This document shows positions 1 to 64,000 of a stretch of 64,000 nucleotides of DNA, one piece after another. Each line of letters opens with the position of its first letter. Position 1 is the first letter of the stretch. The position numbers and the translations under genes are program-made. The notes under the pieces were generated by a model. The model had not been told where the DNA came from and searched no databases. It saw nothing but the letters and a program-made list of their open reading frames with translations. The stretch is from positions 46,066 to 110,065 of the forward strand of contig NZ_ML703296.1 in the NCBI RefSeq assembly GCF_008520305.1, in the 5' to 3' direction. The DNA is from Mesorhizobium sp. SARCC-RB16n. GTDB lineage: Bacteria > Pseudomonadota > Alphaproteobacteria > Rhizobiales > Rhizobiaceae.

Positions 1-40
1 GCGAATAGGATTCGCCCGACCTGCTGTAAGCTTCTGGTTT

Positions 41-87
41 ATGCATGTCGTTGCCCGGAACCGAGGACACTTTCGGGCGACATGCAT
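41..87. repeat. Hairpin repeat, family A copy 1
   Basis: Inverted repeat with arms ATGCATGTCG (41-50) and CGACATGCAT (78-87) and an inner CCCG/CGGG pairing. A related copy lies at 54107-54164; the right arms share TTTCGGGCGACA-GCAT. Both copies sit just upstream of a plus-strand gene. This looks like an interspersed intergenic repeat typical of Mesorhizobium genomes. Confidence 0.7.
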
Positions 88-156
88 TAGCGGCGTCAAT
101 CCGCCTCTCGCCACCCCGGCTGCGTTCGGCTACATGTCCAGCCCGGAGACCGCGAC

Positions 157-909
157 ATGACCGAAACCGACACCAGAAAGACCATCGTGCTGACCGGCGC
201 AAGCCGCGGTATCGGCCATGCCACGGTCAAGCGCTTTTCGCGCGAGGGCTGGCGCGTCATCACCTGCTCGCGCCAGGCCTTTGCCGAGGATTGCCCATGG
301 CCGGCCGGTCCAGAGGACCACATAAAGGTCGACCTCGCCGACCAGGAGGATGTCGGCGTCGCGGTGTCCGAAATTCGCCACCGGCTGGAGGCGCATGGCG
401 GCCAGCTCAATGCGCTGGTCAACAACGCCGGCATTTCGCCCAAGCTCAAGGACGGCAACAGCCGCATGGACTCGATCGACACCCCGATGCATGTCTGGCG
501 GGATGTGTTCCAGGTCAATTTCTTCGCGCCGATCATGCTGGCGCGGGGGCTGTTCAAGGAATTGGCGACGGCGAAAGGCTCGATCGTCAACGTCACCTCG
601 ATCGCCGGCACCCGCGTGCACCCCTTCGCCGGCACCGCCTACGCGACGTCCAAGGCGGCTCTCGGCTCGCTGACGCGCGAAATGGCGCATGATTTCGGCC
701 CGCACGGCATCCGCGTCAACGCCATCGCGCCGGGCGAGATCGACACCGCGATCCTGTCGCCGGGTACCGAAAAAATCGTCGAGACCATTCCACTACGGCG
801 CCTGGGCACCACGGCGGAGGTCGCCGACATCATCTTTTTCCTGTGCTCAGGTCAGGCCTCCTACGTAACCGGCTCGGAAATCCACATCAATGGCGGCCAG
901 CACGTGTGA
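157..909 (+). CDS. SDR family oxidoreductase
   Basis: A 250-residue classical short-chain dehydrogenase/reductase, the usual length for the family. The Rossmann motif TGASRGIG lies near residue 15, NNAG near 90, the active-site Ser in the SIAG strand, and the YxxxK pair in YATSK near 165. The C-terminus ends in the usual SEIHINGGQ segment. It is predicted to be a cytosolic NAD(P)H-dependent enzyme. The substrate cannot be read from the sequence. It converges with the MDR oxidoreductase downstream, and hairpin repeat A lies upstream. Confidence 0.9.
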   Translation: MTETDTRKTIVLTGASRGIGHATVKRFSREGWRVITCSRQAFAEDCPWPAGPEDHIKVDLADQEDVGVAVSEIRHRLEAHGGQLNALVNNAGISPKLKDGNSRMDSIDTPMHVWRDVFQVNFFAPIMLARGLFKELATAKGSIVNVTSIAGTRVHPFAGTAYATSKAALGSLTREMAHDFGPHGIRVNAIAPGEIDTAILSPGTEKIVETIPLRRLGTTAEVADIIFFLCSGQASYVTGSEIHINGGQHV

Positions 910-935
910 ACTGGTCGACTCCAGGGCTGGCCGAC

Positions 936-1856
936 TCACCCGCCTAAGGTGACAACAGCCTTGCCGCTGAAGCTGCGCTGGCGCAGTGCGTCCAGGGCTT
1001 GTCCGATGTCCGTCCACGGTACGCTCAAGGCAATGCGGGTTTCCAGCCGGCCGGCGGCTACCAGAGCGAGCAGCGCGGCGATATCCGCGCCGATGGCGGA
1101 ACCGGACGTGTAGTAGGCGAACGTCTGAAGCCTCGCCCCTTCGTGACCCGGAACGAACTGACGGAACCCGACCGGCGTGGGTTCGCCACTGCTCGAACCG
1201 AACATGACGATTGTCCCGCCAGGGGCGACGCGTTCGATCGCGTGTGCGAGGCTTTTGCCGCCGACCGACTCGGTGATCAGCGAAAACGGTCCCTTGGCCT
1301 GCTCGATCGACTCGACGATCTGATCGGCTCCCAGCCCGCGCAGATCCTCGTGGTGCCGGGCCGCGGCGATGGCGGTCACCGACGCACCCTGCTCGCGGGC
1401 GATCTGGGTCTGGAAGCGACCGACAGCACCGCTTGCACCGGTGATCAAGATCTTTAGGCCCGCCAAGTCACCGCCATGGCGCAAAGTCCTGAGCGCCGTC
1501 GTGCCCGCCACCGGAAGCGTAGCTGCCGAGACGAAGCTGACCTCATCCGGCAGGATCGCGAGACGGTCTGTTGAAACGGCGACCCGCTCGGCCCAGCCCC
1601 CCTGGTCGACCAAAGCCGCAACCCGGGTGCCCGCGGCCGGCCCGGAGCCATCGGCGGCCGCGCGTTCGACAATTCCAACGATGTCCTGGCCCGGTATCCA
1701 GCCGTTTGAACGGATGGTAAGCAGGCGCAATTCACCCCGGTTCAAAGAGGTTGCGTGGACCGAGACGAGCGCCTCGTCCGCGATGGGGCGAGGTTCTTCG
1801 ACCTCGGCGAGCCTCAGCCGCGTGGCGCTGTAGGAAGATATGACTAGAGCGAGCAT
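936..1856 (-). CDS. Zinc-independent MDR alcohol dehydrogenase / quinone oxidoreductase family
   Basis: A 306-residue medium-chain reductase with an N-terminal GroES-like fold (SLNRGELRLL, IPGQDIVGIV) and a nucleotide-binding motif (ITGASGAVGRFQTQIA, about residues 138-153). The Cys/His ligands of structural and catalytic zinc are absent, so it resembles NADPH:quinone reductase-like enzymes rather than true alcohol dehydrogenases. It is transcribed divergently from the AraC-type regulator across 96 bp, which suggests that the regulator controls it. The substrate is unknown. Confidence 0.88.
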   Translation of the reverse strand: MLALVISSYSATRLRLAEVEEPRPIADEALVSVHATSLNRGELRLLTIRSNGWIPGQDIVGIVERAAADGSGPAAGTRVAALVDQGGWAERVAVSTDRLAILPDEVSFVSAATLPVAGTTALRTLRHGGDLAGLKILITGASGAVGRFQTQIAREQGASVTAIAAARHHEDLRGLGADQIVESIEQAKGPFSLITESVGGKSLAHAIERVAPGGTIVMFGSSSGEPTPVGFRQFVPGHEGARLQTFAYYTSGSAIGADIAALLALVAAGRLETRIALSVPWTDIGQALDALRQRSFSGKAVVTLGG

Positions 1857-1912
1857 GGGTACGTACCTTCTTGCTGGGAGGCCGAAACTTATCTGCTTCG
1901 CCGCTTGAAGAA

Positions 1913-1941
1913 TTTAGCTATCATGGCATTTAATCGCTAAA
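1913..1941. promoter_or_regulatory. Candidate operator between MDR oxidoreductase and AraC regulator
   Basis: TTTAGC (1913-1918) and GCTAAA (1936-1941) form an inverted repeat in an AT-richer stretch of the 96-bp divergent intergenic region. The placement suits an AraC-type binding site or overlapping promoters. The arms are only six bases, so this is tentative. Confidence 0.35.
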
Positions 1942-1952
1942 AGCGGTCAATC

Positions 1953-2762
1953 ATGAGACAGCCTCTTCGCTACCCATGGCTCAATTTCGATGTCGATGAC
2001 GTGCTGGCTTCGGCCATTGCCGTTCGTGTCGACGTCACCGAGACCAGAGCGGAGGTCCCAGCTCATTGGCACCGCAAAGGCCAGCTCGTCTTTGCGCTTG
2101 GAGGCGGCGTCACCTGCCGCGTTCCGAGCGGCCTGTGGATGGTGCCGCCGCATTGCGGGGTATGGATCCCTGGCGCCATGGAGCACAGCAACATCGCGAC
2201 GGCCAATGCCCGGATCTTCTTCGTCTATATCGAGCCGGGAGCTGCAGAATTGCCTGACCGGTGCTGCACGCTTTCGATTTCGCCGCTGCTGCGCGAACTG
2301 ATCGTCGAGTTGTCCGACAGCGTGCAGGACGATCAGGCAAGGGATGAACTCTTGACCAGGACCCTGCTTGCCGAACTGCCGCGCATGCCTGTCCAGCAAC
2401 TGCATCTGCCGATTTCACCCGAGCCGCGATTGAGGCGGATCGCCGAGGCGTTGGCGCAGGACCCTGCCGATCGCAGTACGTTGGCACAATGGGCCAACCG
2501 CGTTGCGCTGAGCGAAAGCAGCCTGGCGCGTCTTGTCATCAAGGAGACAGGGCTTAGCTTCGGGCGCTGGCGCCAGCAATTGCACCTGATCGTCGCCATT
2601 CGGGAGCTGGCCTCCGGTGCGAGTGTCCAGCAGGTCTCGGGTGATCTCGGCTATAGCTCGGTCACCGCCTTCATCACCATGTTCAAGAAGGCGCTTGGCA
2701 AGCCCCCGGCCAAATACCTCGGCAGTGTCGCGCAAAACGGCGGCTCGGCATTCGTGGCTTGA
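1953..2762 (+). CDS. AraC family transcriptional regulator
   Basis: A 269-residue protein with an N-terminal cupin-like sensor part (HWHRKGQLVFAL; the VPPHCGVWIPGAMEH segment near 70-84) and a C-terminal double helix-turn-helix of AraC/XylS type (ALSESSLARLVIKETGLSF; DLGYSSVTAFITMFKKALG; PAKY). This architecture matches cupin-AraC activators. It is divergent from the MDR oxidoreductase, its most likely target. The ATG follows the AT-rich operator region closely and no strong ribosome-binding site is evident. The effector is unknown. Confidence 0.9.
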   Translation: MRQPLRYPWLNFDVDDVLASAIAVRVDVTETRAEVPAHWHRKGQLVFALGGGVTCRVPSGLWMVPPHCGVWIPGAMEHSNIATANARIFFVYIEPGAAELPDRCCTLSISPLLRELIVELSDSVQDDQARDELLTRTLLAELPRMPVQQLHLPISPEPRLRRIAEALAQDPADRSTLAQWANRVALSESSLARLVIKETGLSFGRWRQQLHLIVAIRELASGASVQQVSGDLGYSSVTAFITMFKKALGKPPAKYLGSVAQNGGSAFVA

Positions 2763-2786
2763 TCGACGCCTGTGGGCTGCGTGGGC

Positions 2787-4571
2787 TCAGGCAGCGGACG
2801 GTTCAGCGACCCGCGGCTTGTGGCCAAGCACCTCTTCGACAATGCCGCGCGCGATCTCGCGTTCGCCCATGATCACCGTATCGGCGCCGAGCCCTTTCAA
2901 ATGCTCGACCTCGGCATCGGAATGGGCGCGGGCGACGACGTTGATATTGGGATTGGCGGTGCGTGCCCGCAGCACGATCTGGCCGGCCTCGAAGGCATTG
3001 GGGATGGCAAGGATCAGCCGCTTGGCGCCTTCAGGATTCGCGGCGGCGAACACTTCGGCATTGGCGGCATTACCGACGATGGTTTCGATGCCGTCTGCTT
3101 TCAGCTTCGCCAGCGTCTTGTCGGCGTCCTCGATGACGAGGAAAGGCAATGCTGCTTCCTTCAGCGCGGCACCCACGAGCCCACCGACCCGGCCATAGCC
3201 GATCAGGATGGCATGACCGGTGAGTGCCGTCCGCGGCGGAGGGCCATCTTCCTTGCTGGACGTTGTGGCGACCGAGGCCACCTGGCCCGGTTCCGTCGCC
3301 GGGCCGACCGGCTTGGCGTCCGCCGGCGGTGCCGTCCTGGCGGCGCGGGCTTCGAGCCACGGCTTCATCCGGTCTATGACCAGGAACATCAGCGGGTTCA
3401 GCACGATCGACAGGATGGCGCCGGCCAGGATCAGGTCGCGGCCTTGCTCGGGCAGGAGTTTCAACCCGACGCCGAGCTCGGCCAGGATGAAGGAGAATTC
3501 GCCGATCTGGGCAAGACTGGCCGAAATCATCAAGGCCGTGGCCAGGGGATAGCCGAAAGCGACGACGATGACGAACGCCGCCAGCGACTTGCCGATGACG
3601 ATGATGGCCAGCGTCGCCAGGATCGGCAGGCCGTTGCTGATCAGGCTGAACGGGTCGAAAAGCATGCCGACCGAGACGAAGAACAGTACCGAGAAGGCAT
3701 CGCGCAGCGGCAGCGATTCTTCGGCCGCGCGGTGGCTGAGCTCGGATTCGCTCATGATCATGCCGGCGAAGAAGGCGCCGAGCGCCAGCGAGACGCCGAA
3801 CAGCTTTGCCGCGCCGAAGGCGACGCCCAGCGCAATGGCGAGCACCGAGAGGCGGAACAGTTCGCGCGACCCGGTATGGGCGACATAGTGCAGGATCCAG
3901 GGAATGACCCGGCGACCGACCACCAGCATGACGACGACGAAGGCGGCGACCTTGGCCAGCGTGATGCCGACGACGCCCCAGATGCCATAACTGGCCGGCA
4001 GCGACAGCAGGCCGCTCGAATGGGCATCGGCCTGTTCCTGGCCGCCGAGCACGCCGGCAAGCGCCGGCAGCAGCACCAGCGCCAGCACCATGGCCAGGTC
4101 TTCGACGATCAGCCAGCCGACGGCGATGCGGCCGCGCTCGGTCTCGATCAGGCGGCGTTCCTGAAGTGCGCGCAGCAGCACCACGGTCGAGGCGACCGAC
4201 AGCGCCAGGCCGAACACCAAGCCGGCGCCTATCGACCAGCCGAGCATCCAGGACAGCCCTGCGCCGAGTGCGGTGGCAAAGCCGATCTGGACGATGGCGC
4301 CAGGCACGGCAATGGCACGGACCGACAGAAGGTCCTTGAGCGAAAAATGCAGCCCGACGCCGAACATCAGGAGGATGACGCCGATCTCGGCCAGTTCGTT
4401 GGCGAGGCCGGCATCGGCGACGAAACCGGGTGTGTTCGGCCCGACCAGCACGCCGGCTACGAGATAGCCGACCAGCGGGGGAATGCGGAAGCGATTGGCG
4501 AGAGCGCCGAAGACGAAAGCCAGCCCCAGACCGGCGACAATGGTGGCGATAAGGGGCGTGTCGTGCGGCAT
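2787..4571 (-). CDS. ybaL: YbaL-type cation:proton antiporter (CPA2, KefB-like)
   Basis: A 594-residue inner-membrane protein. About twelve hydrophobic segments fill residues 5-385 (Na+/H+ exchanger fold). A variable Ala/Pro-rich linker follows, and then a C-terminal TrkA-N NAD-binding domain starting at GHAILIGYGRVGG near residue 450. This is the layout of YbaL/RosB and Kef potassium efflux systems. It probably exchanges K+ for protons under redox or nucleotide control. It stands alone, converges with the AraC gene, and starts with MPHDTPLIATIVAGLG. Confidence 0.9.
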   Translation of the reverse strand: MPHDTPLIATIVAGLGLAFVFGALANRFRIPPLVGYLVAGVLVGPNTPGFVADAGLANELAEIGVILLMFGVGLHFSLKDLLSVRAIAVPGAIVQIGFATALGAGLSWMLGWSIGAGLVFGLALSVASTVVLLRALQERRLIETERGRIAVGWLIVEDLAMVLALVLLPALAGVLGGQEQADAHSSGLLSLPASYGIWGVVGITLAKVAAFVVVMLVVGRRVIPWILHYVAHTGSRELFRLSVLAIALGVAFGAAKLFGVSLALGAFFAGMIMSESELSHRAAEESLPLRDAFSVLFFVSVGMLFDPFSLISNGLPILATLAIIVIGKSLAAFVIVVAFGYPLATALMISASLAQIGEFSFILAELGVGLKLLPEQGRDLILAGAILSIVLNPLMFLVIDRMKPWLEARAARTAPPADAKPVGPATEPGQVASVATTSSKEDGPPPRTALTGHAILIGYGRVGGLVGAALKEAALPFLVIEDADKTLAKLKADGIETIVGNAANAEVFAAANPEGAKRLILAIPNAFEAGQIVLRARTANPNINVVARAHSDAEVEHLKGLGADTVIMGEREIARGIVEEVLGHKPRVAEPSAA

Positions 4572-4788
4572 TGTCTATGAAGCGCCTTTCAAGCCAGCGA
4601 TGTCGGATATGCGCCGCCCGAAGCCGCCGCCTGTTTTGCAATATGGTGGAAGGGGTAACGGTGACGCAACCCGCAAGGGTGCGAAAATCGACGGCGCGAC
4701 GACAAAATGCTGGACCGGCGACCGGGATGCCGCCGATCTGTTTGAACCGCGATAGTATTCGCCCTGACGACCGAGCCGTTGCCGGCGA

Positions 4789-5238
4789 TCAGGCTGCCTG
4801 CAACAAAGCCTCGATCTCGGAGATGCCGTGGTTGGTCATGGTCTTCGGGATTTCGGCCGTCACCTTGTCACCAACCTCCTTATGCAGCTTCTTGCGCATG
4901 GCGCCGAGCACCACCGGTGGGGCCACAAGCACAAGGCTGTCGAACTCGCCGGCATGGGCAAGCTTGTAGAGCCGGGCGGCGATCTCCTCGGCGAAGCGTT
5001 CCTTGCCGATGCGATGCCAGTCGGTATCCTCGACCGCGCTGCGGTGCACGGATGGGCCGTCATTGTATCGGCCGGGGCTGTCGCTTCCCTGTTCGCGTGT
5101 GGGCGGGTTTTCCTGTTCCATCACCTGCACGACTTCAAGGTTTGGAAACTTGGTATCGCCGGCGTTCTTGAGCAGGAGCGCTTTTTCACCGTCGGCCACC
5201 AGAACCCAAATGCCATGCTTCAATTTGATCGTGTTCAT
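4789..5238 (-). CDS. Host attachment family protein
   Basis: A 149-residue protein of the host-attachment family (PF10116; AtsE-like in Agrobacterium). The ATG at 5238 was chosen because AGGAGCG precedes it by six bases and the protein then opens with the family-typical KLKHGIWVLVADGEKALLL. It ends with the GISEIEALLQAA helix. The core reads SLVLVAPPVVLGAMRKKL, resembling the eRF1/archaeal Pelota-like fold of the family. The family name comes from plant-attachment phenotypes; the biochemical role is unknown. Confidence 0.85.
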   Translation of the reverse strand: MNTIKLKHGIWVLVADGEKALLLKNAGDTKFPNLEVVQVMEQENPPTREQGSDSPGRYNDGPSVHRSAVEDTDWHRIGKERFAEEIAARLYKLAHAGEFDSLVLVAPPVVLGAMRKKLHKEVGDKVTAEIPKTMTNHGISEIEALLQAA

Positions 5239-5369
5239 GAAAACGCTCCTTGTTGGGTGGTGGCTATCCCGGGAACGCATTTCAGCCCGTCAACGTTCCA
5301 ACCAATGCGGTGGACCGAACGGCCGCGCGGACGGGCGCCGAACATGAAATCGCTACTGTACGACTTTAA

Positions 5370-5386
5370 TCTACTAAATTAGTAGA
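5370..5386. promoter_or_regulatory. Candidate operator TCTACTAAATTAGTAGA upstream of the cys operon
   Basis: A 17-bp near-perfect palindrome with arms TCTACTAA and TTAGTAGA sharing the centre, in an AT-rich patch about 230 bp upstream of cysG. TACTAA/TTAGTA-type palindromes resemble sites of Rrf2/IscR-class regulators, some of which control sulfur genes. Assigning the regulator is inference. Confidence 0.45.
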
Positions 5387-5569
5387 AATTAGAAAAAACT
5401 GTTTTGCTGGATAGGTCGCCGGCAGCTAAAAGCGCCTGAAATCAAGGCCCGTTTTCGCCGCCCGGGTGTGCCCAGGGCAGTGGTTTGGAATATTTTTCTC
5501 CTGCCTTTCGCGGTTGCGAAAAAGCGATTGCCTGCCATCACCGGATGCGCGAGGGCTTTGCTTCTGCTT

Positions 5570-5589
5570 TTTTACGCCTGGGCGTAAAA
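5570..5589. promoter_or_regulatory. Perfect 20-bp palindrome in the cysG leader
   Basis: TTTTACGCC and GGCGTAAAA (9-bp arms, TG spacer) end 29 bases before the cysG ATG. The position suits either an operator overlapping the promoter or leader, or a short mRNA hairpin ahead of the ribosome-binding site. Confidence 0.5.
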
Positions 5590-5618
5590 CTGCGAAACTG
5601 TTCCGGGATTGCTTTCTG

Positions 5619-7067
5619 ATGCCGCAAGCCACCACCAAGCTCAACGCCTTTCCCGTCTTCATGCGGGTCGAGGGCGAAGCCGTGGCCATTGTCGGCGGCG
5701 GCGAGGAGGCTCTGGCCAAGGCGCGGCTGATCGCTCAGTCGAGCGCCGTTCTACACATCATCGCTAAAAATGCCGAACCTGAGCTATTGGACTTCATCGC
5801 CGAAGCCGGCGCGAACCATGTGGCCCGCGCGTATGACGCCTCGCAGATCGAAGGCGCCGTGATGGTGTTTGCCGCCAGCGGCGACGAGGAGCTCGATCGT
5901 CGCGTGGCCGCCGACGCGCACCGGCTGGGCATTCCCGTCAATGCCGTCGACCGGCCGGACCTCTGTGATTTCTTCACCCCGGCGCTGGTCAACCGCGCGC
6001 CGGTCGCCATCGCCATCGGCACCGAAGGTGCAGGTCCGGTTCTGGCGCAGATGTTGCGCGGCCGCATCGACCGCATGCTGTCGCCATCGCTTGGCGCGCT
6101 GGCGGCGCTTGCCGCGTCGTTCCGCAATGCCGCCGAGAGATTGCCCAGGGGCAATGTGCGGCGCCGTTTCTGGAGTGACTTCTTCGGCGGAGCGCCTGCG
6201 CGCGCCGTCGAGGCCGGCGCGTTTTCGCAGGCGCGCGAAGCCGCCGCCGATCTGCTGTTGTCCGACGCGGCGGTTCGCGGCCACATCGCCCTGGTCGGCG
6301 CAGGTCCCGGCGCCGAGGACCTCCTGACGCTGCGGGCGCATCGCCTGCTGATGGAGGCCGATGTCATCGTCCATGATGCACTGGTGCCGGAGGCGGTCGT
6401 CGCCATGGGGCGCCGCGATGCCGAACGCTTGCCGGTTGGGAAGCGCAAAGGCTGCCATACCAAGAGCCAGGCCGAGATCAATGCGTTGCTGGTGGAGCTT
6501 GGCCGCGAGGGCAAGCGCGTCGTGCGGCTGAAATCGGGCGACCCGCTGGTGTTCGGCCGCGCCGGCGAGGAGATGGCGGCGCTTCGCGACGCAGGCATCG
6601 ACTATGAGGTAGTTCCGGGCGTCACCGCGGCCTTTGCCGCTGCCGCCGATTTCGAACTGCCGTTGACGCTGCGCGGTGTTTCCTCCTCGATGGTGTTCAC
6701 CACCGGCCACGATCTCAAGGGCAATTCATTGCCCGACTGGGCCAAGCTCGCCATTTCCGGCGCTACGGTCGCCGTCTACATGGGCCGCTCGGTCGCGGCC
6801 GAAGTTGCCGGCCGGCTGATCGAGGCCGGCCTGTCGCCGGATACGGCGGTCGCCGTAGTCGAGAATGCCAGCCTGACCAATCGCCGACGCTTCCACGGCA
6901 CACTTGCCGACCTGCCGTCGCTGGAAGCGCGCACCGATCTGTCGGGCCCGGTCATGACCATCATCGGCGACGCTGTCGCCGGCGCCAATTTCGAGCGGTC
7001 CGAGCCGCTCGCGGCACGCAGGCATGAGAGTGCCCCGGTAGTGGCCGCCGAGGGAGTTCAGCCATGA
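5619..7067 (+). CDS. cysG: Siroheme synthase CysG
   Basis: A trifunctional enzyme of 482 residues, the normal length. The N-terminal half (VAIVGGGEEALAKARL near residue 20) is the NAD-dependent precorrin-2 dehydrogenase/ferrochelatase. The C-terminal half (from HIALVGAGPGAEDLLTLRA, about 220) is the SAM-dependent uroporphyrinogen-III C-methyltransferase, with the KSGDPLVFGRAGEE and VVPGVTAA motifs. Siroheme is the cofactor of the sulfite reductase two genes downstream. The frame is open further upstream, but the ATG at 5619 gives the family-typical N-terminus. The end overlaps DUF2849 by four bases. Confidence 0.95.
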   Translation: MPQATTKLNAFPVFMRVEGEAVAIVGGGEEALAKARLIAQSSAVLHIIAKNAEPELLDFIAEAGANHVARAYDASQIEGAVMVFAASGDEELDRRVAADAHRLGIPVNAVDRPDLCDFFTPALVNRAPVAIAIGTEGAGPVLAQMLRGRIDRMLSPSLGALAALAASFRNAAERLPRGNVRRRFWSDFFGGAPARAVEAGAFSQAREAAADLLLSDAAVRGHIALVGAGPGAEDLLTLRAHRLLMEADVIVHDALVPEAVVAMGRRDAERLPVGKRKGCHTKSQAEINALLVELGREGKRVVRLKSGDPLVFGRAGEEMAALRDAGIDYEVVPGVTAAFAAAADFELPLTLRGVSSSMVFTTGHDLKGNSLPDWAKLAISGATVAVYMGRSVAAEVAGRLIEAGLSPDTAVAVVENASLTNRRRFHGTLADLPSLEARTDLSGPVMTIIGDAVAGANFERSEPLAARRHESAPVVAAEGVQP

Positions 7068-7357
7068 AGATACTCACCGCCAATCGCCTCAGCGACGGCA
7101 TTGCGGTCTGGTACGCCGATGGCGGCTGGGCCGAAACGGTGGAGCATGCGGACCTTGCCCATGACAAGGCGGCAGAAGATCGGCTGGAGGCGATCGGCGC
7201 GAAAGCCCACGCCAATAATGAAGTGGTCGACGTCAATCTGATCGACGCGGAAGTCGTCGACGGCATTGTCGAGCCGGTGCGGCTGCGCGAGAAAATCCGC
7301 GCCGCCGGACCTACCATCCGCAACGATCTCGGCAAGCAGGCCTCTAAGGCGGCATAG
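7064..7357 (+). CDS. DUF2849 domain-containing protein
   Basis: A 97-residue protein recognised as the small DUF2849 family found between cysG and cysI in many alphaproteobacteria. Its ATG lies in an ATGA overlap with the cysG stop, indicating translational coupling. It has no membrane segment or signal peptide, and its N-terminus (MKILTANRLSDGIAVWY) matches the family. The consistent position implies a role in siroheme or sulfite reductase function. The exact activity is unknown. Confidence 0.9.
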   Translation: MKILTANRLSDGIAVWYADGGWAETVEHADLAHDKAAEDRLEAIGAKAHANNEVVDVNLIDAEVVDGIVEPVRLREKIRAAGPTIRNDLGKQASKAA

Positions 7358-7403
7358 CCAACAGAGCAGTGAAAACGGGCGGACGCGCCCTGAAAGACGA
7401 AGC

Positions 7404-9074
7404 ATGTACCGTTACGATGAGTTCGACCACGATTTTGTCCAGGGCCGCGTCGCCGAGTTCGGCGACCAGGTCCAGCGCCGGCTGTCCGGCGAGATCACCG
7501 AGGACCAGTTCCGGCCGCTCAGGCTGATGAACGGCGTCTATCTGCAGCTGCACGCCTATATGCTGCGCATCGCCGTGCCCTACGGCACGCTGAACGGCAA
7601 GCAGCTGCGCATGCTCGGCCACATCGCCCGCAAATACGACAAGGGCTACGGCCACTTCACCACGCGCCAGAACATCCAGTTCAACTGGCCGGCGCTGTCG
7701 GATATTCCGGCGATCCTGGCGGACCTAGCCAGCGTGGAGATGCATGCCATCCAGACAAGCGGCAATTGCATCCGCAATGTCACTGCCGACCATTTTGCAG
7801 GCGCGGCCGCCGACGAGGTCGCCGATCCGCGTCCCTATGCGGAAATCCTGCGGCAGTGGTCGTCGGTGCATCCGGAATTCTCGTTCCTGCCGCGCAAGTT
7901 CAAGATCGCGGTGACGGGAGCCGAGCGCGACCGAGCCGCCATCCAGACGCATGACATTGGCCTGCACCTGAAGAAGAACGCCGCAGGCGAGCTCGGTTTC
8001 GCCGTCTATGTCGGTGGCGGCCAGGGCCGCACGCCGATGGTGGCGAGGAAGATCCGCGATTTCCTGCCGGAAGCCGACCTTCTGTCCTACTGCACGGCGA
8101 TCCTGCGCGTTTACAACCTCTATGGCCGCCGCGACAACAAGTACAAGGCGCGTATCAAGATCCTGGTCCACGAGACTGGTGTCGAGGAAATCACCCGCCA
8201 GGTCGAAGCCGAATGGCAGGAGTTGAAGGACGCGGAGCTGAAGCTGCCGGAGGCGGATATCCGCGCCATCGAGGCCTATTTCGCACCGCCGGCGCTGGCC
8301 GGGCGGCCGGACGGCGACGCGGCCGTCAAGGTGGCGCGGCTGGATTCCAAGGGCTTCTCCGACTGGCTCGACCAGAACGTGGTGACGCATCGCCACCCCG
8401 ACTACGCGGCAGTGACGATCTCGCTCAAGGGTATCGGCGAGGTACCGGGCGATGCGACCGACAGCCAGATGGAAGCGGTCGCCGACATTGCCGAGAAATA
8501 TGCCTTCGACGAGCTTCGCGTCAGCCACGAGCAGAACCTGATCCTGCCGCATGTGGCGCGCGCCGACCTCAAGGCGGTCTATGACGCGCTGGTCGACATC
8601 GGTCTGGCGACGGCCAATTCCAACCTGATCTCGGACATCATCTCGTGCCCGGGCCTCGATTATTGCGCGCTGGCGACGGCGCGCTCGATCCCGATCGCAC
8701 AGGAAATCTCGCGCCGCTTCGCCTCGCTGGAGCGGCAGCGCGAGATCGGCGAGCTGAAGCTGAAGATTTCCGGCTGCATCAATGCCTGCGGCCACCACCA
8801 TGTCGGCCATATCGGTATCCTCGGTGTCGAGAAGAAGGGCTCCGAGCTCTACCAGGTGACGCTCGGCGGTTCGGCCGACGAGAACACTTCGGTCGGCGAG
8901 ATCATCGGCCGTGGCTTCTCTTCGGAAGAAATCACCGACGCCATCGAGCAGATCGTCGACACCTATCTCGGCCTTCGGCTCAACCCGCAGGAAAAATTCA
9001 TCGACGCCTACCGCCGTGTCGGTCCCGCGCCGTTCAAGGAGGCGCTCTATGCTGGCGAAGCCAAGGCCGCTTGA
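7404..9074 (+). CDS. cysI: Nitrite/sulfite reductase hemoprotein (assimilatory sulfite reductase)
   Basis: A 556-residue siroheme/[4Fe-4S] reductase with duplicated ferredoxin-like half-domains. The cluster and siroheme ligands are visible as CPGLDYC (C-x5-C) and CINAC (C-x3-C) near residues 415-460. The HFTTRQNIQFNW motif near 90 is the usual substrate and siroheme pocket. ATG 7404 was chosen because translation from it gives the family-typical MYRYDEFDHDFV. Position between cysG and cysH makes sulfite the likely substrate, producing sulfide. The 3' end overlaps cysH by 26 bases. Confidence 0.93.
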   Translation: MYRYDEFDHDFVQGRVAEFGDQVQRRLSGEITEDQFRPLRLMNGVYLQLHAYMLRIAVPYGTLNGKQLRMLGHIARKYDKGYGHFTTRQNIQFNWPALSDIPAILADLASVEMHAIQTSGNCIRNVTADHFAGAAADEVADPRPYAEILRQWSSVHPEFSFLPRKFKIAVTGAERDRAAIQTHDIGLHLKKNAAGELGFAVYVGGGQGRTPMVARKIRDFLPEADLLSYCTAILRVYNLYGRRDNKYKARIKILVHETGVEEITRQVEAEWQELKDAELKLPEADIRAIEAYFAPPALAGRPDGDAAVKVARLDSKGFSDWLDQNVVTHRHPDYAAVTISLKGIGEVPGDATDSQMEAVADIAEKYAFDELRVSHEQNLILPHVARADLKAVYDALVDIGLATANSNLISDIISCPGLDYCALATARSIPIAQEISRRFASLERQREIGELKLKISGCINACGHHHVGHIGILGVEKKGSELYQVTLGGSADENTSVGEIIGRGFSSEEITDAIEQIVDTYLGLRLNPQEKFIDAYRRVGPAPFKEALYAGEAKAA

Positions 9075-9813
9075 CAATATAGCCGACGTCGATGACGGCA
9101 TCGCCGCCAAAGCGGCGGGGTTTGACGCGCTCTATGGTCATCTCAGACCGATCGAGATCATCGAACGATCGGCCGGCGAGCTATTTCACGACGAGATCGC
9201 CGCCGTGTCGTCTTTCGGCGCGGATTCGGCGGTGCTGCTGCACATGATCGCGAAGATCGACCGCACGCTGCCGGTCATCTTCCTCGATACCGGCAAGCAT
9301 TTCGAGGAGACGCTCGGCTATCGCGACGCGCTGGTCGCCGATTTCGGGCTGACCAACATCCGGGTGATCAAGCCCGACGAAGCGGCGCTCGAACGGATCG
9401 ACCCGACCGGCAATCTGCACCAGAACAACACCGACGCCTGCTGCGATGTGCGCAAGGTCGAGCCGCTGGCACGTGGCGTCGCGCCCTTCCGCGCATGGTT
9501 CACAGGCCGCAAGCGCTTTCAGGCCTCGACACGGGCCGCACTTCCGGTGTTCGAGGCGGTCGGTCCGCGCATCCGCATCAATCCGCTGGCACACTGGACG
9601 ACGTCGGACCAGGCTGACTACATGCGCGCGCATGCGCTGCGCGAAAACCCACTGGTCGCCTATGGCTATCTGTCGATCGGCTGCTTTCCCTGCACGCAGC
9701 CGGTGCAGCCGGGAGAGGACGCGCGCAGCGGCCGCTGGGCGGGCCATGCCAAGACCGAGTGCGGCATTCACCTGTCGGGACTGGAAGTGTCGCTGACCGA
9801 CGCATCACTATAG
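9049..9813 (+). CDS. cysH: Adenylyl-sulfate (APS) reductase, CysH family
   Basis: A 254-residue thioredoxin-dependent reductase converting APS (or PAPS) to sulfite. An adenylyl-binding loop (SSFGADSAVLLHM) is near residue 52, and the catalytic KTECGIH motif is near the C-terminus. The paired cysteines in DACCDV and in CFPC form the CC...CxxC cluster motif, marking the Fe-S APS-reducing type found in rhizobia rather than the enteric PAPS type. The ATG at 9049 is preceded by AAGGAGG and overlaps the cysI end by 26 bases, implying coupling. Confidence 0.94.
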   Translation: MLAKPRPLDNIADVDDGIAAKAAGFDALYGHLRPIEIIERSAGELFHDEIAAVSSFGADSAVLLHMIAKIDRTLPVIFLDTGKHFEETLGYRDALVADFGLTNIRVIKPDEAALERIDPTGNLHQNNTDACCDVRKVEPLARGVAPFRAWFTGRKRFQASTRAALPVFEAVGPRIRINPLAHWTTSDQADYMRAHALRENPLVAYGYLSIGCFPCTQPVQPGEDARSGRWAGHAKTECGIHLSGLEVSLTDASL

Positions 9814-9949
9814 GGTATGTTGCCATTCAGGTGAGGCCGGTCTGCAAACGGCAGTTTCCTGCGCTTCCCGGGCTCACGTACTTCAAGTACGCTCCGGTTC
9901 TCGGAAGCAGCCGTTTTCGACGCGGCCTGACCTGAATTTCAACACACCC
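9813..9949. repeat. 137-bp imperfect palindromic repeat inside the cys operon
   Basis: The left arm (ATTCAGGTGAGGCCGG...) and right arm (...GGCCTGACCTGAAT) are complementary over most of their length, centred on GTACTTCAAGTAC (9878-9890). It fills almost all of the cysH-DUF934 gap. An RNA copy would form a long hairpin. It resembles the mosaic or RIME-type palindromic elements of rhizobia. Confidence 0.75.
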
Positions 9950-9977
9950 TCAAGCTCTTCGAATTTTGGGAATTTTG

Positions 9978-10511
9978 ATGACTGAACCGACGACACCGGA
10001 GACCCGGCTCTGGACCCCGGAGGGTTTTCGCGAGGACGAGTGGACCCATGCCGAGAGCGCCGATGCGCTTTCCGGCAATGGCCGCTTCATCCTGCCGCTG
10101 CAGGCGTTCCTCGATCTCGACCCGGAGGTGCGCCGCTCGGCGAAGGAGCGGCTCGGCGTCGTGCTGCAGCCCGGCGATCAACTCGAGAAGATCGCCGACC
10201 TGCTCGACCAGCTGTCGCTGGTGGCGCTTGCCTTTCCGGCTTTCGGCGACGGCCGCTCGTTCTCCAAGGGCGAACTGCTGCGCAGCCGCTATCACTTCAC
10301 AGGCGCGCTGCGTGCCACCGGGCAGGTCCTGGTCGACCCGTTGCCGCATATGCTGAGGCTTGGCTTCGATGAATTCGAGATCTCGAATCCGGTGCTCTTG
10401 AAGCGCCTGGAAGAGGGCCGTACCGGCGGGTTGGGGCTTTACTACCAGCCGGCCGCCATAGCGGAGCCCAAGGCTCCGAAATATTCCTGGCGCCGGGTTC
10501 GCAGCAGCTGA
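9978..10511 (+). CDS. DUF934 domain-containing protein
   Basis: A 177-residue protein of the DUF934 family, which accompanies sulfite/nitrite reductase genes in proteobacteria. Recognisable stretches are GVVLQPGDQLE, FPAFGDGRSFSKGELLR and DEFEISN. ATG 9978 follows a short GGG; an in-frame TTG lies four codons earlier. A palindromic repeat separates it from cysH, but direction and family habit keep it in the sulfate assimilation unit. Proposed accessory roles for this family are unproven. Confidence 0.88.
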   Translation: MTEPTTPETRLWTPEGFREDEWTHAESADALSGNGRFILPLQAFLDLDPEVRRSAKERLGVVLQPGDQLEKIADLLDQLSLVALAFPAFGDGRSFSKGELLRSRYHFTGALRATGQVLVDPLPHMLRLGFDEFEISNPVLLKRLEEGRTGGLGLYYQPAAIAEPKAPKYSWRRVRSS

Positions 10512-10604
10512 CGCAGCGGTAATTGCGCACCGCTTTACAACAGCTCTGATCAGGCCTTCTCTTGGGCTGTCCGGACGGAAACATCCGCCGGTGCATCAAG
10601 AGTC

Positions 10605-10647
10605 TTGGAGCGTCCTTTGCGCGCCCTTTGGACGCGCGGCGCTCCAA
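10605..10647. repeat. GC-rich hairpin repeat upstream of the GMC oxidoreductase
   Basis: TTGGAGCG (10605-10612) pairs with CGCTCCAA (10640-10647), and inner GCGTCC pairs with GGACGC, allowing alternative folds. It ends only four bases before the GGAGGAG ribosome-binding site of the next gene. It looks like another short intergenic repeat of rhizobia. Confidence 0.6.
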
Positions 10648-10660
10648 CCGGGAGGAGATC

Positions 10661-12268
10661 ATGGATTTCGACTATGTCATCGCCGGCGGCGGGTCCGCCG
10701 GCTGCACGCTTGCCGCACGGCTATCCGAAGATCCGTCGAAAACGGTCTGCCTCATCGAAGCAGGCGGGGAGGGCAAGGACCTCCTCATCCGCGCTCCGGC
10801 GGGCATCATTGCGCTGCTGCCAGGCCGGCCGAAGATCAACAACTGGGCCTTCCAGACGGTGCCGCAGCAAGGACTCGGCGGCCGCAAGGGCTATCAGCCG
10901 CGCGGCAGGGCGCTCGGTGGCTCCAGCGCCATCAATGCCATGCTCTATACGCGCGGTCACCGCAGCGACTACGACGAATGGGCCGACCTCGGTTGCAATG
11001 GTTGGTCATGGGACGAGGTGCTGCCCTACTTCCGGCGTGCCGAAGGCAACCAGCGCGGTGCAGACGCCTTTCATGGCGGCGAAGGACCCCTGCGGGTGGG
11101 CGAACAGCAGGAGCCGCGTGCGCTCTCAAGGGCCTTCGTCGAGGCCTGCGGCGAAAACCAGATACGCCGCAACGACGATTTCAATGGACCGGAGCAGGAA
11201 GGGGCGGGGCTCTATCAGGTCACGCAGTTCTGGGGCGAAGGCCGCAATGGCGAGCGCTGCTCGGCCGCTGCCGCCTATCTTCATCCGGCCATGAACAGGC
11301 CGAACCTTACCGTTGTCACCGGAGCGCATGCCACCGGCATCATCCTTGACGGCGGGCGGGCCACCGGCCTGCGCTATCGCAAGGGTAGCGCTGAGGCCGT
11401 GGCGAAAGCTGGGCGCGAAGTCATTATCTGCGGCGGCGCCTTCGGTTCGCCGCAACTCCTGTTGCTGTCTGGTATCGGTCCGGCGGTCGAGCTTGCCGCA
11501 CATGGCATTACCGTCGCGCATGAACTGCCCGGCGTCGGCAAGAACCTGCAGGACCATCTCGATTTCATCATGGGCTGGACATCGAAGGATGCCGACATGA
11601 TGGGCATTGGCCTGCGCGGCATGCCTGGCCTGCTACGGCACATGCTGCGCTGGCGCAAGGACGGCGGCGGCATGATCGCTACGCCTTACGCGGAGGGCGG
11701 CGCCTTCCTCAAATCCGACCCGGCGATAGACCGGCCCGACCTGCAACTGCACTTCTGCATCGCGATCGTCGACGATCATGGCCGCAAGCTGCATATCGGC
11801 TATGGTTTTTCCTGCCACGTCTGCGTGCTGCGACCGTATTCGCGGGGCGAGGTCGGGCTGTCGAGCCCCGATCCGTTGGCGCCGCCACGCATCGACCCAC
11901 GCTTTCTGTCCGACGAACGCGACAGCGATCTTCTGCTCAAGGGCGCGAGGATGATGCGCGGCATATTGGAGGCGCCGGCGCTGGCCAAGTACCGCAACAA
12001 GGAAATCTATACGGCTGGCGTTTCGAGCGATGCGGATCTGATGGCGCATATTCGGGCCCGTGCCGACACGATCTATCACCCGGCCGGCACCTGCAGGATG
12101 GGCGTCGACGACATGGCGGTGGTCGACCCTGAACTTCGTGTTCGCGGTATGCGGGCCTTGCGGGTCGTCGACGCCTCGGTGATGCCGACGCTGATCGGTG
12201 GCAATACCAACGCGCCGACCATCATGATCGCCGAGAAGGCGGCGGACATGATCAAGGCAGCCGCCTGA
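10661..12268 (+). CDS. GMC family FAD-dependent oxidoreductase (choline/alcohol dehydrogenase-like)
   Basis: A 535-residue flavoenzyme. The ADP-binding motif YVIAGGGSAGCTLAARL lies at residues 5-21, GMC signature 1 (GRALGGSSAINAM) near 80-92, signature 2 (GAFGSPQLLLLSGIG) near 260, and the C-terminal NTNAPTIMIAEKAADMI segment with the catalytic His of YHPAGTCRMG near 470. The ATG is preceded by GGAGGAG. Homologues include choline dehydrogenase and polyethylene-glycol or alcohol dehydrogenases. No betaine genes are adjacent, so the substrate is left open. Confidence 0.92.
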   Translation: MDFDYVIAGGGSAGCTLAARLSEDPSKTVCLIEAGGEGKDLLIRAPAGIIALLPGRPKINNWAFQTVPQQGLGGRKGYQPRGRALGGSSAINAMLYTRGHRSDYDEWADLGCNGWSWDEVLPYFRRAEGNQRGADAFHGGEGPLRVGEQQEPRALSRAFVEACGENQIRRNDDFNGPEQEGAGLYQVTQFWGEGRNGERCSAAAAYLHPAMNRPNLTVVTGAHATGIILDGGRATGLRYRKGSAEAVAKAGREVIICGGAFGSPQLLLLSGIGPAVELAAHGITVAHELPGVGKNLQDHLDFIMGWTSKDADMMGIGLRGMPGLLRHMLRWRKDGGGMIATPYAEGGAFLKSDPAIDRPDLQLHFCIAIVDDHGRKLHIGYGFSCHVCVLRPYSRGEVGLSSPDPLAPPRIDPRFLSDERDSDLLLKGARMMRGILEAPALAKYRNKEIYTAGVSSDADLMAHIRARADTIYHPAGTCRMGVDDMAVVDPELRVRGMRALRVVDASVMPTLIGGNTNAPTIMIAEKAADMIKAAA

Positions 12269-12272
12269 TCGC

Positions 12273-12303
12273 AACTCTGGTCGAACCAGTGGAGTTATTT
12301 TCG
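12273..12303 (+). terminator. Possible terminator after GMC oxidoreductase
   Basis: AACTC-TGGT and ACCA-GGAGTT can pair with small bulges around a CGA loop, followed by TTATTTT, a few bases after the stop codon. The stem is imperfect. Confidence 0.4.
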
Positions 12304-12462
12304 CTTTCTGTGAAGGAGCCTTGAAGCCTTCTCGATCGAGGATGGAGCAAACTGGTCGTACCAATCGTGCGTTTTGCACTTTCCCTTTCGCTATCCTGCC
12401 CTTAGGATACGTCTATTATTTCGTGTTCCGAAATAAATTAAGCCACAAGGGAGGAACTGGGA

Positions 12463-13083
12463 ATGGCTGGCAAGAAGATATTGATGCTCGTTGGCGAGTT
12501 CAGCGAGGAATACGAGATTTTCGTCTTTGAGCAGGCCATGCACGCCGTCGGACACACCGTGCATGTCGTCTGCCCGGACAAGAAGGCGGGCGATGTGCTG
12601 AAGACATCGCTGCACGATTTCGAAGGCCACCAGACCTACACCGAAAAGCTCGGCCACGATTACATCCTCAACAAGACGTTTTCCGAGGTGGATCCGGCCC
12701 AATACGATGCCGTCTACGCAGCGGGAGGGCGCGGCCCCGAATACATCCGCATCGACAAGCGCGTGCAGGCGCTGGTGCGGCATTTCCATGAGACCGGCAA
12801 GCCGATCTTCACCATCTGCCATGGCGTGCAGATCCTGATCGCGGTCGACGGCGTGGTGCGGGGCAGAGAGGTGGCGGCGCTTCACTATTGCGAGCCGGAA
12901 GTCACGCTGGCCGGTGGCACCTATATCGACGTCGCGCCGAATGGTGCCCATGTCGACGGCAATCTCGTTTCGGCAAAGGGCTGGCCCGGCCTGTCCAATT
13001 TCATCCGCGAATGCCTGAAGGTGCTGGGCACGGAGATCCGCCATGGCGAGATCCTGATGCGTGACGAGAGGCAAGCGGCCTGA
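12463..13083 (+). CDS. DJ-1/PfpI family protein
   Basis: A 206-residue glutamine-amidotransferase-fold protein. The nucleophile elbow FTICHGVQIL (Cys near residue 125) and the upstream AAGGRGPEYIR loop with conserved acidic residues match the DJ-1/PfpI superfamily. Members act as proteases, chaperones, glyoxalases or amidases, so a specific activity cannot be assigned. The ATG is preceded by GGGAGGAACTGGGA. It stands alone between the GMC gene and a convergent desaturase, with a hairpin terminator downstream. Confidence 0.9.
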   Translation: MAGKKILMLVGEFSEEYEIFVFEQAMHAVGHTVHVVCPDKKAGDVLKTSLHDFEGHQTYTEKLGHDYILNKTFSEVDPAQYDAVYAAGGRGPEYIRIDKRVQALVRHFHETGKPIFTICHGVQILIAVDGVVRGREVAALHYCEPEVTLAGGTYIDVAPNGAHVDGNLVSAKGWPGLSNFIRECLKVLGTEIRHGEILMRDERQAA

Positions 13084-13168
13084 GACTTTGAGAACTGCCT
13101 GAGGGTCTACGCTTGCAACTCAGGTTGGAAAGTTTAGCGCAGCCCCTCTCGGTCCGTTGGGCATTGTT

Positions 13169-13194
13169 CGAAAAGCCAAGCAATTGGCTTTTCG
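13169..13194. terminator. Bidirectional hairpin terminator
   Basis: CGAAAAGCCAA (13169-13179) and TTGGCTTTTCG (13184-13194) form a perfect 11-bp stem with a GCAA loop. The AAAA/TTTT tracts lie inside the stem. The hairpin lies between the convergent DJ-1/PfpI and desaturase genes and could serve both. Confidence 0.7.
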
Positions 13195-13239
13195 TCCGTT
13201 GCGCGAACCATGCTTCACTCCACGTTGACGGGAGAAACG

Positions 13240-14262
13240 CTACAGCGCCGCGTGTGCCTCGCGGAACGATATCAGCTTGCTGCGGCTTTCGTCCCATAAG
13301 GCCAGTTTGACGCAGCGCAGGCTCTCGATCAACGTGACGCGGCCGATGCCGCGCAGTTCGGGATAGTCCCGTAGCACTTCCTGCAACCGGTAGCCGGGCA
13401 CCTTGGCGGAGAGGTGGTGGACGTGGTGGACGCCGATATTGCCGGTAAACCAGTTAAGCAGCGGCGGCAGGTCGTAGTAGGACGAGCCGTGCAGGGCGGC
13501 GTGCTGGAATTCCCATTCCTCGTCCTTCGCCCACTCGGTCTCCTCGAACTGGTGCTGGACATAGAACAGCCAGATGCCGGCCGAACCGGCGAGAATGACG
13601 ATCGGCAGATGGACAACGAGGAACGCGCCGGGACCTATGACCCAGATGAGGATGGCCGCGGCAAGCGCAATGCCAAGATTGGTGGTCATCGACGACACCC
13701 AGGGCGTCAGGCCGCCGCGCATCATGCCGATGGGCAGTCTTTGCGAAAAGATGAACAGCCAGATCGGCCCCAGGCCGAACATCACCAGGGGGTGGCGATA
13801 GAGACGATAGGCCAGGCGACCCCGCCAGGACATCCGCCGGTACTCGGCGACGGTCAACGTCCTGATGTCGCCCATGCCGCGCTCGTCGAGATTGCCGGCG
13901 CTGGCATGATGCGTGGCATGGGCACGCCGCCAGCAGTCGTAAGGCGTCAGCGTCAAGATGCCGAGCGCTCGGCCGATCCAGTCATCGGCGTGGCGGTTGG
14001 CAAAGAAGGAACCATGGCCGCAATCGTGCTGGATCATGAAAATCCGCACCAGGAATCCGGCTGCGGGCAGGATGAGGATCAGTCCCCACCAATGACCATA
14101 GGCATAGGCCGCGGAAGACAGCGCCCACAGCGTGGCGAAAGGAATGAGGGTGATGGCGAGTTCGAGTGCGCTGCGCCGCCTGTCAGGCTTCTTGTAGCGC
14201 GCCAAGACCTTGAGCCAGGCGCGCTTGCTATTGGCGGCCGCTTCGGGGGAAATCATGTTCAT
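13240..14262 (-). CDS. Fatty acid desaturase
   Basis: A membrane di-iron desaturase of about 340 residues. Three histidine boxes are visible: HDCGH, HATHH and HHVHH, separated by hydrophobic segments as in acyl-lipid (DesA/omega-type) desaturases. It probably introduces a double bond into membrane acyl chains at the inner membrane. The start is uncertain: ATGs at 14262 and 14256 both give the family-like MISPEAAANSKR N-terminus, and neither has a strong ribosome-binding site. Regiospecificity cannot be read from the sequence. Confidence 0.88.
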   Translation of the reverse strand: MNMISPEAAANSKRAWLKVLARYKKPDRRRSALELAITLIPFATLWALSSAAYAYGHWWGLILILPAAGFLVRIFMIQHDCGHGSFFANRHADDWIGRALGILTLTPYDCWRRAHATHHASAGNLDERGMGDIRTLTVAEYRRMSWRGRLAYRLYRHPLVMFGLGPIWLFIFSQRLPIGMMRGGLTPWVSSMTTNLGIALAAAILIWVIGPGAFLVVHLPIVILAGSAGIWLFYVQHQFEETEWAKDEEWEFQHAALHGSSYYDLPPLLNWFTGNIGVHHVHHLSAKVPGYRLQEVLRDYPELRGIGRVTLIESLRCVKLALWDESRSKLISFREAHAAL

Positions 14263-14349
14263 CAGGAAGCATAGGCAGGGTGTGCCGCCACCGCAAGCCA
14301 ATGATCACGTAAAGTTACTGTGCGTAATTGTCGTAAGGCCTGAACAGGC

Positions 14350-14550
14350 TTACTGGCGTCGCCAGCCGACCTCGCCATCCTCCACCCGATCGAGGTGGTC
14401 GAGCAATTGCCCGAATCGGTCCGGGATGTCGGTTTCGATGCGGAAGGCTGGCAAGGTACGCAGAAAGCGCGTCATCGCCTCGGCGCCGAACTGGCGCCGA
14501 ACCTCCGCAGCGAGCCTTTCTGTTTTTTCAAGCTTGTTGCGGGTCATCAT
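14350..14550 (-). CDS. Small conserved hypothetical protein
   Basis: A 66-residue protein beginning MMTRNKLEKTERLAAEVRRQ and ending DRVEDGEVGWRRQ, charged and helical with no membrane segment. The start at 14550 sits behind a weak TTTTGGA. The ATG at 14547 is equally possible, and the frame remains open upstream with a less protein-like sequence. The amphipathic composition suggests a real small protein. I do not recognise its function. Confidence 0.5.
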   Translation of the reverse strand: MMTRNKLEKTERLAAEVRRQFGAEAMTRFLRTLPAFRIETDIPDRFGQLLDHLDRVEDGEVGWRRQ

Positions 14551-14716
14551 TCCAAAATCCTGCGTCGGTTCCGAAACTCCTCCAGCAACGGAATGGTTCC
14601 CGCATCCCGACCTTGTGGCAAGCAAAGCCGACAAGTACGGTAAAATTTGAATTAAAATCGAAGAACCGCCTTGGCGCCTTCCTGGTCCGGTCAAAGCTCC
14701 TTAGGGTCGCTTTCCC

Positions 14717-14747
14717 CTTGATTTTTGGCCTGCGAACCTCGATATCG
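14717..14747 (+). promoter_or_regulatory. Candidate RpoH (sigma-32) promoter of grpE
   Basis: CTTGATT (14717-14723) followed about 13-17 bases later by CTCGATAT resembles the rhizobial RpoH pattern CTTG-N17-CyTATnT, about 45 bases upstream of the grpE ATG. grpE is a known heat-shock gene. The -10 match is imperfect. Confidence 0.35.
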
Positions 14748-14787
14748 GGCACAAAATCCATACCATTCAAGAAGACGGGAAACGGCG

Positions 14788-15420
14788 ATGAGCGACCAGG
14801 CAAAAGACGAACGCGCGCCCAGTGAAGCCGAGGCGGCCGAGGCCAATGCCGAGCGCACGGAAGGCGGCATCGACGGCGATTATGAAGCGCTTGTGCGGCT
14901 GCTGAAGGAAAATGAAGAGCTGAAGGACCGCGCGCTGCGCGTCGCGGCCGAGATGGAAAACCTGCGCCGCCGCACTGCGCGCGACGTGCATGACGCGCGC
15001 ACCTATGCGGTGGCGAATTTCGCCCGCGACATGCTGTCGGTGTCGGACAATCTGCGCCGTGCGCTGGATGCCATTCCCGCCGAGGCCAAGGCGTCGGGAG
15101 ACGCCGGCTTCAAGGCGCTGATCGAAGGCGTCGACCTGACCGAGCGCGCCATGCTTTCGGCGCTGGAACGGCATGGGGTCAAGAAACTCGCCCCGGAAGG
15201 CGAGAAGTTCGATCCCAATTTCCACCAGGCGATGTTCGAAGTGCCCAATCCCGATGTCCCGGCCAACACCGTGGTCCAGGTCGTGCAGCCGGGCTATTCG
15301 ATCGGCGAGCGGGTGCTGCGCCCGGCCATGGTCGGCGTCGCCAAGGGCGGCCCGAAAATTGCCGCCGACGCGCCCGTCGAGCCAGGGCCGGTCAATGAGC
15401 AGGCCGAGAAGGATGCGTAG
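14788..15420 (+). CDS. grpE: Nucleotide exchange factor GrpE
   Basis: A 210-residue co-chaperone that releases ADP from DnaK. An acidic, disordered N-terminus is followed by a long coiled coil ([20 protein letters not shown], about residues 35-55) and the C-terminal beta domain carrying the GrpE signature ([20 protein letters not shown]-like) near 170-190. The ATG at 14788 gives MSDQAKDE. No hrcA or dnaJ lies within view. A candidate RpoH promoter sits upstream and a large inverted repeat starts immediately after the stop. Confidence 0.95.
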
Positions 15421-15523
15421 GGATAGTGAGTAGCGAATAGGGAGTAGCGAGCAGTGAGCAGGGGCTGATACTAATCTGCGGCTTCGTGCTATTCCCCTAC
15501 TCACTATTCGCTACTCACTATCC
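15421..15523. repeat. Heptamer-type inverted repeat between grpE and the TRIC gene
   Basis: The left arm 15421-15447 and right arm 15497-15523 are complementary at 26 of 27 positions. Both are built from degenerate heptamers such as GAATAG(C/G/T) and GAGTAGC. The 49-bp loop separates them. The right arm ends ten bases before the next ATG. Its relative at 16173-16244 brackets the same gene. Confidence 0.8.
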
Positions 15524-15532
15524 GCTCAGCCC

Positions 15533-16165
15533 ATGAACCCCATCGCCCTTCTCGATTATGCCGGCGTTGCCGTCTTCGCGGCGACAGGGGCGTTGGCGGC
15601 GTCGCGCAAGCAGCTCGACATTATCGGCTTCCTGTTCCTGGCGAGCGTCACCGGCATCGGCGGCGGAACGCTTCGTGACGTCATCCTCAATCTGCCGGTT
15701 TTCTGGGTCGCCAACTCCAGCTACGTGCTGATCTGCGCGGCGGTTGCGGTGCTCGTTTTCTTTGCTGCGCACCGTGTCGAATCCCGCTGGAAATGGCTGC
15801 TCTGGCTCGACGCCATCGGGTTGGCCGCTTTTTCGGTGATGGGTGCGGCCAAGGGTCTGGCCATTACCGGTTCGCCGGTCGTTTCCGTCATCACCGGGGT
15901 GCTCACCGCCACGTCAGGCGGCATCCTGCGCGATCTGCTGGCCGGCGAACCCTCGGTGCTGCTGAGACCCGAAATCTATGTTACGGCCGCTCTCGCAGGC
16001 GCTGCAATCTTCACGGCTGGCGATGTCACGGGATTGCCGCCGATCGTTTCAGAGCTGGCCGGCTTCGCCGCGGCGTTCGCTGTGCGGGGTGGTGCGCTCC
16101 GTTTCGGCTGGACCTTTCCGGCCTACAAGAGCCGGCCCGGCCGGCGGCCTGAGGACATTCCGTGA
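15533..16165 (+). CDS. Trimeric intracellular cation channel (TRIC) family protein
   Basis: A 210-residue inner-membrane protein (formerly UPF0126, YadS/YicG-like) with about seven hydrophobic helices. It is built from two homologous halves: ITGIGGGTLRDV near residue 40-52 and TATSGGILRDLLAGEP near 122-140, each carrying the conserved glycine-rich/RD motif. Bacterial TRICs conduct K+ or Na+ as trimers. Similar heptamer inverted repeats lie on both sides, setting the gene apart from grpE and olsB. Its physiological role here is unknown. Confidence 0.9.
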   Translation: MNPIALLDYAGVAVFAATGALAASRKQLDIIGFLFLASVTGIGGGTLRDVILNLPVFWVANSSYVLICAAVAVLVFFAAHRVESRWKWLLWLDAIGLAAFSVMGAAKGLAITGSPVVSVITGVLTATSGGILRDLLAGEPSVLLRPEIYVTAALAGAAIFTAGDVTGLPPIVSELAGFAAAFAVRGGALRFGWTFPAYKSRPGRRPEDIP

Positions 16166-16172
16166 AAAGAAG

Positions 16173-16245
16173 GGAATAGCGAATAGGGGTTGGCAGTCCG
16201 CATTGTCGCAGCGCAGCTCTCGCTATTCGCTATTCGCTATTCGCT
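16173..16245. repeat. Second heptamer-type inverted repeat, TRIC/olsB junction
   Basis: GAATAGCGAATAG (16174-16186) is complementary to CTATTCGCTATTC (16223-16235), which belongs to a run of three TATTCGC heptamers. It lies between convergent genes, so it could also serve as a terminator hairpin. Confidence 0.75.
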
Positions 16246-16249
16246 GGCG

Positions 16250-17137
16250 TCACGCGGCGAAGCGCTGCGCTTCCCCGCCATAATAGTTGACGTAGCGGGC
16301 GCCGATCTCCTTGACCGGCATCACGACGAACACGTCGACCGTGGAGAATTCGCGGTCGATGACGCAACCATCGCCGATGCGAGCGCCTACCCGCAGATAG
16401 CCCTTGACCAGAGGCGGCATCGCCGCGATCGCCGCCTTGGCGTTGACCGCCTCGATCGGCATCAGGTCCATGGAGCAATAACGCCCGGACACGGCGCGCA
16501 CATCCCAGGCCGAATTGGTGCGGCAGTGATGGGCGAGATAGGTGAGCGCCTCGGCATGCGCGGCCGGCACGGTGCCGTGGAAGGAAGCACAGCCGGTCAT
16601 CACGCCGATTTCGTAATGATTGATATAGGCCCAGATACCTTGCCACAGCGCTTCGATGGTGCGCTTCGAACGGTATTGCGGCAAAACGCAGGAACGGCCC
16701 AGCTCAAGGAAACGCTGCCCTGGGTGGCGGGCTATGAGCTTGGTCAGCTCGAACTCGCCTTCGGAATAGAAGCCTCCGGCGGTTGCCGCGATTTCTTGCC
16801 GCAGCAAGCGATAGGTGCCGACGATGCGACGATGCTCAGGGCCGGAAAGCGTGGTGTCGAGCACGAGCAGATGGTCGCAGAGCGGGTCGAAGCGGTCGGC
16901 GTCGCGGCGGTCCTGCGCCTGGAACAGGTCCTTCCTGGCGCCAAGCTCGTCATAGAATACACGGTAGCGCACTTCCTGCGCGGCCGCGATCTCGGCCTCG
17001 TTGCGAGCGAGCCGTACTTCGAGGTTGCCGATACGGCCGAGTGCTGCGCCTTTTATGACGGAATCGACATTACGTCCGGCGAGCAAGGCGCTGCTGGCGT
17101 TTGGCCGAGTGTCACATTCCGGCATAACTGTATGCAC
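16250..17137 (-). CDS. olsB: L-ornithine N-acyltransferase OlsB (GNAT)
   Basis: A 295-residue protein of the acyl-ACP-dependent GNAT group (PF13444, COG3176). It resembles Sinorhizobium OlsB as I recall it: GRIGNLEVRLARNEAEIAAA at the start, RYRVFYDELGA near 60, LELGRSCVLPQYR near 145, and the ending MPVKEIGARYVNYYG. OlsB transfers 3-hydroxyacyl groups from ACP to ornithine, giving the lyso-lipid precursor of phosphate-free ornithine membrane lipids, normally induced by phosphate starvation. olsA is not adjacent. A related acyltransferase cannot be excluded. Confidence 0.75.
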   Translation of the reverse strand: MHTVMPECDTRPNASSALLAGRNVDSVIKGAALGRIGNLEVRLARNEAEIAAAQEVRYRVFYDELGARKDLFQAQDRRDADRFDPLCDHLLVLDTTLSGPEHRRIVGTYRLLRQEIAATAGGFYSEGEFELTKLIARHPGQRFLELGRSCVLPQYRSKRTIEALWQGIWAYINHYEIGVMTGCASFHGTVPAAHAEALTYLAHHCRTNSAWDVRAVSGRYCSMDLMPIEAVNAKAAIAAMPPLVKGYLRVGARIGDGCVIDREFSTVDVFVVMPVKEIGARYVNYYGGEAQRFAA

Positions 17138-17367
17138 GAGTGATTCTCCTTCGAGCCATCCCTCTTGGCACGGGGATACGGTGTAGGTGCAACAGGATTG
17201 TGACAGTACCGTGATACGGCGTCGCGGGCAATACTTCGTCGGCTGGCGAAAACGGTCAACCGGCTATGTTGCGTCACAAGGCCCCGGGCGCGCCGCGTTC
17301 GCGGGCACCGAAACCGGGCTGCTTTTTTTTGGTGGTCTTCGTCAGCCACGCACCGGGAAAAGGGGGC

Positions 17368-19659
17368 TCAAGCGGCGACCTGGCCCTCGACGGCACTGAC
17401 CAGCGCGTCGGGATCGAGCGGCTTGGTGACGAAGCCGCTGGCGCCGTGGGCGAGCACCGCATGGCGGGTCTTTTCCTGGCTATCGGCCGAAAGCACCATG
17501 ATCGGCACCGGCGGCACGGAGGCTTCCTCCTCGTGGCGGCGGATCGCGGCGATGGCGTCCAGCCCGTCCATGACCGGCATGTGCAGGTCCATCAGCACCA
17601 CGTCGAAGCGGCGATTGTGGCCGGCGCCGGTGACCGCTTCGACGGCGGCCTTGCCGTTGCCGACCACCTTGACGCGATGCCCGGCCTTCAACAGCGTTGC
17701 GCGGGCCAGCATGGCATTGATGTCGTTGTCCTCGGCGATCAGCACGGACAGGCCCTGCTGGCGTTCGCCTGAGGCACGACGCGCCGGTGCGCGGCGTTTT
17801 TCCAGCTGCGGCGGGGTGAGGACCGGTGTGTGGCTGCTCAAAAGGACACGCAAAAGTGTTCCTCCGCGCACCGGCCGGGCAAGGAATGTCGCGTAGCCGC
17901 TGGCACGAAACTCGCCAAGCATGCCGCGGTCGGTGGGGGCGATCAGCGTGACGGCTTCGCAATCGGAGAACCCATGCTGGCGAAGCCGCTTGAGCAGCCT
18001 TCCGTCACTCTCTTCCATGGCCGCGTCGACCAGAAGCACGTCGCAGCCGTCGGCAAAGGAAGCGGCCTGGGACACGGTGGTGGCGATGCCGGCCGCGCCG
18101 CCATTGGCACGGATGGTGCGGGCGATGGCGTCGGCCTCCACGGTGTTCTTGGACAGGATCACGGCGCGCCGGCCGGCAAGCGCGTTCAGCCGGCCCTGCG
18201 GCGGCTCGGTGGCCGATATGGCGGGAATCTCGAAGACGAATTCCGATCCCTGGCCAAGCCGGCTCGAAACCGAAATCGTGCCGCCCATGGCGGCGACCAG
18301 GCGCTTGGAGATAGCAAGCCCCAGTCCGGCTCCGCCATGCGTGCGCGTCGAGGTGCCGTCGGCCTGCTCGAACTCCTCGAAGATGCGCTCCATGTCATCG
18401 TCGCGCAGGCCGGGACCGGTATCGGCGATGGTGAAGCAGATGCGGTCGGTCGTCTCGGTACGGGCGCGCGCGATGCTGACCAGCACGCCGCCGCTGTCGG
18501 TGAACTTGATGGCGTTGCCGATGAGGTTGAGCAGCACCTGCCTGACCCGGCCCGGATCGGCGGTGATCAATTGCGGCACATCCGGTTCGACATGGCAGCC
18601 AAGGCCAATATTCTTGGCGAAGGCGCGCGCGGCCATCAATTCGATGATGTTGTCGGCGATCTCGCGCACGGACATGGGCTGCGGTTCGGGATCGAAGCGT
18701 CCGGCCTCGATCTTGGAATAGTCGAGCAGGTCCTCGATCAGGGCAAGCAAGGCGCTGGCCGAGGTCGAGATGGCGCCGACATAGGTCTGCTGCTCCGGCG
18801 AAAGGCTGGTGTCGGCTAGCAACCGGGCCATGCCCATGATGCCGTTCATCGGCGTGCGGATCTCATGGCTGACAGTGGCGAGGAAGCGCGACTTGGCCTG
18901 GCTTGCGAACTCGGCGCGCTCGCGCGCGGTGATCATGGACGATTCGGCGCGCTTGCGTGCTGTGATGTCGCGGGCGATGGCGCGATGCGAGACCGCACCG
19001 CTGTCCTTGTCGCGCACCGACAGCTCAATCCACGAGAACCAGCGCGGGCCGGTGGGCGTGCGGATGGCAACGTCGGTGGAACTCAGGCATTCATGGTCGG
19101 AGAAAGCGGCATCGGGAACGATACCGACCTCGATGCCGAGCTCGGCCAGCGTCTTGCCGGCAAGGTCGCGCTGATCGGTTTCGACGAGGTCTGCGAATAC
19201 CTTGTTGGCATAGACGATGTAGCCGTCGCGGTCGCGATGGATGACGAGATCGCCGAGTGCGTCGATGAGACCGCGAAAGCGCTCCTCGCTTTCCTGCATC
19301 TCCCACATGCGGTCGGCCAGCGTCTCGATCTCGGCACGGTTGCGGGCGGTGGTCTCGTCCAGCAGGACCGTAGTGCGGCGTACGCTGCGTCTGACGTGCA
19401 GATGCATGGCCAGGCCGGCAAGGCCGGTTGCCATCAAGGCTAGGCTGATGAAGACCGGCGCTCCGGTCAGGTACGAGAGGCCGGCCAGCACCATGACAAC
19501 GAAGGTCAGGATCGGCAGGCCTTCGCGCTTGGCCGGCTGCTGATCGGGCACCAGCGGCGGCGCGGCGATAAACCGCCGCACCGATGCCGGCGCTTGCGCC
19601 GGTGCCGCATCGATGTCGTCGCCAGCGCCGGCCTGTTGGCTGTCGGATTCCGCGATCAT
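17368..19659 (-). CDS. PAS-containing hybrid sensor histidine kinase
   Basis: A 763-residue protein. Two membrane segments lie at about 48-90, then a short coiled coil, a PAS domain (about 122-235), a HisKA domain with [10 protein letters not shown] (His near 265), an HATPase_c domain (N box [14 protein letters not shown] boxes DTGPGL and [13 protein letters not shown], about 370-490), a degenerate receiver-like domain (about 505-620), and a C-terminal receiver ([10 protein letters not shown]...[11 protein letters not shown], about 640-760). The second receiver keeps the acidic pocket and phospho-Asp. The cognate regulator and signal are unknown, and no phosphotransfer protein or regulator is adjacent. 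Confidence 0.9.
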
Positions 19660-19802
19660 GCGAAATCCTTTGCCAGACAGAGATTATGGAAAATTGCGGG
19701 GGATCGTTCGAATTTTAGCGGATCGGGCGTTTTTGACCTGGCGGCGACGGATTCGCCAGCCGATGTGGCAATTCCGTCGGGCGCCTACGCTCCTGAGCCG
19801 GG

Positions 19803-20792
19803 TCACATGTCGACGACGACGCGGCCGCGAATCTTGCCATCGACGATGTCGTGCGCCGCACCGATAATACCGTCGAAGCCGATGGTCGTGGACAGGCTGG
19901 CGAGCTTGTCGACATCGAGATCGGAGCCGATGCGCCGCCAGGCCTCGAGGCGTACGGCCTTCGGCGCCATCACCGAATCGATGCCGAGCAGGGAGACGCC
20001 GCGCAGGATGAAGGGCGCCACGCTCGACGGCAGATCCATGCCGCCGGCCAGGCCGCAGGCCGCGACCGCTCCGCCATAGGAAGTCATCGACAGGACGTTG
20101 GCCAGCGTGTGGCTGCCGACCGAATCGATGCCGCCGGCCCAGCGCTCCTTGGCCAGCGGCTTGGCGGGCTGGTTGAGCTCGTCGCGCGATATCACTTCGG
20201 CGGCGCCAAGGTTGATCAGATAAGGGCTTTCGGCATTGCGGCCGGTCGAGGCGACGACATGGTAGCCGAGGCTGGACAGGATCGAGACCGCGACCGAACC
20301 GACGCCGCCGGCAGCGCCCGTCACCACGACAGGGCCGCGATCGGGCAGGATGCCGTGCCGCTCCAATGCCATGACGCAGAGCATGGCGGTATAGCCAGCG
20401 GTACCGACCGCCATGGCATCATGCGCGCTCATGCCTTCCGGCAGAGGCACCAGCCAGTCGCCCTTCACGCGGGCGCGCCCGGCATAGGCGCCGAAATGGG
20501 TTTCGCCAACGCCCCAGCCGTTCAGGATGACCTTGTCGCCCTTGTGCCAGTCGGGATTGGAAGAGGAGATCACGGTGCCGGCGAGGTCGATGCCCGGCAC
20601 CAGCGGCCATCGGCGGATCACCGGCGCCTTGCCCGATATGGCCAGCCCGTCCTTGTAGTTCACCGTCGTCGCCTCGACTGCGATGGTGACGTCGCCCTCC
20701 ATCAGGTCGGCGTCGGTGAGGTCGGTCACGGCGACCGACTGTTTTTTCTCGGCATCGCGCGAAACGAGGATGGCTTTGAAGGTTTTGGTCAT
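19803..20792 (-). CDS. acuI: Acrylyl-CoA reductase-like MDR oxidoreductase (AcuI/YhdH)
   Basis: A 329-residue member of the AcuI/YhdH branch of medium-chain reductases. Family-typical features are MTKTFKAILV at the start, TTVNYKDGLAISGK near 40-53, PGIDLAGTV near 66 and the nucleotide motif VTGAAGGVGSVAVSIL near 150. AcuI uses NADPH to reduce acryloyl-CoA to propionyl-CoA. The ATG at 20792 follows GGAGAGAAAG. It is next to lspA but about 55 bp apart, and a functional link is unlikely. Confidence 0.88.
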   Translation of the reverse strand: MTKTFKAILVSRDAEKKQSVAVTDLTDADLMEGDVTIAVEATTVNYKDGLAISGKAPVIRRWPLVPGIDLAGTVISSSNPDWHKGDKVILNGWGVGETHFGAYAGRARVKGDWLVPLPEGMSAHDAMAVGTAGYTAMLCVMALERHGILPDRGPVVVTGAAGGVGSVAVSILSSLGYHVVASTGRNAESPYLINLGAAEVISRDELNQPAKPLAKERWAGGIDSVGSHTLANVLSMTSYGGAVAACGLAGGMDLPSSVAPFILRGVSLLGIDSVMAPKAVRLEAWRRIGSDLDVDKLASLSTTIGFDGIIGAAHDIVDGKIRGRVVVDM

Positions 20793-20847
20793 CTTTCTCT
20801 CCGCGAACTTGCTTGGCGTCTGACTGTGCGGCGATGGCCGCGTGAGG

Positions 20848-21330
20848 TCAATCGTTCGAAGGCGAGGGCTCGCGCCGCCAGCCGATGAGTTCGTCGAAGA
20901 CGACCAGCGCCGCACCCACGGAAATGAAGGCATCCGCAAGGTTGAAGACGGCGAAGGACCAGACCGGCGTGTGGAACAGGATGTAATCGATGACATGGCC
21001 GTAGACGGCGCGATCGATCAGATTGCCCACCGCGCCGCCGATGATCAGGGCAAAGCCGATGCGGGCGATGACATGGCCCGATGGCGTGCGCGTGGCGAGG
21101 TAAAGCACGAAAGCGACGACCAGCACGGCGATGATCACAAGGCCGGTGTCGCCGAAGGAGGAGAACATCGAGAAGGCGATGCCGGTGTTGTAGGTGCGAA
21201 ACAGCGCCAGAAAGGGCAGGAGGTCGAGCTTTTCCTGGAAGGGCAGTCCGGCTTCGACCAATGTCTTTATCCATTGGTCGAGGCCGATGGCCACGATGAC
21301 GAGCAGCGCGTAGGGAGACCATGATTTCAC
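20848..21330 (-). CDS. lspA: Lipoprotein signal peptidase LspA
   Basis: A 160-residue aspartic membrane peptidase that removes signal peptides from diacylglyceryl-prolipoproteins. Four hydrophobic segments are present, with the two catalytic aspartates in GGAVGNLIDR (near 110) and FNLADAFIS (near 138). The start is GTG at 21330, giving MKSWSPYALLVIVAIGLDQWIK. It lies just downstream of the TrmH-like gene and is probably cotranscribed with the 22-23 kb genes. Confidence 0.93.
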   Translation of the reverse strand: MKSWSPYALLVIVAIGLDQWIKTLVEAGLPFQEKLDLLPFLALFRTYNTGIAFSMFSSFGDTGLVIIAVLVVAFVLYLATRTPSGHVIARIGFALIIGGAVGNLIDRAVYGHVIDYILFHTPVWSFAVFNLADAFISVGAALVVFDELIGWRREPSPSND

Positions 21331-21343
21331 GATTGGGCGACCC

Positions 21344-22201
21344 TCATTGCTGGTCCGGGATTGGTTCGAGTTTCAGCGCGCCGCGCCTGATCTCGAACAG
21401 CATGATGCCGGTGGCGACTGCGAGATTGAGCGAATCGGCACGGCCCGCCTGCGGAATCCTGAGCAGCCTGTCGCAGCTTGCCGCCAGGCTTTCGGGCAGG
21501 CCCTGCTGCTCATTGCCCATCATCAAAAGCACTGGCCCACGGGAAAAATCGACCGATCGGTAGTCGACCGCGCCTTTCAGATGCGTGCCGGCGACGAGAC
21601 CTGAAAAGCCGCCGCGCCAGGCAAGGAATGCCTCGGTCGTTGCCTTCGCCACTGGGACGGCGAAAATGGAACCCATGGTGGCGCGTACTGTCTCGACAGA
21701 AAACGGATCGGTGGTGTCGCCGACCAGAATGACGCCCTTGGCGCCGACGGCATCGACGGTGCGGATGACGGTGCCGAGATTGCCGGGATCGCGCACCCGG
21801 TCGAGTGCCACCCAGACATCGCCATTGTCGGCACGGATGTCTTTCAGGGCCAGAAATTTCTGCGAGAAGACGCCGACCACCATTTGCGGATTGTCGCGGC
21901 GGGTGATGGCGACGAGCACCTTTTCCGATACTTCGAGCACGGTGCCGCCGGCGGCAACCGTGCGCGCCGCGACCTTTTCCACGGCCGCGTTGCCGCGTCC
22001 GGCCTTGGCGAAAACCAGAGTCCTGATCTGCCAGCCCAGGTCGAGCGCATCGATGACCAGTTTCAGCCCCTCGGCCATGAAGGCGTTCTGCTGGTCGCGA
22101 AATTTCTTCAGGGCGAGCGCCTTGATGTCCTTGATCAGCGGATTGGCAAGGCTGGTGACTTCCTTCACCTGGCCGGGTGCGCCGGCATGCCGTTCGTTCA
22201 T
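21344..22201 (-). CDS. TrmH/SpoU family RNA 2'-O-methyltransferase
   Basis: A 285-residue SPOUT methyltransferase. An N-terminal substrate-binding domain (VTSLANPLIKDIKALALKKFR) precedes the trefoil-knot domain with RDPGNLGTVIRT, GNEQQGLPE and the SAM-pocket motif RADSLNLAVATGIMLFE. Such proteins methylate the ribose of rRNA or tRNA; the exact nucleotide is not predictable. ATG 22201 lies one base after the stop of the upstream methyltransferase gene, so the pair is translationally coupled. Confidence 0.9.
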   Translation of the reverse strand: MNERHAGAPGQVKEVTSLANPLIKDIKALALKKFRDQQNAFMAEGLKLVIDALDLGWQIRTLVFAKAGRGNAAVEKVAARTVAAGGTVLEVSEKVLVAITRRDNPQMVVGVFSQKFLALKDIRADNGDVWVALDRVRDPGNLGTVIRTVDAVGAKGVILVGDTTDPFSVETVRATMGSIFAVPVAKATTEAFLAWRGGFSGLVAGTHLKGAVDYRSVDFSRGPVLLMMGNEQQGLPESLAASCDRLLRIPQAGRADSLNLAVATGIMLFEIRRGALKLEPIPDQQ

Positions 22202-22202
22202 G

Positions 22203-23291
22203 TCAGGCCACCCAGCGCGAAAACAGTGAAGTCGAAAGCGCCCGGCCGGCGGATTTCTCACGGATGATCAGCTCACCCGATTCAACCTTGCCGCCCATGC
22301 CGGCGAAGGTGTCGCGCATCAGGGCGTGGATGGCGAAGAAGGAGGCACGGATCGAATAGGCGGTCAGCACCACGGCAAGTGGTTTCGGGGTCAGGATCGA
22401 GCGGCAAAGGTCCGTCAAATCAGGCAGGTCCTCGAACAATTGCCAGACCTCGCCCTTGGGGCCGCGGCCATAGGCCGGCGGATCGAACAGGATGATATCG
22501 TAGCGGCTGCCGCGACGCTCCTCGCGCTCGGCGAATTTCACCGCGTCGTCGACGATCCAGCGGATCGGCTTGCCGCCAAGGCCGGCCATCTCCTGGTTTT
22601 CGCGCGCCCAGCCGATCGCCTTCTTCGAGGCGTCGACATGGGTGACCTCGGCGCCCGCGCGCGCTGCCACCAGCGAGGCAAGGCCGGTATAGCCAAACAG
22701 GTTGAGCACCTTGACCGGCCGCCTGGCGGCCGCGATCAGCCCCGCCATATGGTCCCAGTGCGAGGCTTGCTCGGGAAAGACGCCGACATGGCGAAAGGAG
22801 GTGAAACGGCCGAGATAGTCGATGCCGTCATGCTTCATCGGCCAGGTTTCGCCGAGCGGCGTCTTGGGGAACCGCCAGCGGCCGATGCCTTCCTCGTCGG
22901 TGTCGCCGGTGAAGATTGCGTCGGCGCGCTCCCAGTCCTTCGCCGGCAGAGCCTTCTGCCAGATCGCCTGGCCCTCGGGGCGCACGATGCGGTAAGGGCC
23001 GTATTGTTCAAGCTTTTGGCCGGCGCCGCTGTCGAGCAGCGCATAATCTGGGTTGGGTGCTACTTCGAGGATTACCGGAAGTTGCTCGGCGGGCAGCGCG
23101 CCTTCGCGGCGGGCGAGGATGCGCGGCGCGGATTTTGGCTCGAACTGGTTTTCCGGTTTCACATTGTGCTGTTCACGCGGCCTGGCATCTGGCTTGACCG
23201 CGGAACGATTCTCGGCCGGGCGCGGCTTTACGGTCCCGCTCTTCGCTGGGTGCGGGCGGCCGTCGCGGCGTTTGTCGCGAAAAGACTTCAA
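22203..23291 (-). CDS. Class I SAM-dependent rRNA methyltransferase (RlmI-like)
   Basis: A 362-residue protein. The first 60 residues are basic and disordered (KSFRDKRRDGRPHP...). The methyltransferase core follows, with VLNLFGYTGLASLVAA (motif I, about 195) and ILFDPPAYGRGP (motif IV, about 270). This fits the COG1092/PF10672 family, whose best-known members methylate cytosines of 23S rRNA. The start appears to be TTG at 23291, behind a distant GGAG; no ATG is available nearer. It is coupled to the SpoU methyltransferase downstream. Confidence 0.88.
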   Translation of the reverse strand: MKSFRDKRRDGRPHPAKSGTVKPRPAENRSAVKPDARPREQHNVKPENQFEPKSAPRILARREGALPAEQLPVILEVAPNPDYALLDSGAGQKLEQYGPYRIVRPEGQAIWQKALPAKDWERADAIFTGDTDEEGIGRWRFPKTPLGETWPMKHDGIDYLGRFTSFRHVGVFPEQASHWDHMAGLIAAARRPVKVLNLFGYTGLASLVAARAGAEVTHVDASKKAIGWARENQEMAGLGGKPIRWIVDDAVKFAEREERRGSRYDIILFDPPAYGRGPKGEVWQLFEDLPDLTDLCRSILTPKPLAVVLTAYSIRASFFAIHALMRDTFAGMGGKVESGELIIREKSAGRALSTSLFSRWVA

Positions 23292-23455
23292 GAGGCAGCT
23301 TCTCCGGCGGTTCGGCCCGCTTCTGCCACAGCTATGCCCATCGGCGCAACAAACCCGCGCACATTGCGATCGCGGATGGCTCAGCCACGCCCGATCGATC
23401 AGCGCGGCCGATTTCGCCCTGATCGCAGAGGCGATGGGCGCTAAACTCGCTTCGA

Positions 23456-24421
23456 CTAGCCCCTGAGCGCCGTGTAGACGGCAATGCCGGCGGCCAAGTC
23501 CTCGAGTGCTGCGCCAACCGACTTGAACAGCGTGATCTCGTCAGGGCTGCCGCGGCCTCGTTTCTCGCCGCGCGCCAGTTCGTGCAGGTCGGCGACGATG
23601 GCTTCCGGCTTCAGCACGCCGGAGGCCAGTGGCTGGACGATGTCGCCGGCCTCCTTGGTGGCGCCGGCGCGGGTGTCGACGTAGACGCGGGCGCGCATGA
23701 TCGCGTCGTCATCGCTTTCGCGCATCGTCGGGGTGAAGCCGCCAACCAGATCGACATGGGTTCCCGGCCGCAGCAGCGCCCCCTTGATCAGCGGCGTTGT
23801 GGTGATTGTCGCCGAGGAGACAATGTCGGCCTGGCCAAGCTCGGCATCGAGATCGGTCGCGGCGCAGGCCGCAAAGCCCTCGGCGCGCAGATCGGCCGCT
23901 ACTTTCTCGGCGTTGGCCGGGGTGCGGTTCCAGATGCGGATGGTCTTGATTGGCCGCACGGCGCTGTGCGCCTTGGCGAGGAAGGGTGACAGCGCGCCGG
24001 CGCCGACCACCAGCAGCCGCGAGGCATCATCGCGGGCAAGATAGGACGCGGCCAGCGCCGAGGCGCAGGCCGTGCGCCACTGCGTCAGCCGTTGGCCGTC
24101 GATCAGGGCTTCCGGTTCGCCGGTGCTGCCATGGAGCAGGAGGTAGAGCCCCATCACCGCCGGCTTGCCGATGGCATTGTTGTCGGGCGAGACAGTGACG
24201 ATCTTGACGCCGATATGACCGCCGGCCGAACCGCCGGTTGCATGAAAATCGGTCCAGGCCGGCATCAGCAGCAGGGTCGACGCCCCACCATCAGGCCTTT
24301 CGACAGCGTGATGATGCCTGACTGGTTGCACCGCGCCCTCGCGAAAAGCCACGCGCAGCGTCTCGACCAGGCCAGGAAAGGTCAGCGCACGATCGACCTC
24401 CGCGGCCGAAATGGTCAGCAT
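23456..24421 (-). CDS. Ornithine cyclodeaminase / mu-crystallin family protein
   Basis: A 321-residue Rossmann protein of the OCD family. The dinucleotide motif LLVVGAGALSPFLAKAH lies near residue 125, preceded by the family stretch DGQRLTQWRTACASALAA. Members act as ornithine cyclodeaminases, alanine dehydrogenases or pyrroline/piperideine-2-carboxylate reductases. The last group is plausible because the catalytic aspartate region of true cyclodeaminases cannot be confirmed here. The ATG at 24421 follows GGAG at -9. It lies downstream of lapA on the same strand. Confidence 0.87.
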   Translation of the reverse strand: MLTISAAEVDRALTFPGLVETLRVAFREGAVQPVRHHHAVERPDGGASTLLLMPAWTDFHATGGSAGGHIGVKIVTVSPDNNAIGKPAVMGLYLLLHGSTGEPEALIDGQRLTQWRTACASALAASYLARDDASRLLVVGAGALSPFLAKAHSAVRPIKTIRIWNRTPANAEKVAADLRAEGFAACAATDLDAELGQADIVSSATITTTPLIKGALLRPGTHVDLVGGFTPTMRESDDDAIMRARVYVDTRAGATKEAGDIVQPLASGVLKPEAIVADLHELARGEKRGRGSPDEITLFKSVGAALEDLAAGIAVYTALRG

Positions 24422-24458
24422 GAAAAGCTCCGTGGAAAGAAATGCGCCGGCCGGCGGC

Positions 24459-24824
24459 TCAATTGGTCGGCTTCGGCAATGCTGACCCTTGGGCCGACCC
24501 TTGGGCTGACCCTTGGACCGGGGCTTGCGGCACTGAAGGCGCGCGGACTGCCTGGCGCAGGTTTTCGGCCTCGACGCTGCGCTGGCGCGCCAGCTTGCGG
24601 TAGCGGCCCTGCTTGACCCAGGTCGCAAGGCTGCCGACGATCATGCCGATGGCGAGCGCCAGGAACAGGAAGATGAACAGCGGCAAGGTCAGCGTCAGCT
24701 TCGGATTGCCGGGGTTGAACGGGTCCAGGGTGAAGGCGACGAGTTCGCGGTTGGCCACGGCCAAAGCGATCAGGATGATCGCCAGGGGCACGAAAACCAC
24801 GATGAGCATGAAGCGGTTGAGCAT
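24459..24824 (-). CDS. LapA domain-containing inner-membrane protein
   Basis: A 121-residue protein with two hydrophobic helices (about 5-25 and 48-68) and a cytoplasmic basic coiled region, matching the LapA/DUF1049 family linked to lipopolysaccharide assembly control. It follows ihfB, as in many rhizobia. The C-terminal tail contains three tandem QGSA units encoded by 12-bp DNA repeats at 24481-24516. It is probably cotranscribed with sppA and ihfB. Confidence 0.88.
   Translation of the reverse strand: MLNRFMLIVVFVPLAIILIALAVANRELVAFTLDPFNPGNPKLTLTLPLFIFLFLALAIGMIVGSLATWVKQGRYRKLARQRSVEAENLRQAVRAPSVPQAPVQGSAQGSAQGSALPKPTN
24481..24516. repeat. Three tandem 12-bp repeats in the lapA 3' end
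   Basis: GCTGACCCTTGG, GCCGACCCTTGG, GCTGACCCTTGG in tandem, in frame, encoding QGSA three times in the predicted cytoplasmic tail. This is prone to copy-number change without a frameshift. Confidence 0.85.
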
Positions 24825-24865
24825 GATAAATTCCGTTGCAAGCTGGCCGGGACAAGGCAGTCCGG

Positions 24866-25150
24866 CTACTTGCCGCCGTTCAGCCTTTCACGCAGTTCCT
24901 TGCCGGTCTTGAAGAACGGCACCCATTTCTCCTCGACCTCGACGGATTCGCCGGTACGCGGGTTGCGGCCGGTGCGGGCGGGGCGGTTCTTCACCGAAAA
25001 AGCGCCGAAACCGCGCAATTCGACTCGGTTCCCCTCGGCAAGCGCGTCGGTGATCTCATCGAAGATCGCACCGACGATGTTTTCGACGTCGCGCAGGAAA
25101 AGATGCGGATTGCGCGTGGCAATAATCTGCACAAGTTCGGACTTGATCAT
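24866..25150 (-). CDS. ihfB: Integration host factor subunit beta
   Basis: A 94-residue HU/IHF-family DNA-bending protein. [17 protein letters not shown] opens the protein, the core has [25 protein letters not shown] with the DNA-intercalating arm Pro, and the C-terminus is [11 protein letters not shown]. Residues typical of IhfB rather than HU are present ([13 protein letters not shown]). With IhfA it bends DNA at sigma-54 promoters and recombination sites. It lies between sppA and lapA, a conserved alphaproteobacterial order. Confidence 0.94.
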
Positions 25151-25219
25151 CAGACGTGTCCCCGTGAAAGCAGTTCGGTCAAAATTATCAGGATGATTTT
25201 ATTTGCTTTTTCAGCTGTC

Positions 25220-26176
25220 TCAAGGGTGCCAGACGGAAACGAGACCGTCAAGAAACAAGCGGTCGGCGCCAAGTTCATGGATGACGTCAGCGCCGGAATC
25301 CGGCAGGCCGAGCGCGCCGGCGATCGTGCGTGCCATCGCCTTCGAGAACAGGAAGCCGCCGCGCCGTTCCGTGTCTTTCCACTCGACCACCTTGAGTTTG
25401 GCATCGACACCCTTGGTCGCCAGCCAGTCGATGGCCACGGACTCGCCGCCAACGGCGTCGATCAGCCCGTTGGCAACACCCTGGCGGCCGGTGAAGATCG
25501 AACCGTCGGCGAGCGCCAGCGCCTGTTCGTGGGTCATCTTGCGACGTTCCGCGACGATGCCGACGAACCAGTCGTAGCTGTCGAGGATGAGCTTGCGGAC
25601 CATGGCGCGCTCGTCGTCATTGGTCGGCTTGAAGGGCGAGGGTGAGGCTTTCAGCGGCGAGGACTTCACCTCCTCCAGCTTGACGCCGAGCTTGTCCATC
25701 AGACCGCTGACGTCAGGATACTGGATCAGCACGCCGATCGAGCCGACGATCGACGTCTTGCGGGCGACAATATGGTCGGCGGCACTCGCGATCATGTAGC
25801 CCGCCGACGCGGCCAGCGTGCCGACCTCGGCCACGACAGGCTTGTCGGCGGCGAGCTTGCGCACCTCCTCGTAGATCGATTCCCCGCCGACGGTGGTGCC
25901 GCCAGGAGAATCGATCGCCAGGATGACGCCTTTCACCTTCGATGACTGGCGGATGGTCTCCAGCCGCTTGATCAGTTCGTCGTCCTCGGTGATGGTGCCT
26001 TCGATCCTGACCTTGGCGATGTGGTCGATGGCAGAGCCGCCGAGATCGTCGCGGTAGAACCAGGCCGACAGCGCAATCACCCCGAGCGCCACGATGCCAA
26101 AGGCCGCAACACGCCAGAAAGTCAGCTTGCGCCGCAAGCGGCGGCGGTCGATCAGGTCGTCGGCTCTCAATGCCAT
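25220..26176 (-). CDS. sppA: Signal peptide peptidase SppA (S49, short form)
   Basis: A 318-residue membrane-anchored serine protease. One hydrophobic segment near 25-45 is followed by the S49 core: ILAIDSPGGT, the nucleophile Ser in GTLAASAGYMIAS (about 130), TSIVGSIGVLIQY, and the Lys-containing SSPLKA stretch (about 178). The short length is that of the homo-octameric type. It degrades leftover signal peptides. ATG 26176 is preceded by GAGG. The ORF heads the sppA-ihfB-lapA unit. Confidence 0.92.
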   Translation of the reverse strand: MALRADDLIDRRRLRRKLTFWRVAAFGIVALGVIALSAWFYRDDLGGSAIDHIAKVRIEGTITEDDELIKRLETIRQSSKVKGVILAIDSPGGTTVGGESIYEEVRKLAADKPVVAEVGTLAASAGYMIASAADHIVARKTSIVGSIGVLIQYPDVSGLMDKLGVKLEEVKSSPLKASPSPFKPTNDDERAMVRKLILDSYDWFVGIVAERRKMTHEQALALADGSIFTGRQGVANGLIDAVGGESVAIDWLATKGVDAKLKVVEWKDTERRGGFLFSKAMARTIAGALGLPDSGADVIHELGADRLFLDGLVSVWHP

Positions 26177-26531
26177 CGTAAGCCTCACAATCAGCGGGAA
26201 GACACGCTTTTAGACCATGATGCCTTCATCGGGAAGCAGTTCCGTCCCGCACATGGCGCGGCAATCCGCGCGACGGTCCATGTGTTGTCTGTTTTGTGAC
26301 TGGCCTGTGCGAAGGACGCAAGGTAAGTGGGAAGAACTTCGGTGATGAAAAAAGACGCAAGGACGTCTATTTCTGCTATGAAGCATTGGCTGTTGCGCTG
26401 ACCCGGGTTTCGTTTGTGCAACGGCAGCTGTCACATTTTTGCGGTTTTCGTCGGCTTGTGCTTGCGTGAGGGCGCTGGCGTCCCACCTATAGGCGGTGCT
26501 CCGGGGGCAGGGGTTTTAGAAGAAAGCAGTC
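26177..26531. other. 355-bp divergent intergenic region sppA / lptC
   Basis: The region must hold promoters for the sppA unit (minus) and the lptC-lptA-lptB operon (plus). I see no clear palindromic operator. Short open frames around 26190-26435 on the minus strand lack ribosome-binding sites and convincing protein composition, so I leave them unassigned. Confidence 0.5.
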
Positions 26532-27245
26532 ATGTTAGCGCGACCGAATGAACCGACGAGCCCGGAGACGGAGTTGGCCCCCCCGGCGGATGGCTGGGCG
26601 CGGGGCGAGGCCTTCGACCGCGCCCAGCGTCATTCGCGCCGTGTGCGCGTGCTCAAATTCGCCGTGCCCTTGGCCGCGGCGTTGATCGCCGTCGCCTTCC
26701 CGGTCTATTCCTATCTCGCCGCGCCCGTCTCCGTCGCCGTGCAGGCGGAAGGTACCGCCTTCTCCAACGGCAAGCTGGTGATGGCCAATCCCAAGCTCAA
26801 TGGGTTCACCAAGCTGAAGCAGCCCTATTCGATGACGGCCCTGCGGGCGATACAGGATGTGAGCACGCAAGGCATCATCGAACTCGAAGGCATCGACGCC
26901 AAGGTGCCGATCGCTCCCGACAATGTCGCGGCGGTAAAAGCCTCGAGCGGTACCTACGATCGCGACGGCAATACGATGAAGCTGAACAGCGACGTCACCA
27001 TCACCACGACCGACGGCTTGCAGGCCAAGTTCAAATCGGTCTTCCTCGACATGGGCAAAGGCACTATGAAGACGGACGATCCCGTCGATGTCAGCCGTGG
27101 CGGGTCGCAGATCAGGGCGGATTCGATGTCGGTCCAGGACAATGGCAAGATCCTGGTGTTCGAGAACAAAGTTCGTGTCAACATCGATCCCGCCGTTCTG
27201 AAGGCGGCTGAGGCAAAGGGCGAAGAAGCGAATGTGGGTCAATAG
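26532..27245 (+). CDS. lptC: LPS export ABC transporter periplasmic protein LptC
   Basis: A 237-residue bitopic protein. A cytoplasmic N-terminus leads into one membrane anchor (VLKFAVPLAAALIAVAFPVY, about 40-59) and a periplasmic beta-jellyroll. Visible beta-strand repeats are GIIELEGIDAKV, GNTMKLNSDVTITT and DSMSVQDNGKILVFENKV. LptC passes LPS from the LptBFG extractor to LptA. The end overlaps lptA by 14 bases. Alphaproteobacterial LptCs diverge strongly, so the call leans partly on the neighbouring lptA and lptB. Confidence 0.88.
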   Translation: MLARPNEPTSPETELAPPADGWARGEAFDRAQRHSRRVRVLKFAVPLAAALIAVAFPVYSYLAAPVSVAVQAEGTAFSNGKLVMANPKLNGFTKLKQPYSMTALRAIQDVSTQGIIELEGIDAKVPIAPDNVAAVKASSGTYDRDGNTMKLNSDVTITTTDGLQAKFKSVFLDMGKGTMKTDDPVDVSRGGSQIRADSMSVQDNGKILVFENKVRVNIDPAVLKAAEAKGEEANVGQ

Positions 27246-27840
27246 TTCGACACGGCTTGCGGCCGCAACTTCGGCGCTGTTCCTGCTCAGCCTGGCGCCG
27301 TCGCTGGCGCAGTCGGGGGCGGCCAGCCAGGTGTCGGGTCTCAAACTGGCCGGCGACAAGCCGATCCAGATCGAAAGCGACAAGCTGGAAGTCCACCAGG
27401 CCGACAGTGTCGCCATCTTCACGGGCAACGTCACCGTCGTCCAGGGACCGACGCTGATGAAGGCCGGCAAGATGATGGTCTATTACGTCAAGGATCCCAA
27501 CGCGGGCGCTAAGGGTGCCGAAGCGGCCGGGGCGGCAGCCATGACCGGCTCGGCCAACATCGATCACCTGGAGATCTCCGACAAGGTCTACATCAAGTCG
27601 GATCAGCAGGTCGCGACCGGCGATCAGGGCAGTTTCGACATGAAGACGCAGGTGCTGGTGCTTTCGGGCAAAAAGGTCGTCCTGTCGCAAAACGACAATG
27701 TCCTGGTCGGCTGCAAGCTCACCGTGCAGATGAAAAGCGGGCTCGCCCAGGTCGATCCATGCGCTGGGCAGCGTGTCCAGATGTCGATCACACCGCCGCC
27801 GAAATCGGATGCGTCGAAATCGGGAGCGACGAACCCCTGA
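27232..27840 (+). CDS. lptA: LptA/OstA family LPS transport protein
   Basis: A 202-residue secreted protein. A signal peptide ([17 protein letters not shown]) is followed by the OstA beta-jellyroll: [37 protein letters not shown], and [19 protein letters not shown]. LptA forms the periplasmic bridge carrying LPS to the outer membrane. The C-terminus is Lys/Ser-rich. Its start lies inside the lptC 3' end and its stop overlaps the lptB start (TGATG), so all three genes are coupled. Confidence 0.92.
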
Positions 27841-28658
27841 TGGCCAGCCTGTCGTCTCTGACGGCGCGTCTTCCGGGGCGGGCCGCAGGCAAGCTTTCGG
27901 CTCCGGCCACCGTCACTGTGGACAAGGCGAAGTTCAAGGGAACCTTGATCGCCAAGGGCCTGACCAAGAGTTACAAGGGCCGCAAGGTCGTCAGCGGCGT
28001 CACGCTGGGCGTGCGCGCCGGCGAGGCCGTCGGGCTCCTCGGTCCCAATGGCGCCGGCAAGACGACCTGTTTCTACATGGTCACCGGCCTGGTACCGGTG
28101 GATGAAGGTACGATCGAGATCGACGGCTTCGACGTCACCTCGATGCCTATGTATCGCCGCGCGCGCCTCGGCATCGGCTATCTGCCCCAGGAGGCCTCGA
28201 TCTTCCGTGGCCTCAATGTCGAACAAAACATCCGAGCCGTGCTCGAAGTGGTCGAAAAGGACCGCAAGGTCCGCGAGCGCAACCTCGACGAACTGCTCGA
28301 GGAATTTCACATCAGTCATCTGCGCAAGGCGCCGTCCATGTCGCTCTCGGGTGGCGAAAGGCGGCGCCTGGAAATCGCGCGCGCGCTGGCGACGCGCCCG
28401 GCCTACATGCTGCTCGACGAACCCTTCGCCGGTATCGATCCGATCGCCGTCGCCGACATCCAGCAATTGGTGCGCCACCTGACGGCGCGCGGTATCGGTG
28501 TCCTCATCACCGACCACAATGTGCGTGAGACGCTCGGCCTGATCGACCGTGCCTATATCATCCATGCCGGCCAGGTGCTGACCCATGGCCGCGCCGACGA
28601 GGTGGTGGCAAATGCCGACGTGCGGCGGCTTTATCTCGGCGAGGGTTTTACGCTCTGA
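27840..28658 (+). CDS. lptB: LPS export ABC transporter ATP-binding protein LptB
   Basis: A 272-residue ATPase with Walker [10 protein letters not shown] (about 69-77), the family-specific [13 protein letters not shown]-loop segment, signature [15 protein letters not shown], Walker [14 protein letters not shown] and switch His in [10 protein letters not shown]. An extra N-terminal stretch of about 28 residues precedes the ABC core. It powers LPS extraction from the inner membrane with LptF/LptG, encoded elsewhere. ATG 27840 shares one base with the lptA stop. Confidence 0.95.
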
Positions 28659-28950
28659 GCAGTTCGCTGTCTGAAACGGCTAACCGCTTGTCTCTTTTTC
28701 ACGGAATTCCGCTCGGAAAGCGATTTTTTCCGGCCCCTGGAATTGCTCTCAGTGTGAAATTTGTTTCCTGATACGATTTTTTGCGCGCTGGCGACCTGTT
28801 TTCCGCGATTTTGCTCCGGGATAACGCTCCGGTAAGCGGGTTTTGCTAGGCTTTGCCTTGACAAGCAAAAGCCGGGCCAGTTTCTATGGCCGGCCGTGAA
28901 ATTCATTTCCGGAAGTCCGGACGCGTAGAGGAGGCGTTTGAAACCGAACC
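28659..28950. other. 292-bp intergenic region lptB / rpoN
   Basis: The region contains a degenerate copy of the GGAAAA...GGAATTGC hairpin repeat (28703-28752) and presumably the rpoN promoter. I find no convincing -24/-12 element in it. Confidence 0.5.
28703..28752. repeat. Hairpin repeat, family B degenerate copy
   Basis: GGAATTCC...CGGAAA and TTTTTTCC...CTGGAATTGCTCT correspond in order to the better copies at 41463-41510 and 55551-55599, with several substitutions and an extra GCCC. It lies between lptB and rpoN. Confidence 0.55.
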
Positions 28951-30477
28951 ATGGCATTGGCGGCGAAACTACAGCTCCGACAGTCGCAGTCGCTGGTGAT
29001 GACGCCGCAGCTGATGCAGTCGATTCGGCTGCTGCAGTTCACCCATGCCGAGCTCGAGCATTTCATCGACGAGGAGATCGAGCGCAACCCGCTCCTGGAA
29101 CGCGCCGAACCGCAGGATGATGCCGCGAGCGACCAGGCGCAGAAGCTCGAGGCAGAGCCGCAAGCGGCCCCCGATGGCGACTGGTTCGAGAACGAGACGG
29201 CATGGAGCGCCGAAGCGATCTCGGAAAAGCTCGACACGTCCCTGGAAAACCTGTTTCCCGATGATCCCGGCACCAGCGATCGGCTCGGCCCCGATCTGAC
29301 GGCGCAATGGAAATCGGCTTCGGGCAGTGGCGGCGGCTCCTCGTCCGAGGGGCTCGATGCTGGTGACATGGCGGCGAGCGCGATCACGCTGCGCGACCAT
29401 GTCGGCGAGCAGGTCGCACTTGCCTTCACCGATCCCGTGGCACGGCTGATCGCCGGAGAACTTGCCGACGGGCTCGACGAGACTGGCTATGTCAGGGCCG
29501 ATCTGGCGGAGATCGCCGCGCGGCTTGGCATCGACGGCGTGGCGGTGGGCAAGGTGCTGGCCGTATGCCAGACCTTCGACCCGGCCGGGTTGTTTGCCCG
29601 CAATCTCGCGGAATGCCTTTCGCTGCAGCTTGCCTTGCGTGACCGTCTTGATCCGGCGATGAAGGCTCTGATCGCCAATCTCGAATTGCTGGCGCGGCGC
29701 GATTTCCAGACGCTGAAGCGGCTTTGCGGCGTAGACGAGGAAGACTTGCTCGACATGCTGGCCGAGATCCGGGCGCTCGACCCGCGGCCGGGCATGGCGT
29801 TTTCGGGGGGCGCCAGCGACGCGATCGTCGCCGATGTCGAGGTGCGGGCCGCCAATGACGGCAGCTGGACCGTCGAACTCAATGCCGAAACGCTGCCGCG
29901 CGTGCTGGTCGATCATATCTATTTTGCCCAGGTGTCGCCGCACGCGAAGAACCAGGCGGAGAAGGACTTCCTGGCCGAGTGCCTGCAGAACGCCAACTGG
30001 CTGACACGCAGCCTCGACCAGCGGGCAAAGACGATCCTCAAAGTGGCTTCGGAAATCGTGCGCCAGCAGGACGCCTTCCTCGTCCATGGCGTACGTCATC
30101 TGAAACCGCTCAACCTGCGCACGGTGGCCGACGCCATCGGCATGCACGAATCGACGGTCAGCCGGGTCACCGCGAACAAATACATGCTCACCCCGCGCGG
30201 CGTGTTCGAGCTGCGCTATTTCTTCACCGCCTCGATCGCGGCATCGGGCGGTGGCGACGCGCATTCCTCGGAAGCGGTGCGTGATCGCATCAAGCAAATG
30301 ATCGACGAGGAGAAGCCCGTCGATGTGCTGTCGGACGATGCCATCGTCGACATGCTGAAGGAAAGTGGCGTCGATATCGCCCGGCGCACGGTCGCCAAGT
30401 ACCGGGAAGGCATGAATATTCCCTCGTCGGTGCAGCGCCGGCGCGAGAAGCGGGCGCTCGCCAGCGCCGGCCGCTAG
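28951..30477 (+). CDS. rpoN: RNA polymerase sigma-54 factor RpoN
   Basis: A 508-residue sigma-54. Region I is the glutamine/leucine-rich start (LRQSQSLVMTPQLMQSIRLL). An acidic, variable Region II follows, then the core-binding domain, the helix-turn-helix (VADAIGMHESTVSRVTANKY, about 395-414) and the RpoN box ARRTVAKYRE near the C-terminus (about 478). It directs enhancer-dependent transcription of nitrogen and other genes. It is followed by hpf and ptsN, the conserved proteobacterial arrangement. Confidence 0.96.
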   Translation: MALAAKLQLRQSQSLVMTPQLMQSIRLLQFTHAELEHFIDEEIERNPLLERAEPQDDAASDQAQKLEAEPQAAPDGDWFENETAWSAEAISEKLDTSLENLFPDDPGTSDRLGPDLTAQWKSASGSGGGSSSEGLDAGDMAASAITLRDHVGEQVALAFTDPVARLIAGELADGLDETGYVRADLAEIAARLGIDGVAVGKVLAVCQTFDPAGLFARNLAECLSLQLALRDRLDPAMKALIANLELLARRDFQTLKRLCGVDEEDLLDMLAEIRALDPRPGMAFSGGASDAIVADVEVRAANDGSWTVELNAETLPRVLVDHIYFAQVSPHAKNQAEKDFLAECLQNANWLTRSLDQRAKTILKVASEIVRQQDAFLVHGVRHLKPLNLRTVADAIGMHESTVSRVTANKYMLTPRGVFELRYFFTASIAASGGGDAHSSEAVRDRIKQMIDEEKPVDVLSDDAIVDMLKESGVDIARRTVAKYREGMNIPSSVQRRREKRALASAGR

Positions 30478-30743
30478 GCATTCTGCGATTTTCCACAGCT
30501 TTCGAGCTTCATTGACAAGCCACGGTGAAGTGGCTAGAAGCCCGCCCGCATGAGATGGGCTTGATGCCCGCTAGCGGATGGTCCGTCACGACAATGACCC
30601 GGGACGGTCAAGAAGGCGGCTTGTGATCAACCGGAAAGTTCGGATTTAAATCGGCGCGAGTGACGCCGCAAAGCTTGTGCGCACGGATCACGAGTATAAA
30701 CTCGGGCCAGTTTGAAGCCTGAGCAAGGAAGGTCAGTTTTCAG

Positions 30744-31328
30744 ATGAATCTGCGCATTTCGGGAAAGCACATGGATATCGGCGATGCGTTCCGCACACGC
30801 ATCAACGATCGTGTCGGTGAAGCCATCGGCAAATATTTCGATCGCGGCTTCGCGGGACACGTCACCGTCATCAAATCGGGCTCGCGCTATTCGGCGGATT
30901 GCATGATCCGGCTGGATTCCGGCGCTTCGCTGCAGGCCACCGGCGATGCCCAGGATCCGACGCTCGCCTTCGAGGCCGCCGCCGATCGGCTGGAGACCCG
31001 GCTTCGGCGCTACAAGCGCCGTCTGAAATCGCACAATTCGGGCAATGGCAATGGCGAGTTGACCGACATTGCCTATACCGTGATGGCGCCGCTTGCCGAT
31101 GACGATGAGGAAATCCCGGAGGATTTCGCACCGGCCATCGTCGCCGAATCGACCATGACGCTGAAGACCATGTCGGTGGCCTCAGCCGTCATCGAGCTCG
31201 ATACCAAGGACAGTCCGGTGGTTGTTTTCCGCAATGCCGGAACCGACCATCTCAACATCGTCTATCGCCGGCCCGACGGAAACATCGGCTGGATCGATCC
31301 GTCCACGACCAAAGTCGCACAGGGATAA
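30744..31328 (+). CDS. hpf: Ribosome hibernation promoting factor, long form
   Basis: A 194-residue protein with the YfiA/HPF N-terminal domain (MNLRISGKHMDIGDAFRTRI; AFEAAADRLETRLRRYKRRL, about 1-100) and the C-terminal dimerisation domain (SPVVVFRNAGTDHLNIVYRRPDG, about 150-185). Long-form HPF dimerises 70S ribosomes into 100S in stationary phase. It lies 266 bp after rpoN, so it probably also has its own promoter, and is 57 bp ahead of ptsN. Confidence 0.94.
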   Translation: MNLRISGKHMDIGDAFRTRINDRVGEAIGKYFDRGFAGHVTVIKSGSRYSADCMIRLDSGASLQATGDAQDPTLAFEAAADRLETRLRRYKRRLKSHNSGNGNGELTDIAYTVMAPLADDDEEIPEDFAPAIVAESTMTLKTMSVASAVIELDTKDSPVVVFRNAGTDHLNIVYRRPDGNIGWIDPSTTKVAQG

Positions 31329-31385
31329 AAGCTGGCCGCACGAGGGGTGGGGACTGGCGCGGCAGGCGAACAAGGATTTTCAAGC

Positions 31386-31850
31386 ATGGATCTGAGCGAT
31401 CTTATCAGCGTTCCGGCGATTTTGCCGGCGTTGAAGGCGAACTCCAAGAAGCAGCTTCTGCAATTGCTGTCCGAGCGGGCAGCGGCGATTTCGGGCATTC
31501 CGGAACGGGAGGTGTTCGACACCATCCTGCAGCGCGAGCGCCTGGGTTCGACCGGCGTCGGCAACGGCATCGCCATCCCGCACGGCAAGCTCGCTGGCGT
31601 GAAGCGCATCGCCGGCGTTTTCGCCCGGCTGGAAACGCCGGTCGATTTCGAATCGCTGGATGACCAACCGGTCGATCTGGTGTTTCTGCTGCTGGCGCCT
31701 GAGGGGGCCGGTGCCGATCACCTCAAGGCACTGTCGCGCATCGCGCGCGTGCTGCGCGACGCCGACACGGTGGCCAAGATCAGGGGAACGCGGGATGCCA
31801 CGGCGATCCACGCGCTTTTGTCGGACACGCAGGCCTCGCACGCGGCTTGA
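31386..31850 (+). CDS. ptsN: PTS-Ntr EIIA component PtsN
   Basis: A 154-residue EIIA-Ntr protein. The phosphorylatable His is in GIAIPHGKL (about residue 66), and the fold continues with PVDLVFLLLAPEGAGADHLKALSRIARVLRD. It receives phosphate from PtsP/NPr and regulates K+ transport and nitrogen/carbon balance. ATG 31386 was selected for the family start MDLSDLISVPAILPAL. A strong bidirectional hairpin terminator follows. Confidence 0.95.
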   Translation: MDLSDLISVPAILPALKANSKKQLLQLLSERAAAISGIPEREVFDTILQRERLGSTGVGNGIAIPHGKLAGVKRIAGVFARLETPVDFESLDDQPVDLVFLLLAPEGAGADHLKALSRIARVLRDADTVAKIRGTRDATAIHALLSDTQASHAA

Positions 31851-31875
31851 AGCCATCTTTTTAAGATTTCACCCC

Positions 31876-31899
31876 AAGGGCCGCCGTGAGCGGCCCTTT
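31876..31899. terminator. Bidirectional rho-independent terminator
   Basis: AAGGGCCGC-cgtga-GCGGCCCTTT: a 7-bp GC stem with A/T flanks, between the convergent ptsN (ends 31850) and DUF1150 (ends 31921) genes. Confidence 0.85.
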
Positions 31900-31920
31900 C
31901 GTCTCGGCCAACCGGTCGCC

Positions 31921-32178
31921 TTAATGAATGGCGACGGTGGTCAGGTCGTTTTCCATGGCACCGGCCAGCGCGCGGTCACGCGCATCGGAAAGCAGGATCG
32001 GCTGGCCATTGGCGGCAAACAGGGCCCACAGCTCCAGGCCGGGCGCAATTTCGCCGATGTTGGGGAAGCGGCCGAGCAGTTCATCGCTCGAGACCTTGCG
32101 CAGATAGGCGACCGAGCCTTCGCCGAGATGGGCGAATTCGCCGTTGGTCATGGTGATGGTTTCGTCAGTTCTGGTCAT
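31921..32178 (-). CDS. DUF1150 family protein
   Basis: An 85-residue protein recognised as DUF1150. The start MTRTDETITMTNGEFAHLG follows an excellent AGGAGGCTTGAA. Family-typical elements are SVAYLRKVSSDEL, PGLELWALFAANGQPILL and DARDRAL. It lies 64 bases after hsp20 on the same strand, a pairing common in rhizobia, so it is probably cotranscribed and heat-inducible. The function is unknown. Confidence 0.9.
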   Translation of the reverse strand: MTRTDETITMTNGEFAHLGEGSVAYLRKVSSDELLGRFPNIGEIAPGLELWALFAANGQPILLSDARDRALAGAMENDLTTVAIH

Positions 32179-32242
32179 TTCAAGCCTCCTTGGCGCGAGG
32201 ACGCCGCTCAAGGCCATCCCGCATGAGAGCCATCGGTAAAGA

Positions 32243-32668
32243 TCAGTCTTTCACCGAAATATTTATTTTCCGTACCAGTCGTTCGGACTCCGGCCGATCG
32301 AGGTCGATCGACAAAAGGCCGTTCTTCAGCTCTGCCGCGATCACCCGCATGCCGTCGGCCAGCACGAAGCAGCGCTGGAACTGGCGCGCGGCAATGCCGC
32401 GATGAAGGAATTCGCGCTCGGTGTCGTCGCTTTGACGGCCGCGCACGACCAACTGGTTTTCCTCGGTTGTCACATCGAGATCGCTTTCAGCGAAACCGGC
32501 GACGGCCAGCGTAATGCGCAGCCTTTCGGCCTTGCCGTCGGCACCGCTCAGGCGCTCGATGTTGTAGGGAGGGTAGCTGTCACCGGACTTCGCCAGACGC
32601 TCCAAGGTCTTTTCCATGGCGTCGAAACCCAGGAGAAGCGGGCTGGAGAAAGGCGTCATTCGGCTCAT
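32243..32668 (-). CDS. Hsp20/alpha-crystallin family small heat-shock protein
   Basis: A 141-residue small heat-shock protein (class A rhizobial, IbpA-like). The alpha-crystallin domain spans about 35-130, with YNIERL, LRITLAVAGFAESDLDV, FQRCFVLADGMRVIAAELKNGLLSIDL and the short NISVKD tail. It holds unfolded proteins for DnaK/GroEL. ATG 32668 is nine bases after AGGA. That AGGA is the predicted masked ribosome-binding site of a ROSE-like leader, and an RpoH-type promoter lies further upstream. Confidence 0.92.
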   Translation of the reverse strand: MSRMTPFSSPLLLGFDAMEKTLERLAKSGDSYPPYNIERLSGADGKAERLRITLAVAGFAESDLDVTTEENQLVVRGRQSDDTEREFLHRGIAARQFQRCFVLADGMRVIAAELKNGLLSIDLDRPESERLVRKINISVKD

Positions 32669-32730
32669 ATTACACTGTCCTCTCAAGAGCGACATAAACT
32701 GGAAAAACCCGGATGGCATTTTTCCCGATG
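32669..32730 (-). ncRNA. ROSE-like RNA thermometer in the hsp20 5' UTR
   Basis: Two hairpins are predicted in the minus-strand transcript: GGAAAAA/TTTTTCC (32701-32725) and a start-proximal one where UCGCU (32688-32692) pairs with AGGA (32678-32681) leaving a bulged G. That U(U/C)GCU:AGGA pairing with bulged G is the defining core of ROSE elements, known to repress small heat-shock genes in rhizobia at normal temperature. Leader length (about 60 nt) fits the family. Confidence 0.7.
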
Positions 32731-32736
32731 GTCTTG

Positions 32737-32765
32737 ATATGGTCCGCCCCGCGACCAAGTTCAAG
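32737..32765 (-). promoter_or_regulatory. RpoH (sigma-32)-type promoter of hsp20
   Basis: On the minus strand, CTTGAAC (32765-32759) and GACCATAT (32744-32737) are separated by 14 bases, close to the CTTGAAA-N11-16-CCCCATnT pattern. The implied start near 32730 gives the short leader that holds the thermometer. Confidence 0.65.
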
Positions 32766-32780
32766 CCACCAAAAGACCCG

Positions 32781-32849
32781 CCCAAAGAGACCAGGTCGCG
32801 GACCCACAGGAATAGCCCAAAGGATCAGGTCGTGGACTCACAGGAATGA
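32781..32849. repeat. Degenerate 35/34-bp tandem duplication
   Basis: Unit 1 (32781-32815) and unit 2 (32816-32849) both run CCCAAAG...CAGGTCG-GGAC-CACAGGAAT with a one-base indel and a few C/T changes. It lies just upstream of the hsp20 promoter in the region 32766-33003, which otherwise shows no feature. Confidence 0.65.
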
Positions 32850-33003
32850 TCGACATGGCGCTTGAAAAGGCGCGCGGATGCAAGGAGAAGCGCGCAGGCC
32901 GGGACCGTGCCCCGTCAAGCGGTTCGGCAGCTTGCATCGGTGGGCGTCTTTCGGGCGCAGAATCGGCCCAGTGAACTGATGGCCAGCCAAACAAGGAATT
33001 GAA

Positions 33004-33945
33004 ATGCCCCAACCACGCAAGATCATCATCGATACCGATCCCGGCCAAGACGATGCCGTCGCCATTCTGCTGGCGCTCGGCAGCAGCGAACTGGAGATCG
33101 TCGGCATTACTGCCGTTGCCGGCAACGTGCCGCTGAGACTGACCGAAAAGAATGCCCGCAAGATCTGCGAACTGGCTGGCCGGCCCGACATCAAGGTCTT
33201 TGCCGGCGCCATCCGCCCGTTGGCGCGCGAATTGGTCACCGCCGAGGAAGTGCATGGCAAGACCGGTCTCAACGGGCCGCAATTGCCCGAACCGGCGATG
33301 AAGCTGCAGGAGCAGTATGCCGTCGATTTCATCGTCGAGACGCTGATGGAGGAAGAGAGCGGCACCATCACGCTTTGCCCGCTCGGGCCGCTCACCAACA
33401 TAGCGCTGGCATTGATCCGCGAACCGCGCATTGCACCGCGCATCAAGGAAATCGTGCTGATGGGCGGCGGCTTCTTCGAGGGCGGCAATGTAACGCCGAC
33501 CGCCGAATTCAACATCTATGTCGATCCACAGGCCGCCGATCTGGTGTTCAAGTCCGGCATCCCGATCGTGATGATGCCGCTCGACGTCACCCACAAGGCG
33601 CTGACCACGTCCAAGCGCATCGAGGCCTTCCGCAAGCTTGGCAGCAAGGTCGGCATCGCCACGGCAGACATGCTCGAATTCTTCGAGCGTTACGACGAGG
33701 AGAAGTACGGCACCGATGGCGGGCCGCTGCACGACCCCTGCGTCATCGCCTACCTGTTGAAGCCGGAGCTGTTCAAGGGCCGCAACTGCAACGTCAGCAT
33801 CGAAACCGCCTCGGAACTGACCATGGGCATGACCGTGATCGACTGGTGGGGCGTGACCAAGCGGGCAAAGAACGCCATGGTGATGCGCGACATCGACCAT
33901 GACGGGTTTTTCGCGCTGCTGGTGGAGAGATTGGGGCGGCTTTAG
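33004..33945 (+). CDS. Nucleoside hydrolase (inosine/uridine-preferring family)
   Basis: A 313-residue Ca2+-dependent N-ribohydrolase. The aspartate cluster IIIDTDPGQDDAVAILLAL is near the N-terminus (residues 7-25). The rest of the metal and ribose site is visible in AEFNIYVDPQAAD (about 170) and HDPCVIAYLL (His near 244). It splits ribonucleosides into base and ribose. Ribokinase, encoded 3 kb away on the other strand, could phosphorylate the ribose released. Base specificity is uncertain. Confidence 0.92.
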   Translation: MPQPRKIIIDTDPGQDDAVAILLALGSSELEIVGITAVAGNVPLRLTEKNARKICELAGRPDIKVFAGAIRPLARELVTAEEVHGKTGLNGPQLPEPAMKLQEQYAVDFIVETLMEEESGTITLCPLGPLTNIALALIREPRIAPRIKEIVLMGGGFFEGGNVTPTAEFNIYVDPQAADLVFKSGIPIVMMPLDVTHKALTTSKRIEAFRKLGSKVGIATADMLEFFERYDEEKYGTDGGPLHDPCVIAYLLKPELFKGRNCNVSIETASELTMGMTVIDWWGVTKRAKNAMVMRDIDHDGFFALLVERLGRL

Positions 33946-34016
33946 AGCCCCATTCTCGCCGATTGAGCAATCTGATCTGGTAGTTCATGGCGTGTCGGCA
34001 CACGACGAACAGCTCC

Positions 34017-34343
34017 TCAATCGAAAAACCGGTAGAAGACGGAGCCGTTGTCGCGGGTAACGCGCTCAATTTTTTTGACACGGGAGCCAATCAGGCGGGG
34101 TCGATCGTCGTCAACGAAAACCAGAGCATTGTTCTCTAGGAACAATCCATATTGAGACGTGCTGGTCCGGTGCCAGTAGACGCCTTCGATCGTAGCGTTG
34201 ATCGGGTCAATTGATCGAATCGGCGTTGCGTCATTCTTCCATTTACTTTGGGCCAATATGAACATTATCGCAAAAAAACCGGCGAAGAAGACCACGCTAG
34301 GCGCGTTCCTCTTCAAACCCTCATAAGTCGACGGTGCACGCAT
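34017..34343 (-). CDS. Hypothetical single-pass membrane protein
   Basis: A 108-residue protein with one hydrophobic segment (NAPSVVFFAGFFAIMFILAQ, about 13-32) and a polar C-terminal part rich in beta-type sequence (GVYWHRTSTSQYGLFLENN; ending NGSVFYRFFD). Base composition is AT-richer than the neighbours, suggesting a more recent or lineage-specific gene. I do not recognise it. The LysE gene lies immediately downstream in the genome on the same strand, but is transcribed first. Confidence 0.6.
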   Translation of the reverse strand: MRAPSTYEGLKRNAPSVVFFAGFFAIMFILAQSKWKNDATPIRSIDPINATIEGVYWHRTSTSQYGLFLENNALVFVDDDRPRLIGSRVKKIERVTRDNGSVFYRFFD

Positions 34344-34436
34344 GAATCCCTCAATGTCGATTCATGTGGTAGCTGGAAAGTTGACTTTCAATCAGCCGCC
34401 GACGCAGCTTTAACGCGGCGCCGGCCTCGGCTGCCG

Positions 34437-35051
34437 TTACTTCGACCGCGAAAACGCCAGCCACAAGCCGCCGCCGACCATGAAGCTGCCGCTGATCCTG
34501 GAGAGGAGCTTGACGCGGCTGGCCGACAGCAGGCGACCGGCGCGGCCGGCGGCGAGCGCATAGGTCGAATCCGACATGGCAGCGAAGATCATGGCGGTTA
34601 GGCCCATGACGACGATCTGCAGCGAGTAATTGCCCTGCGGCGCAATGAACTGCGGGAAGAAGGCGCCGAAGAAGATCAGCGTCTTTGGATTGCTGAGCGC
34701 CACCAGCAAGCCCTGCAGGAAGAAGCCGCCACGCGGCTTCCTGGCGGTGCCATCCGCATTCAGCGTGCCCTTGGAGCGGAACATCTGCACGCCCATCCAG
34801 ATCAGATAGGCGGCGCCGATCAACCTGACCCACTCGAACCAGTGGCCCATGCCCGAGATCAGCGTGTTGAGACCGATGCCGACGATGGCGATCATGACGG
34901 CGAGGCCGGCCTGGGTGCCGGCGACATTGGCGAGACCGGCACGAGTTCCGTGGCGGATGCTGTTGGCGATGATCAGCGTGACCGTCGGACCGGGCACCAG
35001 GATGATGACGATGCAGGCAAGAACATAGGCGGCGTAGAGTTCCAGCGACAT
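34437..35051 (-). CDS. LysE family translocator
   Basis: A 204-residue inner-membrane exporter with six hydrophobic helices. The family motif ILVPGPTVTLIIANSIRHG lies near residue 15-35 and ALSNPKTLIFFGAFFPQF near 120-137. LysE/RhtB proteins export amino acids or related small molecules by proton exchange. ATG 35051 follows GAGGGA. The gene is on the same strand as the amidase and ribokinase, with 94 bp separating it from the amidase end. The substrate is unknown. Confidence 0.9.
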   Translation of the reverse strand: MSLELYAAYVLACIVIILVPGPTVTLIIANSIRHGTRAGLANVAGTQAGLAVMIAIVGIGLNTLISGMGHWFEWVRLIGAAYLIWMGVQMFRSKGTLNADGTARKPRGGFFLQGLLVALSNPKTLIFFGAFFPQFIAPQGNYSLQIVVMGLTAMIFAAMSDSTYALAAGRAGRLLSASRVKLLSRISGSFMVGGGLWLAFSRSK

Positions 35052-35145
35052 GATTATCCCTCGCAATGCCGCTGTCGCGGCCTGTCAGGCGACAATCAAT
35101 GCATGGCGGTCAGGACGACGCAAGCCGGCGCGAGGCGGGCCTGGC

Positions 35146-36591
35146 TCAGGCGCCGGCCGACCAGGGCAACGTCGTCTCATAGGCGGCCGCGGCTTTCAGC
35201 ACGGCGAGATCGCCGCGTGGCCGGCCGATCAGCTGCATGCCCATTGGCCGGCCCCTGTCGTCGAAGCCGACCGGCACATTGACCGCCGGGCAACCGCCCA
35301 GTGTGGCGAAGGCTGAAACCTGCATCCAGCGATGATAGCTGTCCATTGCCTGTCCCGCGACCTCGTGGGGCCAATGGGTGCCGACCTCGAAGGGAAAGAC
35401 CTGCGCGGTCGGCAGCGCGATGAGGTCGAAGCGATCGAAGATCGACAGCAGCGCCCGGTGCCAGGAGGTGCGCACGACCGAGGCTGCGCGAATCTGCGGC
35501 GCCGTCAGCCGCGTGGCGTTCTCCACTTCCCAGATGGCTTCCGGCTTCAGCAGGCCGCGTTTGGAAGGGTCGTCATAGTGCACTTTCAGGGCGCAGCCGC
35601 TGCTGGCCTGGCGCAGCGTCACGAAGGCCTGCCATAGCGCCTCGAAATCGAAATCCGGTCGCAAGGGCTCGGTCACAAAGGATACATCCGTGAACCGGGC
35701 GAGTGCGGCCTCGCACAGATCGAGGATGCCGGGCTCGATCGGCAGATGGCCGCCGAGATCGCCGAGCCAGGCGATGCGACCACCGGTCGTCGCCGTCGCG
35801 AGCCCTTCGAGGAATGAGCCTTGCTTCTCATAGGAGAGAGGCGCTTGCGGATGGTAACCGGCCTGCACATCGAGCAGCAGCGCCATGTCGGCGACGTTGC
35901 GGCCCATCGGCCCCTCGACGCCCATCTGCGCGTGGAAAACCTCGATGTCGGGACCGCCGGGCACGAGCCCCTGCGATGGCCGAAAGCCGTAGACATTGTT
36001 CCAGGCAGCCGGGTTGCGCAGCGAGCCGCCGAAATCGCTGCCGTCGGCGACGGGCACCATGTCCAGCGCCAGCGCCACCGCCGCACCGCCGCTCGAGCCG
36101 CCGGCGGTGAGCGCCGGATCGAAAGCGTTCAGCGTCGGCCCGAACACGTTGTTGTAGGTGTTGGAGCCCAGCCCGAATTCGGGAACGTTGGTCTTGCCGA
36201 TGATGATGGCGCCGGCGTCGCGGATGCGTTCGACGAAGAAATCGTCTTCTTGCGGCACGAAATCGGCGAAGATTGGCGAGCCGAACGAGGTCCTGAGGCC
36301 GGTGGTCGAGGCAAGGTCCTTGATGGCGATGGGAAGGCCAAAAAGGGAGCCTGTTCCGTCCGTCCGCCTGACATCGGCGGCGTCGGCCTCGCGCAGGATG
36401 TCGGCGCGGTCTCGCAACGAAACGATGGCGTTGACCAGCGGGTTGACCGCATCGATGCGATCGAGGAACGCCGTCACCACCTCGCGCACGGAGAGCTTCT
36501 TTCGGCGGATCGCGTCGGTGAGTTCGACGGCCGACAGGCGGCAGATGTCGCTGGCCGCGGGTACGGCATGTCTCGTGCGCGGGCGCATCAT
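35146..36591 (-). CDS. Amidase signature family protein
   Basis: A 481-residue amidase with the Ser-cisSer-Lys triad. The Lys is in PIAIKDLA (about 90) and the serines in LTAGGSSGGAAVAL and DGSDFGGSLRNPAAW (about 160-190). The C-terminal GCPAVNVPVGFDD...PMGMQLIGRP is typical. It hydrolyses an unidentified amide, and the family includes indoleacetamide and aryl-acylamide hydrolases. The start (ATG 36591 or 36588) lies one base after the ribokinase stop, so the two are translationally coupled. Confidence 0.9.
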   Translation of the reverse strand: MMRPRTRHAVPAASDICRLSAVELTDAIRRKKLSVREVVTAFLDRIDAVNPLVNAIVSLRDRADILREADAADVRRTDGTGSLFGLPIAIKDLASTTGLRTSFGSPIFADFVPQEDDFFVERIRDAGAIIIGKTNVPEFGLGSNTYNNVFGPTLNAFDPALTAGGSSGGAAVALALDMVPVADGSDFGGSLRNPAAWNNVYGFRPSQGLVPGGPDIEVFHAQMGVEGPMGRNVADMALLLDVQAGYHPQAPLSYEKQGSFLEGLATATTGGRIAWLGDLGGHLPIEPGILDLCEAALARFTDVSFVTEPLRPDFDFEALWQAFVTLRQASSGCALKVHYDDPSKRGLLKPEAIWEVENATRLTAPQIRAASVVRTSWHRALLSIFDRFDLIALPTAQVFPFEVGTHWPHEVAGQAMDSYHRWMQVSAFATLGGCPAVNVPVGFDDRGRPMGMQLIGRPRGDLAVLKAAAAYETTLPWSAGA

Positions 36592-36592
36592 C

Positions 36593-37498
36593 TCAACGGG
36601 TTTCCTGCAAGGCCTGGTCGACATCCCGGGCCAGCGGGATTGCCGGCTGGGCGCCAGGCTTGAGGCAAGCCAGTGAGCCGGCGGCACCGGCACGCGCCAG
36701 CGCCTGTTCGAGCGTGAGGCCCGACGACAGGCAGGCGGCGAAATAGCCGCAGAAGGTGTCGCCGGCGCCGACCGTGTCGACCGGCGTGATCTTCAACGCG
36801 GGAACGGTCAGGAAATCGCTCGGCGTCGCCGCCATGACACCTTCGCCGCCAAGTGTGACGACGATGGCGCGTCCGGTTTTCCCCGCAAAATCGCGCATGC
36901 GCGCCGCCCGATCGCGGCCGCTGAGCGCCAGGGCCTCGCCATAGAGGTCGAACTCGGTTTCGTTGGCGACGACGTAATCAGCCTTGCCGAGGAAGCCGGC
37001 CGCTTTGGCGTGGAACGGAGCCGTGTTGAGCACCGTGACCGCGCCGGCCGCCCTTGCCTGGTCGAGCGCCGCATCGACCGTCGCGAGAGGAATTTCATGC
37101 TGCAGCAGCACGACGTCGCCCTTTTTCAGAAAAGCCTTGGAGAGGTCGCCGGGCACCACGGAAGCATTGGCGCCGGCAACCACGGCGATGATGTTCTCGC
37201 CGTCGTCGCCGACCATGATCAATGCCGTGCCGGTCGAGGCAAAGGTTTCTCCGACGCCTGAGAGGTCGACCTTGGCCTCGCGCAGCAACGCCAGTGCTTC
37301 GGGTGCGAAATTATCCTTGCCGACGGCGCCGACCATGCGCACCGGGGCACCGGCGCGTGCGGCGGCGAGCGCCTGGTTGGCGCCTTTGCCGCCGGGCGCC
37401 GTCGAGAAACCGGAACCGCTCACTGTTTCACCGGGGCTCGGCAAGCGGTCGACATTGGCGATTAGGTCGAGGTTGATCGAGCCGACTACGATAATCAA
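36593..37498 (-). CDS. rbsK: Ribokinase
   Basis: A 301-residue PfkB-family sugar kinase. VVGSINLDLIANVDRLPSPGE opens it, with the substrate motif GGKGANQALAAARAG near 40 and the C-terminal PfkB signature DTVGAGDTFCGYFAA with catalytic Asp near 245. It phosphorylates ribose to ribose-5-phosphate. A TTG start at 37498 is proposed because AGGAGG lies seven bases ahead and no ATG fits. It heads a coupled pair with the amidase. Confidence 0.92.
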   Translation of the reverse strand: MIIVVGSINLDLIANVDRLPSPGETVSGSGFSTAPGGKGANQALAAARAGAPVRMVGAVGKDNFAPEALALLREAKVDLSGVGETFASTGTALIMVGDDGENIIAVVAGANASVVPGDLSKAFLKKGDVVLLQHEIPLATVDAALDQARAAGAVTVLNTAPFHAKAAGFLGKADYVVANETEFDLYGEALALSGRDRAARMRDFAGKTGRAIVVTLGGEGVMAATPSDFLTVPALKITPVDTVGAGDTFCGYFAACLSSGLTLEQALARAGAAGSLACLKPGAQPAIPLARDVDQALQETR

Positions 37499-37585
37499 GA
37501 AATGCCTCCTGCTGAATGCACGGAAGCTATCCTGCCGGGCCGTTCGATGCCAGACCACGCGAATGGTCCAGCGCGATTTGCCGCC

Positions 37586-38065
37586 TCACTCACATAGCAC
37601 TGTGACCATGCCCTGATAGTTGCCGGCGGGAAAGATACCGCTCGACTTTGTGGCGGTGAGGTCGACCTGAACGGTATGGGTGCCGTTGACGAGCTTCTGC
37701 GTCGTGCTTCCCGCCGTGCTGACACCGGAGTCAAGACGATACGTCGTGGCGAAGGTGACATTGGTGCCGCCGCCGCTCGGTGAAGAGGTGAATGCAGCGG
37801 GTGCTGGCGCAGATACCGAATAGCAGTCCAGCAAGTTGAGCAAGGAGCACAGCGCGGAGCTTGCCACCACGGTCGCGTTGGCGCTCGATCCGCCTGCCTG
37901 CTTGGAGCTCAGTATGCCGATGGCCGGATTTGCGGTCATCGTTCCCGATGCCCCCACCATGATGGTGCAGGTGCCGATGATCGCCCCCTGCGCCGGAAGG
38001 CAGAAGCCAGCGAGCGCGGCCATCGCAAGCAGCGCGCGGCTATTTCTTCTTCTTTTTCTTGCCAT
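37586..38065 (-). CDS. Spore coat U (SCPU) domain secreted protein
   Basis: A 159-residue protein. A basic N-terminus and signal peptide (MARKRRRNSRALLAMAALAGFCLPAQG) precede a domain of the SCPU family (PF05229). It shows TCTIMVGASGTMTANPAIG near the start and ends YQGMVTVLCE, the paired-cysteine, immunoglobulin-like layout of Csu-type pilins. It overlaps the preceding gene by 26 bases. It is the last of a four-gene cluster of small exported proteins lacking a visible usher. Confidence 0.8.
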   Translation of the reverse strand: MARKRRRNSRALLAMAALAGFCLPAQGAIIGTCTIMVGASGTMTANPAIGILSSKQAGGSSANATVVASSALCSLLNLLDCYSVSAPAPAAFTSSPSGGGTNVTFATTYRLDSGVSTAGSTTQKLVNGTHTVQVDLTATKSSGIFPAGNYQGMVTVLCE

Positions 38066-38561
38066 CGCTGCTTCCGGTCCTGATGCTCCAGCCTTCATTG
38101 GCCCATCCCGGTGATGCGGCCACGGGAGCGGGAGCGCCGGCGGTCACGCTCGCAGTCTGGCCGTCACCGCCCACGCCCATCTTGAGCAATTTCAGTTCCA
38201 GTTGCAGGCGCTCGACCTCGAGCTCGTAGAGGCGGCTGCAATCGACGCGCTTCGGCGTACGCCCGATCGGGATCACCACGCGGCCATAGGTGGCGACGCC
38301 ATTGTTCGTCTGGTTGTTGCCCCTGATAACGCCGAGGTCGAGATAGGCGCCGCTGCCGGAGACCGCCGAGCGGCAGGTCGTGCCGTCGGAAGCGTGCACC
38401 TCGTCCTGGCCTTGGGGCAAGGTCACGCCGGGCAGATTGAAGCCGTTCTCATTCTGATTGAGATTGTAAATCTGTTCCTGAGCCGCGGTTGGAGCCGTGC
38501 TTGCCGCGGCAATCGCAAACGCGACCGTCAGGACTTGCGGTGCCCAAAAAACTTTCCGCAT
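38040..38561 (-). CDS. Secreted hypothetical protein with coiled segment and poly-Lys tail
   Basis: A 173-residue protein with a signal peptide (ending about APTAAQ, residue 28). Then come an Asn/Gln-rich part (IYNLNQNENGFNLPG), two cysteines (TTCRSA; RVDCSR), a heptad-like helix (LYELEVERLQLELKLLKMG, about 110-128), an Ala/Pro-rich linker and a C-terminal run of six lysines. I do not recognise a family. Its position between a chaperone-like gene and a pilin-like gene suggests a role in the same surface structure. Confidence 0.7.
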   Translation of the reverse strand: MRKVFWAPQVLTVAFAIAAASTAPTAAQEQIYNLNQNENGFNLPGVTLPQGQDEVHASDGTTCRSAVSGSGAYLDLGVIRGNNQTNNGVATYGRVVIPIGRTPKRVDCSRLYELEVERLQLELKLLKMGVGGDGQTASVTAGAPAPVAASPGWANEGWSIRTGSSDGKKKKKK

Positions 38562-38920
38562 ATCTGTGCCCTTATCTGCGTCTGTTGATTGGGGAAGGGG
38601 ATGCTCTCGGTACAGATACGCACTTTACGCTCGGCAGCGCCGCCGAAAGGCACGACCACAAGGACAGGACGGGAAGCCTGCGAGCCCAGTTGGAAGACGC
38701 TCGGAGAGATTTTGGCGTCGACCGGCTGAAAATCCTGATCATAGACGTGGATTTCGACCTTGATCTTCTGGTCGTAGGGATTGGCCGGAAAAACGCGGAC
38801 CGCGAAGGCGTCGGTGAAACTGTTGACCTCACCTCGCATCGGCGACATCGACTGGGCGCCGGCGGCAATGGGCATCAGTCCAACGGCCAGCGCCGTCGCC
38901 AGGTTCAGAATATGTTTCAA
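38528..38920 (-). CDS. Single-domain PapD-like periplasmic chaperone homologue
   Basis: A 130-residue exported protein. The proposed start is TTG at 38920, seven bases behind AAGGAGG, giving LKHILNLATALAVGLMPIAAGAQ as signal peptide. The mature part (AVRVFPANPYDQKIKVEIHVYDQ..., AERKVRICTESIPF) resembles the N-terminal immunoglobulin domain of fimbrial chaperones. Ordinary chaperones have two domains and about 240 residues; here the second is missing, so it is either minimal or truncated. Its end overlaps the next gene. Confidence 0.65.
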   Translation of the reverse strand: MKHILNLATALAVGLMPIAAGAQSMSPMRGEVNSFTDAFAVRVFPANPYDQKIKVEIHVYDQDFQPVDAKISPSVFQLGSQASRPVLVVVPFGGAAERKVRICTESIPFPNQQTQIRAQICGKFFGHRKS

Positions 38921-38943
38921 GGACTCCCTCCTTCGCGGCGACG

Positions 38944-39414
38944 TCATTCGCAGCGCAGCGTCACCGTTGCCTGATAGTTGCCGTTCGCGAAGCGGTTGCT
39001 GCCGCTCTTGGTACCGGCGAGGTTGACCGAGACGAGGTCGGCGCCGGGGACAGTCAGGGCGGTGGAAGATGCCGTTTCCGCGATCGCGTGGGCGCCGCTG
39101 GCCGAATAGGTCGGCGTCCAGGTGGTGGCCGTGCTGTCGGCGGCCGGCACGGTGGTGGTGGTCACCGGATCGACGCTGAGAGAAACACCTCCGGTGGTGG
39201 TGAGCGTGACTGTTCCAGCCGAACCGCCGCTGTTGTGCGAGCTCAGCGACTGGAGGTCGGGGCTCACCGTCATCGTGCCGTTGGAGCCGACAACGAGCGT
39301 GCAGGTCGCGGTGACCGTACCATTGAAGATGACGTTCTGCGTTGTGGCCATCGCGGCGTGGTCCAGGCACGCGACCAGCAAGGCTGCACCAAAAGCGGTG
39401 CGGAACAACGTCAT
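38944..39414 (-). CDS. Spore coat U (SCPU) domain secreted protein, first gene of cluster
   Basis: A 156-residue SCPU-family protein. A signal peptide (MTLFRTAFGAALLVACLDHAAMA) precedes the Thr/Ser/Val-rich beta domain with VTATCTLVVGSNGTMTVSPD and the C-terminal GNYQATVTLRCE. It closely parallels the protein at 37586-38065 in motif layout, suggesting paralogous pilin-like subunits. ATG 39414 (a TTG precedes it directly) follows AGGAGGG. The promoter should lie in the AT-rich DNA upstream. Confidence 0.82.
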   Translation of the reverse strand: MTLFRTAFGAALLVACLDHAAMATTQNVIFNGTVTATCTLVVGSNGTMTVSPDLQSLSSHNSGGSAGTVTLTTTGGVSLSVDPVTTTTVPAADSTATTWTPTYSASGAHAIAETASSTALTVPGADLVSVNLAGTKSGSNRFANGNYQATVTLRCE

Positions 39415-39637
39415 CAAGACCCTCCTATTAAATCGGATTGCCCGAATTAATATGGGTCATCATCGCTTTATCACGGTTAATTTAGTGTAAACTTAAATAA
39501 ATTACCGAAATAACAGCCATGAAAAAACCGATGGTTGTCCTCGGTTGTATCCAGAAATCTCGAAAAGAAATCGTACTAATACTTAGGAGCGCGAATATTC
39601 ATATATTTCCTGGAACCGAAATTAGAAAATCGACATT
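39415..39637. other. AT-rich intergenic region upstream of the SCPU cluster
   Basis: About 220 bp clearly richer in A/T than the rest of the window (for example TTTAGTGTAAACTTAAATAAATTACC), between the SCPU cluster and the ada-like gene, both on minus. It probably carries the cluster promoter and may bind nucleoid proteins. No gene is seen. Confidence 0.6.
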
Positions 39638-40516
39638 TTAGGACGAAATCTGCCCCGCCTCCCAGCCCAGGATGGCACGCTTGCGGGTCAGGCCCCAGTG
39701 ATAGCCGGTGAGATCGCCTGATTTGCCGATGGCGCGGTGACAAGGCACCACGAAAGAGAGCGGGTTGGCGCCATTGGCGGCGCCGACCGCACGGCTGGCG
39801 CTCGGCGCGCCGATGCTGGCGGCGATCGAAGAATAAGTGCGGGCCTTGCCCATCGGGATCTGCAGCAAGGCTTCCCAGACGCGGACCTGGAAGTCGGTGC
39901 CGATCATGACGACGTGCAGCGGCTGGTCGGCGCGCCAGAACGTCGGCTCGAAGATGCGCGCGGCATAGGGGCCTGTCGCTTCCCTGTCCTCGACATAGAG
40001 GGCGTTGGGCCAGCGGCCGGACATGTCGGCGAAGGCAGTGCGCTCCTCGCCGGCGTCGCAGAAGGCGAGGCCGGCAAGCCCGCGGTCCGTGGCCATGATC
40101 AGGGCGGTGCCGAACGGCGAGGGGTGATAGCCGTAGCGGATGGTGAGGCCAGCGCCGCGCGTCTTGTAGTCGCCCGGCGACATCGCCTCATGGGTGACGA
40201 ACAGGTCGTGCAGCCGGCCAGGACCGGACATGCCCAGCTCGAATGAGGTTTCGAGCAGCGGCATGCCGGAATCGAGCAGCTTGCGCGCATGGTCCAGCGT
40301 TACCGCCTGCAGGAAGGCCTTGGGCGACAGGCCGGCCCAGCGGGTGAAGAGTTTTTGCAAGCCGGTCGGCGTCTCGCCGACTTCTTCGGCGAGTTCCTCC
40401 AGCGATGGCTGGTCGCGATAGTCGAGGCTGATCTTCTCGATGGCGCGGCGCACGATTTCGTAGTCGCTGCCTTCGGGCGTGATGTCCTTCTTGAGGACTG
40501 CCGTGTGTGTGCTCAT
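39638..40516 (-). CDS. Bifunctional AraC-type regulator / methylated-DNA-protein cysteine methyltransferase (Ada-like)
   Basis: A 292-residue protein combining an N-terminal AraC helix-turn-helix region (SLEELAEEVGETPTGLQKLFTRWAGLSPKAFLQ, about 38-72) with a C-terminal O6-alkylguanine transferase domain (FQVRVWEALLQIPMGKARTYSSIA; active-site PCHRAIG near 265). The Ada N-terminal Cys-zinc methylphosphotriester domain is absent, so sensing must differ from E. coli Ada. It repairs O6-methylguanine. ATG 40516 is about 10-12 bases after GGAG. Confidence 0.9.
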   Translation of the reverse strand: MSTHTAVLKKDITPEGSDYEIVRRAIEKISLDYRDQPSLEELAEEVGETPTGLQKLFTRWAGLSPKAFLQAVTLDHARKLLDSGMPLLETSFELGMSGPGRLHDLFVTHEAMSPGDYKTRGAGLTIRYGYHPSPFGTALIMATDRGLAGLAFCDAGEERTAFADMSGRWPNALYVEDREATGPYAARIFEPTFWRADQPLHVVMIGTDFQVRVWEALLQIPMGKARTYSSIAASIGAPSASRAVGAANGANPLSFVVPCHRAIGKSGDLTGYHWGLTRKRAILGWEAGQISS

Positions 40517-40631
40517 GGACCTGTCTCCTTGGGCTGGAATATCGCCCCTAGGGGCGCCGATCGCCACCCGAAACTTGCCTTCTTGCCGCGCATGTCCAGA
40601 TAGACTCGGGATTCGAGCCTGGGAGCCGCTC

Positions 40632-41447
40632 ATGGCTGGCGAAAAAGTACATCTGACGGGGGCAAAGGAGACCTTGCTCATGACGCTCTACGGCAAGGCG
40701 CTGGAGAGCCGGATGCTGGATTCGCTGCTTGGAGATCATTTCGCGGACGCGGCGCTGCGCAAGATCGACTATGATTTCTCCAGGCTGAAAGTCGACGAAA
40801 ATCTCGGCATCGGCCTGGCGATCCGGGCCAAGACGTTGGACGTCCGTGTCGAGGATTTCCTGGCCAGAAATCCTGGCGCCATCGTGCTGCATCTGGGTTG
40901 CGGGCTGGATACCCGCATCTTCCGGGCCGATCCCCCACCCGAGGTGGACTGGTTCGATCTCGACTATCCCGAAGTGATCGAACTCAGGCGCAAGCTCTAC
41001 CCGTCGCGCGACCATTACCACCTCATCGCTTCGTCGGTGACCGAACCCGGCTGTTTGGCTGACGTACCCAGCAACCGCCCGGCCATCGTGGTGGCGGAGG
41101 GATTGACGCCATATCTGCCCGCGGACGAAGGGCTGCGCCTGCTTTCACGGCTTGTCTCGCATCTTGCCAGCGGCGAACTGATGTTCGATGCCTACAGCCG
41201 TTTCGGCCTGACGCTGCTTCGCCTCAGTCCGACCATCAAGGCGACGGGCGCCGAGGTCCACTGGGCAATCGACGACCCGCACGAGCTTGAACTGGCGGTT
41301 CCGAAGCTGCGGTTCATCGAGGACATCTCGGCCTACAAACCTGAGCACGCTGCCCGCATGGGCTGGTCCGCCAAGCTGTTCGTCCGCCTTTGGAAACACA
41401 TTCCGGCGCTGCGCAAGGTCGGCAGGCTGTTGCGGTATCGCTTCTGA
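40632..41447 (+). CDS. Class I SAM-dependent methyltransferase (leucine carboxyl methyltransferase-like)
   Basis: A 271-residue protein of the LCM/PpmC-TcmP group. ESRMLDSLLGD near the N-terminus, motif I IVLHLGCGLDTRIF (about 84-97), VDWFDLDYPEVIELRRKLYP and VVAEGLTPYLP match this family, whose members O-methylate carboxylates or phenols in secondary metabolism. It is divergent from the ada-like gene with about 115 bp between. No biosynthetic genes adjoin, so the substrate remains unknown. Confidence 0.87.
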   Translation: MAGEKVHLTGAKETLLMTLYGKALESRMLDSLLGDHFADAALRKIDYDFSRLKVDENLGIGLAIRAKTLDVRVEDFLARNPGAIVLHLGCGLDTRIFRADPPPEVDWFDLDYPEVIELRRKLYPSRDHYHLIASSVTEPGCLADVPSNRPAIVVAEGLTPYLPADEGLRLLSRLVSHLASGELMFDAYSRFGLTLLRLSPTIKATGAEVHWAIDDPHELELAVPKLRFIEDISAYKPEHAARMGWSAKLFVRLWKHIPALRKVGRLLRYRF

Positions 41448-41462
41448 GTCTCATTGGTTGCC

Positions 41463-41510
41463 GCAATTCCGGACGGAAAACCCTTCACAGTTTCCTGGAA
41501 TTGCTTCTAG
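41463..41510. repeat. Hairpin repeat, family B copy 1
   Basis: GCAATTCCGGACGGAAAA (41463-41480) and TTTCCTGGAATTGC (41491-41504) are complementary around a short spacer, followed by TTCTAG. The CTA is the reverse complement of the TAG stop codon of the DUF2244 gene. Near-identical to 55551-55599. Confidence 0.8.
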
Positions 41511-42001
41511 CGCGCTTTGGCGGTCGCCAGCGCGCGCGAGAAGGCGGTGGCAAAGCTCTCGCGGGAATCGGGGTCGAGAAAGCCGCCGATCGGCACGTTC
41601 TGGCCCTGTGCTTCCACGGTCATTCTGGTGATGCCGATCTCGGCGTGCCGGGCGACCGAAAACCGTGCCCAGAACGGATTGAAGCGATGCGCTTCCGACT
41701 TTCCCGAGGGCGCCGTCTTGCGGATGTCGAGGCTGGTGCGCGAGACCGACACTTCCTCGCGGGCGCGGGCAGCCCGATAGTTGACGCGGAAGGCGATATA
41801 GACGGCAACCACGTCGAGACCGAAGAAGCCGAACACCGGCCAGGCGCCGCGCGACAGGAAAAACGCACCCGTCACCAGCCAGCCGAACATCAGCGCGCCC
41901 ATCAGGATCAGGAAGCCCGTCCTGCCCAGCGACCGGTGTGGGGTCAGCAATGCGTGAAAGAAGGGCTCGTCGGCCTGAAACGAGGCGTTTGTGTCGCTCA
42001 T
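41507..42001 (-). CDS. DUF2244 domain-containing membrane protein
   Basis: A 164-residue protein with two hydrophobic helices (about 28-46 and 51-70) and a C-terminal cytoplasmic region including HRFNPFWARF, typical of DUF2244. It is divergent from nth, whose open frame begins at the same point, so the two share a very short promoter region. Its TAG stop codon is supplied by repeat B. The function is unknown. Confidence 0.88.
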   Translation of the reverse strand: MSDTNASFQADEPFFHALLTPHRSLGRTGFLILMGALMFGWLVTGAFFLSRGAWPVFGFFGLDVVAVYIAFRVNYRAARAREEVSVSRTSLDIRKTAPSGKSEAHRFNPFWARFSVARHAEIGITRMTVEAQGQNVPIGGFLDPDSRESFATAFSRALATAKAR

Positions 42002-42023
42002 GACAGACTATTATAGGAGGGAA

Positions 42024-42830
42024 ATGGCCAGCCCCAAGTCCCAAGAGTCTTCCATGCCCGAAAAAGAGCCGCCGCCCGGACGGCGCGACGGCGCCAACGC
42101 CAAGCCGCGTCCACGACCCGCGCGGCGGACTTCGCGCTACAGCCCGGCCGAAGTGCATGAAATCTTCCGGCGCTTTTCGGTGCAGCGTCCGGAGCCGAAG
42201 GGCGAGCTCGAACATGTCAACGCCTTCACGCTGCTGGTGGCTGTGGTGCTTTCGGCGCAAGCGACCGATGCGGGCGTGAACAAGGCGACGCGGGCTTTGT
42301 TCAAGGCCGCCGATACCCCGCAAAAGATGCTGGCTCTGGGTGAAGCCAAGGTCGGCGACTATATCAGGACCATCGGGCTCTGGCGCAACAAGGCCAAGAA
42401 CGTCATCGCACTATCGGAGGCGCTGATCCGCGACCATGGCGGCGAGGTGCCCGATGACCGCGACGAGTTGGTCAAGCTGCCCGGTGTCGGGCGCAAGACC
42501 GCCAATGTCGTGCTCAACATGGCCTTCGGCCAGCATACGATGGCGGTCGACACCCATATTCTGCGCATCGGCAACCGGCTTGGTCTGGCGCCCGGCAAGA
42601 CCCCTGAACAGGTCGAGCAGGGATTGCTGAAGATCATCCCGGCCGAATATATGCGTCACGCGCATCACTGGCTGATCCTGCATGGCCGCTATGTCTGCAA
42701 GGCGCGCAAGCCGGATTGCCCGGCTTGCGTCATCGCCGATATCTGCAAGGCAGAGGTGAAGACCACCAGCATTCCGGCTCCCCTGGTGCCGATCGCTCCG
42801 CTTGAAACGGTTGGCGCTGACGATCAGTAG
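42024..42830 (+). CDS. nth: Endonuclease III
   Basis: A 268-residue base-excision repair glycosylase/AP lyase. The helix-hairpin-helix LPGVGRKTANVVL with catalytic Lys lies near residue 165, the catalytic Asp in VDTHI near 185, and the [4Fe-4S] ligands in C-x6-C-x2-C-x5-C (CKARKPDCPACVIADIC) near 232-248. ATG 42024 was chosen for its AGGAGG; ATG 42000 and 42054 are alternatives. The Arg/Pro-rich N-terminal extension is typical of rhizobial homologues. The end overlaps the convergent DUF2214 gene by seven bases. Confidence 0.94.
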   Translation: MASPKSQESSMPEKEPPPGRRDGANAKPRPRPARRTSRYSPAEVHEIFRRFSVQRPEPKGELEHVNAFTLLVAVVLSAQATDAGVNKATRALFKAADTPQKMLALGEAKVGDYIRTIGLWRNKAKNVIALSEALIRDHGGEVPDDRDELVKLPGVGRKTANVVLNMAFGQHTMAVDTHILRIGNRLGLAPGKTPEQVEQGLLKIIPAEYMRHAHHWLILHGRYVCKARKPDCPACVIADICKAEVKTTSIPAPLVPIAPLETVGADDQ

Positions 42831-43279
42831 CCGTAGCCACGCGCCATCGCCGCCGCGAAGACCGGTATCAGCAGGAAGACGAACGCTTCGGCGCGGATAA
42901 AGGTCTTCACCGAGGCCAGTTCGCTCGGGGGCACGGCGAAGGAAGGATTGGCGCTCGCCTGCCTCTTCCAGGCGACAAAACGGACGGTCGGGACGATCGA
43001 CAGCAAGCCGACGATGCCGAACGCCGCCATCTTGGCCCAGAACACCCAGTTGTGGACGTAGAACTCCCACCCCTTGAGGCCCCAGACGACACGGCCGATG
43101 CCGACGATGATGATGAGCGCGGCGATGATGCCGTAGTGGCGGTCGATGCCTGCGAGCCGCTTGAGCGTCGCGGCCGGCAAGTCGCCACGGATCAGCACGA
43201 ATTCGGCGCCGATGATCCCGGCCAGCGAGAACACCAGCAGATGGTGGATGATGGCAAGCACGAGGTCGGTGGTGTCCAT
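42824..43279 (-). CDS. DUF2214 family inner-membrane protein
   Basis: A 151-residue protein with four hydrophobic helices (LVLAIIHHLLVFSLAGIIGA; IIAALIIIVGIGRVVWG; FWAKMAAFGIVGLLSIVPTV; VFLLIPVFAAAMA). The conserved histidines (IIHH, HN near the middle) and layout match DUF2214. The ATG at 43279 follows AAGGAAA. Function unknown. It converges with and slightly overlaps nth. Confidence 0.87.
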   Translation of the reverse strand: MDTTDLVLAIIHHLLVFSLAGIIGAEFVLIRGDLPAATLKRLAGIDRHYGIIAALIIIVGIGRVVWGLKGWEFYVHNWVFWAKMAAFGIVGLLSIVPTVRFVAWKRQASANPSFAVPPSELASVKTFIRAEAFVFLLIPVFAAAMARGYGY

Positions 43280-43508
43280 GCGGGTTTCCTTGGATCGTCG
43301 GCACCGGCAGGCGCCAGAAAGATTGGGACGTGCTGAATCAGCCCGCGTCGAAAATAACACCGCCGCGCGAGAATCCCATAGCGCGGCCCGGATGTCGTGA
43401 AGGCTGCCGGACGTTGCGGCTTCGTCCTGGATGACGGTCCTAGGTTCCCTGGCTCTTGCACCCCGCCTACGATTTGCTAACCGCAGGCCGTAACGCGAGG
43501 CAAATCCA

Positions 43509-44048
43509 ATGAACACGACGCAAGCGATCATCGCCCCGGTCATCGAGACGCCGCGAACCATCCTGAGGGCACACCGGCTCGGCGACTTCGATGCCTATAC
43601 GGCGATGTGGGCCGATCCGGTCGTCACTCGTTTCATCGGCGGCAAGCCGCGCACACGCGAAGAAAGCTGGATGCGCTTCCTGCGTCACGCCGGCCTGTGG
43701 TCGCTGCTGGGCTACGGGTTCTGGGCCATAGAAGAGAAGGCCACCGGCCATTTTATCGGCGAGGCCGGGTTCCACGATCTGAAGCGCGACATGGAGCCGT
43801 CGATCGAAGGCATTCCGGAGGCCGGATGGGCGCTGGCGCCGGCCGTGCACGGAGCGGGTCTTGCCTCCGAGGTCGTCGGCCGCGTCCTGGCATGGGGCGA
43901 AGAGACGTTCGGGCGTGCCAGAACCGTCTGCATCATCGATCCCGAGAATACTGCCTCGTTGAACGTCGCAATGAAATGCGGCTACCGGGAAGTGGTGCGA
44001 ACCATCTATCACGACGCCCCGACAATCCTGCTGGAGCGCCTATCCTGA
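43509..44048 (+). CDS. GNAT family N-acetyltransferase (RimJ/RimL-like)
   Basis: A 179-residue acetyltransferase. ETPRTILRAHRLGDFDAY opens the fold, and the acetyl-CoA loop is represented by EAGWALAPAVHGAGLASEVV (about 105-124), ending with NTASLNVAMKCGY and the typical C-terminal strand. Members of this subgroup acetylate protein N-termini, antibiotics or small amines, so the acceptor cannot be predicted. It ends four bases before the convergent GGDEF/EAL gene. Confidence 0.9.
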   Translation: MNTTQAIIAPVIETPRTILRAHRLGDFDAYTAMWADPVVTRFIGGKPRTREESWMRFLRHAGLWSLLGYGFWAIEEKATGHFIGEAGFHDLKRDMEPSIEGIPEAGWALAPAVHGAGLASEVVGRVLAWGEETFGRARTVCIIDPENTASLNVAMKCGYREVVRTIYHDAPTILLERLS

Positions 44049-44052
44049 AAAT

Positions 44053-46545
44053 CTAGCTGGCTTTGCGGCGCAGCTTCCTGGCCACATCGGCCCATGGATC
44101 CGCGACGGTCCGCGCGGCAGGCGCAATGGTTTGGCAGAGCAGCATCGTCGAGGCATCGAAGGGTTGCGGCCTGGCAATCCCATAGCCCTGGGCGTAGTCG
44201 ACGCCGATCGTCTTCAAGGCGGTGGCGATGTCGTCACTTTCGACGAACTCGGCGATCGTGCGCTTGCCCATGACCTTGCCGATGTGATGGATCATCTCGA
44301 CCATGGCGCGGTCGATGCGGTCGTCCAGCATGTCCTTGACGAAGCCGCCGTCGATCTTGAGGTAGTCGACCGGCAGGTGCTTCAGATAGGTGAAGGACGA
44401 CATGCCGGAGCCGAAATCGTCGAGCGCGAAGCGGCAGCCCAACCCGCGCAGGTCGGCCATGAAGCGCATGGCACTGGTAAGATTGGCGATGGCGCTGGTT
44501 TCGGTGATTTCCAGGCAGATCATAGCCGGCGAAATACCATGGACGAGGAACTGCTCGCGTAGGAAGCCGAGGAATGTCTCGTCGCCGAACGTCGCTCCGG
44601 AAAGATTGATTGCGCATGTGGCGATTGGCAGCATGCGCTGATCGGCTTGCCGCGCGGCCAGGATACGGAACGTATTGCGCACCACCCAACGGTCGATCGA
44701 CGGCATCAGGCCATAGCGCTCCGCGGCGGGAATGAAGCTTTGCGGGGTGACGAAGCTGCCGTCTTCGTCGGTCAGCCGCAACAGGATCTCGATATGCGCT
44801 CCAGCCTCGGCGACATCGTCGTTGAGCGGCCAGATTTCCTGGGCATGAAGCCTGAAGCGATCTTCTTCGAGTGCGGCGTGCAGGCGTTGCACCCAGGCCA
44901 TCTCGCCGAAGCGCTCGCGCAAGGCCATGTCGCCGTCGCTATGGATCTGGACCCGGTTGCGGCCTTTCTCCTTGGCCATGTAGCAGGCGACATCAGCGGC
45001 GCGCAGTGCCTCCTCGATCGTCACATGCGCATTGGCGATCTGTACCATGCCGACACTGACGCTGGTGTTGAAAGGCCTGCCGTCCCAGGCGAAATGCAGC
45101 TCCTGCACGGCGGCGCGCAGCCGTTCGGCGATGTCGGCCGCTTTGTCCGCCTCGCAATCGATCAGCAATACGCCGAATTCGTCGCCACCCAACCTGGCCA
45201 GTACATCGCCCGGCCGCAATTCGTTGGCCAGCAGCGCGGAAATCTGGCGCAGCAACTGGTCGCCAGCGGCGTGGCCGCACGTATCGTTGACCAGCTTGAA
45301 CTGGTCGAGATCGAGATACATCAGCGCATGCTGCCGGGACCTGTCCTGCAATTCGACAATGGTCCGTTCCAGCCGGCTCTCGAAATCGCGACGGTTGGCA
45401 AGACCGGTCAGCGCATCATGCGAAGCCTGCCATGAGAGCCGCTCGATGTAATCCTCTTCGCGGGTCATGTCGTGGAAGGCGAGCACGGCGCCGACGATTT
45501 CACCCGACACGAGCAGCGGCGCGCCGGTCAGCGCGACCGGGACAACGGAGCCGTCCGGCCGCTGCAGCAGCTGTGGACGGGCGCTGGAACGACGTGGCTC
45601 ACCGCCCAGGAGGCGTTCAATCAATTGGGGCTCTTCAATGCTGGTGTCCTTGTCCACCAGGCGGAACAGCGACACCAGCGGCTTGCCTCTGGCAGTGCCG
45701 AACGGGCATGCCAGCAATTTCTCGGCAACCGCGTTCATGTATTCCAGCCGCCCGTCAGGGCCGGTGCTGATGACGGCCTGGCCGATCGAAGCCAGGGTGA
45801 CCTGGGCGCGCTCGCGCTCGGCATTGAGCGCGAGCTGGAAGGCTTGGCGCTGCGCCAGCAGCTTGCGCGTGCGCCAGACGGCAAGCAATATCAACAGGGC
45901 GGCGGTGACGAGATTGGCTGATGTGAGCAGCATCTTGATGAAGCGCGATCCTTCGCCAAGGCTATCCGAGAAGGCCTTGGAAAGCGGGCCGATCTGTCGA
46001 TCGAGCAGATGGATTTGCGCCTTCCAGGCACTGGTCCGGGCCGCTGATGCCGGGGCCTTGCTCAGTTGGTCATGCATCGTGTCGCCGAGCTGCTGGATGG
46101 CGAGGATCATGATGTCGGCCGCGGTCCAGTGCCGCACGGCGGCGTCGAGGTAACTGAAGCTACGAAAATTCTGGAACAGCCAGATCATTCCGGCGACGTC
46201 GTCCGGGTGGTTTCTGCCCTCCAGAAAGCCTGCACGGGCAGCCTCGGTATCGGGCTCGGATTGCTCGAGGGCCAGGCGGGCCGCGCGATCGGCCAGTGGA
46301 ACGGCGATTGCCGTACGGTACTCGCTGAAGAACTCCTCATTGCCGGTGTCAGCATAGAGGCTCAGAAAATAGGTGGCGTGTTTTTGCCCCTTGGACCACT
46401 GGCTCTCGCCGCCGACATAGGCGCGAACCGCCGAAAGCGTGTAGAGGCTCAGGGTGGCGACCAGCGCCTGGATGAGGACGACAGCAACGAACGGCCACAC
46501 AAGCCCGAGAAGACGGGGGCTGGCGTGCATCGATGATAGCTTCAT
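44053..46545 (-). CDS. Bifunctional diguanylate cyclase/phosphodiesterase with PAS domain
   Basis: An 830-residue membrane protein. A transmembrane helix lies at about 14-38, then a helical periplasmic sensor region (about 40-205), a second helix (about 210-228), a PAS domain (about 245-365), GGDEF (ASHDALTGLANRRDFE; active RLGGDEF near 455), and EAL (about 545-800). In the EAL domain the signature reads EIL instead of EAL, but NLSG, EITET, DDFGSG, LKIDG and QGYGIARP are intact, so c-di-GMP hydrolysis is still plausible. Monocistronic. Confidence 0.92.
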   Translation of the reverse strand: MKLSSMHASPRLLGLVWPFVAVVLIQALVATLSLYTLSAVRAYVGGESQWSKGQKHATYFLSLYADTGNEEFFSEYRTAIAVPLADRAARLALEQSEPDTEAARAGFLEGRNHPDDVAGMIWLFQNFRSFSYLDAAVRHWTAADIMILAIQQLGDTMHDQLSKAPASAARTSAWKAQIHLLDRQIGPLSKAFSDSLGEGSRFIKMLLTSANLVTAALLILLAVWRTRKLLAQRQAFQLALNAERERAQVTLASIGQAVISTGPDGRLEYMNAVAEKLLACPFGTARGKPLVSLFRLVDKDTSIEEPQLIERLLGGEPRRSSARPQLLQRPDGSVVPVALTGAPLLVSGEIVGAVLAFHDMTREEDYIERLSWQASHDALTGLANRRDFESRLERTIVELQDRSRQHALMYLDLDQFKLVNDTCGHAAGDQLLRQISALLANELRPGDVLARLGGDEFGVLLIDCEADKAADIAERLRAAVQELHFAWDGRPFNTSVSVGMVQIANAHVTIEEALRAADVACYMAKEKGRNRVQIHSDGDMALRERFGEMAWVQRLHAALEEDRFRLHAQEIWPLNDDVAEAGAHIEILLRLTDEDGSFVTPQSFIPAAERYGLMPSIDRWVVRNTFRILAARQADQRMLPIATCAINLSGATFGDETFLGFLREQFLVHGISPAMICLEITETSAIANLTSAMRFMADLRGLGCRFALDDFGSGMSSFTYLKHLPVDYLKIDGGFVKDMLDDRIDRAMVEMIHHIGKVMGKRTIAEFVESDDIATALKTIGVDYAQGYGIARPQPFDASTMLLCQTIAPAARTVADPWADVARKLRRKAS

Positions 46546-46805
46546 CGAATCTTCATGGGCTTGCCATGATCCTGTCAGAGCGTCTGTCCGGCTGCTTCAC
46601 CCGCCGGTTGAGACGATGTTCTTTCCCTCATGTCGCTCCGATGGCGACAACAGTCCGGTTATCACGACGGGCTTAACAGCAAATAAATTGGCCTGTTTCC
46701 AAGAGGTCATTTCTTGCCGAGGCGGCCGAATATTACGCAACGTCAAGCGGCTGCTTAAAGTTGAATTGGTTTATATTCAAGATTTAGCGGCCTTTCGGGA
46801 GCTAA
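46546..46805. other. Intergenic region upstream of the GGDEF/EAL gene
   Basis: About 260 bp, AT-richer toward 46670-46795, presumably carrying the promoter of the minus-strand GGDEF/EAL gene. It runs into a decayed CaiB/BaiF fragment. No intact gene is seen between 46546 and 47034. Confidence 0.5.
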
Positions 46806-47009
46806 GGCAGCGCCTCCGCCGCGAGGCTCGCCTGCTCCAGCAACGGCGCCGGTATGGGCGTCTCGTTCTTGGCGCAGAACGCCGGCAAACGATCCGTCAT
46901 GATCGACCTCAAGAAGGGGACAGATCGCGAGCGCTTCCTCGACCTTGTCGCCAGCGCCGATGCGCTGGTCGAGAATTTCGTCCGGCCCGCCGGCACGGCC
47001 GTTTCCTGA
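46806..47009 (+). pseudogene. Remnant of a CaiB/BaiF (family III) CoA-transferase gene
   Basis: Plus-strand translation between stops gives, in its second half, FLAQNAGKRSVMIDLKKG, ERFLDLVASADALVENF, then a stop. This matches the conserved N-terminal segment of formyl-CoA/CaiB-type transferases (NRGKRS-DLK-...-ADVLVENFRPG). Full proteins have about 400 residues; fewer than 60 codons persist and the normal RPG continuation is broken (VRPAGTAVS stop). It has no start or ribosome-binding site and is a decayed fragment. Confidence 0.65.
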
Positions 47010-47034
47010 AGATGAGGGTACGGAGAATTGAGGT

Positions 47035-47511
47035 TTATGCCTGCTCGAGTGGCGCGGGCTCGGGCAGCCTCAAGGTCCTCACCAGCGTCGAGAGGTCGGG
47101 CTCGTCGATGAGCATCGCGGCGTCGGCCGGCGCCAGCCAGGCCCGCTGCCGCCGTTTGGCTTCCTGCCAGTTGGCAAGCTCTTCCGTCACTTCCAGCAGA
47201 AATACGATGACGTCGACGCGGACGAAGCGGTTGGCCAAGCGTTTCCAGTAGGAATAGGTGCCCGCCGGCTGCTTCAGCGTCTTGCCGAGTACGCCGGCTT
47301 CCTCCAGTGCCTCGATGGTGGCTGCCTTGCGTCCGCTCTTGCCTTTCATCGGCCACCCCTTGGGTACGATGAAGCGTCTCGTCGTTCTCGAGGTGACCAG
47401 CATCACCTCAATGTCACCGTTAACGTTCAGCCGAAAGGGAATCGCCGCCACCTGGCGGATCCTTTCGCCTTTCTTGGCCTGGCGTACGGCCTTTTTCTTG
47501 GTGGCTGCCAT
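47035..47511 (-). CDS. NUDIX hydrolase, DIPP-like, with divergent Nudix box
   Basis: A 158-residue protein with a lysine-rich N-terminus (MAATKKKAVRQAKKGER) and a Nudix fold (RQVAAIPFRL; RRFIVPKGWP). The Nudix box reads GWPMKGK...AATIEALEEAGVLG. The first Glu of GX5E is Lys and the Arg of REUXEE is Ile, while the metal-binding EEAG core is kept. Such changes occur in DIPP-type rhizobial homologues. The substrate may be a diphosphoinositol-like or nucleoside polyphosphate molecule. ATG 47511 gives the family start. Confidence 0.82.
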   Translation of the reverse strand: MAATKKKAVRQAKKGERIRQVAAIPFRLNVNGDIEVMLVTSRTTRRFIVPKGWPMKGKSGRKAATIEALEEAGVLGKTLKQPAGTYSYWKRLANRFVRVDVIVFLLEVTEELANWQEAKRRQRAWLAPADAAMLIDEPDLSTLVRTLRLPEPAPLEQA

Positions 47512-47636
47512 CTTAATAATCCAGTCGCTGCAATGCCCCTTAGCGTGATGCGACGCCTTTGCAAAATCCAAACTACCGCAAGGGCACCTAAGTGCCCCTA
47601 TCATGTAAGTCGGCTAAATAAAAGCAGGTGCGCTTG

Positions 47637-47945
47637 TCAGCGGCAGGTGCTGACGGCGGTGTTGCCGATTATCTGCGTCTGGCAGCTCGGCCTGACCTGC
47701 GGAACGATAGGCGGCGGCTGCTGGACGATGACTCGATCCTGGGCACGATCCTGCTGTTGTTGCTGCTGAAATTGCTGCCGCTGCACCCGGTTCTGCAAGG
47801 CTTGCAGATCGTTCTGCTGGATGAGCACATTATTTCCGGCCCCAGGATTGAGCACTTGCGCGGAAGCGGGCGAGGCAAAGCCAGCAGAAATCGCTCCAGC
47901 CAGCACTGCCAATGCGAAAATCATAGATGAACGACGCGTGTACAT
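47637..47945 (-). CDS. Small secreted Gln-rich hypothetical protein
   Basis: A 102-residue protein. The signal peptide (MIFALAVLAGAISAGFASPASAQ) is followed by a Gln-rich stretch (QRQQFQQQQQQDRAQ, about 55-69), a proline patch and a C-terminal pair of cysteines (PSCQTQIIGN...STCR) that could form a disulfide. The ATG at 47945 follows AGGAATAGGCGG; an internal ATG at 47924 is possible. The composition suggests a periplasmic or surface protein. Family not recognised. Confidence 0.7.
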   Translation of the reverse strand: MYTRRSSMIFALAVLAGAISAGFASPASAQVLNPGAGNNVLIQQNDLQALQNRVQRQQFQQQQQQDRAQDRVIVQQPPPIVPQVRPSCQTQIIGNTAVSTCR

Positions 47946-48000
47946 CCGCCTATTCCTGCAAAAAACTCATCTCTCAGACATATAGGGTGTTTGTCCGCCG

Positions 48001-48264
48001 ATGCTATGGCGGGAATTGATCGCCGGGGTCGAGTTTTCCACCAAGCAGTGGGAAATCGAAGGCCGTTTCGCCGCGGCGGAGAATCTGCCCGGCAACCCGG
48101 CATTGCACTTGACGGAAGCGATCGATTCGCCGCTCTATCGGGTCGGCGCCGGCCTCGAGTTGAATGGCGTCAATGGCGTCGGCATGTCCGTCAGGTATAA
48201 TGGCGCCTTCGGGGAAACGGTCAAACAGAATGCAGTCAGCGCGTCTCTCAAGGTCAGGTTCTAG
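48001..48264 (+). pseudogene. C-terminal remnant of an autotransporter/outer-membrane beta-barrel gene
   Basis: Eighty-seven codons with amphipathic beta-strands (GLELNGVNGVGMSVRYNGAF; QNAVSASLKVRF) ending in the terminal Phe required for barrel insertion. This is the last three to four strands of an autotransporter beta-domain, normally about 260 residues. There is no signal peptide or ribosome-binding site, and an in-frame stop lies shortly upstream. It directly precedes ialB with 36 bp between. Confidence 0.6.
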
Positions 48265-48300
48265 GCTGGCTCGAGGCGGAATCGGGCGGGAGAGATCTTG

Positions 48301-48882
48301 ATGAGGAAATACGCGTATTTGATTGCGATGCTGGGTGCTGTCTGTATCACCGGCTTGCCGGCCATGGCGGCGCAAACCAAGGGCGATAAGGTGGCGGCAA
48401 CGCCGCCCGCCGCGGCTGATGCGCCGCAGCTGCCCGGTGGCGCATCGGCCTTGTCCGAAACCCATGGCGACTGGACGGTCAATTGCCAGATATCAGGCGC
48501 CAACAAGGTCTGCAGCCTGTCGCATCAGCAGTTCAACAAGCAAAGCAACCAGCGGCTGCTGGCGATCGAGCTGTCGAGCAAGACCGGCGAGGATGCGACC
48601 GGAACTCTTGCCCTGCCGTTCGGCCTGGCGCTTGCCAAGGGTGTCGCGCTGACCATAGACGACCAGAAGCTCAACGGCAGCCTGCCGTTCAATACCTGCC
48701 AGGTGGTCGGCTGCCTGGTGCCGGTGGCGTTCGATGCCAATGTCACGCCGCTGCTGAAGAACGGCACCACCCTCAAGATCGACGCGATCGCGGCCGATAC
48801 GGGGCAAGTCGTAAGCTTTTCCATTCCTCTCAATGGCTTTGGCGGGGCGCTTGCTCGCACGGCAGAGCTTTTGAACAACTGA
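48301..48882 (+). CDS. Invasion associated locus B (IalB) family protein
   Basis: A 193-residue exported protein with a signal peptide (YAYLIAMLGAVCITGLPAMAAQ). An Ala/Pro linker leads to the IalB domain (ETHGDWTVNCQ near 53; CSLSHQQFNKQSNQRLLAIEL; PFNTCQVVGCLVPV near 130-145) with conserved cysteines. First described in Bartonella erythrocyte invasion, the family is common in free-living rhizobia with unclear roles in the envelope. ATG 48301 follows GGGAGAG; a TTG directly precedes it. A 10-bp hairpin terminator follows. Confidence 0.88.
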   Translation: MRKYAYLIAMLGAVCITGLPAMAAQTKGDKVAATPPAAADAPQLPGGASALSETHGDWTVNCQISGANKVCSLSHQQFNKQSNQRLLAIELSSKTGEDATGTLALPFGLALAKGVALTIDDQKLNGSLPFNTCQVVGCLVPVAFDANVTPLLKNGTTLKIDAIAADTGQVVSFSIPLNGFGGALARTAELLNN

Positions 48883-48905
48883 CGGCTTGGCTCGCCGCAA
48901 GCGAC

Positions 48906-48932
48906 AGGTGTTGGCGGTTTCAGCCAACACCT
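48906..48932. terminator. Bidirectional hairpin terminator ialB / coaBC
   Basis: AGGTGTTGGC (48906-48915) and GCCAACACCT (48923-48932) form a perfect 10-bp stem with a 7-base loop between the convergent ialB and coaBC genes, ending one base before the coaBC stop codon. A U-tract is weak. Confidence 0.65.
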
Positions 48933-48933
48933 C

Positions 48934-50406
48934 TCAGACAACGATCGTTTTCAACCGTTCGGCGATGAGCGCGGCGAGCCGCGCCGCCACCTCGTCCTTG
49001 GTCATCTCGGGCCATTCCTCGACGCCAGCCTTCGATACGATCCGGACCCGGTTGCGATCGCCGCCCATCACGCCTGAAGGACCGATGCCGCTTTCGTGCG
49101 ACACATCGTTGGCGACGATGAGATCGGCGCCTTTCTTCCCGAGCTTGGCCTCGGCGTTGCGCAAGAGATCCTGCGTCTCGGCGGCAAAGCCGACGACTAG
49201 GCCTGGTCGCTGCTTGTGGTGGCCGATGCCAGCCAGGATGTCGGGGTTCTCGACCATGCGCAGCATCGGCGGGCCTTCGCCTGCCACCTTCTTGATCTTC
49301 TCACCGGCTGAATTCTCGGTGCGCCAGTCGGCAACGGCGGCGACAAACACCGCGGCGTCGGCGGGCAAAAGCTGTTCCACCGCGTCGCGCATCTCCTGCG
49401 CCCGTTCGACATGGACGGTCTTCACCCCGGCCGGATCGGCGATGGCGACGGGGCCGGTGACGAGGCGCACGTCGGCGCCGAGCCTTGCCAATACCGCGGC
49501 AATGGCGTGGCCCTGCTTGCCGGACGACCGGTTGGCGATATAGCGCACGGGATCGATCGGCTCGTGCGTCGGGCCTGACGTGACGATGATCTTGCGCCCC
49601 GCCAGCGGCTTGGGCTTGGCATCGAGCAGCGCCTCGATCGCGGCGACGATCTCCAGCGGTTCGGCCATGCGGCCTTCGCCCGCTTCGTTGCTCTCGGCCA
49701 TCTCGCCCTTGGCGGGGCCGACGAAGGTGATGCCGTCCTTGCCCAATGTCGCGCGGCTGCGGCGGGTGGCGGGATGCGACCACATCTTCGGGTTCATCGC
49801 CGGAGCCATCAGCACCGGCTTGTCGGTGGCGATGAGCACGGTCGAAGCCAGATCGTTGGCATGGCCATTGGCGAGCTTGGCCATCAGGTCGGCAGTGGCG
49901 GGCGCCACCACCAGGAGGTCCGCCTCGCGCGACAGTCTGATGTGGCCGACGTCGTGTTCATCGTTGCGGTCGAACAATTCGGTGAAGACATGGTCGGCGG
50001 AGAGCGCGCCGACCGACAGCGTCGTCACGAATTCCTGCGCCGCCGAGGTCATGACCACCCGCACCGCCGCACCACGCTCGCGCAACCGGCGGATCAGGTC
50101 GAGCGCCTTGTAGGCGGCGATGCCGCCGCCGATGATGAGCAGGATGCGTTTGTTGGAAAGTGTGCCTCGCGGCAAGCTCTTGCCTGCCAAGGCTGACGCC
50201 GGGGGCGGGGTGCCTCGCGAACTGGCCAGTTCGTGAAGGGCTCTCTCGATCTGGTCGAGACGGCCAACCGGACCGACCTGGCCGTCGACAGCGGCCCGGA
50301 TCATCACCCGCGCCTGTTCTTCCATGGAGCGATCGTTTTCCGCCGCCAGCCGGCGCAGCAGTTCCTTGACCTCATCGTCAAGGTTGCGGATCGTGATGCT
50401 GGCCAT
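48934..50406 (-). CDS. coaBC: RHH (FitA-like) domain fused to CoaBC
   Basis: A 490-residue protein, about 90 longer than usual CoaBC. Residues 1-40 (MASITIRNLDDEVKELLRRL, SMEEQARVMI) form a FitA/VapB-type ribbon-helix-helix domain. A linker of about 40 follows, then the flavin-dependent phosphopantothenoylcysteine decarboxylase (ILLIIGGGIAAYKALDL; VVAPATADLMAKLANGHANDL; PAMNPKMW), and phosphopantothenate-cysteine ligase (IIVTSGPTHEPIDPVRYIANRSSGKQG). It makes 4'-phosphopantetheine for CoA. ATG 50406 is nine bases after GGGGAG. Operator-like repeats lie upstream, suggesting autoregulation. It is the last gene after ubiE-ubiB. Confidence 0.93.
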   Translation of the reverse strand: MASITIRNLDDEVKELLRRLAAENDRSMEEQARVMIRAAVDGQVGPVGRLDQIERALHELASSRGTPPPASALAGKSLPRGTLSNKRILLIIGGGIAAYKALDLIRRLRERGAAVRVVMTSAAQEFVTTLSVGALSADHVFTELFDRNDEHDVGHIRLSREADLLVVAPATADLMAKLANGHANDLASTVLIATDKPVLMAPAMNPKMWSHPATRRSRATLGKDGITFVGPAKGEMAESNEAGEGRMAEPLEIVAAIEALLDAKPKPLAGRKIIVTSGPTHEPIDPVRYIANRSSGKQGHAIAAVLARLGADVRLVTGPVAIADPAGVKTVHVERAQEMRDAVEQLLPADAAVFVAAVADWRTENSAGEKIKKVAGEGPPMLRMVENPDILAGIGHHKQRPGLVVGFAAETQDLLRNAEAKLGKKGADLIVANDVSHESGIGPSGVMGGDRNRVRIVSKAGVEEWPEMTKDEVAARLAALIAERLKTIVV

Positions 50407-50407
50407 A

Positions 50408-50456
50408 TGATTGCACTCCCCTATCTTGCCTGATAGCGATGATAGCAATGCAATCA
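50408..50456. promoter_or_regulatory. Operator-like repeats upstream of the RHH-coaBC fusion gene
   Basis: TGATTGCA (50408-50415) and TGCAATCA (50449-50456) form an outer inverted repeat. Inside lie tandem TGATAGCG (50431-50438) and TGATAGCA (50440-50447), a 9-bp direct repeat. As I recall, TGATAGCA/TGCTATCA is the half-site bound by gonococcal FitA, a close relative of the fused domain. The block covers the space between the ubiB stop and the coaBC ribosome-binding site and start. Confidence 0.6.
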
Positions 50457-50494
50457 AATTGCCGCAAGCTGCCGGCCTCGCCGTGAAGGCAGGC

Positions 50495-52069
50495 CTAAAG
50501 CAGCTTCCAGGCGATATAGACCAGCGTCAGCGCAATCACCCAAAGCGCCACACGGCCGGATCGGCTGTAGCGCGCCTCGGCTTTGCCGATGGCGCGGGCG
50601 GTCGTCTCGTCAAAGCGCAACCCATGCTCGGCCATGAGGTCGATCTCGCGCGAGAGCCGGTCGGTGCGTGCCGCCAGCTCCGGAGCCTGGCGGGCGAGCG
50701 TCAGCAACGCCTTGGCGCCGTCGCGCGCGTCGACCATCATGCCACGCGGCCCGAGGTTTCCCGCGATCCAGCCGCCGACGACCGGTTCTGCCGTCTTCCA
50801 CATGTTGAAGGCGGGGTCGAGCGTGCGCGCCACGCCCTCGACCACCACCATGGTCTTCTGCAGCAGGATCAATTCAGGCCGCGTCGCCATGTCGAAAAGT
50901 TCGGTCACCTCGAACAGCAGCGTCAAAAGCTTGGCCATCGAAATGGTTTCGGCCGGCTGGCCGTGGATCGGCTCACCGATGGCTCGGATCGCTTGTGCGA
51001 AGGCTGAGACGTTGTGTTGGCGCGGCACATAGCCGGCCTCGAAATGCACCTCGGCGACGCGCAGATAATCGCGTGTGATGAAGCCGTAGAGGATCTCGGC
51101 GAGGAAGCGCCGTTCCTTCTTGCCGAGGCGCCCGGCAATGCCGAGATCGACGGCGACGATGGTGCCGTTTGCCTCGACGAACAAATTGCCCGGATGCATG
51201 TCGGCGTGGAAGAAGCCATCGCGCAGCGTATGGCGCAGGAAGGACTGGATGAGGTTGGCGGCGATCGCCTTCAGGTCATGGCCGGCGGCTTCGAGGCCGG
51301 CGATGTTGTTCATCTTGATGCCGTCGACCCATTCCATGGTCAGCACGTCGCGGCCGGTGCGCTCCCAGTCGACGGTTGGGACACGAAAGCCAGGGTCATC
51401 CCTGGTGTTCTCGCCGAGTTCGGAGAGTGCCGCCGCCTCGAGGCGCAGGTCCATCTCGATCTTGGTGGTCTGGGCCAGCGTTTCGGTCACCTCGACCGGC
51501 CGCAGCCGGCGCGAGGAAGGGATGTATTTCTCCTGCAGACGAGCGGCGAGAAAATAGCTTTCGAGATCGTGGAAGAAGCGGCGGCGAACGCCCGGCCGGA
51601 TCACCTTCACCGCCACTTGGGTTGCCACGCCGTTATGCATGGTGTCGGCGGTATGCACCTGGGCGATGGAGGCAGCCGCGACGGGATCGCCGAACTGCGC
51701 ATAGAGATCGCCCACCTTGCGCCCGAGCGAGGCCTCGATGGCCGCGATCGCTTCGGCCTTCGGGAAGGTGTGCATCTTGTCCTGCAGCATGGCGAGATCG
51801 AGCGCCATGTCGTTGCCGACGACATCTGGCCGCGTCGCCAGGAACTGGCCAAGCTTGACATAGGACGGGCCGAGCCGGACCACCGCCTTGGCCAACCGGT
51901 CGCTGCGCTCATAGGCGAGCGCGCGGCGACGGGTGAACAGCCGCGCCAGCCGCCAGCCGAATTTGGGCAGGCCGGACAGTTCCTCGCCGGGCAAGGCAGT
52001 GACGACGCCCTCGCGCACCAGCACCCAACCGGCCCGTACGAGCCGGAACCCCGCGCTGACGGTGCTCAT
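50495..52069 (-). CDS. ubiB: UbiB, ubiquinone biosynthesis ADCK-type kinase-like protein
   Basis: A 524-residue member of the ABC1/ADCK/UbiB family. The KxGQ motif is KLGQFLATRPD (about 72-82), with an A-rich nucleotide loop (AAASIAQVH) in place of a Gly loop. The catalytic HADMHPGN (about 285) and VDLG metal motif are intact, and a C-terminal membrane helix (VALWVIALTLVYIAW) anchors it. It supports the hydroxylation steps of ubiquinone synthesis. It lies 70 bp downstream of ubiE in the same unit. Confidence 0.95.
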   Translation of the reverse strand: MSTVSAGFRLVRAGWVLVREGVVTALPGEELSGLPKFGWRLARLFTRRRALAYERSDRLAKAVVRLGPSYVKLGQFLATRPDVVGNDMALDLAMLQDKMHTFPKAEAIAAIEASLGRKVGDLYAQFGDPVAAASIAQVHTADTMHNGVATQVAVKVIRPGVRRRFFHDLESYFLAARLQEKYIPSSRRLRPVEVTETLAQTTKIEMDLRLEAAALSELGENTRDDPGFRVPTVDWERTGRDVLTMEWVDGIKMNNIAGLEAAGHDLKAIAANLIQSFLRHTLRDGFFHADMHPGNLFVEANGTIVAVDLGIAGRLGKKERRFLAEILYGFITRDYLRVAEVHFEAGYVPRQHNVSAFAQAIRAIGEPIHGQPAETISMAKLLTLLFEVTELFDMATRPELILLQKTMVVVEGVARTLDPAFNMWKTAEPVVGGWIAGNLGPRGMMVDARDGAKALLTLARQAPELAARTDRLSREIDLMAEHGLRFDETTARAIGKAEARYSRSGRVALWVIALTLVYIAWKLL

Positions 52070-52139
52070 GGCCGCGTCCGCCCCACCGGTTCATCGAACT
52101 GGTGCAAGGCGCGTCGCGTGCAGGAGATGGGCGACGGCT

Positions 52140-52916
52140 TCAAAGCTTCCAGCCCGAATGCAGGGCCGCTATGCCGCCGGAATAGTTGCGGAAGGAGACG
52201 CGGTCGAAGCCGGCGCGGGAAATCATCGCCGCGAAGTTTTGCTGGTTGGGGAATTTCGCGATCGATTCGACCAGATAGGAATAGGGCTCGCCGTCGCCGG
52301 TGACCAACTTGCCGATCTTGGGAATGGCATTGAACGACCAGGCTTCGTAGACCTTGTCGAGCAGCGGCATCTCGACCTCGGAAAACTCCAGGCACAGGAG
52401 GCGGCCGCCGGGCTTCAGCACGCGGAACGCCTCGCCCAGGGCCACGTCGATATGCGGGACGTTGCGAATGCCGAACGCGATGGTATAGGCGTCGAAACTG
52501 GCGCCAGGGAAGGGCAGTTCCTCGGCGTTGGCCTCGACGAAATCGGTGTTGGCGGACAATCCCTTCTTTTCGGCCCTGTCGCGGCCGACAGCGAGCATCG
52601 AGCCGTTGATGTCGAGTACGGTGGCATGAGCATGGCCATGGCTGGCATCGACGATGCGGAAGGCGATGTCACCGGTACCGCCGGCAACATCGAGCACGCG
52701 CCAGCCCGCGCGCTTGGGCGGATTGAGCCAGGCGACCATGGCATCCTTCCACAACCGGTGCAGGCCTGCGGACATCAGGTCGTTCATCAGGTCGTACCGG
52801 TTGGCGACCTTGTGGAAAACATCGTTGACCAGGGACTGCTTCTCGCCTTCCCCTACACGCTTGAAACCATAGGAGGTTTCCATGCCGCCGGCGGCCGTGG
52901 TTCTCTCAACTGACAT
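52140..52916 (-). CDS. ubiE: Ubiquinone/menaquinone C-methyltransferase UbiE
   Basis: A 258-residue SAM methyltransferase. [25 protein letters not shown] is the family start, motif I is [13 protein letters not shown] (about 72-84), and the signature [28 protein letters not shown] lies near 160-187. It C-methylates the benzoquinol ring. The ATG at 52916 has a weak GGA ten bases upstream; an in-frame ATG follows at residue 12. First gene of ubiE-ubiB-coaBC. Confidence 0.95.
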
Positions 52917-53050
52917 TTTTTTGATCCGTCATAAAACCGGCGGGACCATAGCCGATCGATGATGCGGGCGCTATTGTTTAAGGCGCGGTGTTCAGCCGCG
53001 CTTCCAGGTGGTGGGTTTTCAAGACCTGGACTGACCGACGGGATGTTTGA

Positions 53051-54025
53051 ATGCCTTTGAAAGCGGAACTGCACTGCCACATCGAAGGGGCAGCGGCGCC
53101 CGATCTCGTCATCCGCCAGGCGCAGAAATACGGCAAGGATACCTCGCCCTATATCCAGGACGGGTCCTTCGTCTGGCACGATTTCACCTCCTTTCTCGCG
53201 GCTTACGACTTTTCTGCCGACCTGTTCCGGACCGAGGAGGATTATGCGCGGCTGGCCGACCACTATCTGACCAGCCTTGCCCGCGACGGGGCGATCTACT
53301 CCGAGGTGTTCACTTCGCCGGACCACGCGACGAAAGCCGGGCTGTCGCCCAAGGCCTACACCGATGCGCTCGGCGAAGGCATGCTGCGCGCCAAGGCCAA
53401 GACCGGCATCGAGGGGCGTATGATCGTCACCGGCGTGCGCCATGTCGGTGTGGAATCGATCGAGCGGGCGGCACGCTTCGCGGCGCGCTGCGGCCATCCG
53501 CTGGTCACCGGCTTCGGCGTGGCCGGCGACGAGCGCATGGGCGACATGGAAGACTATGTCAGGGCCTTCGAGATCGCGCGCGAGGCGGGGCTCGGCATCA
53601 CCGTCCATGCGGGCGAACTGACGGGCTGGGAGACTGTCCAGGCGGCACTCGACCATATCCGCCCGTCGCGCATCGGCCATGGCGTGCGCGCCATCGAGAA
53701 TCGCGACCTTGTCCGGCGCATCGCCGACGAGGGCGTCGTGCTGGAGTGCTGCCCCGGTTCCAACATCGCGCTGAAGGTTTTCGACAGCTTTGCCGACCAT
53801 CCGTTCCCGGCCCTGCAGGCGGCCGGCTGCAAGGTGACGCTCAACTCCGACGACCCGCCCTATTTCTGGACTTCGCTGAAGCGCGAATACGACATTGCGG
53901 CGGAGCATTTCGCAATGAATGAGAAAGCGCTCGCCAAGGTCACCCAGACGGCCATCGAGGCGGCTTTCGTCGACCGCAAGACCAAGGCGGCGCTTCTTGC
54001 CCGGCTGAACAGCGCCGCTCGCTGA
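53051..54025 (+). CDS. add: Adenosine deaminase
   Basis: A 324-residue zinc hydrolase converting adenosine to inosine. The metal ligands and catalytic residues appear as ELHCHIEGAAAPD (residues 6-18), HAGELTGWE (about 190-198), RIGHGVRAIE and NSDDPPYF (about 270). It is shorter than the eukaryotic enzymes, as usual in rhizobia. It is followed by upp on the same strand. With cdd, PNP and deoA nearby it belongs to the nucleoside salvage block. Confidence 0.93.
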   Translation: MPLKAELHCHIEGAAAPDLVIRQAQKYGKDTSPYIQDGSFVWHDFTSFLAAYDFSADLFRTEEDYARLADHYLTSLARDGAIYSEVFTSPDHATKAGLSPKAYTDALGEGMLRAKAKTGIEGRMIVTGVRHVGVESIERAARFAARCGHPLVTGFGVAGDERMGDMEDYVRAFEIAREAGLGITVHAGELTGWETVQAALDHIRPSRIGHGVRAIENRDLVRRIADEGVVLECCPGSNIALKVFDSFADHPFPALQAAGCKVTLNSDDPPYFWTSLKREYDIAAEHFAMNEKALAKVTQTAIEAAFVDRKTKAALLARLNSAAR

Positions 54026-54106
54026 TTTCTTCCGACAAAGCTGTGGTCGATACGGGCCAAGCGGTTCCTTGGCCGGTCCAATATCGCTAGGGTTCGCCCA
54101 AGCAGC

Positions 54107-54164
54107 CTGAAGCGCGTCTCGTCCGAAAGGATCCACGCACGCGGTTTCGGGCGACACGCATCAG
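54107..54164. repeat. Hairpin repeat, family A copy 2
   Basis: The arms CTGAAGCGCGTCTCGTCCGAAA and TTTCGGGCGACACGCATCAG are largely complementary. The right arm matches that of copy 1 (41-87) except for C/T changes. It ends right at the AGGAG ribosome-binding site of upp. Confidence 0.75.
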
Positions 54165-54173
54165 GAGAAGATC

Positions 54174-54803
54174 ATGAAGGGCGTCACTGTCGTCGACCAT
54201 CCGCTTGTCCAGCACAAGCTGACCATCATGCGCAAGAAGGAGACCTCGACGGCCGGATTCCGGCGGCTGCTGCGCGAGATATCGCTGCTGCTCGGCTATG
54301 AGGTCACCCGCAATCTCGAACTGACGACGACAACGATCGAAACGCCCATGGAGACGATGGAGGCTCCGACGCTGGAAGGCAAGAAGCTGGTCTTCGCTTC
54401 GGTGCTGCGCGCCGGCAACGGCTTGCTCGAAGGCCTGCTCGACCTGGTGCCGGCGGCCCGCGTCGCCCATGTCGGCCTCTACCGCGATCACGAGACGCTG
54501 GAGGCTGTCGAGTATTTCTTCAAGGCACCGAGCGACCTCGCCGACCGGCTGGTCATCGTCGTCGACCCGATGCTGGCGACAGCCAATTCGGCGATCGCGG
54601 CGATCGACAAGTTGAAAGAGCGCGGCGCCACCAATATCCGCTTCCTGTGCCTGCTGGCGGCGCCCGAAGGCATCGACCGCTTTACCAAGGCGCATCCCGA
54701 CGTTCCGGTCTTCACCGCGTCCATCGATCGGCAGCTCAACGAGAAGGGCTACATCATGCCCGGTCTTGGCGACGCCGGCGACCGCATGTACGGGACAAAG
54801 TAA
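54174..54803 (+). CDS. upp: Uracil phosphoribosyltransferase
   Basis: A 209-residue enzyme making UMP from uracil and PRPP. The N-terminal [25 protein letters not shown], the RAGNGLLEG loop, the PRPP motif [13 protein letters not shown] (about 124-136) and the uracil-binding [13 protein letters not shown] near the C-terminus are all present. ATG 54174 follows AGGAGAAGATC. It recovers uracil released from pyrimidine nucleosides. Repeat A copy 2 sits in its leader. Confidence 0.95.
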
Positions 54804-54816
54804 TACCAGGCAAAGT

Positions 54817-54837
54817 GCTTGGCAGGATTTACCAAGC
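54817..54837 (+). terminator. Weak hairpin after upp
   Basis: GCTTGG (54817-54822) and CCAAGC (54832-54837) with a nine-base loop, followed by GTTTACG, 14 bases after the upp stop. A possible but weak terminator. Confidence 0.3.
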
Positions 54838-54923
54838 GTTTACGCAAAGACATGGTTTCGGCGCACGTTAAAGCGGCAAATACCATACGGGGCTAAAGGA
54901 TCGGCAGTCACAAAGGCCGATCC

Positions 54924-55487
54924 ATGCTGCGCAAGCTTCTTATTCTCAGCGTCTTTGCCGGTGCATCGGCATCGATCCCGGTTGTCTACCAGTCGAATCC
55001 GGGAATACTCGAAAACCTGCTGAAATCGGCGGTGATTGCCAAGCCCGGGGCCGGGGCGCAACCCGAGGTCAGCCTGGCGTCCGTTCCCGACAAGCTGGTG
55101 GCGCCGCTGCCGACCGGCCGCAAGGTCGTGGTTGCGGCTGACGGGCGCGGGCACTTCTCATCCACCTTCAAACTCAACGGCCGTCAGGTCGACGGCATGA
55201 TCGACACCGGTGCGACGCTGGTGGCGGTCAATACGTCGACGGCACGCCGGATCGGGCTGTCGCTCAATCCCGCCGATTTCAGCCACGAGGTTAACACCGC
55301 CAACGGCACCATCAAGGCAGCCGTGGTGATGATCGACCGCCTGCAGATCGGCAGCATCAGCGTCGACGGTGTGCAGGCGATCGTGCTCGACGACAAGGCA
55401 CTGCGCACCAATCTGATCGGCATGAGTTTTCTCAGCCGGCTCGGCAAATACCAGGCCGAGAACGGCACATTGCTGCTGGTTCAGTAG
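54924..55487 (+). CDS. TIGR02281 family clan AA aspartic protease
   Basis: A 187-residue retropepsin-like protein. A hydrophobic N-terminal signal or anchor (LRKLLILSVFAGASASIPVVY) is followed by a single aspartic protease domain: GHFSSTFKLNGRQVDGMIDTGATLVAVN with the catalytic DTG (about 93), and the flap/hydrophobic Gly part DKALRTNLIGMSFLSRLG. Single-domain members act as dimers in the periplasm or membrane. The target is unknown. It is encoded 120 bp after upp. Confidence 0.9.
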   Translation: MLRKLLILSVFAGASASIPVVYQSNPGILENLLKSAVIAKPGAGAQPEVSLASVPDKLVAPLPTGRKVVVAADGRGHFSSTFKLNGRQVDGMIDTGATLVAVNTSTARRIGLSLNPADFSHEVNTANGTIKAAVVMIDRLQIGSISVDGVQAIVLDDKALRTNLIGMSFLSRLGKYQAENGTLLLVQ

Positions 55488-55550
55488 GGTGCCGTGAGAG
55501 CGTTCAGCGTTTGATAGAAACGCTGATCCGCTCCAACGCTTTGTTTTTAC

Positions 55551-55599
55551 GCAACTCCGGACGGAAAACCGTTACACACTTTTCCTGGAATTGCTCTAG
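55551..55599. repeat. Hairpin repeat, family B copy 2
   Basis: GCAACTCCGGACGGAAAA and TTTTCCTGGAATTGC are complementary around CCGTTACACAC. The element ends in TCTAG, whose CTA is the reverse complement of the deoA TAG stop. Near-identical to 41463-41510. A small hairpin, AGCGTTT-gatag-AAACGCT (55506-55524), lies just before it. Confidence 0.82.
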
Positions 55600-56915
55600 C
55601 CGCGCGGCAGGATTCGCCGGATGACCGACTTGTCGGCGACCGGCTTCGAAGCACCGATCGCATAGGCTGAAAGCACGGCCGCGGCGGCCGCCTCGGCATC
55701 GGACGGCGAGCGGGCGTGGATCAGCGCCAGCGCATCTCCGGCGTTTACTTCCGCGCCTATGGGCAGCAGCCTGGTGATGCCGACCGCGGGATCGATCTTG
55801 TCGTCGGGTCGGGAGCGCCCGCCGCCCAGCCCGACCACCGCGAGGCCGATGTCGCGGGTGGCGATATTGGTGACGAAACCCTCTGTCGTCGCCTCGACCG
55901 CGAATTCCGTTGCCGCCTTGGGCAGGTATTTTTCCGGCTTCTCGATGAAATCGGCCGGGCCGCCAAGCACAGTCACCATGCGCGAGAAGGTGGCTGCGGC
56001 GCGGCCGCTGGCGAGCGTCTCGGTGGCGCGGCGCATGCCGTCCTGATTGGACGACACCAATCCCGCCGACTGCAGCATTTCGGCGGCAAGCGCCAGCGTC
56101 ACGTCCTCCAGTCGCCGGTCGCGCAAGCGGCCGGTCAGGAAATCGACGGCATTGCGCACCTCCACAGCATTGCCGGCGGCCGAGGCCAGCGGTTCGTTCA
56201 TGCCGGTGATCAGCGCCGAGACCTTCAGCCCGGCGCCGCCGGCGACCTCGACCAGACTGTTGGCAAGCGCGGTCGCATCGCGCGATTTCTCCATGAAGGC
56301 GCCATTGCCGAGCTTAACGTCGAGCACCAGGGATTGCAGCCCTGCCGCGAGCTTCTTCGACAGGATCGATGCGGTGATCAGCGGCACCGACTCCACGGTT
56401 CCGGTCACATCGCGGATGGCGTAGAGCCGGCGATCGGCAGGTGCCAGATCAGCGGTCTGGCCGATGATGGCGCAGCCGGTTTCCAGCACCGCCTTGCGGA
56501 ACAGCGCGATATCGGGCTGGCTGGTGTAGCCGGGAATGGCATCCATCTTGTCCAGCGTGCCGCCGGTATGGCCGAGACCGCGGCCCGAGATCATCGGCAC
56601 ATAGGCACCGCAGGCGGCGACGATCGGCGCCAGCATCAGCGAGACATTGTCGCCGACACCGCCCGTCGAATGCTTGTCCGTGACAGGGCCTGGCAAATCC
56701 GACCAGTCGAGCACGTCGCCGGAATCGCGCATGGCGAGCGTCATCGCCACGGCCTCGTCGCGGTTCATGCCGTTGAAGAACACCGCCATGGCGAACGCCG
56801 CGACCTGGCCATCGGTAACGGTGCCCGACGTCACGCCGTCGATGAAGGCTGCGATCTCGTGAGGCGCCAGCCTGTGGCCGTCGCGCTTGTGACGGATGAT
56901 TTCCTGCGGAAGCAT
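55596..56915 (-). CDS. deoA: Thymidine phosphorylase
   Basis: A 439-residue enzyme that phosphorolyses thymidine/deoxyuridine to base and deoxyribose-1-phosphate. The phosphate-binding KHSTGGVGDNVS lies near residue 80-91, GRGLGHTGGTLDKMDAIPGY near 111-130 and KLGNGAFM near 195. The family signature is otherwise complete. The ATG overlaps the PNP stop by one base (TGATG). The TAG stop comes from repeat B. It is the last gene of the nucleoside operon. Confidence 0.95.
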   Translation of the reverse strand: MLPQEIIRHKRDGHRLAPHEIAAFIDGVTSGTVTDGQVAAFAMAVFFNGMNRDEAVAMTLAMRDSGDVLDWSDLPGPVTDKHSTGGVGDNVSLMLAPIVAACGAYVPMISGRGLGHTGGTLDKMDAIPGYTSQPDIALFRKAVLETGCAIIGQTADLAPADRRLYAIRDVTGTVESVPLITASILSKKLAAGLQSLVLDVKLGNGAFMEKSRDATALANSLVEVAGGAGLKVSALITGMNEPLASAAGNAVEVRNAVDFLTGRLRDRRLEDVTLALAAEMLQSAGLVSSNQDGMRRATETLASGRAAATFSRMVTVLGGPADFIEKPEKYLPKAATEFAVEATTEGFVTNIATRDIGLAVVGLGGGRSRPDDKIDPAVGITRLLPIGAEVNAGDALALIHARSPSDAEAAAAAVLSAYAIGASKPVADKSVIRRILPRG

Positions 56916-57724
56916 CAGCTCTCCAGAAGCCCGTCACGGAACACGCGCTGCAGTACCGTTGCCAGCCGGGATCCGCCAACCGGCGCCATGTCCTTGGTTT
57001 CCTGGTGCGAAAGCTCGGCTCCGGTCATGCCGGCGGCCAGGTTGGTGATGACCGAGCAGGCGGCGACGCGCAGGCCGAGAAAACGGGCGATAATGACTTC
57101 CGGCACGGTCGACATGCCGACTGCGTTGGCGCCCATGATGCGCGCCATGCGGATTTCGGCCGGCGTCTCGAAGCAAGGGCCCGAGAACCACATATAGACG
57201 CCCTTGTGCAGCGCTGTGCCGGTCGCCTGCGCCGCGCGTTCGATCGCGTGGCGGATGCCGGCATCGTAGGCTTCGGTCAGGCCGACGAAACGGCGGTCGC
57301 TCGGCTCGCCGATCAGCGGATTGGTGCCGGAGAAGTTGATGTGATCGGTGAGCAGCATCACCGAGCCCGGCGGCATATCCGGATCGACCGAGCCGGCTGC
57401 GTTGGTGAGGATCAGTTTCGTGATGCCGATGCCGGCAAGCACTTCCAGCACCGGCCGCATCGCCGCGGCATTGCCATGCTCATAGTAGTGGGCGCGGCCG
57501 GACAGCATCAGCACCGGAACGCCGGCAAACAGTCCGGCCACCACTTCGCCGGCATGGCCGCTGACACCGCTCCGGGGAAAGCCGGGCAGGTCGGCATAGG
57601 AGACGCGGATCGGATTCTGGATCCGGTCGACCAGGCCGCCCAGGCCCGAACCCAGCACCAGCGCGGTCGACGGCGCCAGGCCGTCCAGCCTTTCGATAAG
57701 ATGGTCCAGCGCCTTTTCCGTCAT
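56915..57724 (-). CDS. Purine-nucleoside phosphorylase, trimeric type
   Basis: A 269-residue PNP/MTAP-family protein. LVLGSGLGGLVDRI (about 20-33, phosphate loop), the GRAHYYEHGNAAAMRPV segment (about 75-91), LTNAAGSVDPDM (about 108), and the base-site Glu of FETPAEIRM (about 190) mark the trimeric class. It releases purine bases from inosine, guanosine and deoxy forms. It lies 30 bp after cdd and is coupled to deoA. Confidence 0.93.
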   Translation of the reverse strand: MTEKALDHLIERLDGLAPSTALVLGSGLGGLVDRIQNPIRVSYADLPGFPRSGVSGHAGEVVAGLFAGVPVLMLSGRAHYYEHGNAAAMRPVLEVLAGIGITKLILTNAAGSVDPDMPPGSVMLLTDHINFSGTNPLIGEPSDRRFVGLTEAYDAGIRHAIERAAQATGTALHKGVYMWFSGPCFETPAEIRMARIMGANAVGMSTVPEVIIARFLGLRVAACSVITNLAAGMTGAELSHQETKDMAPVGGSRLATVLQRVFRDGLLES

Positions 57725-57754
57725 CTCAGCCAGCCCGTCATTTCCGCCAACGCT

Positions 57755-58147
57755 TCATTTCAAAATGTCCGCCCGGAAGCCGTAGGGCAGCATGTCGCCC
57801 ATGGTGACCGTTTCTGTGACGCCTGTATTATCGCAGAGATAGAGTTTCGTTTCCGGGCGGCAGAATTCGGCCAGCCGCTGACGGCAGCCGCCACAAGGCG
57901 AACACTTGGCCATGCGTTCGGCAACGACGGCGATTTCCACGATCTTGCCGCCGCCGGCCATGATGTAGTGACCAAGCGCGGTCGTCTCGGCGCACCAGCC
58001 CTCGGGATAGGAGGCGACCTCGATGTTGGCGCCGGTGAAGACGCGTCCGTCCTCGGTGCGCAAGGCGGCACCGACCGGGAACTTGGAATAGGGCGCATAG
58101 GCCTTGGCCATGGCGGCCTTGGCCGCTTCGAACAGATCATGCGACAT
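57755..58147 (-). CDS. cdd: Cytidine deaminase
   Basis: A 130-residue zinc deaminase of the homotetrameric type. The zinc ligands and catalytic Glu are visible in WCAETTALG (about 50-58) and CSPCGGCRQRLAEF (about 80-93). The N-terminal KAYAPYSKFPVGAAL is the family substrate segment. It converts cytidine and deoxycytidine to uridine forms for phosphorolysis. It follows the permease genes by 66 bp on the same strand. Confidence 0.95.
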   Translation of the reverse strand: MSHDLFEAAKAAMAKAYAPYSKFPVGAALRTEDGRVFTGANIEVASYPEGWCAETTALGHYIMAGGGKIVEIAVVAERMAKCSPCGGCRQRLAEFCRPETKLYLCDNTGVTETVTMGDMLPYGFRADILK

Positions 58148-58213
58148 TCAGTTGCTCATCTCCGATGACCGTGTCCAAAACCCGGCGCTTCGTCCGCGTC
58201 GAACTGTCGACCG

Positions 58214-59185
58214 TTAGCGTTCCTTGACATAGGGCACGCCGCCGGCGCGCGGCGGGATGGCCTTGCCGATGAAGCCGGCGAGCAGGATGACGGTGAGCAC
58301 ATAAGGCAGGGCCTGCATGAACTGTACCGACACCTTGCCGACAATGGGCAGCGGTGTCCCCTGCAGGCGGATCGACGCCGCGTCGAGGAAGCCGAACAGC
58401 AGGCAGGCGAACATGGCGTTGACCGGCTTCCATTTGGCGAAGATCAGCGCGGCCAGCGCGATGTAGCCCTTGCCCGCTGTCATGTCCTTCACGAAGCCGC
58501 CATTCTGCACCATCGAAAGATAGGCTCCGGCGAATCCGGTCAGGATGCCGGTGCAGATCAGCGCGCGATAGCGCAGCCAGGCGACCGAGATGCCGGCCGT
58601 GTCGACCGCGGCCGGGTTTTCGCCGACCGCGCGCAGCCGGAGGCCGAAGCGCGTGCGAAACAGCACCCACCAGGTGAACGGCACCATCGCAAAGGCGAAA
58701 TAGACGAGGATCGAATGGCCGGAGAGCAGTTCGGCATAGATTGGACCGATGATCGGCACGTCCCTGATTGCGTCGGCGCCGGGCCAGGTGATCGCCTCGA
58801 ACCGCTCGCCCGGTTGCAGCGCCGGCGTGCGGCCACCCTGCTGGAACCAGGCCTGGCCAAGGATGATGGTCGATCCGGCGGCGATGAAGTTGATCGCCAC
58901 GCCCGAAACGATCTGGTTGCCGCGATGGGTGATCGAGGCAAAGCCGTGCACCAGTGCGAAGGCGACGGAGATCAGGATCGCCATGCCGAGACCGATAAGC
59001 GCCGAATGGAACACGGAAGCCGCGGCAGCACCCGCGAAGGCGCCGACCAGCATCTTGCCTTCGAGGCCGATGTCGAAAATGCCGGCTCGCTCCGAATAGA
59101 GGCCGGCGAGGCAGGCAAGCAGCAGCGGCACCGACAGGCGGATGGTCGAGTCCAGCACCTGGATGATTGCGTTGAAGATATCCAT
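58214..59185 (-). CDS. Nucleoside ABC transporter permease 2 (BmpC/NupQ-like)
   Basis: A 323-residue inner-membrane protein with about nine hydrophobic helices, of the branched-chain-type permease family used by BMP nucleoside importers. AGLYSERAGIFDIGLEGKMLVGA near the start (about 27-49) and GENPAAVDTAGISVAWLRYRAL (the coupling loop, about 192-213) are characteristic. ATG 59185 lies one base after the partner permease stop (TGAGATG). Together the two permeases form the transmembrane core. Confidence 0.92.
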   Translation of the reverse strand: MDIFNAIIQVLDSTIRLSVPLLLACLAGLYSERAGIFDIGLEGKMLVGAFAGAAAASVFHSALIGLGMAILISVAFALVHGFASITHRGNQIVSGVAINFIAAGSTIILGQAWFQQGGRTPALQPGERFEAITWPGADAIRDVPIIGPIYAELLSGHSILVYFAFAMVPFTWWVLFRTRFGLRLRAVGENPAAVDTAGISVAWLRYRALICTGILTGFAGAYLSMVQNGGFVKDMTAGKGYIALAALIFAKWKPVNAMFACLLFGFLDAASIRLQGTPLPIVGKVSVQFMQALPYVLTVILLAGFIGKAIPPRAGGVPYVKER

Positions 59186-59186
59186 C

Positions 59187-60326
59187 TCAGGCGCCCTTTC
59201 CGTTGATCGCCTGCATGCCCACCGATTTCGGGCTGAACGAGGCGAACAGAGCCTGGATATAGGGCCTGAACATGTGCTCCAGCGCGCCGGCGAAGAGGAT
59301 GACCAACCCTTGAATGATGACAATCATGTCGCGGCTGATCGCCGGCATCTCGAAGGCGAGTTCGGCGCCGCCCTGGTAGAGCATGCCGAACAGGATCGCT
59401 GCCAGCACGATGCCGACCGGATGCAGGCGGCCCATCAGCGCCACGGCGATGCCGACGAAGCCGGCGCCCGAAACGAAGTCGATCGCGACATTATGCTGGT
59501 CACCCATCACCGGGTTGAGCGCCATCATGCCGGCCAGCGCGCCCGAGATCATCATCGCGGTGATGATGATGCGGGTTTCCGAAATGCCGGCATAGCGGGC
59601 CGCCTTCGGGCTGTGGCCATAGGTGCGCATCTCGTAGCCGAGCTTGGTGCGCCAGATCAGCAGCCAGACCAGGAAGGCCATCACCAGCGCCAGCAGGAAG
59701 CAGATGTTGAGCGGGGCCGAGCGGATCTTGGCGCCGAACAGTTCGATGATCCAGTTAAGCTTCGGCAGTTCCGCGCCGGCGAGGAAGTTGCGCGTCTGCG
59801 GCGCCTGCGACCCGGCCGGCTTCAGCGGACCGACCAGCAGATAGACCATGATCGATGCGGCGATGAAGTTGAACATGATCGTCGTGATGACGATGTGCGA
59901 GCCGCGCTTGGCCTGCAGGTAAGCGGGGATCAACGCCCACAATGCGCCCACAAGCGCCGAGGCCACGATGGCCAGCGGAAATGTCAGCCACCAAGGCAGC
60001 GTGCTGTCGAAGGAAAGACAGACGATGGCGATGCCGAGGCCGGCGATGTAGGCCTGTCCCTCGGTGCCGATGTTGAACAGGCCGCAATGCGCCGCCACCG
60101 CCACCGAAAGTCCGGTGAATATGAAGGTCGTGGCATAGAACAGGGTGAAGGCGATGCCTGTTCCCTTGCCGAAGGCGCCTTCGACCAGGATGACGGCGGC
60201 GCGGAACGGGTTTTCGCCGACCAGCATGACGACGAAGCCGGCGACGATGAAGGCGACCGACAGGTTGATCAGCGGGATCAGTCCGTAGTCGGCCCAGGCC
60301 GGCAATTTGGCATAAGGCGTGCTCAC
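59187..60326 (-). CDS. Nucleoside ABC transporter permease 1 (BmpD/NupP-like)
   Basis: A 379-residue inner-membrane protein with about ten helices. HCGLFNIGTEGQAYIAGLG (about 80-98) and RTYGHSPKAARYAGIS (coupling loop, about 237-252) mark it as the larger BMP-type permease. The start is GTG at 60326, seven bases after AGGAGG, and overlaps the ATPase stop by four bases (GTGA), showing tight coupling. Confidence 0.92.
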   Translation of the reverse strand: MSTPYAKLPAWADYGLIPLINLSVAFIVAGFVVMLVGENPFRAAVILVEGAFGKGTGIAFTLFYATTFIFTGLSVAVAAHCGLFNIGTEGQAYIAGLGIAIVCLSFDSTLPWWLTFPLAIVASALVGALWALIPAYLQAKRGSHIVITTIMFNFIAASIMVYLLVGPLKPAGSQAPQTRNFLAGAELPKLNWIIELFGAKIRSAPLNICFLLALVMAFLVWLLIWRTKLGYEMRTYGHSPKAARYAGISETRIIITAMMISGALAGMMALNPVMGDQHNVAIDFVSGAGFVGIAVALMGRLHPVGIVLAAILFGMLYQGGAELAFEMPAISRDMIVIIQGLVILFAGALEHMFRPYIQALFASFSPKSVGMQAINGKGA

Positions 60327-61855
60327 TGCGCGGCCTCCTGATGCTCGACACCGGCCATCAGCAGGCCAAGCTCGCCTTCGGTCGCCTCGGGGCCGCGCTC
60401 GCCGACGATTCGGCCGGCAAACATCACCAGGATACGGTCGGAGAGCGAACGGATCTCGTCGAGCTCGACCGAAACCACCAGCACCGCCTTGCCCTGGTCG
60501 CGCATGGCGATCAGGCGCTTGTGGATGAATTCGATGGCGCCGACATCGACGCCGCGCGTCGGCTGACCGACGATCAGCACGCCGGGGTCCTGTTCGATCT
60601 CGCGCGCCAGTACGATCTTCTGCTGGTTGCCGCCAGAAAAATTGGCCGTCTTCAGGCGCGGATTGCCGGGACGGATGTCGTATTTCTCGATCTTGTCCCT
60701 GGCATCGGCCATGATGGCGTCGATGTTGAGGAACGGTCCCCTGAGGTAACGGGGATCGTCGTGGTAACCGAGGATGGAATTCTCGTTCTCCTCGAAAGCC
60801 AGCACCAGCCCGACATGGTGGCGGTCTTCCGGCACGTGGGCGAGGCCGCGGTCGCGCAATTCGCCGGGATCGGCCTTGCCGGTGAGATCGATCGGCTTGC
60901 CCTCGAGCATCACGGAACCGGAAACGGCGTGCCTGATGCCGGAAATCGCCTCGAGCAATTCGGATTGGCCGTTGCCGGCGACGCCGGCAATGCCGACGAT
61001 CTCGCCGGCGCGCAAATCGAAGGAGACGTCGTCGACCATGGTGACGCCGCGGGAATCCCTGACCGTCAGGTTCTTGACCGCGAGCTTGACGGCACCGGCC
61101 TCGGCCTCGCCCTTTTCGACCCGGAGCAGCACACGGCGCCCGACCATCAGTTCGGCCAGTTCCTCTACAGTGGTTTTCCTGGTCTCCCGGGTCGCCACCA
61201 TCGTGCCCTGACGCATGACCGACACCGTGTCGGTGATGGCCATGATCTCGCGCAGCTTGTGGGTGATCAGCACCACCGTCTTTCCCTGTTCCTTCAACTG
61301 TCTGAGAATGCGGAACAGATGGTCGGCCTCGGCCGGAGTGAGAACACCGGTCGGCTCGTCGAGGATCAGGATTTCGGCGCCGCGATAAAGCGCCTTGAGG
61401 ATTTCGACGCGCTGCTGCAGGCCGACCGGCAGTTCCTCGATGATCGCGTCGGGATCGACTTCCAGCCCGTATTCGCGTTCCAGCCGGTCAAGCTCGGAGC
61501 GCGCCTTGGCGATGCTGCTCTTCAGAAGCGCATCGGTTTCGGCGCCGAGGATGATGTTCTCCAGCACCGAGAAATTGTCGACCAGCATGAAATGCTGGTG
61601 CACCATGCCGATGCCGAGCGCGATCGCGTCGTTGGGTGTCTTGATCGATGCCGGCTTGCCGCCGACACGGATCTCGCCGCTGTCGGCCTGGTAGAAACCG
61701 TAGAGGATCGACATCAGCGTCGACTTGCCGGCGCCGTTCTCGCCGACGATGCCGTGGATGGTGCCGCGCGCGATCTCCAGATTGATGTCGCGGTTGGCGC
61801 GCACCGCGCCAAAACTCTTGTTGATGCCGATCAGTTCGATTGCGGCTTGCGCCAT
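60323..61855 (-). CDS. Nucleoside ABC transporter ATP-binding protein (BmpB/NupA-like)
   Basis: A 510-residue tandem ATPase of the sugar/nucleoside type. Domain 1 has Walker [10 protein letters not shown] (about 37-45), the [15 protein letters not shown] signature variant and Walker [14 protein letters not shown]. Domain 2 has a non-canonical P-loop [14 protein letters not shown] (about 285) and signature [14 protein letters not shown]. Only the first site looks fully canonical, as usual for this family. It energises the two permeases. Its binding-protein gene bmpA lies beyond slyX and an anti-sigma-like gene. Confidence 0.93.
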
Positions 61856-62070
61856 GCAGCCCGTCCCACTCTTATTTTTTTATCGCTTGGTCAAAATGCC
61901 TAGCATGACGCTCCGCCCATGCCAATTGTCCGGAGCAGCGTCCACTCTCGACAAATCCCCGCGCGCTTGTCAATTTCGAACGTGGCCGAAGCTCTCACAT
62001 TCGCTAATATGAAGACGTCGAAATTCGCATCAGGATGCAAGGTATTGCGGTGCAAGATCAGGGATTGCGA
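61856..62070. other. Divergent intergenic region, ABC ATPase / slyX
   Basis: 215 bp containing start signals for both directions. A T-run (TTATTTTTTTATCG) lies near 61871-61886 upstream of the ATPase. No palindromic operator is obvious, in contrast to the bmpA upstream region. Confidence 0.4.
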
Positions 62071-62280
62071 ATGACCATGCCCACCGACCGGCTGACGACG
62101 CTGGAAATCCGTGCCGCCGAGCAGGAGAAGACCATCGAGGAACTGTCGGGCCAGATCGCCGATCAGTGGAAGGTGATCGAGCGCATGCAGCGCAAGCTCG
62201 ATGCGTTGACCGACCGCTTCCTGGCTCTTGAAGAGCAGGCGGCGCCGGATGTGCCGGTGACCAAGCCGCCACATTGGTAA
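62071..62280 (+). CDS. slyX: SlyX family protein
   Basis: A 69-residue coiled-coil protein. RLTTLEIRAAEQEKTIEELSGQIADQW runs as heptads, and the family-typical C-terminus KPPHW is present. ATG 62071 (AGGGA seven bases upstream) is preferred; 62077 is possible. SlyX is widespread and of unknown function. It is followed 22 bp later by the anti-sigma-like gene on the same strand, and both sit inside the otherwise minus-strand nucleoside locus. Confidence 0.88.
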   Translation: MTMPTDRLTTLEIRAAEQEKTIEELSGQIADQWKVIERMQRKLDALTDRFLALEEQAAPDVPVTKPPHW

Positions 62281-62302
62281 GGAAAAGGGGAGGGCCCTGG
62301 CC

Positions 62303-62701
62303 ATGGCCGGTGAAAGCGACCGCATCGCAAGTGCCGGCGATTACGTGCTGGGGCTGATGAACGATGCCGAGCGCGAGCGGGCCGAGCGCGATCTCGAGAT
62401 CGATCCTGCCTTCCGCGACGCGGTGGTGCAACTCGCCGAACGCATGCATGTCTTCGACCGCGCCGAAAAACCGGCCGGCGCCAATCATTGGGCGCTGGTC
62501 ACGCAACGCCTCGCCGAATTGCCGCAAATGCGCGGCGTTGGCCTGGGCGGCAACGATGCCAAGTCACAGACAATGATCCGGAGCCTGTCGCGGCCGCCAT
62601 ACGGCGTTGGCGTGCACGCGCTTGGCGGTCGGCGTGGGCTTTTCGTTGCCATCGGGCTGATAGCGGCCTTTGCGCTGGGTTATCTGGCGGGCAAACTATA
62701 G
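62303..62701 (+). CDS. Anti-sigma factor-like (RskA-type) single-pass membrane protein
   Basis: A 132-residue protein. The N-terminal part (ASAGDYVLGLMNDAERERAERDLEIDPAFRDAVVQLAERM) matches the sigma-binding segment seen in RskA/anti-sigma-K proteins. One C-terminal hydrophobic helix (GLFVAIGLIAAFALGYLAGK) would anchor it. The periplasmic sensor domain of full RskA is missing. No sigma factor gene is adjacent, so the partner is unknown or the function has changed. A perfect terminator hairpin follows. Confidence 0.65.
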   Translation: MAGESDRIASAGDYVLGLMNDAERERAERDLEIDPAFRDAVVQLAERMHVFDRAEKPAGANHWALVTQRLAELPQMRGVGLGGNDAKSQTMIRSLSRPPYGVGVHALGGRRGLFVAIGLIAAFALGYLAGKL

Positions 62702-62711
62702 GCCGATGCAA

Positions 62712-62737
62712 AACCGCCGGGCTTTCGCCCGGCGGTT
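62712..62737. terminator. Strong bidirectional terminator
   Basis: AACCGCCGGGC (62712-62722), TTTC loop, GCCCGGCGGTT (62727-62737): a perfect 11-bp GC-rich stem flanked by AAA and TT, between the convergent anti-sigma-like gene and bmpA. Confidence 0.88.
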
Positions 62738-62763
62738 CCAATCTTGCCGTATGGTGCCGCCGA

Positions 62764-63753
62764 TCAATACGGGCAGGCGTTGTCGGCGGTGTAGTCGTGC
62801 ACCTTGACCGTGCCGGCGATGATGTCGGCCTTGGCCTTTTCGACGGCCGCCTTCATCGCGTCGGTTACCAGCGCCTTGTTGTTGTCGTCCATGGCGTAGT
62901 CGACGCCGCCTTCCTTGAGGCCGAGATTCTCGACGCCACCCTTGAAGGTGCCGTTCTTGCCGTCCATGAAGGCGGTGTAGACGGCAACGTCGACGCGCTT
63001 CAGCATCGAGGTCAGCACCTTACCTGGCTGCAGGCCGTTCTGGTTGGAATCGACGCCGATGCCGAGCTTGCCGGCATCCGCCGCTGCCTGCAGCACACCA
63101 ACGCCGGTGCCGCCGGCCGCCGCGTAGACCACGTCGGCGCCCTGGTCGATCTGCGTCTTGGCGATCTCGCCACCCTTGGCCGGATCGTTCCACGCCGCCG
63201 GTGTGTCACCAGTCATGTTCTGGATGACGTCGGTGGCACCCGCCGACTTGGCGCCGCCGACATAGCCGCATTCGAACTTGCGGATCAGCGGGATGTCCAT
63301 GCCGCCGACAAAGGCAACCTTCTTCGACTTCGATGCCATCGCCGCCATTATGCCGACGAGATAGGAGCCTTCGTTCTCCTTGAATACCAGCGAGCGGACA
63401 TTGGGCAGGTCGACGGCATCGTCGATGATCGCGAACTTGAGATCGGGATATTCGGCCGCGACCTTCTTCAGCGCATCCTCCCAGGCAAAGCCGGCCATGA
63501 CGATCGGGTTGTGGCCGTCCTCGGCGAAGCGGCGCAGCGCCTGCTCGCGCTGCGAGGCGTTCGACACTTCGAACTCGACATAGGGGACGCCGGTCTCGGT
63601 CTTAAACTTCTCGGCGCCGTGATAGGCAGCCTCGTTGAAGGATTTGTCGAACTTGCCGCCCAGGTCATAGAGGATGGCCGGCTGGACATCCGCGGCGAAA
63701 GCCGGAAGAACCATTGCGGTTGCGGCCAGAAGGCCGAGAACGATACGTTTCAT
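62764..63753 (-). CDS. bmpA: BMP family nucleoside ABC transporter substrate-binding protein
   Basis: A 329-residue periplasmic binding protein of the BMP/Med/PnrA family. The signal peptide (MKRIVLGLLAATAMVLPAFA) lacks a lipobox Cys, so it is soluble. ILYDLGGKFDKSFNEAAYHGAEKF (about 30-53), the ligand-stacking region around GFAWEDAL, and GVDSNQNGLQPGKVLTSMLKRVD near 250 are characteristic. It delivers nucleosides to the permeases encoded at 58.2-60.3 kb. A palindrome upstream (63883-63903) may control it. ATG 63753 gives the signal sequence. Confidence 0.93.
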   Translation of the reverse strand: MKRIVLGLLAATAMVLPAFAADVQPAILYDLGGKFDKSFNEAAYHGAEKFKTETGVPYVEFEVSNASQREQALRRFAEDGHNPIVMAGFAWEDALKKVAAEYPDLKFAIIDDAVDLPNVRSLVFKENEGSYLVGIMAAMASKSKKVAFVGGMDIPLIRKFECGYVGGAKSAGATDVIQNMTGDTPAAWNDPAKGGEIAKTQIDQGADVVYAAAGGTGVGVLQAAADAGKLGIGVDSNQNGLQPGKVLTSMLKRVDVAVYTAFMDGKNGTFKGGVENLGLKEGGVDYAMDDNNKALVTDAMKAAVEKAKADIIAGTVKVHDYTADNACPY

Positions 63754-64000
63754 GTGATCCACACCCTGTCGGTTATTTTTTCCGTTACGCACCGCCTGCC
63801 TGCCCGGTTCTCCGGCCGGCAAACGACGTCAGCCAGGAGTGTATTCCCCTCCCGCTCCCGGGCAATCTGGCACGGCCCGAAACAAAATTCACGCGGAATT
63901 TTGACCTTTTGGAAAAGCGTGCCATGGGCACGCTGCGCCGCGGTCCGATCCTTGCGCGCAAGCCGTCGGAGCCGGCCGGAATGGCGATGCCGACGGCTCA
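63754..64000. other. Region upstream of bmpA to window end
   Basis: About 250 bp without a recognisable gene. It contains the bmpA promoter region, with the palindrome at 63883-63903. The last 80 bp are GC-rich and may belong to a gene that continues beyond the window. Confidence 0.5.
63883..63903. promoter_or_regulatory. Candidate operator upstream of bmpA
   Basis: CAAAATTC-acgcg-GAATTTTG: a perfect inverted repeat with 8-bp arms about 130 bp upstream of the bmpA start, AT-rich in a GC-rich setting. It is consistent with a dimeric repressor of nucleoside uptake. The regulator is not encoded in the window. Confidence 0.5.

Follow-up and report, generated by a model that had tools for sequence, protein, structure and literature searches.

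Why should an enzyme of CoA synthesis begin with the DNA-binding domain of an antitoxin? The question is raised by a coaBC gene in a 64-kb stretch of DNA (the window), in which an earlier note, made from the letters alone, read a ribbon-helix-helix (RHH) domain of the antitoxin type joined to a complete CoaBC.

An antitoxin-type domain on a complete CoaBC

The gene, its domains and its neighbor are as follows.

48934-50406, minus strand: coaBC fusion gene, 490 residues, ATG at 50404-50406, no internal stop
50287-50406, minus strand: FitA-like RHH domain, residues 1-40 of the fusion (PF22513 match)
50161-50286, minus strand: variable linker, residues 41-82, with low conservation among 61 loci
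48937-50160, minus strand: complete CoaBC (CoaC decarboxylase and CoaB ligase), residues 83-490 (TIGR00521, PF02441, PF04127)
50495-52069, minus strand: ubiB, the left border of the toxin-antitoxin slot and our synteny anchor (TIGR01982, 552 bits; cut-off 487.55)

The N-terminal RHH is fused in frame to a complete CoaBC. Residues 2-40 match the FitA-like RHH family PF22513 (51.3 bits against a curated cut-off of 27, E 1.1e-13) and residues 83-479 match the full-length CoaBC model TIGR00521 (402 bits against an equivalog cut-off of 219.7, E 2.3e-120), scores that bear out the earlier reading; the frame likewise agrees with it in that the ATG precedes the RHH and no stop separates the latter from CoaBC. 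The proposed likeness to FitA is also upheld, as a profile of 13 RHHs including that of the window (A3) reaches the FitA structures 2H1O (E 8.5e-7) and 2BSQ (E 1.7e-6); FitA was not reached when the window RHH alone was used in a single-sequence search of solved structures. Dimers of the RHH are predicted to bind DNA, and the fusion, in which both catalytic halves are complete, is predicted to have CoaBC activity. Translation from an internal start after the RHH appears unlikely: 52 of the 61 window-type loci lack an in-frame ATG anywhere from residue 46 to core residue 8, and a start codon with a Shine-Dalgarno (SD)-like sequence occurs in that interval in 4.

The RHH of the window-type loci is under purifying selection. 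Pooled pairwise dN/dS estimates (Nei-Gojobori, without a significance test) for the 61 loci are 0.063 for the RHH, 0.393 for the linker, 0.074 for CoaC and 0.126 for CoaB. The corresponding values are 0.194, 0.576, 0.162 and 0.172 for the second-genus type, represented by 10 loci of which a second genus of the order supplies 9 and a sister genus 1, and 0.126, 0.444, 0.100 and 0.145 for 6 loci of the Phyllobacterium type. RHH residues 1, 2 and 4-9 are invariant in the 61 loci and residue 3 is 98% conserved; linker residues 46-82 have a mean identity of 54%. These loci were chosen by having the RHH, and the set cannot reveal its loss.

The same architecture, which the earlier note had suggested seeking in relatives, is found in the nearest genus, in the family (at least 21 genera) and in the second genus. 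Sixty of the 61 genomes searched in the nearest genus have coaBC, each with exactly one match covering CoaBC, so that no spare copy is in view; classification by profiles puts 45 of them among the fusions, including 40 of the window type, and assigns an antitoxin with a PIN toxin to 12 and neither to 3. The RHH is held by selection in the 61 loci but varies among close relatives, 15 of the 60 genomes in the genus being without a fused RHH. These 15 include L107 and L108 or near copies, with CoaBC cores 94.6% identical to that of the window and a toxin-antitoxin pair instead of a fusion. The best 80 of at least 573 relatives comprise 48 fused loci, 27 with a pair and 5 with neither; these are close relatives, chiefly from Mesorhizobium but also from Phyllobacterium, Aminobacter, Hoeflea and others, and many of the genomes are among the 60 just described. 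At least 31 of 151 genomes in the family, and at least 21 of its 109 genera, have a match running from the RHH into CoaC, in a survey that can miss a divergent fusion. In the second genus such a match is present in 59 of 60 genomes, the remaining one (80% complete) having the RHH only, and a class-wide sample of 240 genomes, of which 3 belong to the order, gave no RHH-covering match outside the order among the matches listed. With identical cores removed, we assembled 161 distinct loci, 88 fused, 35 with a pair and 38 with neither; outside the genus these come from 10 of 39 same-order matches, a chosen 20 and others, and are not a random sample.

Some individual loci are worth recording here. 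RHH-CoaBC fusions are also seen in two small genomes of the same family (L190 in G427, and G813; 1.6 and 1.9 Mb), and in genome G877 (locus L221) the fused gene is preceded, at a distance of about 0.6 kb, by another RHH match that lies in a separate frame of 161 residues. The linker between RHH and CoaBC in L140 carries a low-complexity insert that is tolerated in the protein, with a similar-looking stretch in L222; we take the insert to resemble a short dispersed repeat of rhizobia.

Half-sites in front of the fusion

Repeats just upstream of the gene had been pointed out as a matching operator. They are present when read on the minus strand, but 50456, which had been given as the end of the feature, is the outer edge of the operator and not of the gene.

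50449-50456, minus strand: candidate operator half-site 1, TGATTGCA, near invariant in 61 loci
50440-50447, minus strand: candidate operator half-site 2, TGCTATCA, 9 bp on from half-site 1
50431-50438, minus strand: imperfect half-site 3, CGCTATCA, 9 bp on again, less conserved across the clade
50408-50415, minus strand: half-site 4, TGCAATCA, nearly invariant and ATG-anchored, between the ribosome-binding region and the start codon, ending one base short of the ATG
50439-50444, minus strand: putative -10 element TATCAT inside the operator, suggested by conservation
50462-50467, minus strand: putative -35 element TTGCGG, 17 bp before the -10, suggested likewise, with CTTG conserved

A consensus promoter scan reported no promoter here. 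The 64 kb contain a single copy of the 17-mer TGATTGCATTGCTATCA when two mismatches are allowed; with at most one mismatch, five window-type genomes have one copy each, at the coaBC promoter, and the other three of the eight genomes searched (two with pairs and one from the second genus) have none.

We derived the half-site pattern from a first set of loci and then applied it to loci fetched later. At least two half-sites lie in the 100 bp before the RHH start in 59 of 61 window-type loci, 10 of 10 of the second-genus type, 12 of 17 other fusions and 32 of 35 toxin-antitoxin loci; none of the 38 loci without an RHH has two before coaBC, 11 of these having ubiB within 300 bases, as fused loci do, and the rest lying elsewhere in the genome. 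The mean numbers of half-sites per 100 bp are 2.87, 3.00, 2.12 and 3.14 for the window type, second-genus type, other fusions and pairs, respectively, and 0.05 for the loci without RHH or toxin, against 0.018-0.028 in shuffled sequence. In the later set, 19 of 21 fused loci have at least two half-sites and none of 11 unfused loci has any; the 21 remained from 26 after 5 were dropped because their CoaBC was already in the first set. As its fused loci again belong to this family and the second genus, and its unfused controls to other orders, the later set is neither fully independent nor fully matched.

In the toxin-antitoxin loci the half-sites precede the antitoxin rather than coaBC, none of the 35 having two just before the CoaBC core, and the 9-bp step is the commonest spacing there and in fused loci alike. 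The operator still precedes the fusion in three loci in which the ubiB stop was measured further away (L007, L027 and L077). Immediately before the RHH, half-sites are lacking in four fusions (L149, L063, L190 and L237), and five have a single one (L145, L059, L062, L064 and L231); L063 has a second RHH gene in front, and hence its promoter may lie further up.

The half-sites may also vary with the domain that follows them. In loci with Ser3 and unequal counts, T is more frequent than C at half-site base 4 in 77 of 77, and in loci without Ser3 this is so in 7 of 30, 16 of the 123 RHH loci being left out for ties or lack of sites. Independent pairs taken over supported branches gave a median of 4 in the same direction, 0 opposite and 1 without difference (p 0.125). 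An association of Ser3 with TGAT half-sites, TGAC being more common with other residues, is suggestive only, as is the idea that residue 3 sets base 4.

RHH proteins can activate or repress. The domain might bind DNA with other genes as its main targets, or might activate rather than repress coaBC. We consider this very unlikely, since the full 17-mer, with at most one mismatch, is confined to the coaBC promoter in all five window-type genomes, and the sites overlap the likely -10 and adjoin the start codon, a usual position for repression. Repression of coaBC itself is the reading that we carry forward.

The ubiB-coaBC slot and the origin of the fusions

The statement that no PIN toxin gene is adjacent holds for the window, where a search of all six frames of the 64 kb with a profile built from related toxins found no PIN domain, and thus the toxin gene beside the antitoxin that marks a type II toxin-antitoxin system is absent; relatives, however, have one exactly between the RHH and coaBC. 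The order in these pair loci (12 of the 60 genus genomes) is ubiB, antitoxin, PIN toxin and unfused coaBC. Two sample toxins belong to PF01850 and three sample antitoxins to PF22513, the remaining toxins being identified by a profile built from these toxins themselves.

In seven fusions of the Mesorhizobium type, antitoxins of the kinds found in pair loci run in frame into CoaBC without a toxin gene. Under names coined in this analysis, the fused antitoxins are of the kinds VapB-1 (L061 and L106), VapB-2 (L063), FitA-1 (L060, L064 and L109) and FitA-2 (L065). Alignment of the DNA places the missing toxin gene between matching flanks for L061 against L120, L063 against L115, L065 against L042, L064 against L033 and L106 against L114; L060 and L109 were assigned by the similarity of their antitoxin tails at the protein level, and the loci that best align with them as DNA match only around the RHH. 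The spacer between toxin and coaBC is retained in L061 and L106, and L060, L064, L065 and L063 preserve the antitoxin almost entire, its stretch beyond the RHH included.

We conclude that these fusions arose by toxin loss on at least four separate occasions, because four antitoxin kinds occur among the seven, and perhaps on as many as seven, because the joints differ. Origins were counted by these kinds and joints. Counting on the CoaBC tree was set aside: fused and pair loci are interspersed in it, many branches are weak (71 of the 158 inner ones are drawn open and 32 carry a star), and there seems to be recombination in the slot. The 61 loci of the window clade are older than, or different from, the seven sister fusions; the joint there holds no trace of a toxin gene, and the linker no trace of the spacer beyond chance. 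A BLAST match had suggested such a trace, but 2 of the 61 loci stand out from shuffles, against 3 of 61 for a control stretch. By analogy with the sister fusions only, the same origin by toxin loss may be supposed for it.

One could view the fused domain as a passive relic, toxin loss having left coaBC without a ribosome-binding site of its own and the antitoxin frame having been kept only for the translation of CoaBC. Wherever a toxin frame was called (24 loci), the toxin stops 3-33 bases before the CoaBC core, and therefore coaBC may depend on toxin translation, with an in-frame join perhaps the sole viable outcome; the joining may thus have been forced by translation and not chosen for DNA binding, and in none of the 161 distinct loci does an antitoxin stand alone before an unfused coaBC. 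A mere leader, however, would hardly hold the dN/dS of the RHH at 0.063 against 0.39 for the linker or keep the half-sites. Moreover, 3 of the 60 genus genomes have neither RHH nor toxin, so the RHH is dispensable there, and the slot does in places hold an RHH gene that lacks a toxin, standing in front of a second pair. We regard such a relic as very unlikely.

Another possibility is that the fused antitoxin serves mainly as a stable, built-in antidote against PIN toxins. The near-complete antitoxins of the recent fusions L060, L064, L065 and L063 would suit this, as would the PIN toxins found in the genus next to antitoxins of the same kinds. What follows the RHH in the window, Phyllobacterium and second-genus types, however, is a short or poorly conserved stretch, so that no toxin-binding tail is evident, and the half-sites are kept. 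An antidote strikes us as most improbable, and a DNA-binding role for the RHH remains our preferred reading.

The slot shows further arrangements. Two RHH genes precede one PIN toxin in L108, L115, L116, L118, L121, L128, L037 and L143; seven of the eight begin with a short, separate RHH gene that directly precedes the second. In L143 (1900-2581) the first antitoxin frame reads through into another tail resembling that of an antitoxin, as though a toxin had been lost from an earlier pair as well. The slot can also be empty, the CoaBC core lying 31-92 bases after ubiB in L041, L043, L044, L126, L131 and L148 (some being the same genome twice), with no RHH or toxin found there.

Probable autorepression and its parallels

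Taking these findings together, we think it likely that the N-terminal RHH is a working DNA-binding domain derived from a FitA/VapB-type antitoxin, through which CoaBC would repress its own gene. The idea of a metabolic autorepressor thus comes well through comparisons between genomes, namely, selection on the RHH, half-sites only where an RHH is present and one full operator per window-type genome. Weighing against it are the lack of a fused RHH in 15 of the 60 genus genomes, the fusions with one half-site or none and the negative promoter scan. FitA binds operator DNA via its RHH, and FitB stabilizes the assembly of FitA dimers, as given in excerpts of PMC3920265; in excerpts of PMC7794376, mycobacterial CoaBC is described as a dodecamer with CoaC at its core that is inhibited by CoA and its thioesters. 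We infer DNA binding, repression and tethering by the fusion along the following lines. RHH pairs of the CoaBC oligomer would bind the TGNNNGCA half-site array over the -10 region and beside the start codon and would thereby repress coaBC, the level of CoaBC being held by negative autoregulation. The oligomer would take over the tethering part of the toxin on the operator, and hence the fusion would repress its own promoter in proportion to its amount. Control of binding by ligands such as CoA, the substrates or, as the earlier note also allowed, flavin is conceivable by analogy with PutA.

More tentatively, and with considerable doubt, we postulate that the ubiB-coaBC gap of Hyphomicrobiales is a slot in which toxin-antitoxin modules come and go and repeatedly become the regulation of an essential enzyme: the toxin would be deleted, the antitoxin joined to CoaBC, and the dodecamer would serve as the tether on the former operator, its grip adjusted by CoA thioesters or substrates.

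What chromosomal toxin-antitoxin pairs are for is often hard to say. In the present case, relatives display stages between a toxin-antitoxin operon and an apparently self-regulating core enzyme, passed through several times with the promoter sites kept, which makes one origin of "trigger enzymes" testable and points to a possible transcriptional layer added to the control of CoA synthesis in rhizobia. Among the papers listed in searches of the open-access literature, we found nothing on an RHH or antitoxin domain on CoaBC, and those that name coaBC together with toxin-antitoxin systems look unrelated; subscription papers lie mostly outside that search.

Among known systems, CoaBC (Dfp; TIGR00521) provides both catalytic halves, which are complete in the fusion; the latter differs in its extra N-terminal RHH, the regulation described for the mycobacterial enzyme in excerpts of PMC7794376 being inhibition by CoA and its thioesters. 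With FitAB and the RHH-type VapBC systems, the fusion shares the RHH family, the kind and spacing of the half-sites and the position between ubiB and coaBC, but it lacks the toxin gene and has an enzyme joined to the antitoxin domain. The third parallel is trifunctional PutA (RHH, proline dehydrogenase and P5C dehydrogenase), in which an RHH is likewise fused N-terminally to a flavin enzyme; according to excerpts of PMC5293562, PutA represses its own gene, and only a subset of PutAs carries the RHH. A Pfam scan of the fusion found neither the proline dehydrogenase nor the P5C dehydrogenase domain. Further, the CoaBC fusion is a biosynthetic enzyme with an RHH of the FitA/VapB antitoxin kind, its relatives still keep the toxin, and the membrane switching of PutA is not expected of it. 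What it has in common with PutA is an RHH in frame on an enzyme together with likely sites in its own promoter. Hence, the best reading by analogy is that the CoaBC fusion would work like a PutA-type autorepressor while not being a member of the PutA family.
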